Source: an uncultured Eubacteriales bacterium
Lineage (GTDB): Bacteria > Bacillota > Clostridia > Christensenellales > Aristaeellaceae
Reading direction: 5' to 3'
NCBI GenBank assembly: GCA_902765305.1
Contig: CACWZI010000017.1
Location: 1 to 35,845, forward strand
Length of the DNA stretch: 35,845 bases
The notes under the pieces were generated by a model. That model was given only the letters and a program-made list of their open reading frames with translations. It made no database searches and had not been told where the DNA came from. Below are positions 1-35,845 of this stretch, one piece after another (position 1 is the first letter of the stretch; each line of letters begins with the position of its first letter). The position numbers and the translations under genes are program-made.

Positions 1-113
1 GTTTCTCGGTCCTTTGAATAAAAGAAATCCGTCAGGATTTCTACCTTCCCTAACACCTAAAACCTATAACCTAAAACCTAACTACTGATTTGTCGCTGCG
101 CGACAAATCAGTA
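1..113 (-). repeat. Half copy of hairpin/CCTAA repeat element, cut by window edge
   Basis: Read left to right it shows a small hairpin (GAAATCC, loop GTCA, GGATTTC, 24-41), a C/A-rich tract of CCTAA-type units (about 48-82) and a perfect 14-bp palindromic hairpin TACTGATTTGTCGC / GCGACAAATCAGTA (83-96 and 100-113, loop TGC). The same order of parts makes up the right half of the complete element at 13610-13911. Positions 19-96 are the exact reverse complement of 35768-35845. No ORF of its own is present. Confidence 0.85.
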
Positions 114-144
114 TTTCCCCGATTGAACGGTTGCAATAAAACAA

Positions 145-184
145 CATTCTTCGCATTGCAGTCATTGACTTTATGCGAAGAATG
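145..184 (-). terminator. Intrinsic terminator of the Nudix-like gene
   Basis: A perfect 12-bp inverted repeat (145-156 with 173-184, 16-nt loop) lies 25 bp after the stop codon of the minus-strand Nudix-like gene. On the minus strand it is followed by TTGTTTTATT. The large loop is slightly unusual. Confidence 0.7.
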
Positions 185-208
185 CTACTTTTGGGCCGCC
201 AGGCGCTA

Positions 209-640
209 TTATTCTTCCCGATTCCTGTTTTCCCTATATATTGCCCATGCGTTGTCCAGAATCGGCCTGTCCCCGTCGTAGGTCAGCATCTCCCTGGCCT
301 TTTCCACGGGATAGTAGTTGCCGTTCAGGAAGCCCTGGTCGTAGGAGACGTGGAATGTCCGGTCCAGGGCCCGCATTACGAACCACTGTATGCGATTGCT
401 GATTTCCTTTCCCCGGCCCTCGGAGAAGAAGTCGTATCGGGTATTCCCGGCGATGCCGATGATCTCGGCGTGAATGCCCGCCTCGTCCTCCACCCGCCAG
501 AGCGCCACGTCATTGGAGCGGTTGCAATTTCGTATGACGCCCTTTGGCATCACCCACTCGCCGCGGTCGCTCATCAGCAGGAATACCTCGTCGCCGTAGA
601 ACACGACGCCGCCTGCACAGCTGCGAATCGCGCCTGACAT
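209..640 (-). CDS. Nudix-fold protein with degenerate Nudix box
   Basis: This 143-residue protein has the size and layout of a single-domain Nudix hydrolase, with the early strand CAGGVVFYGDEVFLL, an MPKG turn, and a predicted box-helix ending EAGI. The Nudix consensus is Gx5Ex7REUxEExGU. Aligning G34 gives N40 for the first Glu, W48-R49 for Arg-Glu, and D52-E53 for Glu-Glu. The Arg-Glu pair and first Glu are therefore missing, and metal-dependent pyrophosphohydrolase activity is doubtful. It may bind a nucleotide or act on an atypical substrate. The start is supported by AGGAAGG about 10 nt upstream and by a promoter at 669-697. It is divergent from ddl, and a terminator follows it. The family assignment is solid but the function is unknown. 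Confidence 0.8.
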   Translation of the reverse strand: MSGAIRSCAGGVVFYGDEVFLLMSDRGEWVMPKGVIRNCNRSNDVALWRVEDEAGIHAEIIGIAGNTRYDFFSEGRGKEISNRIQWFVMRALDRTFHVSYDQGFLNGNYYPVEKAREMLTYDGDRPILDNAWAIYRENRNREE

Positions 641-668
641 AGTGTATCACCTTCCTTTAGACTGTCAT

Positions 669-697
669 ATCATATCATAAAGACGTTAAGAAATCAA
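669..697 (-). promoter_or_regulatory. Sigma-A type promoter for the Nudix-like gene
   Basis: On the minus strand, TTGATT (692-697) and TATGAT (669-674) are separated by 17 nt and lie about 30 nt before the start codon. Confidence 0.6.
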
Positions 698-778
698 ATG
701 GTAAATCCAGCTTGACCCCATGCACGCGGCGAGGGGTCCCGTCATACTGTTAAATATAGCGCCTTTTCAGAAAAGCGG

Positions 779-807
779 CTGATGTGCGGGGGTATTTGTG
801 ATATAAT
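779..807 (+). promoter_or_regulatory. Probable ddl-murF promoter
   Basis: A perfect TATAAT (802-807) has a weak CTGATG (779-784) 17 nt upstream. It lies 38 nt before the ddl start. The -35 box is poor, so only the -10 call is firm. Confidence 0.5.
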
Positions 808-844
808 CCATATATTGATGTAAAATAATGGAGGCGAAACGCCT

Positions 845-1891
845 ATGAATATCGTCGTGCTGTGCGGCGGGCTGAGCATGGAGCGCAATGTATCCCTCTC
901 CAGCGGCACGCTGATCTGCGGCGCGCTGCGCAAGCTGGGGCACAGGGCCGTGATGGTGGATATGTTCTACGGCCTGGAGGATTACGACGTCGAGCCGGCG
1001 CGGCTGTTCGAGCTGCTCCCCCCGCTGGGAGAGACCAGCGTCTCCGAACAGGCCCCTGATCTGGAGGCCGTGCGCCGGTCGCGAAAGTGGCAGAGCCCCA
1101 GCAAGGTGGGCAAGGGGGTATTTGAGCTTTGCGCGCTGGCGGACGTCGTGTTCCTGGCGCTGCACGGTGCCTGCGGCGAGGACGGCCGCATACAGGCCGC
1201 GCTGGATCTGATGGGCGTGCCCTATACCGGCAGCGGCTATCTGGGCAGCGCCATCGCCATGGACAAGGACCTGACCAAGCAGCTGGTGCGCGGCGCGGGG
1301 GTCAAGACGCCCCAGTGGCGTCTGCTTTACTACAGGGACAGCCAGATCGAGGCGCTGTGCGGCGAGCTGAAGCTGCCCTGCGTGGTCAAGCCCGTGGACA
1401 GCGGCTCCAGCATCGGCGTGGCCATCGCCCACAGCCGGGAGGAGCTGGAAAAGGCCCTGCGGGAAAATGTGGGCCTGGGCCGCGTGATCGTCGAGGAGTA
1501 CGTGGCCGGGCGCGAGGTCCAGGTGGGCGTGCTGCAGGGCAGGGCGCTGCCCTCCATCGAGATCATTCCCCGCGGTGGCTTCTACGACTATAAGAACAAG
1601 TACCAGGCCGGCGCGGCGGTGGAGATCTGTCCCGCGCCCGTAGAGCCCGATACCGAGCGCATGCTGGGGGCCACGGCGCTGAAGGTGCACAAGCTGCTGG
1701 AGCTTCAAACCTATTCAAGGACCGACTTCATACTCACCGAGGCGGGGGAGATCTACTTTCTGGAGATCAACACGCTGCCGGGCATGACGCCCACCAGCCT
1801 GGTGCCCCAGGAGGCCGCTGCCGCGGGCATCGACTACAACACCCTCTGCCAGATCATCGTGGACGACGCCATGGGAGGTGCGAACGGCTGA
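845..1891 (+). CDS. ddl: D-alanine--D-alanine ligase
   Basis: This cytoplasmic ATP-grasp ligase joins two D-alanines for the peptidoglycan stem. Its 348 residues are normal for the family. Visible signatures are an N-terminal CGGLSMERNVSLSSG (the family E-x-VSL-x-SG site), HGACGEDG before the central domain, KPVDSGSSIGV of the ATP-grasp fold, a YKNKY loop near the middle (Ddl-type catalytic Tyr region rather than Van-type) and the C-terminal FLEINTLPGMTPTSL metal and ATP site. ATG is preceded by GGAGG about 10 nt upstream. The stop codon overlaps the murF start by 1 nt (TGATG), indicating translational coupling with the next step of the pathway. Confidence 0.97.
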   Translation: MNIVVLCGGLSMERNVSLSSGTLICGALRKLGHRAVMVDMFYGLEDYDVEPARLFELLPPLGETSVSEQAPDLEAVRRSRKWQSPSKVGKGVFELCALADVVFLALHGACGEDGRIQAALDLMGVPYTGSGYLGSAIAMDKDLTKQLVRGAGVKTPQWRLLYYRDSQIEALCGELKLPCVVKPVDSGSSIGVAIAHSREELEKALRENVGLGRVIVEEYVAGREVQVGVLQGRALPSIEIIPRGGFYDYKNKYQAGAAVEICPAPVEPDTERMLGATALKVHKLLELQTYSRTDFILTEAGEIYFLEINTLPGMTPTSLVPQEAAAAGIDYNTLCQIIVDDAMGGANG

Positions 1892-3252
1892 TGAAGCCCT
1901 TTACCTTGCGCGATGCGCTGAAGGCTGTGGAAGGCCGCTATGTCGGGGATGAAGCCGCGCTGGACAGCCTGATCGAAAGCGTCACCAGCGACAGCCGCAC
2001 GGCGGGCCCGGGTTCGCTGTTCATTCCCCTGAAAGGGTCTCACGTGGACGGGCACGATTTCATGGCCGCCTGTATTGCCGCAGGCGCGGTGGCGACCCTC
2101 AGCGAGCGGGAGCCCGCGCCAAACGAGCAGCCCGCCGTCGTAGTGGATTCCACCGTTCGGGCCACCGGGGCGCTGGCGGCCTGGCACCGTTCCCGGTTCG
2201 ACATTCCCGTGATCGGCATCACCGGCAGCGTGGGCAAGACCACCACCAAGGAGATGATCGCGGCGGTGGTCAGCCAGCGCTTCCAGACCCACAAGACCCA
2301 GAAGAACCTGAACAACGAGCTGGGCGTGCCGTGGACGCTGATGCGGCTGGACGACACCCATCAGGTATCCGTGGTGGAGATGGGCATCAGCGACTTCGGC
2401 GAGATGCGCCGGCTGACAAACATGGTGCGCCCCGATATCGCCGTGTTTACGGTGATCGGCGATGCCCACCTGGAGTTTCTGGGCGACCGCGCGGGCGTGA
2501 TGCGGGCGAAGGGCGAGATCTTCGAGGGCATGGACGCGCAGGGCCTGGCCGTGCTCAACGGCGACGACCCGATCCAGCGCGCCTGCCACCCGAACATGCG
2601 CCGGATCACCTACGGCCTGAGCGAGGGCTGCGACGTCCGCGGTGCGGACGTGCGCAACCTGGGCGAGGACGGCATGCGCATGACCGTCCGGCACCCGGAC
2701 GGCGCTTTCGAAGTGCGCGTTCCCGCCTTTGGCAGCCATCTTTCCTGTGCGGCGCTGGCCGCCGCCGCCGTGGGCCTGGCCCTTGGCATGAGCGGCGACG
2801 AGATCGCCCGGGGCATCGCCCGGTACCAGACCGTGGGGGACAGGGCCAGGGTGATCCACGCCAGGGACATGACCGTCGTCAGCGACTGCTACAACGCCAA
2901 CCCGAATTCCTGCCAGGCCGCCTTGAATTCGCTGATGCAGCTGCAGGGCAAGCGCCGGGTGTGCATACTGGGCGACATGCTGGAGCTCGGCCCCCGCTCG
3001 GAGGCCTTGCACCGGGGCGTCGGCGAATATGCGGCGAAGGCCGGCGTCGACCTGGTGGTGGGCTGCGGCCCGCTGTCCCACGCCGTCGCGGACGGCGCGC
3101 GGGACGCCGGGGGCGAGGTGCTGTACTTCGAGGACAAGGCGGGGCTGCTGGCTTCGCTTTGGGACGTCGTCTGCCCCGGGGATTGCGTGCTGGTGAAAGC
3201 CAGCCACAGCATGGCCTTTGAGGCGGTCGTGGAGCGGCTGACGGAGGAATGA
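1891..3252 (+). CDS. murF: UDP-N-acetylmuramoyl-tripeptide--D-alanyl-D-alanine ligase
   Basis: MurF adds the D-Ala-D-Ala made by Ddl to the UDP-MurNAc-tripeptide in the cytoplasm. The 453-residue protein shows the Mur ligase layout: N-terminal substrate domain, ATP-binding loop GITGSVGKTTTKEM, KTQKNLNNELGVPWTLM after it, the central domain with VVEMGISDFGEM, and the C-terminal domain with SDCYNANPNS, typical of MurF. Length and motifs are complete. It is coupled to ddl by a 1-nt overlap and is followed 7 nt later by a strong terminator, so ddl-murF is probably a two-gene operon. Confidence 0.97.
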   Translation: MKPFTLRDALKAVEGRYVGDEAALDSLIESVTSDSRTAGPGSLFIPLKGSHVDGHDFMAACIAAGAVATLSEREPAPNEQPAVVVDSTVRATGALAAWHRSRFDIPVIGITGSVGKTTTKEMIAAVVSQRFQTHKTQKNLNNELGVPWTLMRLDDTHQVSVVEMGISDFGEMRRLTNMVRPDIAVFTVIGDAHLEFLGDRAGVMRAKGEIFEGMDAQGLAVLNGDDPIQRACHPNMRRITYGLSEGCDVRGADVRNLGEDGMRMTVRHPDGAFEVRVPAFGSHLSCAALAAAAVGLALGMSGDEIARGIARYQTVGDRARVIHARDMTVVSDCYNANPNSCQAALNSLMQLQGKRRVCILGDMLELGPRSEALHRGVGEYAAKAGVDLVVGCGPLSHAVADGARDAGGEVLYFEDKAGLLASLWDVVCPGDCVLVKASHSMAFEAVVERLTEE

Positions 3253-3258
3253 TTGAGT

Positions 3259-3306
3259 AACAAAGGCAAGCATAGGCGCTGTATGGCGCCTATGCTTGCC
3301 TTTGTT
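3259..3306. terminator. Bidirectional terminator between murF and the exporter locus
   Basis: A perfect 21-bp inverted repeat (3259-3279 with 3286-3306) has a 6-nt loop. The arms start AACAAAGG and end CCTTTGTT, so T-rich tracts follow on both strands. It sits between convergent genes. Confidence 0.85.
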
Positions 3307-3315
3307 CGTGTACCG

Positions 3316-4305
3316 TCAATCCTCCTGCGTCCTGACCGTGACGCTCATGCCCAGGGGAAGCTGCATGCCCGCGTCGGGCAGTATGCGCACGGTGTACAGC
3401 GCGTCCTCGGCCAGCCACGCGCTGCCGACGACCGTTCCACCGAAGGCCTTTTCCTCGGCGTCGTAGGTCTGCGTAAGCGTCACGCGCTGTCCCTTTGAAA
3501 ATTTGGAGGCCTCGCCTTCGCCCACCTGTATTTCCACGCAGACCTGGCCGTCGGGCACGATCTCGGCCACGGCCTGTCCCTCCTCCACGGCTTCGCCCGC
3601 TTTAACGGAAACGGAAGTCACGATGCCCGAGACAGGCGCGTCGACCGTGCCGCCGTTGACCTCGTAGAGCAGCTGGCCCCGCTCCACTGTGTCGCCCTCG
3701 TCCACCAGCAGGCGGCTCACGGTGCCGCTGGCCTCATAGCCCTGGGTGTCGTTGGAGACCACGGTGCCGATGCCGATGCGCTGGCTGGCGGTAAACGCGT
3801 CGCTCCTGTAGAGATAGACGGCCTCGCCCAGGTACAGCTCGCCGCCCAGGGTCACGACCTGGTATTCCGCGCCTTCGATCTGGGTCAGCACGCCGACGGC
3901 GCGGTGGCTGCCGTCTGTGGTACAGCGCACATAGACCGTCTCGCCGCTGTGCACCAGCGTCGACTCGGCGCTCTGGTAGGCCTTGTCCACCGTGCAATGG
4001 ATCATGTAGCGCTCCAGGGGCATAAGCTCCAGCAGCGTGCCGTCGATCTTGCCGCCTTCCCCGGCGTTGACCAGGGATACCGAGCCGTCCCGGGCGGCAA
4101 AGGCGCGCTCCGGCTTCATTGAAGCCATCACATCGCCGGCATTGACATGGCTGCCCACCTCGGCGTCGAGAGCCTGGACGATGCCGGAAGCTCCGGCGGT
4201 GACCACTGCGGTGGACAGGGGCGCCGTGGTGCCCTCATAGGCCTCGGCCAGCGCTGATGCGGCGAGCATCAGCGCCAGCAGCAGTATCGTCAGCTTCTTT
4301 TTCAT
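3316..4305 (-). CDS. Secreted HlyD-like adaptor (third adaptor of the exporter locus)
   Basis: The protein has 329 residues with a type I signal peptide (MKKKLTILLLALMLAASALA, cleaved near residue 20) and no lipobox. Two lipoyl/biotinyl-like half-motifs are visible: GASGIVQALDAEVGSHVNAGDVMA near residue 38 and VDAPVSGIVTSVSVKAGEAVEEGQ near residue 230, with a beta-rich middle and end as in HlyD/MacA membrane-fusion proteins. Such proteins bridge inner-membrane transporters to outer components; in a Gram-positive cell it would sit on the outer face of the membrane. It is last in the minus-strand locus, 18 bp after the 906-residue protein. It has the same plan as the 379-residue adaptor and is probably a distant paralogue. 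Confidence 0.8.
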   Translation of the reverse strand: MKKKLTILLLALMLAASALAEAYEGTTAPLSTAVVTAGASGIVQALDAEVGSHVNAGDVMASMKPERAFAARDGSVSLVNAGEGGKIDGTLLELMPLERYMIHCTVDKAYQSAESTLVHSGETVYVRCTTDGSHRAVGVLTQIEGAEYQVVTLGGELYLGEAVYLYRSDAFTASQRIGIGTVVSNDTQGYEASGTVSRLLVDEGDTVERGQLLYEVNGGTVDAPVSGIVTSVSVKAGEAVEEGQAVAEIVPDGQVCVEIQVGEGEASKFSKGQRVTLTQTYDAEEKAFGGTVVGSAWLAEDALYTVRILPDAGMQLPLGMSVTVRTQED

Positions 4306-4323
4306 ATATCAGTGTCCTTTCCC

Positions 4324-7044
4324 TCAAACAAGTTCGCCCTCCGCAGTCAGCTGGAAGCGCTGGCCTGCCACCGTGACGGTGCAGCCGTTTGAGGATACGG
4401 AATAGCTGTAATCCCTTGATGTCCGCCCCGCGGCGCACAGCATGCCGTAGTTGCCTCCGGAAAGCTCGGGCAGGGTGGGGAAATCGACGGTCACATCGTC
4501 CAGCGTCAGGCGCAGGCTGGTCACGCCGCTGAGGGCCAGCGTCTTTAAAGCGTAGCCGTTGAGCAGCCAGGCCTGCGCATTATCCTGGGGAACCAGTGCC
4601 AATACGTCTTCCTCGATGGACGCGGTGAACAGACCGCCGTCGCTGAGCCGGATGTCCAGCGCTGTGTCGCCCAGGGTCAATACGCTCATGGGGCTTTCCG
4701 CATCCAGCGTCAGGGCGACCGCCCCGTACAGGCGCATATCCCGAGTGCCGGAGGTGTGGGTGCCGATCAACGCTTCGCCGGGGGTGACGTGGAAGCCCTG
4801 GTCCGCCTCCTGGGCGTCGCCGCCCTTAGCCGCGCCGCCCTTCTGCCCGCCGCTTTTCTGTCCGCCACCCTTGGGCTGGCTGCCCTGTTTGCCGTCCTTG
4901 CTCTGATCCTCCTCCGATTTTTCGTCCTGCGAGGGGATGTTGAACGAGAGCTGGCCCTTGGCCACGGCTTCGCCGTCCCTGAGGACGACGACGGTGACGG
5001 TATAGGTCCCGGCGGCCAGGTCCGACAGGGGAACGGTCACGGTGGCTGCCTCCGTCCGGCTGCCGTAAACGTCGCCGGAGACGCTGACGTCGTAGGCGTC
5101 GCATTCGCCACCGTACTGCCAGGTGAGGGTCAGCGCCTCCGCCTGGGCCGGGTCGACCTGATAGACGCCCTCTGTAATGAGCAGGCCCTGGGGCGAGGCG
5201 ACGGTGATCGCAAGTCCGGCAGTATCGCCTTCACTGTCTGTGGCGTCGACGATAAGGCTCAGGCGTGCTTTGGATAGCGCCTTGCCGTCCTTGTTTGCAG
5301 CGACGGTGACGGTGTATTTACCGGAAGACAGCTTTTTGACAGGCAGCTTCAGCTGGCTTTTCTTCGTGGTTTTGTCATACATGCCGCCGGACACGCTGAC
5401 GGCGTATTCGTCACAGGCGCCGCCGAAGGACCAGACGAGGGTCACTGCGCCGGCCCGGGCGGGATCGACGTGAAGCGCGCCGTCGACGACGGACAGGCCC
5501 TCTGCGCCCATGACGGACAGGGTGAGCTTATCGTCGGTCTTTTTCCCTTCATCGCCGGCGTTTACTAAGATGGAATCGCCTTCGACTTCCAGGAGAACCG
5601 TTTCGTTCGAGGGCCCGTCGAGTTCCAGCGCTTCAGTCTCATCCAGCGCCAGCGCCTCATCGGACCCGTCAAGCTGAAGCGCCGGCTCATCCAGTTCAGC
5701 GGGGGTGGCGTCCGGAAGGGCTTCCTCCGTGACCGCCTGGTCCTCGATCGCATCTTCCTGCGGGATCTGAATATCCGGATGAGCCAGGTCGAGGCGTTCC
5801 TCCCCTGAGGGTTGGTTGACCGCGGCGTCCTTCTTTGTTTCGACAGGGGTATCCTTCTTTTTTTCGACGGGTGCAATCTCGAAGGTGACAGCTTCCTCCT
5901 GGTCAGGCTGTTCCCAAGCGACATCCAGCGCTTCGCCGACGGACAGGATCTGATTGGCGTTCTGCGTTACGATGATGTACTGGCCCTGAATGGCGTCCTG
6001 CACAGCCTCTGCGGATGCTTCCTCAACGGCCTGTTCCAGAGTGGCGTCCTGCCCCTCAACCGCCTCTGTCGCTTCCGATTCGTCCTCTGCCGCTTTGAAA
6101 GGAAGATCCTCCGGAACAGCCGATGCGTCCGAATCAGCGCCAAATTCTATGGAATCCGGCTGAAGCACGACGGCGTCCTCGCCCTCCGCTGCTGCAATGC
6201 CCGCCTCGGGCTGGGCCAGCTGGATGGCCGATTCCTTCGCACCGTCATTTCCGATGGATTCAGACACGGGCGCCTCTGCGGCTTCGTCGGCAGGGGAGGC
6301 GACGATCTGGAAACTCAGCTTTGCCTTGGCGACGGTCTTGCCGTCGCGGACGGCCTTGACGGTCGCGGTGTACTTGCCCTCCGTAAGGCCGCTGACGGAG
6401 ATCTTTGCAGACTTCTTTTTGGTGGACGCGCTGTAGACGCCGCCGGAAACGCTGACTTCGAAGCTGTCGCAATCGCCCTTGCACTTCCAGGACAGGGTCA
6501 GCGCGCTGACCTTGTCGGGGTTGACCTGCCAGACCCCACTCGAGGTGCCCAATCCGCCGGGCTTGGAGATGGAGAGGGACAGGGAGACCTCTTCATTGCT
6601 GCTCTTCGCATTTTTCTCCGACGCTTCGGATTTGTCGCTGTCGGCCTTATCCACCGACTTTTCGGATTTGCCGCTGTCGGCCTTATCCACCGACTTTTTG
6701 GATTTGCCGCTGTCGGCCTTATCCTCCGACGCTTCGGATTTGTCGCTGTCGGCCTTATCCACCGACTTTTCGGATTTGCTGCCGGACGACTTCTCCTCCG
6801 AGGATACGGTTTTCTCCCCGGTTTTGTCCTTTGTCTTGGAAGACTTCTCCGCCGCCTGGGCATCCGAGGTTTTCTTCTTCGATTGCTTCTTGCTTGATAT
6901 TTCCGAAGTGGTCTCCTGCGCCTCGGAGGCGCTGCTCTCCTCTGTCGACTTTGCGCTCGCGGCGAAGGCCTCGGGCAGCGCAAAGCCCAGCAGCAGCGCG
7001 CCGGTCATGGCCAGGGAAAGCAGCCGCTGCTTAATCCGCTTCAT
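4324..7044 (-). CDS. Large secreted repeat protein with three Ig-like modules
   Basis: The 906-residue protein is of unrecognised family. It has a signal peptide (residues 1-29), a Ser/Lys/Glu/Asp-rich low-complexity region with repeats of the type KSEKSVDKADS (about 30-150), Ig-like module 1 (152-248), a long acidic Glu/Ala/Asp linker (250-505), module 2 (505-600), module 3 (610-704), a Gly/Lys/Gln linker (708-748) and a beta-rich C-terminal domain (750-906). Modules share the pattern DP/NPD-x-ALTLxW, C-D-x-Y/F-x-VSVSGxxY and G-K/T-Y-T-x-TVxxxxDGxxxxKxxLS. No LPXTG anchor or catalytic motif was seen. It overlaps the upstream adaptor gene by 14 bp, so the two are co-translated. It is probably a cell-surface partner or substrate of the exporter, which is inference from position. 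Confidence 0.75.
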   Translation of the reverse strand: MKRIKQRLLSLAMTGALLLGFALPEAFAASAKSTEESSASEAQETTSEISSKKQSKKKTSDAQAAEKSSKTKDKTGEKTVSSEEKSSGSKSEKSVDKADSDKSEASEDKADSGKSKKSVDKADSGKSEKSVDKADSDKSEASEKNAKSSNEEVSLSLSISKPGGLGTSSGVWQVNPDKVSALTLSWKCKGDCDSFEVSVSGGVYSASTKKKSAKISVSGLTEGKYTATVKAVRDGKTVAKAKLSFQIVASPADEAAEAPVSESIGNDGAKESAIQLAQPEAGIAAAEGEDAVVLQPDSIEFGADSDASAVPEDLPFKAAEDESEATEAVEGQDATLEQAVEEASAEAVQDAIQGQYIIVTQNANQILSVGEALDVAWEQPDQEEAVTFEIAPVEKKKDTPVETKKDAAVNQPSGEERLDLAHPDIQIPQEDAIEDQAVTEEALPDATPAELDEPALQLDGSDEALALDETEALELDGPSNETVLLEVEGDSILVNAGDEGKKTDDKLTLSVMGAEGLSVVDGALHVDPARAGAVTLVWSFGGACDEYAVSVSGGMYDKTTKKSQLKLPVKKLSSGKYTVTVAANKDGKALSKARLSLIVDATDSEGDTAGLAITVASPQGLLITEGVYQVDPAQAEALTLTWQYGGECDAYDVSVSGDVYGSRTEAATVTVPLSDLAAGTYTVTVVVLRDGEAVAKGQLSFNIPSQDEKSEEDQSKDGKQGSQPKGGGQKSGGQKGGAAKGGDAQEADQGFHVTPGEALIGTHTSGTRDMRLYGAVALTLDAESPMSVLTLGDTALDIRLSDGGLFTASIEEDVLALVPQDNAQAWLLNGYALKTLALSGVTSLRLTLDDVTVDFPTLPELSGGNYGMLCAAGRTSRDYSYSVSSNGCTVTVAGQRFQLTAEGELV

Positions 7045-8170
7045 TCTCGATCACCTCTTCAGGCGCTTCAACAGCATCGGCATCCTGGGTGGTCACCACG
7101 GCGCTCATGCCGTATCGGGTGTTTTCGTCGGGGGTAAAGTCGATGTAGACGGTGTAGGTGACGGCGCTCTCGGTCTCGCCGCCCTGTGCTTCGCTGGCAT
7201 CGGCGATGGCGGATATGCCTGAGACGGTGCCGGGATAGGTGACCTCCTCGTCCTGGTTCCAGATCAGCTCGATGTTGACCGGGTCGCCCACGTGGATGGA
7301 CGCGAGGTTGGCCTCCTCCACGCTGGCCTCGATGCGCATCGCCCCTTCGGGGTAGAGCACGGCCACCACCTCGTCCTTCTGGATGGTGCCGCCCTGCTGG
7401 GCGTTCAGCTGGCTGAGGGTGCCGGCGATGCCCGCTGTGATTGCGCTGCCGCTCATGTAGAGCCCGTCAAAGCTGCCGTCAAGGGTCTCGAACAGCAGGT
7501 CGCCGCGATGCACGGTTGCACCGGCGGAGACGGCGATGGACACGATGCTTCCGCTGCCGGTCACCGCGGTGGGGCTGGTGCGGCTCAGCGTGCCCCTGCC
7601 GACCCGCTTGGTGGAGGTGGCGGAATCGCCGCGATACACGTTTACGGTCTCGCCCACCAGGAATTCGCCGGAGGTCACCCGAACGGTGTAGTCGGTGCCC
7701 TCGATTGCAGTGATGACGCCGGTGCCGGTGTGGCTGCCGTCGGAATAGCAGCTCAGGTAGACGTTCTCGCCCACGTGCACGAACTTGGTGGCGGTGGTGT
7801 TGTAGGCGTTGGTGGTGGAGGCGGCGATGCTGTAAACGCTCTCGCCCTCGATGGAAACCACCGAGCCGTAGAGATTGCTGATGGTCTCGGCGGAATCGCC
7901 GGGCTGGCCGAAGACGCCGGTGACGATGCCGTCCTCCTCGGCATAGACCTTGGTGGTGGACAGTTCGACCAGTACGGTGTCGGCGCTGACCCGGTCGCCC
8001 ACGTCGCCTGAGACGGTCTGCACCTTGCCGCCGATGGGGGCGTAGACCTCGTGGGTCTGGCTGGCGGCGACAGTGCCGGTGAAGGTGATACTGTCTGCCA
8101 GGGCGGCGGGGGAGAGCAGCAGGGCGAGGGCGGCGAACCTTGCGATGAGCTTGCGGGTGGACTTCTTCAT
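7031..8170 (-). CDS. Secreted HlyD-like adaptor (second adaptor)
   Basis: The protein has 379 residues with a signal peptide (cleavage after about residue 25, PAALA-DS) and no membrane anchor otherwise. Paired lipoyl-like segments (APIGGKVQTVSGDVGDRVSA near residue 45 and SAITAGIAGTLSQLNAQQGG near 240) bracket a long inserted region, followed by a beta-barrel domain ending YGMSAVVTTQ, the usual MacA/HlyD end. The stop codon lies inside the start of the 906-residue gene (14-bp overlap). The start has AGGAGG 7 nt upstream. The gene follows the permease gene after a 114-bp gap that contains repeats but no clear promoter, so it may share the upstream transcript. Confidence 0.8.
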   Translation of the reverse strand: MKKSTRKLIARFAALALLLSPAALADSITFTGTVAASQTHEVYAPIGGKVQTVSGDVGDRVSADTVLVELSTTKVYAEEDGIVTGVFGQPGDSAETISNLYGSVVSIEGESVYSIAASTTNAYNTTATKFVHVGENVYLSCYSDGSHTGTGVITAIEGTDYTVRVTSGEFLVGETVNVYRGDSATSTKRVGRGTLSRTSPTAVTGSGSIVSIAVSAGATVHRGDLLFETLDGSFDGLYMSGSAITAGIAGTLSQLNAQQGGTIQKDEVVAVLYPEGAMRIEASVEEANLASIHVGDPVNIELIWNQDEEVTYPGTVSGISAIADASEAQGGETESAVTYTVYIDFTPDENTRYGMSAVVTTQDADAVEAPEEVIENEAD

Positions 8171-8188
8171 GGGGATACCTCCTTAATG

Positions 8189-8253
8189 GGAATTAGGAAT
8201 GAGGAATTAGGAATGGAGAGTGCATGTAGCGGCGGCGCCTGTGCCGTCATGCA
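8189..8253. repeat. Tandem GGAATTAGGAATGA pair plus REP-like palindrome
   Basis: Two near-identical 14-nt units (8189-8202 and 8203-8216, last base differs) are followed by a 33-nt imperfect palindrome (8221-8253) bounded by TGCAT/ATGCA and containing GTAGCGGCGGC. The palindrome resembles the two copies at 18313-18408. It lies in the gap between permease and second adaptor. Confidence 0.55.
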
Positions 8254-8284
8254 TCCTTCGCTGCAGGGGCTTGGACAGGCTTCA

Positions 8285-9496
8285 TTATGCCGATCTCAGG
8301 GCGTCGATGGGATTGAGCTTGCTGGCCTTGCGGGCCGGGGCCCAGCCGAAGATGATGCCCACGGCGGCGGAGAAGCCCGCCCCGAGGACGATGGCGAAGG
8401 TGGAGATCACGAAGCTGGTGCCCATGACCCTGGACAGGATCAGCGACAGCGTCAGCCCGAGCAGTATGCCCAGCGCGCCGCCGATGACGGACAGCAGGAA
8501 CGATTCGATCAAAAACTGCGCCTGGATCTGCCAGGGAAGGGCGCCCAGCGCCTTTTTCAGGCCGATCTCGGTGGTGCGCTCGGTGACGGTGGTCAACATC
8601 ATGTTCATGATGCCGATGCCGCCCACGATCAGGGCGATGGAGGCGATGCCCGCCAGCAGGGCGCTGACCATGTTCAGCATGTTCTGCATCGTGTCCTCGA
8701 TGCTGGACATGTTCATGATCTCAAAGCAGTCCTCCTCGTAGCTGAACATGGCGTCCAGCTCGGCCTCCAGCTGGTCCGTGGCGGTTTCTGAGTCGATGCC
8801 CGGGGCCAGGTATACCGTGAAGCTGGTGACCACGTTGGCGCTGTTCAGCTTCAGGGCCGTGGTGTAGGGGATGAGTATGTCGGGGCTGCCGCTCATCAGG
8901 TCGCTGATGTTACTGCTGCCCTCCTCGGTCATCAGGCCGACCACCATGAAGGGAATGCTGCCGATGTACAGGTTTTCGCCGATGGGGTCCACGCCGTAGA
9001 AGAACTCCTCGACCATGTCGGTAGAGATGATGCACACCTGGGTCATGTTGTCCTCGTCGGTGAAGTTGATGGCCCGGCCCCGGGACAGAAGGTCGGCGTT
9101 TCGGGTGAAATAGTAGCCGTTCTTTCCGGAGACGGAGATGCCGGTCTTGTAGCTGCCGCCCCGGGAGACGCGGGCGTTCATGGCCACGCTGGGGGTGACG
9201 CCGTCCACGATGTCCATGGCGGCGAGGGTCGCAAGGTCATCGGTGGAAAGGCCGGATTTCAGATCGCTGCCCGTGACGGTGACGGTCAGCGTGCCGGCGC
9301 CCATGGCGCTGAAGGAGCTGGACAGAGAGCCGGAGAAGCCGTTGACCGTGGTGATCAGGGCGATGACCGCCGCCACGCCGATCAGTATGCCCAGCACCGT
9401 CAGAAACGAGCGCACACGGTTGCCCAGGATGTTGGAGAGCGACATCTTCACGCACTCGCCCAGCATGATGAACGTGGAACGCAATGAATCAAGCAT
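8285..9496 (-). CDS. MacB/FtsX-type ABC transporter permease
   Basis: The 403-residue permease has the MacB plan: an N-terminal cytoplasmic segment and TM1 (about 22-45, VRSFLTVLGILIGVAAVIALIT), a large extracytoplasmic domain (about 50-280), and three TM segments in the FtsX domain (about 285-400) with GGIGIMNMMLTTVTERTTEIGLKKALGA, the diagnostic FtsX/MacB sequence. It would work with the adjacent ATPase in mechanotransmission-type export of peptides, lipids or antibiotics, with no pore for small solutes. ATG lies at the edge of a 24-nt repeat shared with the ATPase 3' end, and the likely Shine-Dalgarno is GGAGGGAGG about 14-20 nt upstream. An 8-nt overlap with the small ORF upstream suggests translational coupling. 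Confidence 0.92.
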   Translation of the reverse strand: MLDSLRSTFIMLGECVKMSLSNILGNRVRSFLTVLGILIGVAAVIALITTVNGFSGSLSSSFSAMGAGTLTVTVTGSDLKSGLSTDDLATLAAMDIVDGVTPSVAMNARVSRGGSYKTGISVSGKNGYYFTRNADLLSRGRAINFTDEDNMTQVCIISTDMVEEFFYGVDPIGENLYIGSIPFMVVGLMTEEGSSNISDLMSGSPDILIPYTTALKLNSANVVTSFTVYLAPGIDSETATDQLEAELDAMFSYEEDCFEIMNMSSIEDTMQNMLNMVSALLAGIASIALIVGGIGIMNMMLTTVTERTTEIGLKKALGALPWQIQAQFLIESFLLSVIGGALGILLGLTLSLILSRVMGTSFVISTFAIVLGAGFSAAVGIIFGWAPARKASKLNPIDALRSA

Positions 9497-9624
9497 CTGC
9501 CGTGCCGCCTCCCTCCATGTCGGCCGCCCCCTCGCCCTGCGGGCGGGTCGCGGCTACGCGGGCCGGTGTCCTTCGGAACCGGCAGCCGCTAGTCGGCGGC
9601 ACGAGCGATGAAACAACGAATAGA

Positions 9625-9632
<8 letters not shown>
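9489..9632 (-). CDS. Small 47-codon ORF created by insertion between ATPase and permease genes
   Basis: ATG at 9632 overlaps the ATPase stop (ATGCATAA) and the TGA at 9489-9491 overlaps the permease start (ATGCTTGA). The frame is open across the whole inserted segment. The product (starts MHNLFVVSSLVPPTSG, ends EGGGTADA) is not recognised and its arginine/proline/glycine-rich middle looks like translated GC-rich repeat. Its likely use is to carry ribosomes from ATPase to permease. It is equally possible that it is only an accidental open frame. Confidence 0.35.

Positions 9633-9652
<20 letters not shown>
9493..9652. repeat. 24-nt direct repeats flanking a 112-bp inserted segment
   Basis: The 24-nt sequence at 9493-9516 recurs exactly at 9629-9652. 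One copy encodes the ATPase C-terminus (EGGGTADA), the other contains the permease start codon. The segment between them holds an imperfect palindrome (GCGGCT..CCGGT..ACCGG..AGCCGC). The layout is that of an insertion with duplication or a tandem duplication that later diverged. Confidence 0.85.
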
Positions 9653-10388
<736 letters not shown>

Positions 10389-10392
<4 letters not shown>

Positions 10393-11441
10393 CGGTTGCC
10401 ACCGCCTCCGTTGCCGCTGCTGCCGGACCGCTGGCCGCCCGTGCCGGTGCCTCGTTCGCCGCCGGACCAGTTGCCACGCTCGCCGGACCAGTTGCCCCGT
10501 TCTCCGGGCATGTTGCCGCCGGGCCCGCCCTGGGGCTGGTTGAATTGCTGGCCGCCGAACAGGCCGCTCAGCAGGCCGCCGGAGCTGGTCTCCTCGACCT
10601 TGGCCTCCGCGTAGACCTGATCGCCGTCGGAGAGGCCGCTGGTGATTTCGATGTAGTTGCCGTTGGAAACGCCGGTGGTGACGTTGACCTGCTCCAGCTC
10701 GCCCGCGTCGTTCTTCATCCAAACGAAGGCCTGGTTGGTGCTGTCGAAGCTCAGGGCATCCACCTTCAGGATCACGACGTCCTTCGCCTCCTCCTGGGGA
10801 ATGGTCACGGTCACCTGCATGCCGGGCAGGGCGTCGCCGTTCACGTCCACGTAGGCGGTGGCGGTGTAGTAGGCCACGTTGCCGGTGGAGGCCGAGATGT
10901 AGTCGATGGCCGCGATGCTGGATTCGTAGGTCTTTTCAAGGGCGGTGACGGTGACGGTGCAGGCCTGGCCCACCGCCACGTCGCCGATGTCGTATTCGTC
11001 CACCCGGAAGGTGACGCGCAGGTGGGAAAAATCCGCGATCTGGACCAGCGTATCGCCGGCGATGACGGAATCGCCCTCGTTGAGGCTCAGCACGTTTACC
11101 CTGCCGTCGAAATCGGCGCTGACGGTTTCGCCGTTGGCCAGCCGGATCAGCTTGTCGCCCTCTTTGACGTCCGACCCGGCTGGCGCGTAGATCGTCTTGA
11201 CCGTGCTGGACGAGGCTGCGGTGTAGCTGGCGCTGTCGATGAGCGCCAGGTTGCCGCTGAAGCTGAGGGCGTTGGAGATGCTGCCGGTGGTGGCGCTGTA
11301 GGTGTCATAGGTGGTGGTGTATTCCCGCTTCAGCGCGTTATACGCGTACCAGCCGATGCCAGCGGCCAGCGCCAGCAACAATACGATCAACAGGATCCGC
11401 CGCACCAGCTTTCGCCTGCGGGGCTTTCCGGATTTCATCAT
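10389..11441 (-). CDS. Membrane-anchored HlyD/MacA-like adaptor (first adaptor)
   Basis: The 350-residue protein has a basic N-terminus (KSGKPRRRKLVRR), one TM helix (about 16-35), a lipoyl-like half near TIYAPAGSDVKEGDKL and its mate SADFDGRVNVLSLNEGDSV, then the beta-barrel and membrane-proximal domains (GMQVTVTIPQEEAKDVVILKVDAL), as in MacA-like RND/ABC adaptors. The last ~45 residues are Gly/Arg/Ser/Asn-rich with repeated GERGNWSG units and are likely unstructured. ATG at 11441 is chosen for AAAGGACGG upstream; an in-frame ATG at 11504 lacks a ribosome site. It overlaps the ATPase gene by 4 nt and heads the exporter locus. Confidence 0.88.
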
Positions 11442-11547
11442 GGTGTCTACCGTCCTTTCCCATCGTTGGAAATCATTGTAGGCCAACAACCTAAATTCAA
11501 ACATAAATGTGCCGCTGGCATGGGAAAGAAAATGTGGACGACAAAAT

Positions 11548-11585
11548 GGAGCGGTAAGGCCGGTATGTACAGGCCTTACCGCTCC
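11548..11585 (-). terminator. Probable terminator of the aroE-family gene
   Basis: A perfect 14-bp inverted repeat (GGAGCGGTAAGGCC at 11548-11561 with 11572-11585, 10-nt loop) lies 22 bp after the aroE stop. On minus it is followed only by ATTTTG, so the U-tract is short. Confidence 0.6.
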
Positions 11586-11606
11586 GCTGCGTTGTATGGG
11601 GGGTTA

Positions 11607-12464
11607 TTACAGTCCGAATTCAGACTTCAGCTTCGCGTACATCACATCCCTGGGCGCTTTCCTGCCGGTCCACAGGGTGTAGTTGATCGCACCCTGGTTC
11701 ACCAGCATGCCGAGGCCGTCGATGGTCCTTGCGCCCCGGGCGGCGGCGCGGGTGAGGAAGGGCGTGTCCACGGGATTGAAGATCACGTCGCAGGCCACCA
11801 TGCCGGGTTGCACGGTGTCGAAGTCCACGTCCGGGCACTGGTCCCCGTGGGGATGCAGGCCCACGCTGGTGGCGTTGATCAGTATGTCGGTGCCATCGGG
11901 AACGCGGGCGGGGCCCTCCCAGGGGATGAAGCGAGCCTCGGCAGCGGTGTTATCCCGGATGACTTCTGCCAGGGCTTCGCCGCGCTTCTTGCTTCGGTTG
12001 ATCACGGTGACGGAAGCCGCTCCCGCCAGCGCGCATTCGACGCAGATGCTTCGCGCCGCGCCGCCCGCCCCCAGCAGGCAGACGGACTTGCCGGCCAGCG
12101 GGATGCCGGTGTCCGTCAGCGACTGTACGAAGCCCTTGCCGTCGGTATTCTCGCCGAACAGCGTGCCGTCCTCGCGGCAGACGACGGTGTTCACCGCGCC
12201 GATGACCCGGGCGGCCTCCGAGAGTTCGTCCATGTGCCTGAGCACGTTGATCTTGTGGGGCATGGTCAGGTTGACGCCTTTCATGTTGAAGGCGCGCACG
12301 CCGGCCATTGCGGCGTCCAGGTCGTCGGGCAGTACCTTGACGGTGATGTAGCGCCAGTTCAGGCCGTCGTGTTCAAAGCCCGCCTCCTCCATGACGCCGG
12401 TGGGGTTGCCGTCCACGGGATCCCCCAACACGCCGACCAGCTCCGCGCGATAGTTCTTTTCCAT
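11607..12464 (-). CDS. aroE: Shikimate dehydrogenase family protein lacking the SxS site
   Basis: The 285-residue protein has the AroE fold: catalytic segment NLTMPHK (65-71, Lys71), the partner acid in NTDGKGF (Asp108), the dinucleotide loop GAGGAARS (132-139), NRSKKR after strand 2 (NADP-type basic patch), NATSVGL and the C-terminal NQGAINYTLWTG. AroE reduces 3-dehydroshikimate in aromatic amino acid synthesis. The usual N-terminal HSxSP that binds substrate carboxylate is replaced by DGNPTGVM (18-25), so the substrate may differ (quinate-type or another hydroxy acid). The ATG has AGGAGG 8-13 nt upstream. It lies 31 bp after the DUF523 gene and is probably co-transcribed with it. Confidence 0.85.
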   Translation of the reverse strand: MEKNYRAELVGVLGDPVDGNPTGVMEEAGFEHDGLNWRYITVKVLPDDLDAAMAGVRAFNMKGVNLTMPHKINVLRHMDELSEAARVIGAVNTVVCREDGTLFGENTDGKGFVQSLTDTGIPLAGKSVCLLGAGGAARSICVECALAGAASVTVINRSKKRGEALAEVIRDNTAAEARFIPWEGPARVPDGTDILINATSVGLHPHGDQCPDVDFDTVQPGMVACDVIFNPVDTPFLTRAAARGARTIDGLGMLVNQGAINYTLWTGRKAPRDVMYAKLKSEFGL

Positions 12465-12495
12465 TGCCGATACCTCCTTTGTTGGTTTGTCGTAT

Positions 12496-12954
12496 TTATT
12501 CTATCAGCTCTTTCTGTATCAGCGCCTCCGCGTCCGCTTCGGTGTAGACCTCAACGCCCATCGCGGTCAGTCTCTCGGCGGCGATGCCATTGCCGGGAAT
12601 CCTGCGCCCGGAGAAGCTGCCGTCGTAGATCTCCCCGCAGCCGCAGGAAGGGCTTCGCGCCTTCAAAAGCGCAAGGTGCGCGCCGTAGAGCCGGGCAATA
12701 TGGCAGGCCTGTTCCGCGCCGCGGGAAAAGGCCGCGGTGACGTCTTTTCCTTCGCGGTTGACGACGCGACCGCCCTGGCGCTCGGCGGGCGTGCGGGGGG
12801 TGGGCAGGCCGCCCAGCTGCTCGGGGCAGACCGGGATCAGTTCGTAGCGTTCCATCAGCGCCTCCAGCGAAGGCAGCATCTGGCCGCCGCCGTCGTAGCG
12901 GCATTCGACGCCCAGCAGGCAGGCGCTGATGAGCATGCGGGGCCTTGAAGCCAT
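12496..12954 (-). CDS. DUF523 family protein
   Basis: The 152-residue cytoplasmic protein has the DUF523 pattern: ISACLLGVECRYDGG near the start, PVCPEQLGGLPTPR in the middle, and KARSPSCGCGEIYDGSFSG toward the end. The spaced cysteines (ACLLG, VCPEQ, SCGCG) look like a metal or Fe-S site, but the biochemical role of the family is not known to me. The start is taken at MASRPRML because GGAG lies 9 nt upstream and because family members begin close to the SACLLG motif; in-frame ATGs at 12969 and 12993 are alternatives. A promoter lies at 12998-13026, and aroE follows. Confidence 0.85.
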   Translation of the reverse strand: MASRPRMLISACLLGVECRYDGGGQMLPSLEALMERYELIPVCPEQLGGLPTPRTPAERQGGRVVNREGKDVTAAFSRGAEQACHIARLYGAHLALLKARSPSCGCGEIYDGSFSGRRIPGNGIAAERLTAMGVEVYTEADAEALIQKELIE

Positions 12955-12997
12955 CGTTATCATCTCCATCCGGAAACCAGATTTTGAATACAAGGGT

Positions 12998-13026
12998 ATT
13001 TTATCATGCTTTTATGTATCTGTAAA
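12998..13026 (-). promoter_or_regulatory. Promoter for DUF523-aroE
   Basis: On minus, TTTACA (13021-13026) and TAAAAT (12998-13003) are 17 nt apart, 44 nt before the chosen start codon. Confidence 0.55.
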
Positions 13027-13134
13027 TCCTGATTTGCCACCTGGATTGATTCGGTGTGTGGCCCAACAAAAGCTGGATTAATGGGGGCATAAGAATTCTT
13101 TTGTTAAAAAGTATAATTTTCAGTAAAAAACAGG

Positions 13135-13163
13135 TTGACAAACAAAGCGAAACATGCTATTAT
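13135..13163 (+). promoter_or_regulatory. Consensus sigma-A promoter for the 13170-13474 transcript
   Basis: A perfect TTGACA (13135-13140), a 17-nt spacer and TATTAT (13158-13163) form one of the best promoters in the window. No recognisable protein gene follows; a terminator lies 280 bp downstream. Confidence 0.85.
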
Positions 13164-13169
13164 ATTTCC

Positions 13170-13474
13170 AGAGAGAGGGAGAACAAAAACCTCTTGGGAG
13201 ATAGCAGATCTCCAATTCAGAAAGGAAAGGGAGGCGGTGCCATTGTACTATAGCGAAGCACAGACCATGGCCTGCATTTCCCGATTGAATATCAGATGAC
13301 AATTTCTCTCGGGACCAGGTTTCCAGCATGATGCGACAGGTCCACAATGTGAAGCGGAAATGATTGCTCATGGGAAATGCAGGCGCCCTTGATACTCCGG
13401 GACAGCGAGTTTCAAATAGAAAAACTCAATAGCTACAATCAATTCCCGCCGGCAGCAGATGCCGGCGGGTTCGT
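13170..13474 (+). ncRNA. Probable structured non-coding RNA, family unassigned
   Basis: The region runs from the predicted start site of a consensus promoter to an intrinsic terminator and has no recognisable coding capacity. Visible pairing: a 5' hairpin GGAGAT/ATCTCC (13197-13213); GTGC/GCAC around 13237-13261; a perfect 13-bp long-range stem GCCTGCATTTCCC (13268-13280) with GGGAAATGCAGGC (about 13371-13383); within it GGACC/GGTCC around a GCATgATGC mini-hairpin; and the 10-bp terminator stem. The multi-branched shape, strong promoter and strong ending suggest an abundant small RNA. It does not show the conserved cores I know for RNase P, tmRNA, SRP RNA or T-boxes; a divergent 6S-like rod cannot be excluded. 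An alternative is an untranslated leader with very short ORFs (see findings). Confidence 0.55.
13445..13474 (+). terminator. Intrinsic terminator of the structured RNA
   Basis: A perfect 10-bp stem CCCGCCGGCA / TGCCGGCGGG (13445-13454, 13460-13469) with a 5-nt loop is followed by TTCGTTTA. The U-tract is interrupted. Confidence 0.7.
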
Positions 13475-13495
13475 TTAGTGCAGGGGGGAGAGCTG

Positions 13496-13639
13496 ACCAT
13501 CAACACGACTACAAAGGTGATGAAGGGAAAGAAAGTCCTGTTCACTTATGCCAAGCCCAAGACCTTCAAGTTCACAAAGGCCAGCGTCACCCTGAAGCGT
13601 GGCACTGCCAATACTGATTTATCGAGCTGTGCTCGATAA
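13496..13639 (+). pseudogene. Fragment of a coding gene truncated by the repeat element
   Basis: An open frame without a credible start codon reads TINTTTKVMKGKKVLFTYAK, then a Lys/Phe/Thr-rich segment ending TLKRGTAN, and then enters the left palindrome of the element, stopping at a TAA inside it (13637-13639). The alternating Lys/Thr/Val pattern resembles strands of Ig-like surface domains, but no family is recognisable. Both the missing start and the element-supplied end indicate a remnant rather than a functional gene. Confidence 0.45.
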
Positions 13640-13911
13640 ATCAGTATTCAGGGATTAGGTTTTAGGTTTTAGGTTTTAGGTTTTAGGTTTTAGGTTTTAG
13701 GTTTTAGGTTTTAGGTTTTAGGGGTTAGGGGTTAGGGGTGGTGCAAATCCCTTCGGGATTTGTTTTAATTCAATGGAAACGGCAGGAGTTTCAACGTTTT
13801 TCAGCCTTTTAATCAAAAGAAATCCGCAGGATTTCCTCCTTCCCTAACCCCTAAAACCTAACCCCTAACCCCTCAAATACTGATTTGTCGCAGCGCGACA
13901 AATCAGTATTT
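13610..13911. repeat. Complete hairpin/TTTTAGG repeat element (two inverted halves)
   Basis: The left half has an 18-bp perfect palindrome (13610-13627 with 13631-13648, loop TGT), then TTAGG, nine perfect TTTTAGG heptamers (13660-13722), two TTAGGGG units, and an inner hairpin CAAATCCC/GGGATTTG (13744-13762). A ~55-bp spacer follows. The right half is inverted: inner hairpin GAAATCC/GGATTTC (13819-13835), degenerate CCTAA-type tract (about 13843-13870) and a 17-bp perfect palindrome (13875-13891 with 13895-13911). There is no ORF. Half copies occur at both window ends. It behaves like a MITE- or BIME-like intergenic element. Confidence 0.9.
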
Positions 13912-13956
13912 ACCTGTCACAACAACCACGGAAAAACTGCACAGAAGAACGATATG

Positions 13957-13985
13957 AAAAAAAACCCGCCCAATCAGGACGGGTT
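13957..13985 (-). terminator. Terminator of the tRNA operon
   Basis: On minus, AACCCGTCC, loop TGATT, GGGCGGGTT, then a run of eight T (13957-13964). The stem has one G-T wobble. It begins directly after the encoded CCA of tRNA-Cys. Confidence 0.92.
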
Positions 13986-13986
13986 G

Positions 13987-14061
13987 TGGAGGTGCCACCC
14001 GGATTCGGACCGGGGAATGAAGGTTTTGCAGACCTTTGCCTTACCACTTGGCTATGGCACC
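13987..14061 (-). tRNA. tRNA-Cys (GCA)
   Basis: The acceptor stem GGTGCCA/TGGCACC is followed by discriminator U and encoded CCA. The anticodon loop is CTGCAAA (anticodon GCA). The T arm contains GGTCCGAATCC. It is last of five tRNAs and runs into the terminator. Confidence 0.96.
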
Positions 14062-14096
14062 AAATTTCGGCGCACGCGCTGCGTTCGCCGTAATAA

Positions 14097-14172
14097 TGGA
14101 GCGGTAGACGAGACTCGGACTCGCGACCTCCACCTTGGCAAGGTGGCGCTCTACCAACTGAGCTACTACCGC
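14097..14172 (-). tRNA. tRNA-Gly (GCC)
   Basis: The acceptor stem GCGGTAG/CTACCGC is followed by discriminator U and encoded CCA. The anticodon loop is TTGCCAA, anticodon GCC. The D arm AGCTCAGTTGGTAGAGC is typical. Confidence 0.96.
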
Positions 14173-14175
14173 AAA

Positions 14176-14251
14176 TGGTGCCCAGGGACGGAATCGAACC
14201 ATCGACACGTAGATTTTCAGTCTACTGCTCTACCGACTGAGCTACCTGGGC
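14176..14251 (-). tRNA. tRNA-Phe (GAA)
   Basis: The acceptor stem GCCCAGG/CCTGGGC is followed by A and encoded CCA. The anticodon loop is CTGAAAA, anticodon GAA. The T loop is GGTTCGATTCC. Only 3 nt separate it from the next tRNA. Confidence 0.96.
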
Positions 14252-14254
14252 AGA

Positions 14255-14331
14255 TGGCGACGCGGAAGGGGCTCGAACCCTCGACCTCCAGCGTGACAGG
14301 CTGGCATTCTAACCAACTGAACTACCGCGCC
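14255..14331 (-). tRNA. tRNA-Asp (GTC)
   Basis: The acceptor stem GGCGCGG/CCGCGTC (one G-U) is followed by G and encoded CCA. The anticodon loop is CTGTCAC, anticodon GTC. Confidence 0.96.
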
Positions 14332-14334
14332 ACA

Positions 14335-14410
14335 TGGTGGGAACAACAGGGCTCGAACCTGTGACCCTTTGCTTGTAAGGCAAATGCTCTCCCAGCTGAG
14401 CTATGCTCCC
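14335..14410 (-). tRNA. tRNA-Val (TAC)
   Basis: The acceptor stem GGGAGCA/TGTTCCC (one G-U) is followed by A and encoded CCA. The anticodon loop is CTTACAA, anticodon TAC. It is first in the operon, 38 nt after the promoter -10. Confidence 0.96.
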
Positions 14411-14447
14411 AATTGTTCCTCGTTTGTCGCTCGCGGCGACATGTGAT

Positions 14448-14476
14448 ATATTACAACAAATCCCCCCTTTTGTCAA
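14448..14476 (-). promoter_or_regulatory. Promoter of the tRNA operon
   Basis: On minus, a perfect TTGACA (14471-14476), a 17-nt spacer and TATATT-type -10 TAATAT (14448-14453). The GC-rich stretch TCGCCGCGAGCGAC just after the start region could act as a stringent discriminator or small hairpin; that is inference. Confidence 0.85.
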
Positions 14477-14567
14477 TACCCAATTCCAGATTTTACGAAT
14501 TTAAACCGCATCTTAATCATTGCGCAAGGCACAGGGCCTTGTCGCGGGGATGTCGCATGCCCGGTTT

Positions 14568-15131
14568 TCAGCCCAGGTCCGCCTCGAACGCTTCGCCAAA
14601 GTCGAAGCCCTCGTCGCCGTCCATCAGGGGCACGCCGTCGTCCAAAAGCGCGCAGGCGCTGCCCACGATCTGAAGGGCGAAGTCGGGGGAGAGGGCCGCC
14701 TCGTCGGTACGGGTGAAGTCGAAGGCGAGCACGTCGCCCTCCGTGACGATCAGGTAAACGCTCAACCCGTTCCCGCCGCCGCTGAGCAGCACGTCGTAGA
14801 TGCCGGCGGTGCCCGGCTGGGTGCTTGTCAGGTTGGCCGCGCCCCAGGCGGCAAGGTCGTCCACGTTCCGGGCGGCCAGCCGTATGGCGAGGGTCGCGCT
14901 GCCCCGGTCGTTCGCGGCGGCATAGGCGGCGCCGTCCGGCGCGGCCATTTCCTGCCAGCCCTCCGGCAGGCAGAACTCGATATCAAGGGCGCTGACCTGG
15001 ACCCAGGCGCCGTCATAGCCGTCGTCAAAGGCTTCAAAGGCGTAATCATCCGCCCAATCCTCCTCGGCAGATACGGATGCAGACGCGAAGAGCAGCATGA
15101 GTGCCAGGATCGCGGACAGCCATCTTTTCAT
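14568..15131 (-). CDS. Secreted protein of unknown function
   Basis: The 187-residue protein begins MKRWLSAILALMLLFASASVSA, a type I signal peptide, followed by an acidic segment rich in Asp/Trp/Tyr. A globular alpha/beta region follows (DIEFCLPEGWQEM, then a strand pattern ending LAFDFTRTDE). The wording LPEGWQ near residue 50 is like small secreted or lipoprotein stress-type domains but I do not recognise a family. The start at 15131 is chosen because AAAGGAG lies 8 nt upstream; an in-frame ATG 21 nt earlier lacks a site. It has its own promoter (15164-15192) and is divergent from lon. Confidence 0.75.
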   Translation of the reverse strand: MKRWLSAILALMLLFASASVSAEEDWADDYAFEAFDDGYDGAWVQVSALDIEFCLPEGWQEMAAPDGAAYAAANDRGSATLAIRLAARNVDDLAAWGAANLTSTQPGTAGIYDVLLSGGGNGLSVYLIVTEGDVLAFDFTRTDEAALSPDFALQIVGSACALLDDGVPLMDGDEGFDFGEAFEADLG

Positions 15132-15163
15132 CGGAATCGCTCCTTTAAGCATGTACTGTTTCT

Positions 15164-15192
15164 ATTATAATGGATAGAGGCGGGAATGTCCA
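15164..15192 (-). promoter_or_regulatory. Promoter of the 187-residue secreted protein gene
   Basis: On minus, TGGACA (15187-15192), a 17-nt spacer and a perfect TATAAT (15164-15169), 33 nt before the start codon. Confidence 0.75.
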
Positions 15193-15292
15193 TACCCCGT
15201 GGCAAGGTGTGCCGATACCGGGGCCGTTGGCTGCCCATTCACTTTATACCCACCATTTACATTATGAGGTTGAAAACACCAGGCCAATTCCT

Positions 15293-15320
15293 TTGTAACT
15301 TAACACATCTAAGGTATACT
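15293..15320 (+). promoter_or_regulatory. Promoter of lon
   Basis: TTGTAA (15293-15298), a 16-nt spacer and TATACT (15315-15320), 32 nt before the TTG start. No CIRCE or CtsR-like operator was recognised. Confidence 0.6.
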
Positions 15321-15352
15321 GTAAACACCATTGTATACGGGGGAACCGATCA

Positions 15353-17710
15353 TTGAGCAAGGTGACGCGCCAGAATCACACGGTCAGACTTCCGCTGCTG
15401 CCGCTGCGGGGCCTGGCGATGTTTCCGAATACGGTAATCACGATCGACATCGCAAGGGATCGCTCCCTGTTTGCGGTGCGCGACGCGGCCCAGGGCGAGG
15501 ACCAGCGCCTGTTTGTGGTGGCCCAGCGGGACAGCGCTTGCGACCACCCCGGCCTTGAGGAGCTGTACACCGTGGGAACGGTCGCCGTGGTCAAGCAGGT
15601 GCTGCACATGCCCGACGGCACCGCCAGGGTACTTTTGGAGGGGCATGGAAGGGCCATGCTCATCAATGTGATCGAGACGGGGGAGATGCAAAAGGCCGAG
15701 ATCGTAGAGGTCAGCCTGGCACCCATGCCCTATACCGACGCCCACCAGCGGGCGATGATGGGGGCGATCCGAAGCCTCGCCGCCCAGGCCGCCCGGGCAA
15801 GGGGCCAGTCGATGCCCGAGCTATTACAGGCCGTGGAGGGCGAGCGAAGCCCCTCGGTGCTGTGCGACGTGGTGGCCTCCAACATGCTCAGCCGCCTGGA
15901 GGACAAGCAGGCGGTGCTGGATTGCCTGGACGTGGACCAGCGGATGAAGCTGCTGCTGGAAAAGCTGGCCGACGAGATCCAGATCTGCGAGCTGGAGGAG
16001 CGCATTCAGGCCCGGGTCCAGGAGTATATGGACAAGGCCAACCATGAATACTACCTTCGCGAACAGATACATGCCATCCAGGAGGAGCTGGGGGAGGACG
16101 AGGACGAGGAGGTCACCGAGCTGCGCCGCCGCATCCAGGCGTCAAAGCTGCCCCCCGCCGCGAGGGAGCACGTGGAAAAGGAGCTGAAGCGCCTGGCGCG
16201 CTCCTCCGTGCACGCCCCGGAGAGCGGCGTCAGCCAGAACTACATCGAATATATGCTGGAGCTGCCCTGGGAGGTCTACGATACCTCGAATATCGACATC
16301 AAGAAGGCCCGCAGGGTCCTCGAGGCCGATCACTACGGCATGGAGGAGGTCAAGCGCCGCCTGATCGAATACCTGGCGGTGCGCTCCGTGGCCTCCGATA
16401 AATTGAAGAGCCCCATCATCTGCCTGGTCGGCCCGCCCGGCGTGGGCAAGACCTCCATCGCCCAGTCCATCGCCAGGGCCCTGGACCGCAAGTTCACCCG
16501 CCTGTCCCTGGGCGGCGTGCACGACGAGGCGGAGATCCGCGGACACCGCAAGACCTATGTGGGCGCGATGCCGGGGCGCATCATATCCGCCATCCGCCAG
16601 TGCAAGACCATGAACCCGGTGTTCCTGCTGGACGAGATCGACAAGCTGTCCCGGGACATGCGGGGCGACCCGGCTTCAGCTATGCTGGAAGCCCTCGATC
16701 CCGCACAGAACAACGCCTTCCGGGACCACTACCTGGAGGTGCCCTTCGACCTGTCGGACGTGCTGTTCATCACCACGGCCAACTCGCTGGACACCATCGA
16801 CCGGGCGCTGCTGGACCGCATGGAGGTCATCGAGGTGCCCAGCTATACCAGCGAGGAAAAGCTGGAGATCGCCAAGCGCCACCTGCTGCCCAAGCAGCGG
16901 GAGGCCCACAACCTCTCCAAGGGCCAGCTGAAGCTGTCGGACAAGGCCATCGCCGCCCTGATCGACGGCTATACCCGGGAATCCGGCGTGCGCACGCTGG
17001 AGCGCCAGATCGCCCAGCTGTGCCGCAGGGCGACGCTGCACCTTGTGGAATGCCCCGAGGACAAGAGCGTTTCCATCAAGCCGAAGGACCTGAAGGAATA
17101 CCTGGGCTCGCCCCGCTACCTGCGCCAGCCCGTGGCCGAGCGGCGCGAGGTGGGCGTGGTCAACGGCCTGGCCTGGACCAGCGTCGGCGGCGAGGTCATG
17201 CCGGTGGAGGCGCTGTGCTTCCCCGGAAAGGGCAATATGAAGCTGACGGGCAAGCTGGGCGACGTGATGAAGGAATCGGCGGAGCTGGCCCGGAGCGTGG
17301 TCCGCGCCCGCCTTTCGGAATGGGGCGCGCCCGCGGACTACTTTGAAAAGCACGACATCCACATCCACGTGCCCGAGGGCGCGGTGCCCAAGGACGGCCC
17401 CTCGGCGGGCGTGGCCCTCAGCTGCGCGCTGATGAGCGCGGTGACGGGCCTGTCCGCCAGCGGCGCGCTGGCCATGACCGGCGAGATCACGCTGCACGGC
17501 AGGGTGCTGCCCATCGGCGGCGTGAAGGAAAAGCTGCTGGCCGCCTATCGCCTGGGCATCACGCGCATACTGCTGCCCAGGGAAAACGGGAAGGACCTGG
17601 AGAAGATCGACGCCGGGATACTCGAAAAGATGGACATCCGCCTGATGGACCGGGTGGACGACGCGCTGGAGGCCGTGCTGGAGCGCACTCAGCAGCGCCA
17701 GGCGGGGTGA
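15353..17710 (+). CDS. lon: ATP-dependent Lon protease
   Basis: The 785-residue cytoplasmic AAA+ serine protease degrades misfolded and regulatory proteins. It is complete: N-terminal substrate domain (1-205, starting LPLLPLRGLAMFPN), coiled-coil linker (about 205-260, NHEYYLREQIHAIQEELGED), AAA+ module with Walker A GPPGVGKT (360-367) and Walker B FLLDEID (D427-E428), and the C-terminal protease domain with catalytic Ser684 in KDGPSAGV and Lys725 in GGVKEK. The start codon is TTG, supported by GGGGGA 9 nt upstream and by the conserved PLRGLxxFPN distance. engB follows after 6 nt, as in Bacillus, where the pair is also adjacent. Confidence 0.98.
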   Translation: MSKVTRQNHTVRLPLLPLRGLAMFPNTVITIDIARDRSLFAVRDAAQGEDQRLFVVAQRDSACDHPGLEELYTVGTVAVVKQVLHMPDGTARVLLEGHGRAMLINVIETGEMQKAEIVEVSLAPMPYTDAHQRAMMGAIRSLAAQAARARGQSMPELLQAVEGERSPSVLCDVVASNMLSRLEDKQAVLDCLDVDQRMKLLLEKLADEIQICELEERIQARVQEYMDKANHEYYLREQIHAIQEELGEDEDEEVTELRRRIQASKLPPAAREHVEKELKRLARSSVHAPESGVSQNYIEYMLELPWEVYDTSNIDIKKARRVLEADHYGMEEVKRRLIEYLAVRSVASDKLKSPIICLVGPPGVGKTSIAQSIARALDRKFTRLSLGGVHDEAEIRGHRKTYVGAMPGRIISAIRQCKTMNPVFLLDEIDKLSRDMRGDPASAMLEALDPAQNNAFRDHYLEVPFDLSDVLFITTANSLDTIDRALLDRMEVIEVPSYTSEEKLEIAKRHLLPKQREAHNLSKGQLKLSDKAIAALIDGYTRESGVRTLERQIAQLCRRATLHLVECPEDKSVSIKPKDLKEYLGSPRYLRQPVAERREVGVVNGLAWTSVGGEVMPVEALCFPGKGNMKLTGKLGDVMKESAELARSVVRARLSEWGAPADYFEKHDIHIHVPEGAVPKDGPSAGVALSCALMSAVTGLSASGALAMTGEITLHGRVLPIGGVKEKLLAAYRLGITRILLPRENGKDLEKIDAGILEKMDIRLMDRVDDALEAVLERTQQRQAG

Positions 17711-17716
17711 GCGCCC

Positions 17717-18322
17717 ATGATCGTCAAGAAATCGAAGTTCGTGAAATCCATGAGCGCCTTTGCGGCCTTTCCGGGCCAGGGGCTGCCGGAGATCGCCATG
17801 GTGGGGAAGTCCAACGTGGGCAAGTCCTCGCTGATCAACAACATGACCGGCAATTCCAAGCTGGCCAGGACCTCGTCGGAGCCCGGCAAGACGCGGCTGG
17901 TGAACCTCTACCTGATCAACGAGGCCTTCTTCCTGGTGGACCTGCCGGGCTATGGCTTCGCCAAGGCCCCGAAGCAGGAAAAGCAGAAGTGGGCCGATAT
18001 GATCGAGGGCTACCTGAGGGGGTCGGAACACCTGAAGCGGGTGTTCCAGCTGGTGGACGTGCGCCACGCGCCCACCGAGGACGACCAGCTGATGGTGGAG
18101 TACCTTAGGCATTACGATATCCCATTTACCGTGGTGGCCACCAAGGCGGACAAGCTGTCCAAGGCCCAGCGGGGGCGGAGCATTCCCGTGATCTGCCGCA
18201 CGCTTGGCGTACAGCCCTGGGAGGTCATGGTCCATTCCTCCAAGGACGGCACCGGGAAGGATAAGCTGCTGGAGCTGATCGAGGCCGAGATCGCGCTGCC
18301 GGTCGAAAATGAAACCCCGTAG
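17717..18322 (+). CDS. engB: Ribosome biogenesis GTP-binding protein EngB/YsxC
   Basis: The 201-residue GTPase helps 50S subunit assembly. G1 is GKSNVGKSS (30-38), G3 DLPGYG, G4 TKAD and G5 SSKDGTG, all intact, with the family ARTSSEPGKTR switch I segment. It starts 6 nt after the lon stop, so the two are probably co-transcribed. The TAG stop codon and the last two residues are supplied by a 33-nt REP-like repeat (18313-18345), meaning the repeat has settled exactly at the gene's end. Confidence 0.97.
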   Translation: MIVKKSKFVKSMSAFAAFPGQGLPEIAMVGKSNVGKSSLINNMTGNSKLARTSSEPGKTRLVNLYLINEAFFLVDLPGYGFAKAPKQEKQKWADMIEGYLRGSEHLKRVFQLVDVRHAPTEDDQLMVEYLRHYDIPFTVVATKADKLSKAQRGRSIPVICRTLGVQPWEVMVHSSKDGTGKDKLLELIEAEIALPVENETP

Positions 18323-18408
18323 CGGCGGCTACCAGCCGCCATGCAAGGGTGCAACACACCTGTTCACGGGTTATCAACCCCGTAGCGGCGGCTTCCAGCC
18401 ACCATGCA
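18313..18408. repeat. Two REP-like palindromic repeats after engB
   Basis: Copy 1 (18313-18345) contains the perfect hairpin GGCGGCT-ACC-AGCCGCC. Copy 2 (18376-18408) differs at two positions, with stem GGCGGCT-TCC-AGCCACC. Both start AACCCCGTAGC and end CATGCA. A related palindrome lies at 8221-8253. Confidence 0.75.
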
Positions 18409-18488
18409 GAGTCGTGCCATAAAACGCGCTCACAGATCATCATCGTTACAAACACGCCGCGTCTGTCGGCTTGAAGGGAGTTATCAAC

Positions 18489-19811
18489 TTGGGAATCAAA
18501 GTGGCAAAGTTTGGCGGGTCTTCACTGTGCGACGCGGAGCACTTCCGCAAGGTCAAGGCCATCATCGAATCGGATCCCGACTATCATTACGTGGTGCCCA
18601 GCGCTCCCGGCAAGCGGTTTGACGCTGACGAGAAGATCACCGACCTGCTCTACCAGTGCCACAGGCTGGTGGAGCGCGGCCAGAGCCACGAGCAGCTGTT
18701 CAGGAAGATCGCGGACCGCTATCTGGCCATCGCCCGGGAGCTGGAGCTGGACTTTGACATCGAAGGCCTGCTGATCGACACCTGCAACGCCATTCGCCAG
18801 TACAAGAACCCGGATTTTGCCGCCAGCCGCGGGGAATACATGAACGGCATACTGCTGTCCAAATACCTGGGGTGGGATTTCATCGACGCCCAGGACGTGG
18901 TGAAGTTCGACCGGCAGGGCAATTTTGCCTCGGAGTGGACCAACGAGATCATGGCCCAGGCCCTGAAGCTGCACGAGCACGCGGTGATCCCCGGATTCTA
19001 CGGCGCCTATCCCAACGGCGACGTGCACACCTTCTCCCGGGGCGGCAGCGACATCTCCGGCGCCATCGTGGCCCGGGCGGCGAAGGCCGACCTGTATGTG
19101 AACTGGACCGATGTCTCCGGCTTCCTGATGGCCGATCCCCGCATCGTCAAGAATCCCAAGTGCATCCGTGAATTGAGCTATCGGGAGCTGCGCGAGCTGT
19201 CCTACATGGGCGCGACGGTGCTTCACGAGGACGCCATCTTCCCGGTGCACAAGGCGGGCATCCCCACGAATATCCGCAACACCAACGCCCCGGAGGACCC
19301 CGGCACGATGATCGTGGTGAATCCCTCCCCGGACAGGGAGAAGGACCAGGTCATCACCGGCATCGCCGGGCACAAGAATTTCACGCTGCTGAGCATCGAA
19401 AAGGCCATGATGAACGCCGAGCTGGGCTTTGGCCGACGGGTGCTCCAAGCGCTGGAGGACTTCGGCGTCTCCTTTGAGCACCTGCCCACCGGCATCGACA
19501 CGATGTCCGTCGTCGTGGCCGACAAGGAGCTGGTGACCCGGAAGGATCAGATCATACAGCGCATCCAGCAGACCTGCCAGCCCGATTCCATCGACATCAG
19601 CGCGGGCATCGCGCTGATCGCCACCGTGGGGCACGGCATGACCAGCGCCCCCGGCACCGCCGCGCGCCTGTTCACGGCGCTCTACGAAGCGGGCGTGAAC
19701 ATCCGCATGATCGACCAGGGCTCCAGCGAGCTGAACATCATCGTGGGCATCAATATAGAGGATTTTGAAACCGCGATGAACGCCATCTACAGGGCGTTCG
19801 TGAAGGACTGA
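18489..19811 (+). CDS. lysC: Aspartate kinase
   Basis: The 440-residue kinase makes aspartyl phosphate, the first step to lysine, threonine, methionine and diaminopimelate. Visible are the N-terminal VAKFGGSS (kinase loop), YGAYPNGDVHTFSRGGSDISGA in the middle (substrate and ATP site), and two ACT-type regulatory segments after residue ~300 (FTLLSIEKAMMN and LIATVGHGMTSAPGTAARLF..VNIRMIDQGSSELNI). It is a monofunctional single-chain type. The start is taken as TTG at 18489 because AAGGGAG lies 8 nt upstream and because residue 2 then leads directly into the family start; TTG at 18471 is an alternative. No lysine riboswitch is visible in the 166 bp upstream. Confidence 0.95.
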   Translation: MGIKVAKFGGSSLCDAEHFRKVKAIIESDPDYHYVVPSAPGKRFDADEKITDLLYQCHRLVERGQSHEQLFRKIADRYLAIARELELDFDIEGLLIDTCNAIRQYKNPDFAASRGEYMNGILLSKYLGWDFIDAQDVVKFDRQGNFASEWTNEIMAQALKLHEHAVIPGFYGAYPNGDVHTFSRGGSDISGAIVARAAKADLYVNWTDVSGFLMADPRIVKNPKCIRELSYRELRELSYMGATVLHEDAIFPVHKAGIPTNIRNTNAPEDPGTMIVVNPSPDREKDQVITGIAGHKNFTLLSIEKAMMNAELGFGRRVLQALEDFGVSFEHLPTGIDTMSVVVADKELVTRKDQIIQRIQQTCQPDSIDISAGIALIATVGHGMTSAPGTAARLFTALYEAGVNIRMIDQGSSELNIIVGINIEDFETAMNAIYRAFVKD

Positions 19812-19853
19812 TACCAGGGATAAATCCAGGGAAGCGCTTGGGAGGGTTCGGAT

Positions 19854-20453
19854 ATGGGTCAAAACAGGCGGAAGGCGGGCGCTGTCGACCTGAGCGTTCT
19901 GATCATGGCGCTGCTTTTCGCGGTGTGCGTCGCTCTGTTCGTACTCACGAGCGGCGATAAGCTTTCGCACCTGTTCAAGCCGCTGTTCGTCTTCCTGAGA
20001 ATGGCCTCCATCGTGGGCATCATCGGCATACCGATTTTCTTTATCGGCGAGAGCATTCCCCGCGCCTGGTATGATTACCGGCGCTTTCCTTTCAAATGCT
20101 GTGCCTGGGAGCGCAACGGCCTGATCTATGAGAAGCTGGGCGTGCGTTGGCTCAAGACCCACAGCATCGACATGAGCAGGATCATGCCGAAGGCCTTTCC
20201 CAAGCAGAATACCATGTCCCGGGACAAGGCGCATCTGGAGCGCCTCGTGCAGGAAATGTGCAATGCCGAGCTGGTGCACTGGGTGCTCGTGCTGCTGAGC
20301 CCCGTGTTCTGGCTGTTGATCGAAGGCTGGTATGGCGTGGCGATTTCCATAGGATACGCGCTGAGCAACCTGGGCGACATCATCATCCAGCGCTATAACC
20401 GTCCGAGAATAGTAATGATAATCAAGAGGATTGAAGCATGCGAAAACTGTTGA
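19854..20453 (+). CDS. CrtO-like membrane acyltransferase
   Basis: The 199-residue integral membrane protein has TM helices at about 12-31, 42-65 and 140-165, and the sequence pattern YDYRRFPFKCCAWERNGLIYEKLGVRWLK (first half of pattern at residues ~74-102) and NLGDIIIQRYNRPR near the C-terminus. That N-x-x-x-x-I-QRYNR-x-R end and the W-E-x-x-G-x-x-Y-x-x-x-x-I/V-x-x-W-K core are the hallmarks of the glycosyl-4,4'-diaponeurosporenoate acyltransferase (CrtO) family. The downstream glycosyltransferase overlaps it by 16 nt, so the pair probably glycosylates and acylates a membrane lipid. No carotenoid genes are nearby, so the carotenoid substrate is unlikely. Confidence 0.65.
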   Translation: MGQNRRKAGAVDLSVLIMALLFAVCVALFVLTSGDKLSHLFKPLFVFLRMASIVGIIGIPIFFIGESIPRAWYDYRRFPFKCCAWERNGLIYEKLGVRWLKTHSIDMSRIMPKAFPKQNTMSRDKAHLERLVQEMCNAELVHWVLVLLSPVFWLLIEGWYGVAISIGYALSNLGDIIIQRYNRPRIVMIIKRIEACENC

Positions 20454-21541
20454 TCATCACATCGATGTATACGGGGCACGGCCACAAGAGCATTGCCGAG
20501 GCCCTGGCGGAGCGCCTTTCCGCCTATGACGATATGGAGGTCAAGATCATCGACGGCTTCGCCCTGATGAACCGCTTTGAACAGTACATGGCCGAATATA
20601 CCTACGGACCGATCACCCGCATGCCCGGCAAGGCGTGGGAGTGGAACTTTGCGGCAGGGATGACCTTCAGGAAGCCGGTGACCACCGTGGTCGCCTCCAT
20701 GATCCGTTCCCGGCTGCTGGCCCTGCTGGACAGCTTTCAGCCGGATGCCATACTATCCGTCCATCCGATTTTCCTGGCGTCGGTGTTGGATGTCCTGCAG
20801 GAGGCTGGGCTTAAGATCCCGCTGATCGCCCACGAGGTGGATCTGGTGGACATCACCGAATACTGGTTTGACCCCCGCATCCATCGCGTCCTGGCGCCGT
20901 CGCGGGAAGCCTATGAGTGCACGCTGGCCCACGTGGACGATCCCGGCAGGGTCATCGAGGTGGGCTTTCCGGTGCGCGCAAGGTTTATGAACGTCCCCGC
21001 GCCGGCGCCTCACGAGGGTACGGTCGTCACCGTCATGAGCGGCTCGGAGGGCAGCGGCATCATTCGCGCCGTCACCCGCGTGCTGCTCAAGCACACCGAC
21101 GTCCATGTCAACGTGGTGTGCGGGCGGAACAGGAAGCTGCGCAAAAAGCTGAAAAAGGCCTTTGGAGAGCCGTACCACGGCCGGCTGAGCGTCATGGGCT
21201 TCGTCGACGATATCCAGAACGTCATGGCAGCCAGCGACATACTGATTCTTCGCGCAAGCCCCAATGCCGCCATGGAGGCGGTGGCGCTCAACGTGCCGGT
21301 GATCCTGTTCGGCCAGCTGGCGGGGCAGGAGCAGCACAACCCGGACCTGCTCCAGGCCCATGGCGTCGCGGTGTATTGCCCCCAGCCGGAGGCGCTGCCC
21401 AAATGCATCAGCGAACTGTTTGCAGACGGCGGGGCAAGGATGGAGGCCATGCGCGCCGCCCAAAGGGCCTACGCCCCCGTCGACAGTGCCGCCGAGACCG
21501 CAAAGCTGCTGAATACGCTCGTCGTGCCGAGGCAGAAGTGA
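20438..21541 (+). CDS. GT28-like (MGDG synthase/UgtP-type) glycosyltransferase
   Basis: The 367-residue protein follows the plan of processive diacylglycerol glycosyltransferases: N-terminal acceptor domain starting LLIITSMYTGHGHKSIAEAL (the G-x-GH/GHGHKS loop), a central linker with VGFPVRARF, and a C-terminal nucleotide-sugar domain with VVCGRNRKLRKKL, VMGFVDDIQNVMAASDILILR and ASPNAAMEAVALNVPVILFG (typical G/A-x-x-x-x-E-A donor site). It would transfer hexose from UDP-sugar to diacylglycerol at the membrane's inner face. It begins inside the preceding acyltransferase gene (16-nt overlap). No promoter of its own is visible. Confidence 0.85.
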   Translation: MRKLLIITSMYTGHGHKSIAEALAERLSAYDDMEVKIIDGFALMNRFEQYMAEYTYGPITRMPGKAWEWNFAAGMTFRKPVTTVVASMIRSRLLALLDSFQPDAILSVHPIFLASVLDVLQEAGLKIPLIAHEVDLVDITEYWFDPRIHRVLAPSREAYECTLAHVDDPGRVIEVGFPVRARFMNVPAPAPHEGTVVTVMSGSEGSGIIRAVTRVLLKHTDVHVNVVCGRNRKLRKKLKKAFGEPYHGRLSVMGFVDDIQNVMAASDILILRASPNAAMEAVALNVPVILFGQLAGQEQHNPDLLQAHGVAVYCPQPEALPKCISELFADGGARMEAMRAAQRAYAPVDSAAETAKLLNTLVVPRQK

Positions 21542-21673
21542 AGCCAACCATACATAATAAACCCATATTTCCATCGGTTGTGCGTTGGATGACCGCCGGA
21601 AATGCAGGATGGAGCGTACAATGCTTCAAATGAGAAATAACGTAAAATACGCGAAAACGCACATAACATGCTC

Positions 21674-21702
21674 TTGACAATAAAATGGTGTAATTGTATA
21701 GT
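21674..21702 (+). promoter_or_regulatory. Promoter of the liv operon
   Basis: A perfect TTGACA (21674-21679), 17-nt spacer and TATAGT (21697-21702), 66 nt before the livK start. Confidence 0.85.
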
Positions 21703-21768
21703 ACGTTTTAACGATGCGCGTATATTCGATGTGCGCGCAGCGCAATTCTGATTGGGAGGAATCCGATT

Positions 21769-22911
21769 ATGAAGTTCAACAAGGCAATCGTTGCAATGAT
21801 CCTCGCCATCGTGATGGTCGTGGGTATGGCCTGCGCCGCCATGGCCGAGGACGCGCTGAAGATCGGCGTCATCGGCCCCTTCACCGGTGCGGCCGCGATC
21901 TACGGCAATGCCTGCAAGTTCGGCGCCCAGGTGGCCGCCGAGCAGATCAATGCCCAGGGCGGCATGCAGATCGAGCTTCTGAACGAGGACGACGAGCACG
22001 ACGCCGAGAAATCCATCAACGCCTACAACACCGTTCTGGACAACGGCGCTCAGATGATCGCCGGCACCACCACCACCACCCCCTGCATCGCCGTTGGCGC
22101 ACAGGCCAATGAGGACCGGGTGTTCATGCTGACCCCCTCCGCCTCCGCCGTGGACGTCATCGAGGGCAAGGACAACGTGTTCCAGGTTTGCTTCACCGAC
22201 CCCAACCAGGGCAAGGCTTCCGCTGCGTATATCAACGAAAAGGGCCTGGCCACCAAGATCGCCATCATCTACAACAACGCCGACGCCTATTCCACCGGCA
22301 TCTACCAGACCTTCGTGGATGAGGCTACGAGCCTGAACATGGAGATCGTCTCCACCACTACCTTCACCGACGATACCACCGACTTCTCCGTCCAGGTTTC
22401 CGACGCGAAGGATGCTGGCGCGGACCTGGTGTTCCTGCCCATCTACTACACCCCCGCTTCCATGATCCTGCAGACCGCCAAGTCCATGGACTATGCGCCC
22501 GTGTTCTTTGGCGTGGACGGCATGGACGGCATCCTGACCATGGAAGGCTTCGATACCTCCCTGGCCGAGGGCGTGTTCATGCTGACCCCCTTCTCTGCTG
22601 ACGCCGAGGACGAGGCGACCAAGGCCTTCGTCGCCCGCTATCAGGAGATCACCGGCGAGATCCCGAACCAGTTCGCCGCGGACTGCTATGACGCCGTGTA
22701 TGCCCTGTACACCGCCAGTGTGAACGCCGGCATCGACGGCAGCACCTCTCCCGAGGATGCCTGCGAGCTGCTGATCGCCCAGTTCACCAGCCCTGACTTC
22801 CAGATCAAAGGCCTGACCGGCGATATGACCTGGGACGCGTCCGGCGCCGTGACCAAGCTCCCCACCGCCGTCGTCATCAAGGATGGCGCTTACGTGGGCT
22901 TCAACGGCTGA
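21769..22911 (+). CDS. livK: Branched-chain amino acid-type substrate-binding protein
   Basis: The 380-residue solute receptor of the LivJ/LivK (Peripla_BP_6) family captures amino acids outside the membrane. It has a signal peptide (about 1-26, ending ACAAMA-ED), DALKIGVIGPFTGAAAIYGN as the first strand and binding loop, and the family pattern QINAQGGMQIELL. The type I cleavage site AMA-ED is clear but a proper lipobox is not (GMAC is a poor match), which is unusual for a Gram-positive binding protein. RBS GGGAGG lies upstream. A strong terminator follows it, followed by the permease genes, the usual arrangement that gives high receptor and low permease expression. Confidence 0.95.
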   Translation: MKFNKAIVAMILAIVMVVGMACAAMAEDALKIGVIGPFTGAAAIYGNACKFGAQVAAEQINAQGGMQIELLNEDDEHDAEKSINAYNTVLDNGAQMIAGTTTTTPCIAVGAQANEDRVFMLTPSASAVDVIEGKDNVFQVCFTDPNQGKASAAYINEKGLATKIAIIYNNADAYSTGIYQTFVDEATSLNMEIVSTTTFTDDTTDFSVQVSDAKDAGADLVFLPIYYTPASMILQTAKSMDYAPVFFGVDGMDGILTMEGFDTSLAEGVFMLTPFSADAEDEATKAFVARYQEITGEIPNQFAADCYDAVYALYTASVNAGIDGSTSPEDACELLIAQFTSPDFQIKGLTGDMTWDASGAVTKLPTAVVIKDGAYVGFNG

Positions 22912-22925
22912 TTTGCTTTGAAACG

Positions 22926-22969
22926 CTTTCCGTCCCGAGCCTTTGCCCGGGACGGAAAGGCTGTTTTTT
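22926..22969 (+). terminator. Terminator after livK
   Basis: A perfect 12-bp stem CTTTCCGTCCCG / CGGGACGGAAAG (22926-22937, 22948-22959) is followed by GCTG and six T. It probably allows partial read-through to livH. Confidence 0.9.
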
Positions 22970-22971
22970 CG

Positions 22972-23023
22972 AGGTAACTGACGATTGTCAACAGAAAGGG
23001 CTGTTGATGATGGTCAGTTACCT
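22972..23023 (+). promoter_or_regulatory. Second extended hairpin before livH
   Basis: Outer 11-bp arms AGGTAACTGAC (22972-22982) and GTCAGTTACCT (23013-23023) enclose an inner 7-bp hairpin TCAACAG/CTGTTGA (loop AAAGGG), separated by a small internal loop. It lacks a U-tract. It could be an RNA stability element, processing site or regulator-binding site separating livK from livH. Confidence 0.6.
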
Positions 23024-23052
23024 TATACTACTTTTCAAGGAGTTGGAATCAC

Positions 23053-23937
23053 ATGGTTTCGTTCCTGCGATTTCTGATCAACGGCATCAGCCTTGGCAGC
23101 GTCTATGCCATCATCGCCCTGGGCTATACGATGGTCTATGGCATTGCCAAGATGCTGAACTTCGCCCACGGCGACGTGATCATGGTGGGCGCGTACGTCG
23201 CGTTTTGCGCCATGTCCTATCTGTCGCTGCCGCCGCTTGTGGCTGTGCTGTGCGCCATGGTGGTCTGCACGGTGCTGGGCGTGCTCATCGAGGGCCTGGC
23301 CTACAGGCCCCTGCGCGAGGCTACCAAGCTGGCCGTGCTGATCACCGCCATCGGCGTCAGTTACCTGCTGCAAAACACGGCTCTGCTGATCTGGACGGCC
23401 AACCCCAAGGTGTTCCCGTCCGTGTTCAGCGTGGGTTCCATCAAGCTGTTTGACGGCAACCTGGTCATCACCAGCGAGATCATACTGACCATCGTGGCGA
23501 ACATCGTGATCATGATCGCGCTGACCCTGTTCACAGGCAGGACAAAGATGGGCAAGGCCATGCGCGCGGTCTCCGAGGACCGGGGCGCGGCGGAGCTGAT
23601 GGGCATCAACGTGAACCGCACCATCTCCGTGACCTTTGCCATCGGCTCGGCCCTGGCGGCCATCGCGGGCGTTCTGCTCTGCTCCTCCTATCCCACGCTG
23701 ATGCCCACCACCGGCTCCATGCCGGGCATCAAGGCGTTCACTGCGGCGGTGTTCGGCGGCATCGGCTCCATACCGGGCGCGATGCTGGGCGGCCTGCTTC
23801 TGGGCGTCATCGAGATTCTCGGCAAAGCCTACATTTCCACGGAGCTGGGCGACGCCATCGTGTTCGCCGTACTGATCATCGTGCTGCTGTTCAAGCCCGC
23901 CGGCCTGTTGGGCAAGCCGGTGCACGAGAAAGTGTGA
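23053..23937 (+). CDS. livH: Branched-chain amino acid ABC transporter permease LivH
   Basis: The 294-residue integral permease has about eight TM helices. It carries the LivH signature GYTMVYGIAKMLNFAHGDVIMVGAY, RAVSEDRGAAELMGINVNR (EAA-like ATPase contact) and the C-terminal GGIGSIPGAMLGGLLLGVIE. It forms the translocation path with LivM. RBS AAGGAG is 10 nt upstream of ATG. It lies 29 nt after the extended hairpin. The downstream gene begins within about 10 nt. Confidence 0.95.
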   Translation: MVSFLRFLINGISLGSVYAIIALGYTMVYGIAKMLNFAHGDVIMVGAYVAFCAMSYLSLPPLVAVLCAMVVCTVLGVLIEGLAYRPLREATKLAVLITAIGVSYLLQNTALLIWTANPKVFPSVFSVGSIKLFDGNLVITSEIILTIVANIVIMIALTLFTGRTKMGKAMRAVSEDRGAAELMGINVNRTISVTFAIGSALAAIAGVLLCSSYPTLMPTTGSMPGIKAFTAAVFGGIGSIPGAMLGGLLLGVIEILGKAYISTELGDAIVFAVLIIVLLFKPAGLLGKPVHEKV

Positions 23938-23947
23938 GGTGAGGGGT

Positions 23948-25006
23948 ATGAAAAAGCTGAAAAAGAGCACGGTCAACAACCTCATATCCTTTGGCATCGT
24001 CATCATCGCCTTTATCATCTGCCAGTCGATGATCGCCTCCGGCGCGATGAAGCGCTCGTTGAAGGGCCAGATGGTGCCCATCTGCGTGTATATCGTGATG
24101 GCGGTGTCGCTGAACCTGGTGGTGGGCATCTCCGGCGAGCTGAGCCTGGGTCATGCCGGATTTATGAGCGTCGGTGCGTTTTCCGGCATCATAGCCTCCG
24201 CCTGGCTGCGCGCAGCGCTGCACGTGGACAACGAAGTCCTGCGCCTTGTGCTGGCCATGATCGTCGGCGGCGTGTTCGCGGGCATTGCGGGTGTGCTGAT
24301 CGGCATTCCCGTGCTTCGGCTGCGGGGCGATTACCTGGCCATCGTGACGCTGGCCTTCGGCGAGATCATCCGCAACGTGTTGAACTGCCTGTATTTTTCG
24401 CTGGAAGAGGGACGGTTGCACGTCTCCTTCAACAATCCCAATATCCCGGGAACGATGCTGGTGAGCGGCCCACAGGGCGCGACCGGCGTGGACAAGATCG
24501 CCACCTTCCCGATGGGCTTTGCGCTGATTATCTTTTCACTGATCGTGGTTATGAACCTGATCAACAGCCGCTCGGGCCGGGCCATTATGGCCACCCGTGA
24601 CAACCGCATCGCGGCAGAGGCCATGGGCATCAACGTGACCAAGTACAAGATGATGGCCTTCGTCACCGCGGCGGTGCTGGCCGGCATGGCCGGCGCGCTG
24701 TACGGCATGAATTTCTCCACCGTGGCCGCCTCCAAGTTCAAGTTCGACACGTCGATACTGGTGCTGGTGTTCGTGGTGTTGGGCGGCATTGGCAACATCT
24801 GGGGTTCCATCATCGCGGCGACGCTGCTGACGGTGCTGCCGGAGCTGCTGAGGGCCTTTGCCGACTACCGCATGCTGGTGTACGCCATCGTGCTGATCCT
24901 GGTGATGCTGGTCACCAACAACCCGATGCTGCGCTCCCTGTTCGGCCAGCTGGCGCGGCGCAAGGGCCGCGACGACCAGGTACAGGTGGGAGGTGCTGAA
25001 GAATGA
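23948..25006 (+). CDS. livM: Branched-chain amino acid ABC transporter permease LivM
   Basis: The 352-residue permease contains LVVGISGELSLGHAGFMSVGAFSG (LivM signature), RLRGDYLAIVTLAFGEIIR, ATRDNRIAAEAMGINVTKYKMMAF (EAA loop) and GGIGNIWGSIIAATLLTVLPELL. It pairs with LivH. The ATG at 23948 is preferred over an in-frame GTG at 23939 because the GGTGAGGGG ribosome site lies 1-8 nt before it. Its TGA overlaps the livG ATG (ATGA). Confidence 0.95.
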   Translation: MKKLKKSTVNNLISFGIVIIAFIICQSMIASGAMKRSLKGQMVPICVYIVMAVSLNLVVGISGELSLGHAGFMSVGAFSGIIASAWLRAALHVDNEVLRLVLAMIVGGVFAGIAGVLIGIPVLRLRGDYLAIVTLAFGEIIRNVLNCLYFSLEEGRLHVSFNNPNIPGTMLVSGPQGATGVDKIATFPMGFALIIFSLIVVMNLINSRSGRAIMATRDNRIAAEAMGINVTKYKMMAFVTAAVLAGMAGALYGMNFSTVAASKFKFDTSILVLVFVVLGGIGNIWGSIIAATLLTVLPELLRAFADYRMLVYAIVLILVMLVTNNPMLRSLFGQLARRKGRDDQVQVGGAEE

Positions 25007-25866
25007 CACAGACCGAGGGCAAGAAGCGGCTGCTGGACACCAAGATGGTGCCGGCGCCAAGCCAAGGCATCATTCCGGAGCGCGACCTGTTGTCCACGCC
25101 GGTGCTGGAGGCGCGCCACCTGGGCATAGAGTTCGGCGGCCTGAAGGCCGTGGAGGACTTCAACCTGATCATCGGCAAGACCGAGATCGCCGGGCTGATC
25201 GGCCCCAACGGCGCGGGCAAGACCACCGTGTTCAACCTGCTGACGAAGGTCTACCAGCCCACGATGGGCACGGTGCTGCTCAACGGCAAGGACACCGCGG
25301 GCATGAACACCGTCCAGGCCAACAAGCTGGGCATCGCCCGCACGTTCCAGAACATCCGCCTGTTCGACAACATGACAGTGGAGGACAACGTGCGCATCGG
25401 CCTGCACAACCAGGTCAAATACGGCATGTTCACCGGCATACTGCGCCTGCCCGGCTATTGGAAGGGCGAGCGCAGGCAGCACGAAAAGGCGCTGGAGCTG
25501 CTTTCGATCTTCGACATGCAGGACTTGGCGGGCGTGCGGGCCGGTTCGCTGCCCTACGGCGCACAGAGGCGCCTTGAAATCGTCCGGGCGCTGGCCACGA
25601 ATCCCTCGCTGCTGCTGCTGGACGAGCCTGCGGCGGGCATGAACCCCCACGAGACGGAGGAGCTGATGCACAACATCATCAAGATCCGCGACCAGTTCAA
25701 GATCGCCGTCATGCTGATCGAGCACGACATGAACCTGGTCATGGGCATCTGCGAGGGCATCTGCGTGCTGAACTACGGCCGCATCATCGCCAAGGGCACC
25801 GCCGACGAGATCCAGGCCAACCCGACCGTCATCGAGGCCTACCTGGGCAAGAAGAAGGAGGGCTGA
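25003..25866 (+). CDS. livG: Branched-chain amino acid ABC transporter ATPase LivG
   Basis: The 287-residue ATPase drives the importer. Visible are Walker A GPNGAGKTT, the family insert TFQNIRLFDNMTVEDNV, a degenerate signature LPYGAQRRLEIVRAL, Walker B LLLLDEPAAGMN and H-loop IEHDM, as in LivG. The first ~35 residues (MTQTEGKKRLLDTKMVPAPS onward) are an extension before VLEARHLGIEFGG, the usual start. The gene overlaps livM by 4 nt and is followed by livF after 3 nt. Confidence 0.95.
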   Translation: MTQTEGKKRLLDTKMVPAPSQGIIPERDLLSTPVLEARHLGIEFGGLKAVEDFNLIIGKTEIAGLIGPNGAGKTTVFNLLTKVYQPTMGTVLLNGKDTAGMNTVQANKLGIARTFQNIRLFDNMTVEDNVRIGLHNQVKYGMFTGILRLPGYWKGERRQHEKALELLSIFDMQDLAGVRAGSLPYGAQRRLEIVRALATNPSLLLLDEPAAGMNPHETEELMHNIIKIRDQFKIAVMLIEHDMNLVMGICEGICVLNYGRIIAKGTADEIQANPTVIEAYLGKKKEG

Positions 25867-25869
25867 GGC

Positions 25870-26598
25870 ATGAGCGAAGCAAGCAAGAGCAAGAGTTTGC
25901 TGCGGGTGGACGACATCCACGTCTACTATGGCAGCATCCACGCCATCAAGGGCATCTCCTTTGAGGTCAACGAGGGGGAGATCGTCACGCTGATCGGCGC
26001 GAACGGCGCGGGCAAGTCCACCACGCTGAACACGGTCTCCGGCCTGCTCAAGCCCCGCAGCGGTTTGATCAGCTTCGAGGGCAAGGGCATCGTGGGCATC
26101 GGGGCCAGCCGTATCGTCGGCCTGGGCATGGCGCTTTGCCCCGAGGGGCGGCGCGTGTTCCAGCAGATGACCGTGCGGGAAAACCTGGAAATGGGCGGCT
26201 ATTCCCGCCCGAACGACGAGATTCCCGCGTCCCTTGAGGACGTGTTCAAGCGCTTTCCCCGGCTGAAGGAGCGCGAAAAGCAGATCGCGGGCACGCTCTC
26301 CGGCGGCGAGCAGCAGATGCTTGCCATGGGCCGGGCGCTGATGAGCAAGCCCAAGCTGCTGATGCTGGACGAGCCCTCCATGGGCCTGGCGCCGATACTG
26401 GTGGAGCAGATATTTGACATCATCAAGGAGCTGCACGCCGCGGGCACGACCATACTGCTGGTGGAGCAGAACGCCCAGATGGCCCTTTCCATCGCGGACC
26501 GCGCCTACGTGCTGGGCACCGGCAAGATCACCATCTCCGGCCCCGCCGCCGAGGTGCTGGCCGACGATCGCGTGCGCGAGGCGTACCTGGGCGGCTGA
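25870..26598 (+). CDS. livF: Branched-chain amino acid ABC transporter ATPase LivF
   Basis: The 242-residue second ATPase has Walker A GANGAGKST, the LivF pattern GMALCPEGRRVFQQMTVRENL, signature LSGGEQQMLAMGRAL, Walker B LLMLDEPSMGLAP and LLVEQNA. It forms the nucleotide-binding heterodimer with LivG. RBS is GGAGGG at the end of livG. DUF2284 starts 2 nt after its stop. Confidence 0.96.
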   Translation: MSEASKSKSLLRVDDIHVYYGSIHAIKGISFEVNEGEIVTLIGANGAGKSTTLNTVSGLLKPRSGLISFEGKGIVGIGASRIVGLGMALCPEGRRVFQQMTVRENLEMGGYSRPNDEIPASLEDVFKRFPRLKEREKQIAGTLSGGEQQMLAMGRALMSKPKLLMLDEPSMGLAPILVEQIFDIIKELHAAGTTILLVEQNAQMALSIADRAYVLGTGKITISGPAAEVLADDRVREAYLGG

Positions 26599-26600
26599 TC

Positions 26601-27134
26601 ATGGACAGACAGAAGCTGGAGGCGCAGCTGGCGGAGCTGCCGCTGTACGAATACGCCTTTATCAAAACGGACGAGCTGCTCTTCTCCGAACGGGTCCGCT
26701 ATATCTGCCAGACGGAATGCCCGATGTACAACACCACCTGGGCCTGTCCGCCGGCGGTGGGCACGGTGGAAGCCTGTCAAAAGCGGGTGATGGCCTTTGA
26801 GGAGGGCCTGCTGATCGCCACGATCACCGAGGTCAGCGACATCGCCAACATCGAAGAGACCCTGGCGACCCGCTCCGACCACGAGGAGATCACCCGGCAG
26901 GTGCTTGCGATGGTGCGTGAGCAGGCATCACAGACGCTGACGCTGTCCACAGAGGCCTGCGCCCACTGCGCCCACTGTACCTGGCCCGACGCTCCCTGTC
27001 GCTTTCCGGACCGCATGTTCCCCTGCGTGGAGAGCCACGGCATACTGGTCACCGACCTGGCGGAGAAGCACGGCATAGAGTTCCTGGCCCAAGGGAATGT
27101 CGTCACCTGGTTTTCGTTGATACTGTATAAATAA
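26601..27134 (+). CDS. DUF2284 predicted metal-binding protein
   Basis: The 177-residue protein has the DUF2284 layout of clustered cysteines: ICQTECPMYNTTWACPPAVG (C57, C61, C70 region) and CAHCAHCTWPDAPCRFPDRMFPC (about 134-156), a likely metal or Fe-S site. Family function is not established. It follows livF with a 2-nt gap, suggesting translation from the same transcript. It could be linked to the transport or processing of the imported compound, which is inference. It ends at a strong terminator. Confidence 0.85.
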   Translation: MDRQKLEAQLAELPLYEYAFIKTDELLFSERVRYICQTECPMYNTTWACPPAVGTVEACQKRVMAFEEGLLIATITEVSDIANIEETLATRSDHEEITRQVLAMVREQASQTLTLSTEACAHCAHCTWPDAPCRFPDRMFPCVESHGILVTDLAEKHGIEFLAQGNVVTWFSLILYK

Positions 27135-27179
27135 AAAATGCCCTGGCTGCATTTCAGGAATTGCAGCCAGGGCATTTTT
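27134..27179. terminator. Bidirectional terminator after the liv operon
   Basis: A perfect 18-bp inverted repeat (AAAAATGCCCTGGCTGCA at 27134-27151 with 27162-27179, 10-nt loop) gives T-runs on both strands between the convergent DUF2284 and PreA-like genes. Confidence 0.92.
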
Positions 27180-27188
27180 ATCGGGCGC

Positions 27189-28694
27189 TCAGCGCTTCGG
27201 CAACACGCGCTTTCCGCTTGAGACGATGGCGCCCTCGGGACAGACCAGCGCGCAGAGGTGGCAGCCCACGCAGCGCTTGCCGTTGAGCACGGGCATGCGC
27301 TGATCGTTCAGGCGAATGGCCTGGTGGCCGCCGTCGGCGCAGGAGATCTCGCAGCGCCCGCAGCCGATGCACTTTTCCCGGATGAACCTGGGAAACAGCA
27401 CGGTGTCCCGTTCCAGGGCGTCCGTGTTTGCGCCCAGCGCGTTCAGCCCCAGGCCGACGACCTGGTCGACGCTGTCAAAGCCCTTTTCCGCAAGGTAGAG
27501 GTTCAGGCCCTCCTTTAGATCGTCGATGATCCGGTATCCGTATTGCATCACGGCGGTGGCCACCTGGATGGAGCGGCTGCCCAGCAGCAGGAATTCCAGG
27601 GCGTCCTGCCAGGTTTCCACGCCGCCTATGCCGGAGATGTGCATGCCCGCCAGCGCCGGATTTGCGGCCAGCTCCGAGACGAACCGCAGGGCGATGGGCT
27701 TTACCGCGTTGCCGCTGTAGCCGCCCACGGCGCTCTGGCCGTGGATCGAAGGCGAGGATATGAAGGTGTGAATGTTCAGCTGCATCACGGATTTGATGGT
27801 GTTGATGGCGGCGATGCCATCCGCGCCGCCGCGCCTGGCCGCCTTGGCGGCGGGACTCATGCTGGCGACGTTGGGCGTCAGCTTCGCCAGCACCGGGATG
27901 CCGCAGGCGTGCTTGGCGGCGGCGGTAAAGCGCTCCACCAGCTCCGGCACCTGGCCGATATCTGAACCCAGCCCCCCCTCGGCCATGTTGGGGCAAGAGA
28001 AATTCAATTCGATGGCGTCAGCCCCGTTTGCCTCGCATTGCCGGGCCAGCTCGCCCCATTCCGCCTCGTCCCGTCCCATGATGGAGGCGAGTATGAATTT
28101 GGAGGGGTATTCGACCTTCAGCCGGCGAAAGATTTCCATGTTCTCGGCGACGCTGTGGTCGGAGAGCTGCTCGATGTTTTTGAAGCCCACGATGCTGCCG
28201 TCAGCGCCGGTGACCGCGGAAAAGCGGGGCGAGGCCTCGTGGATATCCAGCGAGCAGATGGTCTTGAAGCAGGCGCCCGCCCAGCCCGCTTCGAAGGCGC
28301 GGGCGCACATGTCATAGGTGCTGGCGACCACGGAGGAGGCCAACAGGAAGGGGTTCTCCAGCGGTATGCCGCACAGTTCGTTGCGAAGTCGATGCTCATC
28401 GCTGGGGATAGGGGTCTCCACCTCGGGCTTCACCTGCCAGTACAGGCGATTGATCAGGCCGCGGATGGGCACCTGGCCCGATCTCACGCAGGCGCGTTCG
28501 CAGGGGGCCGTACAGTCTGTACAGGGATTGTCCTGCGGCAGCCTGGAGACCGCGCCCTGCTCGTTGCGCAACCATATGCTGCGCAATAGGCTCGAGGGAT
28601 CGAGCTTCGCGCAGGCCGAATCGCAAGGCGCGTTTCCGCATAGCAGGCAATGGATCATGTCCAGCCTGCGAATCATCGGTTCATTCCGGATCAC
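27189..28694 (-). CDS. PreA-type dihydropyrimidine dehydrogenase-like Fe-S flavoprotein
   Basis: The 501-residue protein has three parts. An N-terminal Fe-S segment carries eight cysteines (C16, C19, C24, C28 and C58, C61, C65, C69). A dihydroorotate dehydrogenase-like FMN barrel follows (about 105-425) with CGIPLENPFLLAS, ELNFSCPNMAEGG and GGYSG. The C-terminus is a 2x[4Fe-4S] ferredoxin with CIGCGRCEISC and CVGCHLCALVC. In DPD-type enzymes the N-terminal cysteines belong to the FAD/NADPH subunit (PreT); here they are attached to the FMN part and the FAD/NADPH domains are absent. The likely role is redox chemistry on a pyrimidine or related ring, with an external electron donor. Start is GTG with GAGGTGA upstream. 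Confidence 0.88.
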   Translation of the reverse strand: MIRNEPMIRRLDMIHCLLCGNAPCDSACAKLDPSSLLRSIWLRNEQGAVSRLPQDNPCTDCTAPCERACVRSGQVPIRGLINRLYWQVKPEVETPIPSDEHRLRNELCGIPLENPFLLASSVVASTYDMCARAFEAGWAGACFKTICSLDIHEASPRFSAVTGADGSIVGFKNIEQLSDHSVAENMEIFRRLKVEYPSKFILASIMGRDEAEWGELARQCEANGADAIELNFSCPNMAEGGLGSDIGQVPELVERFTAAAKHACGIPVLAKLTPNVASMSPAAKAARRGGADGIAAINTIKSVMQLNIHTFISSPSIHGQSAVGGYSGNAVKPIALRFVSELAANPALAGMHISGIGGVETWQDALEFLLLGSRSIQVATAVMQYGYRIIDDLKEGLNLYLAEKGFDSVDQVVGLGLNALGANTDALERDTVLFPRFIREKCIGCGRCEISCADGGHQAIRLNDQRMPVLNGKRCVGCHLCALVCPEGAIVSSGKRVLPKR

Positions 28695-28814
28695 GCCGAA
28701 TCACCTCTTCTCTATATTGATACTCATTTCTGTTTTTTCAAAGGATGGCGCATACGCTTTGAAGATGCACCTACTTTATCACGGAGTTCGCACAAAAAGG
28801 TCACAAGAGTTTAC

Positions 28815-28844
28815 AAAAATGAGAATCGAGTATTCGATTCTCAT
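28815..28844 (-). terminator. Terminator after the 118-residue membrane protein gene
   Basis: A perfect 11-bp inverted repeat ATGAGAATCGA (28819-28829) with its mate (28834-28844), loop GTAT, followed on minus by five T. It is also a near-perfect 26-bp dyad and could double as an operator for the PreA-like gene downstream. Confidence 0.7.
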
Positions 28845-28869
28845 AACGATTATATGAATAAATGATTAA

Positions 28870-29226
28870 CTATTCGATGGGCGCATTTTCTTCGGGCGCT
28901 GCCTGCGTTTCTTCCGCTTCTGCCTCCGCTTCCTCCGCGTCTTCCAGCTCATCCTCCGGAACCTCGGTGATCTCCAGGTCATAGCCCACGGTGTGCATGG
29001 AGATGTCATGGACGTCCTCCACCAGCGAGCCGAGGCCGATGAACAGGCTTCCGTTCACGACGCCGATGCAAATGCCCAGCAGCGACCACCAGAAGTTGGT
29101 GAATTCCAATCCATAGTGAATGAACAGGTAGGGAAAGGGAATGAGCAACACGCCGATGACCATCAGCATGATGGAAAGGGGATAGCGCTTGCGGGCAAGC
29201 TCAGCGAGTATGGCCTTGTACCTCAT
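28870..29226 (-). CDS. Small two-helix membrane protein with acidic tail
   Basis: The 118-residue protein is of unrecognised family. TM helices lie at about 16-38 (PLSIMLMVIGVLLIPFPYLF) and 45-68; a cytoplasmic acidic tail (88-118) is almost all Glu/Ala/Asp. The basic N-terminus predicts both ends inside. It has AAGGAGG 7 nt upstream of ATG, lies 33 bp after cobC and is the last gene of the minus-strand cob run. Confidence 0.6.
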   Translation of the reverse strand: MRYKAILAELARKRYPLSIMLMVIGVLLIPFPYLFIHYGLEFTNFWWSLLGICIGVVNGSLFIGLGSLVEDVHDISMHTVGYDLEITEVPEDELEDAEEAEAEAEETQAAPEENAPIE

Positions 29227-29259
29227 GTTGGAAACCTCCTTGATGTGAATGCAATATTA

Positions 29260-29835
29260 TTAAATCGGTTCAAACCGAATGGGCAGACCGTGGTCGAACA
29301 GCACGCGCCAGCCCTTGCAGGCGGCGGGCTGCCATTCGTAAAAGCCGCGCGCTTCCAAAGGAAACCAGCCCTCCATCAGATTGACGATGACGCCGCCGTG
29401 ACAGACGACGAGCGCCGTCTTCCATTGCATTTCAAGCAGCTCATTGCCGCCTGAACGCACCCTCTGCCGGAACGCGCCCGTGGATTCACCGCCAGGGCAG
29501 GGGACGATGCCGCCCGTGTCGTTGATCCAGCGCTGGTAATCGGGGTCGTGCCTGAGCGTCTCGTAGCCCAGCATTTCAAAGCGACCGAAGTCCATCTCTG
29601 AAAATGCCGGCATAACGCGGTCGGCTTTGTGACCGGTCAATATTTCCAACGTCTCGTCGGCCCGGACCATGCCGCTGGTGACATAGAGCTCGCAGGCGGG
29701 CAGGGGGCGTTGGACTGCGATCTCACGGGCCAACGCCCTCCCGTCATCCGACAGGGGAAGGTCGGTGCTGCCGCAGTAGATGCGCCTCTCGTTGGCCTCG
29801 GTCATGCCGTGGCGCAGCAGGACCAGCACCCTCAT
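29260..29835 (-). CDS. cobC: Histidine phosphatase family protein (alpha-ribazole phosphatase-type)
   Basis: The 191-residue histidine phosphatase has LLRHGMTEANERRIYCG at the N-terminus (RHG catalytic motif, His9), the acid site in AFSEMDFGRFE and the second catalytic His in VVCHGGVIVNL. In cobalamin synthesis CobC removes the phosphate of alpha-ribazole phosphate or of adenosylcobalamin phosphate. The family is broad, but cobS, cobT and cobU neighbours support this role. ATG at 29835 overlaps the previous stop (ATGA). The longer open frame to 30126 is not used. Confidence 0.82.
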   Translation of the reverse strand: MRVLVLLRHGMTEANERRIYCGSTDLPLSDDGRALAREIAVQRPLPACELYVTSGMVRADETLEILTGHKADRVMPAFSEMDFGRFEMLGYETLRHDPDYQRWINDTGGIVPCPGGESTGAFRQRVRSGGNELLEMQWKTALVVCHGGVIVNLMEGWFPLEARGFYEWQPAACKGWRVLFDHGLPIRFEPI

Positions 29836-30212
29836 TTGACGCGCTGCGGGATGCCGCAGAACAGCCGCCAAACCTCGTCCGACGCCTTGGCCAGCTTCAG
29901 GTTCATCCGGCCGCAGGCCTCCCGCCAGGCGCGAAGTGTCGGATCCATGGGCACCACGCCGCCGGAGACGTCGTTGGCGATGAAGATCACATCCTTGTAC
30001 AGACCGGGGTCTGTTCCGAGGGCATCCGCAGGCTCGAAACCGGACCGGACGCGGTTCAGGGCGAAGCGGTCGATGTAGGCGATGCAGCGCCGGGAGAAAT
30101 CCAGGGCGCCGGTGTCTTCGGTGCAAACCTGGATCTCGTCCTCAGCCAGTTGGAAGCGCTGCCGGGCGAAGTCCAGCTTGCCCTGGTAGCTGCCGCCGAT
30201 GATCAGGATCAT
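29832..30212 (-). CDS. Short CobU-like protein with atypical P-loop
   Basis: The 126-residue protein has ILIIGGSYQGKLDFA at the start, a P-loop GGSYQGK in which the following Ser/Thr is Leu, and the C-terminal half of CobU: FIANDVSGGVVPMDPTLRAWREACGRMNLKLAKASDEVW and GIPQRVK (shown in parts). The guanylyl-accepting His region found in CobU after residue ~45 is missing, so it is about 50 residues shorter than normal CobU (~180). It may be a kinase-only or regulatory subunit working with the longer CobU-like protein. It overlaps cobC by 4 nt and lies 17 nt after cobS. Confidence 0.7.
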   Translation of the reverse strand: MILIIGGSYQGKLDFARQRFQLAEDEIQVCTEDTGALDFSRRCIAYIDRFALNRVRSGFEPADALGTDPGLYKDVIFIANDVSGGVVPMDPTLRAWREACGRMNLKLAKASDEVWRLFCGIPQRVK

Positions 30213-30229
30213 ACAAAGCCTCCTTCAAA

Positions 30230-30970
30230 CTACAGGCGCAGGTTGGCCAGCGCCATCAGCGCCGCGCACTCCGAGACGGTCAGGGCGAAGCCGGCCACGT
30301 CGCCGGATACGCCCTTCAGCGTCCGATAGCCCCAGAGCATCGCCAGCGCGTAGGCCAGCGTCTCTACGGCCAGTGCGATCACAGGCTTTCCCAGCCAGAT
30401 CCAACCGGCGGCCATGGCGATGGCCCACATGGCGACGACGGCGAGGCGCTGGCCACCCTTGCCCTCGGTCCTGGCGTACTCGCTGTGGCCGATGGGCGTC
30501 AGCGTCAATACACAGAAGGCCGAGCCGCAGCGGGAGATCACCGGGATCAGCAGCAGCGTTCGAAGCCGGTCCGCGGTGAGCGCCGAAGCGGAGGCGTAGC
30601 TGAACAGCATCAAAAGCCCCAGCCCCACCACGGCGAAGGCTCCGGTGTGCACGTCCTTGAGGATGCGCAGCCGCTGCTCCAGGGGTCGCCAGGAGAGTAT
30701 GGCGTCGCAGGTGTCCATGTAGCCGTCCAGGTGGATGAAGCCGGTCAGCAGCCAGGGCAGCGCGGCGGTCGCCGCCGCAAAGAGGGGGGCGACCAGCCAC
30801 ATCGACGCCAGCGTGGAAAGCGCGGCCCACAGCAGTCCCAGCAGCGCGCCGACGATGGGCAGGCACACCAGCATCAGGTCCCGGGCATCCTCGTCCCAGG
30901 GGCGCCAGGGGCAGGGCAGGGCGGTGAACATGCTGTAGCACATGCAAAAGGCATTCCATAATCGCTTCAT
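30230..30970 (-). CDS. cobS: Adenosylcobinamide-GDP ribazoletransferase
   Basis: The 246-residue membrane enzyme joins AdoCbi-GDP and alpha-ribazole(-P) at the end of cobalamin assembly. The family signature HLDGYMDTCDAILSWR plus EQRLRILKDVHTGAFAVVG (shown in parts) is intact, and there are about six hydrophobic segments. ATG at 30970 overlaps the cobU-type stop by 4 nt (ATGA). Length is normal. Confidence 0.94.
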   Translation of the reverse strand: MKRLWNAFCMCYSMFTALPCPWRPWDEDARDLMLVCLPIVGALLGLLWAALSTLASMWLVAPLFAAATAALPWLLTGFIHLDGYMDTCDAILSWRPLEQRLRILKDVHTGAFAVVGLGLLMLFSYASASALTADRLRTLLLIPVISRCGSAFCVLTLTPIGHSEYARTEGKGGQRLAVVAMWAIAMAAGWIWLGKPVIALAVETLAYALAMLWGYRTLKGVSGDVAGFALTVSECAALMALANLRL

Positions 30971-31497
30971 ACCGGCAGGACTCCCTTGTGGACGATGAAT
31001 TGCCCGGCGACCACCTCGATCACGTTGTCACAGCAGGCGGCCATGCGGCGGTCGATGGCGGCGAGCCCCCTTCGATAGGCTTCCGTCAGGTCGTCGTACA
31101 GCAGGGCGTCGGAGAAGATGAAGTCGGACACCAGCACCGTGTTCGGGGCCCGGCGGACAAAGGCCTCCAGCGCGTCGGCGACGCGCCGGGCGGCGTCCAT
31201 GTCGACGCCCTCTGGCGCAAACATCTCGTTGGAGAGCAGCGCCGTCACGCTGTCCAGCAGGAACGCCCCGTTGGGGTCGGCGTCATCGAGGCAGCGCAGT
31301 ATGTCCCGCCCGCACTCCAGCGTCTCGAAGCCCCAGCCCGCCCGCTCCTCGCGGTGGCGGCGGATGCGGGCCAGGTCCTCCTCGTCGTGGGGGATCATCG
31401 TGGCCAGATAGTAAAGGGGCGTACCGCAGGCCTTAGCCGCCCTCTGGGCGTAGAAGGACTTGCCGTTCTTGCAGCCGCCGGAGATGTAGGTGCTCAT
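30967..31497 (-). CDS. cobU: CobU-type adenosylcobinamide kinase/guanylyltransferase
   Basis: The 176-residue protein has P-loop SGGCKNGKS (6-14), TMIPHDEEDLARIRRHREERAGW with the guanylylated His (about residue 49), and FLLDSVTALLSNEM, as in CobU. The C-terminal part diverges: the canonical NEVG-x-G-I-V-P and R-x-x-x-D-x-x-G-x-x-N-Q segments are not recognisable (instead VSDFIFSDALLYDDLTEAYR). A second, shorter CobU-like protein two genes downstream keeps those segments. ATG at 31497 is preferred over GTG at 31500; it overlaps cobT's stop by 1 nt. Confidence 0.8.
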   Translation of the reverse strand: MSTYISGGCKNGKSFYAQRAAKACGTPLYYLATMIPHDEEDLARIRRHREERAGWGFETLECGRDILRCLDDADPNGAFLLDSVTALLSNEMFAPEGVDMDAARRVADALEAFVRRAPNTVLVSDFIFSDALLYDDLTEAYRRGLAAIDRRMAACCDNVIEVVAGQFIVHKGVLPV

Positions 31498-32594
31498 CAC
31501 GCCTCTCCCAGGAAGGTCTTGTTGCCGCGGATCTCTGAAAGATACCCGTCGTCGATGGCGGCTTCCTCGAAGGTGGCCATGTTGCGGATCACGCTCTGGG
31601 ACGCGGCTACCAGCTCGAAGGCGATGGGGCAGCCGCTGCCCTCACCCAGGCGCATGTTCATCAGCAGCATCGGCTCCAGGCCCATGGCCTCCATGGCCAG
31701 GCGATAGCCCTTCTCCGCCGAGGCGTGGGAGGGGATCATGTACGCGGCGGCCAGCGGGTTCAGCCTGTAGGCGCACAGCGCGGCCACGGCGCTGATGAAG
31801 CCGTCGATGACCACCGGCAGGCGCACGGCCGCCGCGCCGAGGAACGCGCCGCACATGGCCGCCAGGTCGAAGCCGCCCACCTTCATCAGTACGTCCACCG
31901 GGTCCGAGGGGTCGGGCTGCCAGCGTGCGATGGCCGCGTCGATCAGTGCGATCTTCCGGGCGTAGGCCGCGTCGTTGATGCCCGCGCCCCGGCTGACGGT
32001 CTGCTTCGCGGGCAGGCCCAGCAGCGTGGACAGCACGGCGCTGGAGGTGGAGGTGTTGCCGATGCCCATCTCGCCGACGCCGATGATCTGGATGCCGTCG
32101 TCAGCGGCGCGGTGGGCCGCCTCGATGCCGATTTGCAGGGCGCGATCCGCCTGCTCCCGGCTCATGGCGTGTTCCCTTGCAAAATTGCGGGTGCCGTGGG
32201 CGATCTTCACGTCCCGAACGCCGGTCTGGTGGAAGTCGGCGTTGATGCCCACGTCCATCACGTCCAGCTCGGTGTGGAAGTGGCGGGCCAGCACGGCCAC
32301 GCCGGTCAGCCCCCGGGTGAAGTTGATGGTCTGGCTCAGCGTCACGCTCTGGGGGCAGCTGGCCACGCCCTCCTCGACGATACCGTTGTCCGACGCGAAG
32401 ATCAGCACGCGGCGGCGGTCCACCGGATTGTACAGCCTGCCTGTCATGCCGGCCAGCTTCACGGAGATGTCCTCCAGCTTGCCCAGGCTGTGGGGCGGCT
32501 TGGCCAGGCTCTCCTGGCGGGCCAGGGCCTGCGCCATGGCGTCGCGGTCGGGCTTGCGGATATTGTTCAGGGTTTCCTGAAGAAACTGTTCCAT
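31497..32594 (-). CDS. cobT: Nicotinate-nucleotide--dimethylbenzimidazole phosphoribosyltransferase
   Basis: The 365-residue enzyme makes alpha-ribazole phosphate from the lower-ligand base. It contains GVASCPQSVT, GEMGIGNTSTSSAVL, and RLGEGSGCPIAFEL near the C-terminus (catalytic Glu region), and PPHSLGKLEDISVKLAG near the start, the usual order. Its start lies inside the end of the NlpC/P60 gene (28-nt overlap), and cobU follows with a 1-nt overlap, so it opens a tightly coupled cob run. Confidence 0.96.
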   Translation of the reverse strand: MEQFLQETLNNIRKPDRDAMAQALARQESLAKPPHSLGKLEDISVKLAGMTGRLYNPVDRRRVLIFASDNGIVEEGVASCPQSVTLSQTINFTRGLTGVAVLARHFHTELDVMDVGINADFHQTGVRDVKIAHGTRNFAREHAMSREQADRALQIGIEAAHRAADDGIQIIGVGEMGIGNTSTSSAVLSTLLGLPAKQTVSRGAGINDAAYARKIALIDAAIARWQPDPSDPVDVLMKVGGFDLAAMCGAFLGAAAVRLPVVIDGFISAVAALCAYRLNPLAAAYMIPSHASAEKGYRLAMEAMGLEPMLLMNMRLGEGSGCPIAFELVAASQSVIRNMATFEEAAIDDGYLSEIRGNKTFLGEA

Positions 32595-33280
32595 AGTTGA
32601 ATGATTTTTCCTTTCTGTGCTTCTGCCTTTTCGCGGATCTGAAGGCGGTCAAACCAGTCCCGTATCGGTTTCAGCTTTTCGCCGATTTTCAGCGAATCGA
32701 TCCACCTTCGCACAGGCGCCAGCTTTTCGGGGATGCCGGTGCTGTCAAACCATTCGCGGATCTGCTTTCCCGTGGGCAGGTAGGTGTAGACCTGCACATA
32801 CCGCCGGGCGCCCGTGAATTTTTCCAGGTAGAAATCCTCCAGCGCGCTGATCTTGACCTCGCCGGTGGAGGAGGCGTGGACGAAGCGGTTGCCGCCGATC
32901 CAAAAGCCCATGTGGTCGCTGGGGTCCCGGTCCCGCACGGTGTCGAAGCAGATCACGTCGCCTGGCAGCAGGTCGTGGGGGCTCTTGATTAGCGGATAGT
33001 TTTCGTCGGTGCCGATGATCTCGGCGGAATGGTAGGGGAATTCAAAGCCCTCCGGCGTCAGGCAGTACATCACCAGGCCGCTGCAATCGAACCGGTCCGG
33101 CCCCGCCGCGCCCAGCACGTAGGGCTTGCCCAGGTGCTCCAGTGCCCGCATCACCACCACCTCGCCCTGGGTCAGGCCCGAACAGGTCAGGCAGATCAGC
33201 ATCAGGCACAGCCACAGCGCGACGGTCTGGATCAGGAAAAAACGGGCCTTTCGGAAGGGACGGAAGCGGCGACGGGGCAT
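32567..33280 (-). CDS. NlpC/P60 family cell-wall hydrolase
   Basis: The 237-residue protein has an N-terminal membrane anchor or signal (about 13-35), the NlpC/P60 catalytic core with Cys in DRFDCSGLV (about residue 66), His in DHMGFWIG and the following NRFVHASS. A long C-terminal tail (about 170-237) holds three degenerate repeats of the type L-K-I-x-E-K-L-x-P-I-R-x-W-F/I-D. The tail is not usual for the family. It is probably extracytoplasmic, cleaving peptidoglycan peptides. RBS AAAGGAG precedes ATG, 24 bp after the aldolase. Confidence 0.9.
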   Translation of the reverse strand: MPRRRFRPFRKARFFLIQTVALWLCLMLICLTCSGLTQGEVVVMRALEHLGKPYVLGAAGPDRFDCSGLVMYCLTPEGFEFPYHSAEIIGTDENYPLIKSPHDLLPGDVICFDTVRDRDPSDHMGFWIGGNRFVHASSTGEVKISALEDFYLEKFTGARRYVQVYTYLPTGKQIREWFDSTGIPEKLAPVRRWIDSLKIGEKLKPIRDWFDRLQIREKAEAQKGKIIQLWNSFFRKP

Positions 33281-33304
33281 GGGGCGGTACTCCTTTGTGA
33301 CGGT

Positions 33305-34384
33305 TTATTTCCCGGCCAGGGACTTGCGGTATTTCTCGCTCTCCCAGTTGGCGATGAAGGCCTTGGCAGCCTCGCCCATGGTGGACAGGGTGCAGCCCTT
33401 TTTCTCGATGGTCCGGCAGATGAACAGCACGGCGGTCAGCGTCTCGGCGATCACCTGGGCCTTGGCGGCGGGCATGTTGAAGGTCACCGCGCCGGTCTTG
33501 GGGTTGCAGACGGCCATGCCCGCGTCGGGCTTGCCCTCGCCGAAGCTGAAGGTTCCGGTCAGGAACACCAGCTGGTCGGGGTAGAGGGGGGATTCCAGCA
33601 GGAACTTCTCGCTGAAGTCGCCGGAGGAAAGCTGCTCGGTGAGGAAGGGGCAATCCGCCTCGAACAGGCCGCCTGTGACGTCCTTCAGGCCCACCTTCGG
33701 GAAGCAGCCGTTTTCGATGCCGAAGGCCCTGGCGATGCGGTCGTTGACGTCGGTGTGGATGCGAAGGCATTCGTCGGGGTCGTCGCTGTGGGCGATCAGG
33801 CCGTGGTTCTGCATGAATATGGCGGCGGGGTGGCGGCCCGTTTCTTTCTCCACGCGGCGCACCTCGTCCCGAATGGAGAAGGTCAGCCGGGCGCCCGGGT
33901 CCACGTAGCTGACCCAGCCCCAGCTGTAGTCCGCGTCTGCCAGGGCGTCCTTGGCGATGGCCTCCAGCTCCACGCTGCAGGCGGCCAGGTTGGCGTAAAC
34001 GCTGTGGCTGTGGGCCACGTAGGTGTCCAGTATCGAGTGAAAGCCCGCTTCCACAGAGGGGCGCAACGCCGCCAGGCCCTCGACGGTCTTTGTGTTGGCC
34101 TTGGCCTGTTCGCTGCCGGCCTTTTCCACGTCCACAAGGGCGGCGGGATCGGTATCGTTGTAGAAGCGGCGCAGCGCCTCATAATCCAGCACGGCATAGG
34201 CCTTGTCGGGGCGGATGTCCTTCAGGCAGTAGCCAGAGGCCTTGATGGCCATGAGCCCGCCGTCCAGCTTGGCGGAGGTGTTGCCGCCGCCGCCCTGCAC
34301 GTAGTCCGCTCGGGCGCCGACGCTGGTGGAGATGCGGGTGAAGTCGTCCAGCCTCTTTTTGTTGCTTTCAAAGAAATTGCTCAT
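33305..34384 (-). CDS. Class II aldolase/adducin domain protein (internal start of the fused ORF)
   Basis: If translated from ATG at 34384 this is a 359-residue cytoplasmic protein. The class II aldolase pattern is visible: QGGGGNTSAK (about 30-39, phosphate site), Zn-ligand histidines in HSHSVYANL and QNHGLIAH. The C-terminal ~140 residues contain GVxxNP-type segments (MAVCNPKTGAVTFN). The internal ATG has GGAGG 9 nt upstream, so the aldolase can be made separately from TrmB. The substrate is unknown; the family acts on sugar phosphates such as fuculose- or rhamnulose-1-phosphate. Confidence 0.8.
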   Translation of the reverse strand: MSNFFESNKKRLDDFTRISTSVGARADYVQGGGGNTSAKLDGGLMAIKASGYCLKDIRPDKAYAVLDYEALRRFYNDTDPAALVDVEKAGSEQAKANTKTVEGLAALRPSVEAGFHSILDTYVAHSHSVYANLAACSVELEAIAKDALADADYSWGWVSYVDPGARLTFSIRDEVRRVEKETGRHPAAIFMQNHGLIAHSDDPDECLRIHTDVNDRIARAFGIENGCFPKVGLKDVTGGLFEADCPFLTEQLSSGDFSEKFLLESPLYPDQLVFLTGTFSFGEGKPDAGMAVCNPKTGAVTFNMPAAKAQVIAETLTAVLFICRTIEKKGCTLSTMGEAAKAFIANWESEKYRKSLAGK

Positions 34385-35083
34385 GTCCGTTCCTCCGTTT
34401 TGCGTTTTATCGTATTCGCCGTCCAGTGGCGACATCTTTGCGATCAGAAAGTGTATGGCCTTGCCCTGCCCGGCGTACAGCCGCTCGTGCTCGGAGATAT
34501 AGTTCGGTTCAAAGCCCGAGCCGTGCAGGTCGTCCGTCAGCCAGGTGATCTCAAAGCCGCATTCGCCCATATAGCGCTTCGTGGCCGTGAACAGGGCGTC
34601 GTTGTCGGTCTTGAACCAGATCTCCCCGCCCGGGGCCAGGAATTCCCGGTACTGGAACAGCTGCCTCGGATGGGTCAGGCGGCGCTTGTGGTGCTTGGCC
34701 CGCTCGTCCCAGGGGTTCGGGAAGTTGATGTAGATGCGGCTGATGCCGTCCGCGGCGCTGAAGGTGTCGTAGATGCGCATGGCGTCCACCTCGGAAAAGA
34801 CGAGGTTTTTCGGCGGCTCATTTTCGTATTCCCGCTCCGTGTTGCGCACGGACACCGCCAGCACGGTGCGCACCTCGTCGATGGCGACGTAGTTGACCCC
34901 GGGATTGGCGTGGGCCATGCGCACCGTGGACACGCCCTTTCCGCAGCCGATTTCAAGGTGCAGCGGACGGCCCGGGCGTTCGAAGCATTCCCGCCAGCGC
35001 CCCCTGTGCGCGGACGGCGCTTCGATGAAATAGGGGCAGGCGGCCAGCTTCGGCTCGGTCCAGGCCTTTCTCCTCATCCGCAT
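33305..35083 (-). CDS. trmB: TrmB tRNA (guanine-N7)-methyltransferase fused in frame to class II aldolase
   Basis: The 592-residue open frame starts with TrmB (residues 1 to about 222): LHLEIGCGKG is the SAM loop, INFPNPWDERAKHHKRRL the tRNA/catalytic segment and KTDNDALF the late TrmB motif. TrmB methylates G46 of tRNA. There is no stop before the aldolase (starts residue ~234, MSNFFESNKKRL). The linker codes for SPLDGEYDKTQNGGTD and holds the aldolase's GGAGG site. A single-base shift would give TAA at the linker, so this may be a true fusion or a stop lost by mutation or sequencing error. The start codon is close to the stop of the preceding gene. Confidence 0.75.
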   Translation of the reverse strand: MRMRRKAWTEPKLAACPYFIEAPSAHRGRWRECFERPGRPLHLEIGCGKGVSTVRMAHANPGVNYVAIDEVRTVLAVSVRNTEREYENEPPKNLVFSEVDAMRIYDTFSAADGISRIYINFPNPWDERAKHHKRRLTHPRQLFQYREFLAPGGEIWFKTDNDALFTATKRYMGECGFEITWLTDDLHGSGFEPNYISEHERLYAGQGKAIHFLIAKMSPLDGEYDKTQNGGTDMSNFFESNKKRLDDFTRISTSVGARADYVQGGGGNTSAKLDGGLMAIKASGYCLKDIRPDKAYAVLDYEALRRFYNDTDPAALVDVEKAGSEQAKANTKTVEGLAALRPSVEAGFHSILDTYVAHSHSVYANLAACSVELEAIAKDALADADYSWGWVSYVDPGARLTFSIRDEVRRVEKETGRHPAAIFMQNHGLIAHSDDPDECLRIHTDVNDRIARAFGIENGCFPKVGLKDVTGGLFEADCPFLTEQLSSGDFSEKFLLESPLYPDQLVFLTGTFSFGEGKPDAGMAVCNPKTGAVTFNMPAAKAQVIAETLTAVLFICRTIEKKGCTLSTMGEAAKAFIANWESEKYRKSLAGK

Positions 35084-35087
35084 GGGT

Positions 35088-35327
35088 TCACTGCTCCTCC
35101 GGGGCCTTCCCGCCCCGCGCTTCCCTTTCGGCCTCTTCCTTGCGCCGGGTCACCGTGCGCATCCAGTACAGCAGCCCGATGCCGCCCAGCGTGGAGACCA
35201 CCCAGAGGATCAGCGCCAGCTGCACCCGCCCGGCCAGCATGGCCACAAGCCCCAATATGTACAACAGCACGAGTAGCATCGCCGCGATGGCGCGAAGCCT
35301 GCGAAAGAGCGCGCTGCGATCATCCAT
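35088..35327 (-). CDS. Small two-helix membrane protein
   Basis: The 79-residue protein begins MDDRSALFRRLRAI and has TM helices at about 12-33 and 36-56, then a basic, charged tail (RRKEEAEREARGGKAPEEQ). No family is recognised. Start is chosen for GGAAGTG upstream; an in-frame ATG at 35360 has no site. It ends 4 nt before the TrmB start, whose ribosome site lies inside it. Confidence 0.6.
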   Translation of the reverse strand: MDDRSALFRRLRAIAAMLLVLLYILGLVAMLAGRVQLALILWVVSTLGGIGLLYWMRTVTRRKEEAEREARGGKAPEEQ

Positions 35328-35350
35328 GTCGAAATTCACTTCCCTGAATA

Positions 35351-35378
35351 AGCATATCATAATAATATTCGATCACAA
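35351..35378 (-). promoter_or_regulatory. Possible promoter of the minus-strand trmB-cob run
   Basis: On minus, TTGTGA (35373-35378), a 16-nt spacer and TATGCT (35351-35356), 23 nt before the chosen start. The match is moderate. Confidence 0.35.
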
Positions 35379-35422
35379 TCACCGTTTGTCCTGCCAATTG
35401 AGCCGCAAATCAAAGATTTTTC

Positions 35423-35451
35423 TTGCGTGACAGACCCTTCTGGGTTATACT
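35423..35451 (+). promoter_or_regulatory. Promoter of the acidic 35482 gene
   Basis: TTGCGT (35423-35428), a 17-nt spacer and TATACT (35446-35451), 30 nt before the GTG start. It is divergent from the minus-strand run. Confidence 0.6.
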
Positions 35452-35481
35452 GTATCTGATTATGGAGGGAGGAACCCAATT

Positions 35482-35793
35482 GTGATCAATACCATTGTGG
35501 AGCGCCTGGAGGCGGTGCTGGCGGAGCTGGACGCGCTGTCGGCAGAATGCGGTGCGCCGGAGGCGCTGGAGGATTTGGACGCGGAGCTTGAGGACGCGCT
35601 GATGCTGCTGTCGGACATCGATCCCCGGGAGGATGGCTGGGAGGAGGAGCTTTCGGACGGCCTGGAGGAGATAAGGGCGTTTGCCGGGGATTATCGCAAG
35701 ACCGGCATCCCCGGCGCGAAGGCGCTGGCCGACAGGTTGGAGCAAGCAACTACTGATTTGTCGCACTGCGACAAATCAGTAGTTAGGTTTTAG
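35482..35793 (+). CDS. Small acidic helical protein, 3' end formed by repeat element
   Basis: The 103-residue protein is Glu/Leu/Asp/Ala-rich and likely coiled-coil-helical (IVERLEAVLAELDALSAE). GTG start with GGAGGGAGG 9 nt upstream. The final ~14 residues (TTDLSHCDKSVVRF) come from the palindrome of the repeat element, so the native C-terminus has been replaced or extended. No family recognised. Confidence 0.55.
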   Translation: MINTIVERLEAVLAELDALSAECGAPEALEDLDAELEDALMLLSDIDPREDGWEEELSDGLEEIRAFAGDYRKTGIPGAKALADRLEQATTDLSHCDKSVVRF

Positions 35794-35845
35794 GTTATAG
35801 GTTTTAGGTGTTAGGGAAGGTAGAAATCCTGACGGATTTCTTTTA
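35749..35845 (+). repeat. Half copy of hairpin/TTTTAGG repeat element, cut by window edge
   Basis: A 16-bp perfect palindrome (35749-35764 with 35768-35783, loop ACT), a TTAGG-type tract and a small hairpin GAAATCC/GGATTTC (35823-35840), in the order of the left half of the complete element. 35768-35845 is the exact reverse complement of 19-96. Confidence 0.87.

Follow-up and report, generated by a model that had tools for sequence, protein, structure and literature searches.

A short intergenic repeat with an inverted hairpin core and matched heptamer arms in a clostridial genus

The question raised by this locus is what kind of DNA carries nine perfect TTTTAGG heptamers between palindromic ends. 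The window, meaning the whole 35,845-bp stretch that was analyzed, is an entire contig (C17) of a 3.88-Mb genome assembled in 177 contigs. We found that positions 13610..13911 hold one full, 302-bp copy of a dispersed intergenic repeat family, confirming the original prediction of a palindromic-ended element with nine TTTTAGG units and two inverted halves. On the plus strand its parts are ordered palindrome B, heptamer arm, hairpin B, spacer, hairpin A, heptamer arm and palindrome A (Table 1). The G/T-rich arm on the B side is 95 bp long, with the nine TTTTAGG units at 13660-13722, the C/A-rich arm on the A side is 39 bp long, and the spacer measures 56 bp. Viewed from outside, the G-rich strand runs inward in both arms. 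All six frames are interrupted by stops, in agreement with the predicted lack of an ORF. When the window was searched for perfect hairpins whose arms measure 15 bp or more and whose loops span 3-5 nt, only the two outer palindromes and one hairpin at 35764 were recovered, while the same search recovered none in 5 mononucleotide shuffles of the window. The half copies predicted at both ends of the window are likewise present, palindrome A of the left one bearing one arm mismatch; their placement may reflect a short-read assembly that broke at repeats. Just past the element, at 13990-14410, five tRNA genes are clustered on the minus strand.

Table 1. Parts of the full repeat copy and of the two half copies in the window.
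Feature	Position	Strand	Basis
Outer palindrome type B, 18-bp arms, 3-nt loop, perfect	13610..13648	.	Palindrome pattern matches in own genome
G/T-rich heptamer arm by hairpin B, nine TTTTAGG plus GGGGTTA-type units	13649..13743	+	Arm periodicity of seven bases across 85 related elements
Inner hairpin B, stem CAAATCCC/GGGATTTG	13744..13762	+	RNAalifold and pair count, loop class
Variable central spacer	13763..13818	.	Alignment A1
Inner hairpin A, stem GAAATCC/GGATTTC, plus-strand loop GCA	13819..13835	+	RNAalifold and pair count, loop class
C/A-rich heptamer arm by hairpin A, mostly complementary to units of 13649-13743	13836..13874	+	
Outer palindrome type A, 17-bp arms, 3-nt loop, perfect	13875..13911	.	
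Half copy at left contig end: hairpin A, C-rich arm, palindrome A (about 24-116)	1..116	.	
Half copy at right contig end: palindrome A, G-rich arm, hairpin A (35748-35840)	35748..35845	.	

The family is abundant in its own genome and in a few related ones. A BLAST search of the own genome with the window copy returned 146 matches, with several falling on each copy, and the cores of the best pair of copies were 95% identical. A strict pattern for the outer palindromes (types A and B) matched 273 times in the own genome, 249 times in G023, 128 times in G006 and 24 times in G012, as compared with 0-3 times in the remaining 24 of the 28 genus genomes; the reversed pattern, used as a control, found no match in any of the 28. 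BLAST matches were present in 26 of the 28 genomes, the own genome included. Across the taxonomic family, a covariance model matched 19 of 200 genomes and 6 of 50 genera at E <= 1e-4. When eight of its loci, most from other genera, were inspected by eye, several retained the layout with other stems (e.g., AAATGCC/GGCATTT and AAATCGC/GCGATTT), and the heptamer arms were again paired. An exact-pattern scan of GTDB contigs recovered at least 101 stretches, and the 80 matches listed are MAGs whose titles read Clostridiales, Clostridia or Oscillospiraceae and, for several, name rumen, ileum or duodenum as the source. Viral contigs held no match to two exact patterns, and neither PLSDB plasmids nor INPHARED phages gave a match, on which grounds carriage by phages or plasmids was rejected. 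Loci L035 (G003 contig C90) and L026 (G000 contig C103) are alike in both flanks and element in supposedly different species. Because these flanks are shared and the sole strict palindrome match of G003 lies on C90, this contig may be misbinned.

With respect to location, none of the 29 merged copies found across 396 kb of own sequence fell inside predicted genes, the same simple ORF prediction calling 89-91% of the sequence coding. The 24 copies with genes on both sides lay between 15 co-directional, 6 convergent and 3 divergent pairs, as compared with 95 co-directional, 33 convergent and 41 divergent among 169 background intergenic gaps, a contrast given as plain counts.

Occupancy of orthologous sites differs between relatives. 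The window copy is missing in G023, G006 and G011, all three of which are collinear on both sides of the site (3 of 3), and G017, which is rearranged at this site, likewise lacks it. Since three collinear relatives are without the copy, the element moves or is lost. Four copies on contig C4 were also compared with fetched relatives. Sites of the first were empty in G012 and G018, and those of the second were empty in G012, G018 and G011, with a different element in G006. For the third, the site was empty in G018, held a solo palindrome in G006, and held elements with other heptamers in G023 (core inverted) and G011; no fetched relative retained both flanks of the fourth. These comparisons indicate that occupancy varies between species, and that some sites were refilled or kept an element whose heptamer changed. 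As the relatives are roughly 80-90% identical, the empty sites are not base-exact and gain is indistinguishable from loss at any single site. No target duplication was shared at the palindrome borders of 46 complete copies. High copy number, empty syntenic sites and pairing kept despite change (see below) bear out the view that the element belongs to a mobile or structurally selected family and is not a product of chance.

Most sampled copies in the own genome are capped by a palindromic repeat that is abundant in three related genomes as well, and solo palindromes occur. One clear arm was found beside 136 of 166 palindromes. The outer palindromes had been described as varying between copies while preserving pairing, with ATCGAGC/GCTCGAT versus TGTCGC/GCGACA as the example. 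Compensated variation does exist inside each palindrome type (AATACTG / AATTCTG / AACTACTG), but the two sequences of that example represent separate types, B and A. In the TTAGG and AGTG arm-motif classes, 24 of the 27 copies with both caps have palindrome A next to hairpin A and B next to hairpin B, whereas 5 of 6 capped copies of the GAAT class have palindrome A on the other side of the core. The capping was thus rearranged at least once, via core inversion or separate assembly. At G000:C1:86862 and G000:C50:22812 (L081 and L088), a palindrome and heptamer arm flank a different palindromic repeat, CCTTCCCCTTCAGGGGAAGGTGG, rather than the usual core.

The hairpin core was examined in elements that had been extracted by both stems, one substitution being tolerated per stem, so that constancy of the stems is partly built in: 106 elements were extracted, 91 passed filters for hairpins and Ns, and 85 had unique cores. 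Some loci had been fetched by a pattern that fixes the stem and loop of hairpin B, and a recount used the 49 elements outside those. Both stems were exact in 24 of 32 palindrome-bounded intervals outside the pattern-fetched loci; the other 8 had one exact stem and a second within 3 substitutions. Read outward, hairpin A loops were of the form G..A, with free middle bases, in 74 of 78 readable cases, and in 45 of 46 in the recount. For hairpin B the recount gave G..A in 37 of 42 readable loops, the rest of the 49 elements being nested or unreadable; the full count, 73 of 78, is inflated by the loop-specific fetching pattern. Loops of the d(cGNAg) and d(cGNNAg) kind are very stable in DNA. Over the entire element, one strand reached the lower fold energy in 41 of the 85 cases, neither strand thus being preferred, and such equal folding of both strands fits DNA over a directional RNA. 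Taken alone and with RNA parameters, hairpin A was more stable on the outward strand in 54 of 77 elements (1 opposite) and hairpin B in 14 of 78 (1 opposite), the margins being small. In L025, L006 and L029, for example, a nested hairpin (TTAACGCTTCGCTAGGCCTTCGGCCA or CCCTGAAGGGCTAGCTTCGCGTC) is inserted in or beside a hairpin.

Across the 85 elements the arms are periodic at seven bases, with an identity of 0.63 versus 0.24-0.32 at periods 3-6 and 8-12. The heptamers observed included AGGTTTT, AGGGGTT, AGTGGCT, AATGAGG, AATTAGG, AATGGGG, AGAGTGC, AGTGTGG and AATTGAG; the unit that had been called telomere-like is one heptamer allele among many. The original prediction had further proposed that unusual DNA structures might arise from the strand-asymmetric G-tracts. 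That such structures are what the element is for was not supported, since many heptamers of relatives lack GGG, the quadruplex motif of four G3 tracts occurs in 6 of 85 elements (the window copy is without it), and no strand folds preferentially. A telomere or G-quadruplex reading was accordingly discarded, other heptamers being common in relatives and G4 motifs rare, and what stands of the earlier interpretation is the repeat family. In alignment A1, which comprises 51 of 67 non-redundant elements (16 were removed by hand, and the window copy replaces a near twin), one adenine per heptamer unit of the left arm is almost invariant. The C content of the inward strand of the arms is 6-7%.

The two arms of an element match each other, as measured in tests of complementarity and of left and right consensus that used all 85 unique elements. 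Own-arm complementarity was 0.718, as compared with 0.563 for mixed pairs, and 0 of 5000 permutations reached the observed value. The same held within the own genome (0 of 5000 permutations, n=25) and within G023 (2 of 5000, n=11). Left and right heptamer consensus differed by at most one mismatch in 67 of 85 elements, while about 14 were expected by shuffling. A tree of cores was built from 77 of the 85 elements (core length 70-97), in 69 of which both arms were assignable to a heptamer class (8 of 77 were not), and the class was identical in both arms in all 69. The class switches 18-19 times on this tree, a soft count given that the tree has few resolved forks and that the classes were defined after the heptamers had been seen.

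The arm pairs covary. RNAalifold and a pair count found 14 doubly changed arm pairs and 247 doubly changed cells, versus 106 in shuffled arms. The covariation score of the arms was 0.384, as compared with 0.130 when shuffled, and was at most 0.125 when the arms were slid one to three columns; two of five covariation measures, pair types and double-change pairs, hardly differed from the shuffles (174 of 500 and 20 of 500, respectively). In the main heptamer class of the own genome, the match between the two arms of an element was not significantly closer than that between arms taken from separate elements (the observed value was reached in 327 of 4000 permutations), so ongoing homogenization is not shown in this class. 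The corresponding figure was 59 of 4000 for all TTAGG elements and 0 of 4000 for each of the other two classes. The two arm lengths of an element were uncorrelated (r = 0.09).

Which machinery might spread such a repeat? If the family were a REPIN or BIME proper, two inverted REP units would be mobilized as single-stranded DNA by a genome-encoded Y1 (RAYT) transposase. The inverted hairpin pair around a spacer, the intergenic location, the solo palindromes and the lack of target duplication agree with this, and Y1 transposase matches were found in 16 of 28 genomes, including all four palindrome-rich ones. However, the other 12 genomes gave no Y1 match, among them the element carrier G025 (95% complete), and none of 31 Y1 loci scanned (of 45 matches) had the palindromes or paired core hairpins of the family, L261, whose far edge holds a heptamer array, and L273, which has a single imperfect hairpin match, being the weak signs in favor. 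Moreover, in a count of GTAG alone among the two possible foot tags (GTAG or CGTC), this tag stood at the hairpin foot on 14 of the 85 A sides and on none of the 85 B sides. A RAYT partner is thus not supported by the scanned Y1 loci, and we regard this reading as improbable. An IS66-type MITE, whose true unit would end in GTAACTGTTCAGTC inverted repeats and be mobilized by an IS66 transposase, the ends of most copies having decayed beyond recognition, finds support in a part of the data. Eight small elements have the IS66-type end GTAACTGTTCAGTC and perfect 8-bp duplications; some of these elements lie within cores of the family. Two different capped copies are enclosed by such ends, one (L059/L065) without a duplication and one (L244) with 7 of 8 duplicated bases. 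Resemblance to GTAACTGTTCAGTC at p<=0.05 was found at 16 of 92 element ends, versus 2-3 for two scrambled controls, and at both ends of 4 of 46 complete copies (2 of 46 at p<=0.01). One GTAACTGTTCAGTC end was also carried by 3 of 13 IS66 loci, one of the three under the family cut-off. The enclosed copies and the 16 similar ends suggest that IS66 movement may carry some copies. Against this as a general account, 76 of the 92 ends of complete copies showed no resemblance at p<=0.05, and decay of the ends alone is unlikely when cores are near identical (95% in the best pair) while ends lack GTAACTGTTCAGTC. Furthermore, three inserts in cores (L156, L137 and L133:19246) are without palindrome or core, indicating that IS66-like ends and the family are separable. 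IS66 is therefore supported as a partner for a minority of copies only, and an IS66-type MITE as the family's identity is unlikely.

The repeat could also be a structurally selected RNA or a bidirectional terminator at gene ends, with selection preserving both copies and pairing. In favor of this are T runs after the hairpins in many copies, the absence from genes, the few divergent gene pairs (again as plain counts) and the strong covariation. On the other hand, G-U pairs show no strand bias (383 of 5368 versus 393 of 5407) and folding is likewise unbiased, no Rfam 15 family is matched at the gathering score, and orthologous gene ends in relatives lack the element. At that score Rfam 15 identified the five tRNAs only in the window, the element giving sub-threshold matches. 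A directional RNA was rejected on the unbiased fold energy and G-U pairs, and we judge selection at gene ends to be quite unlikely overall. Neither Y1/RAYT nor IS66 accounts for the family. When the genes adjacent to the 25 largest clusters were compared by eye, no common transposase was recognized, and none of 193 hairpin-A sites, judged from spacing and sequence, held an ORF-bearing, autonomous copy.

Other mobile elements were observed at the scanned loci. In L031, L032, L259, L264, L268, L273 and L277, seven Y1 loci, the Y1 gene lies between copies of a different repeat, ACGGTTCTC..GAGAACCGT, apparently a second mobile repeat family. One further locus, L033:1003-2230 (G000 contig C53), has a 147-aa Y1/RAYT-like gene within a GTAG-tagged palindrome array (GTAGCGGCGACTATCAGTCGCC), which is a classic REP system unrelated to the fold-back family. 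The eight elements with GTAACTGTTCAGTC-like ends (L203:6196-6549, L156:7713-7956, L133:19246-19500, L133:3569-3861, L233:3498-3651, L137:3781-3893, L077:8130-8219 and L063:1230-1419) are IS66-like and carry assorted other repeats as cargo; three share the duplication GAAATCCG inside a hairpin.

The family combines a repeated anatomy and many copies with variable site occupancy, arms of the same class, recurrent stems with G..A loops and no visible border duplication. We conclude that it is probably a short, gene-free, non-autonomous family of fold-back DNA, residing in intergenic DNA of one ruminant-gut clostridial genus and of looser relatives in the same taxonomic family, whose arms are matched by slippage and template switching. 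The element would act as single-stranded or cruciform DNA. Its stem-loops, AAATCC(C)-GNA/GNNA-(G)GGATTT when read outward, are putative recognition signals for a trans-acting enzyme. The arms may lengthen by replication slippage, and template switching in the folded state may copy one arm onto the other; such arm-to-arm copying is proposed as the reason that heptamers vary between species yet match inside an element. At times, copies are carried or interrupted by IS66-type elements. Precedents for slippage and template switching exist in the literature: template switching is reported to homogenize the arms of inverted repeats and to invert their spacers (PMC8604942), and heptamer slippage has been proposed in print (PMC4692102, PMC4679880). 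An adenine kept at seven-base intervals and the scarcity of C on the inward strand suggest another origin of the arms, in which an enzyme (either a polymerase that adds repeats or a modular DNA-binding protein stepping seven bases at a time) would write the heptamer of both arms, lineages rewriting it while the core stays; we consider this very improbable.

Abundant intergenic heptamer arrays are also known from cyanobacteria. IS66-family MITEs have terminal inverted repeats that start with GTAA and 8-bp target duplications. In the genomes studied here, GTAA-ended repeats with 8-bp duplications enclose some family copies, but the ends of most complete copies have no detectable terminal repeat, and membership among IS66 MITEs fails for most copies. 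Among open-licence PMC papers, none was recognizable as describing this fold-back repeat family. The closest published analogues found, as far as the accessible portions of these papers go, are the inverted heptamers of Xanthomonas for the arms and REPINs for the build (PMC4692102; PMC3116915, PMC3733652). In Xanthomonas, arrays of GGGAATC heptamers face each other in 70 and 75 cases, copy number varies, and few lie between divergent genes (Rehm et al. 2015, PMC4692102, in the text available). Both systems thus consist of intergenic, G-rich, seven-base tandem repeats with convergent arrays forming an inverted repeat. In contrast to our family, that paper focuses on one heptamer type and a G-quadruplex reading, and its accessible text reports no hairpin core, no matched two-arm change between species and no capping palindromes. 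The Beggiatoaceae TAACTGA repeats likewise form abundant intergenic heptamer arrays; unlike the family, they are direct repeats, and the available part of the source describes neither paired arms nor a hairpin core (PMC4679880). REPIN, BIME and REP sequences, as presented in the accessible text of PMC3116915 and PMC3733652, share with the family a spacer flanked by inverted hairpins, a high copy number, intergenic location, non-autonomy and solo units. The family differs in its rare GTAG, the lack of a RAYT beside scanned loci, its long outer heptamer arms and its two outer palindromes, and membership in the RAYT system fails on two features, the GTAG tag at the hairpin foot and a Y1/RAYT gene flanked by the repeat.

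Taken together, the 85 unique inverted repeats form a natural series in which the arms were replaced repeatedly, complementarity was kept, and the hairpin core serves as an internal control. This series allows one to ask whether paired change in inverted repeats reflects structural selection or template switching in replication, two causes whose confusion also affects covariation tests for RNA. The family likewise connects heptamer arrays with REPIN-like mobile DNA.
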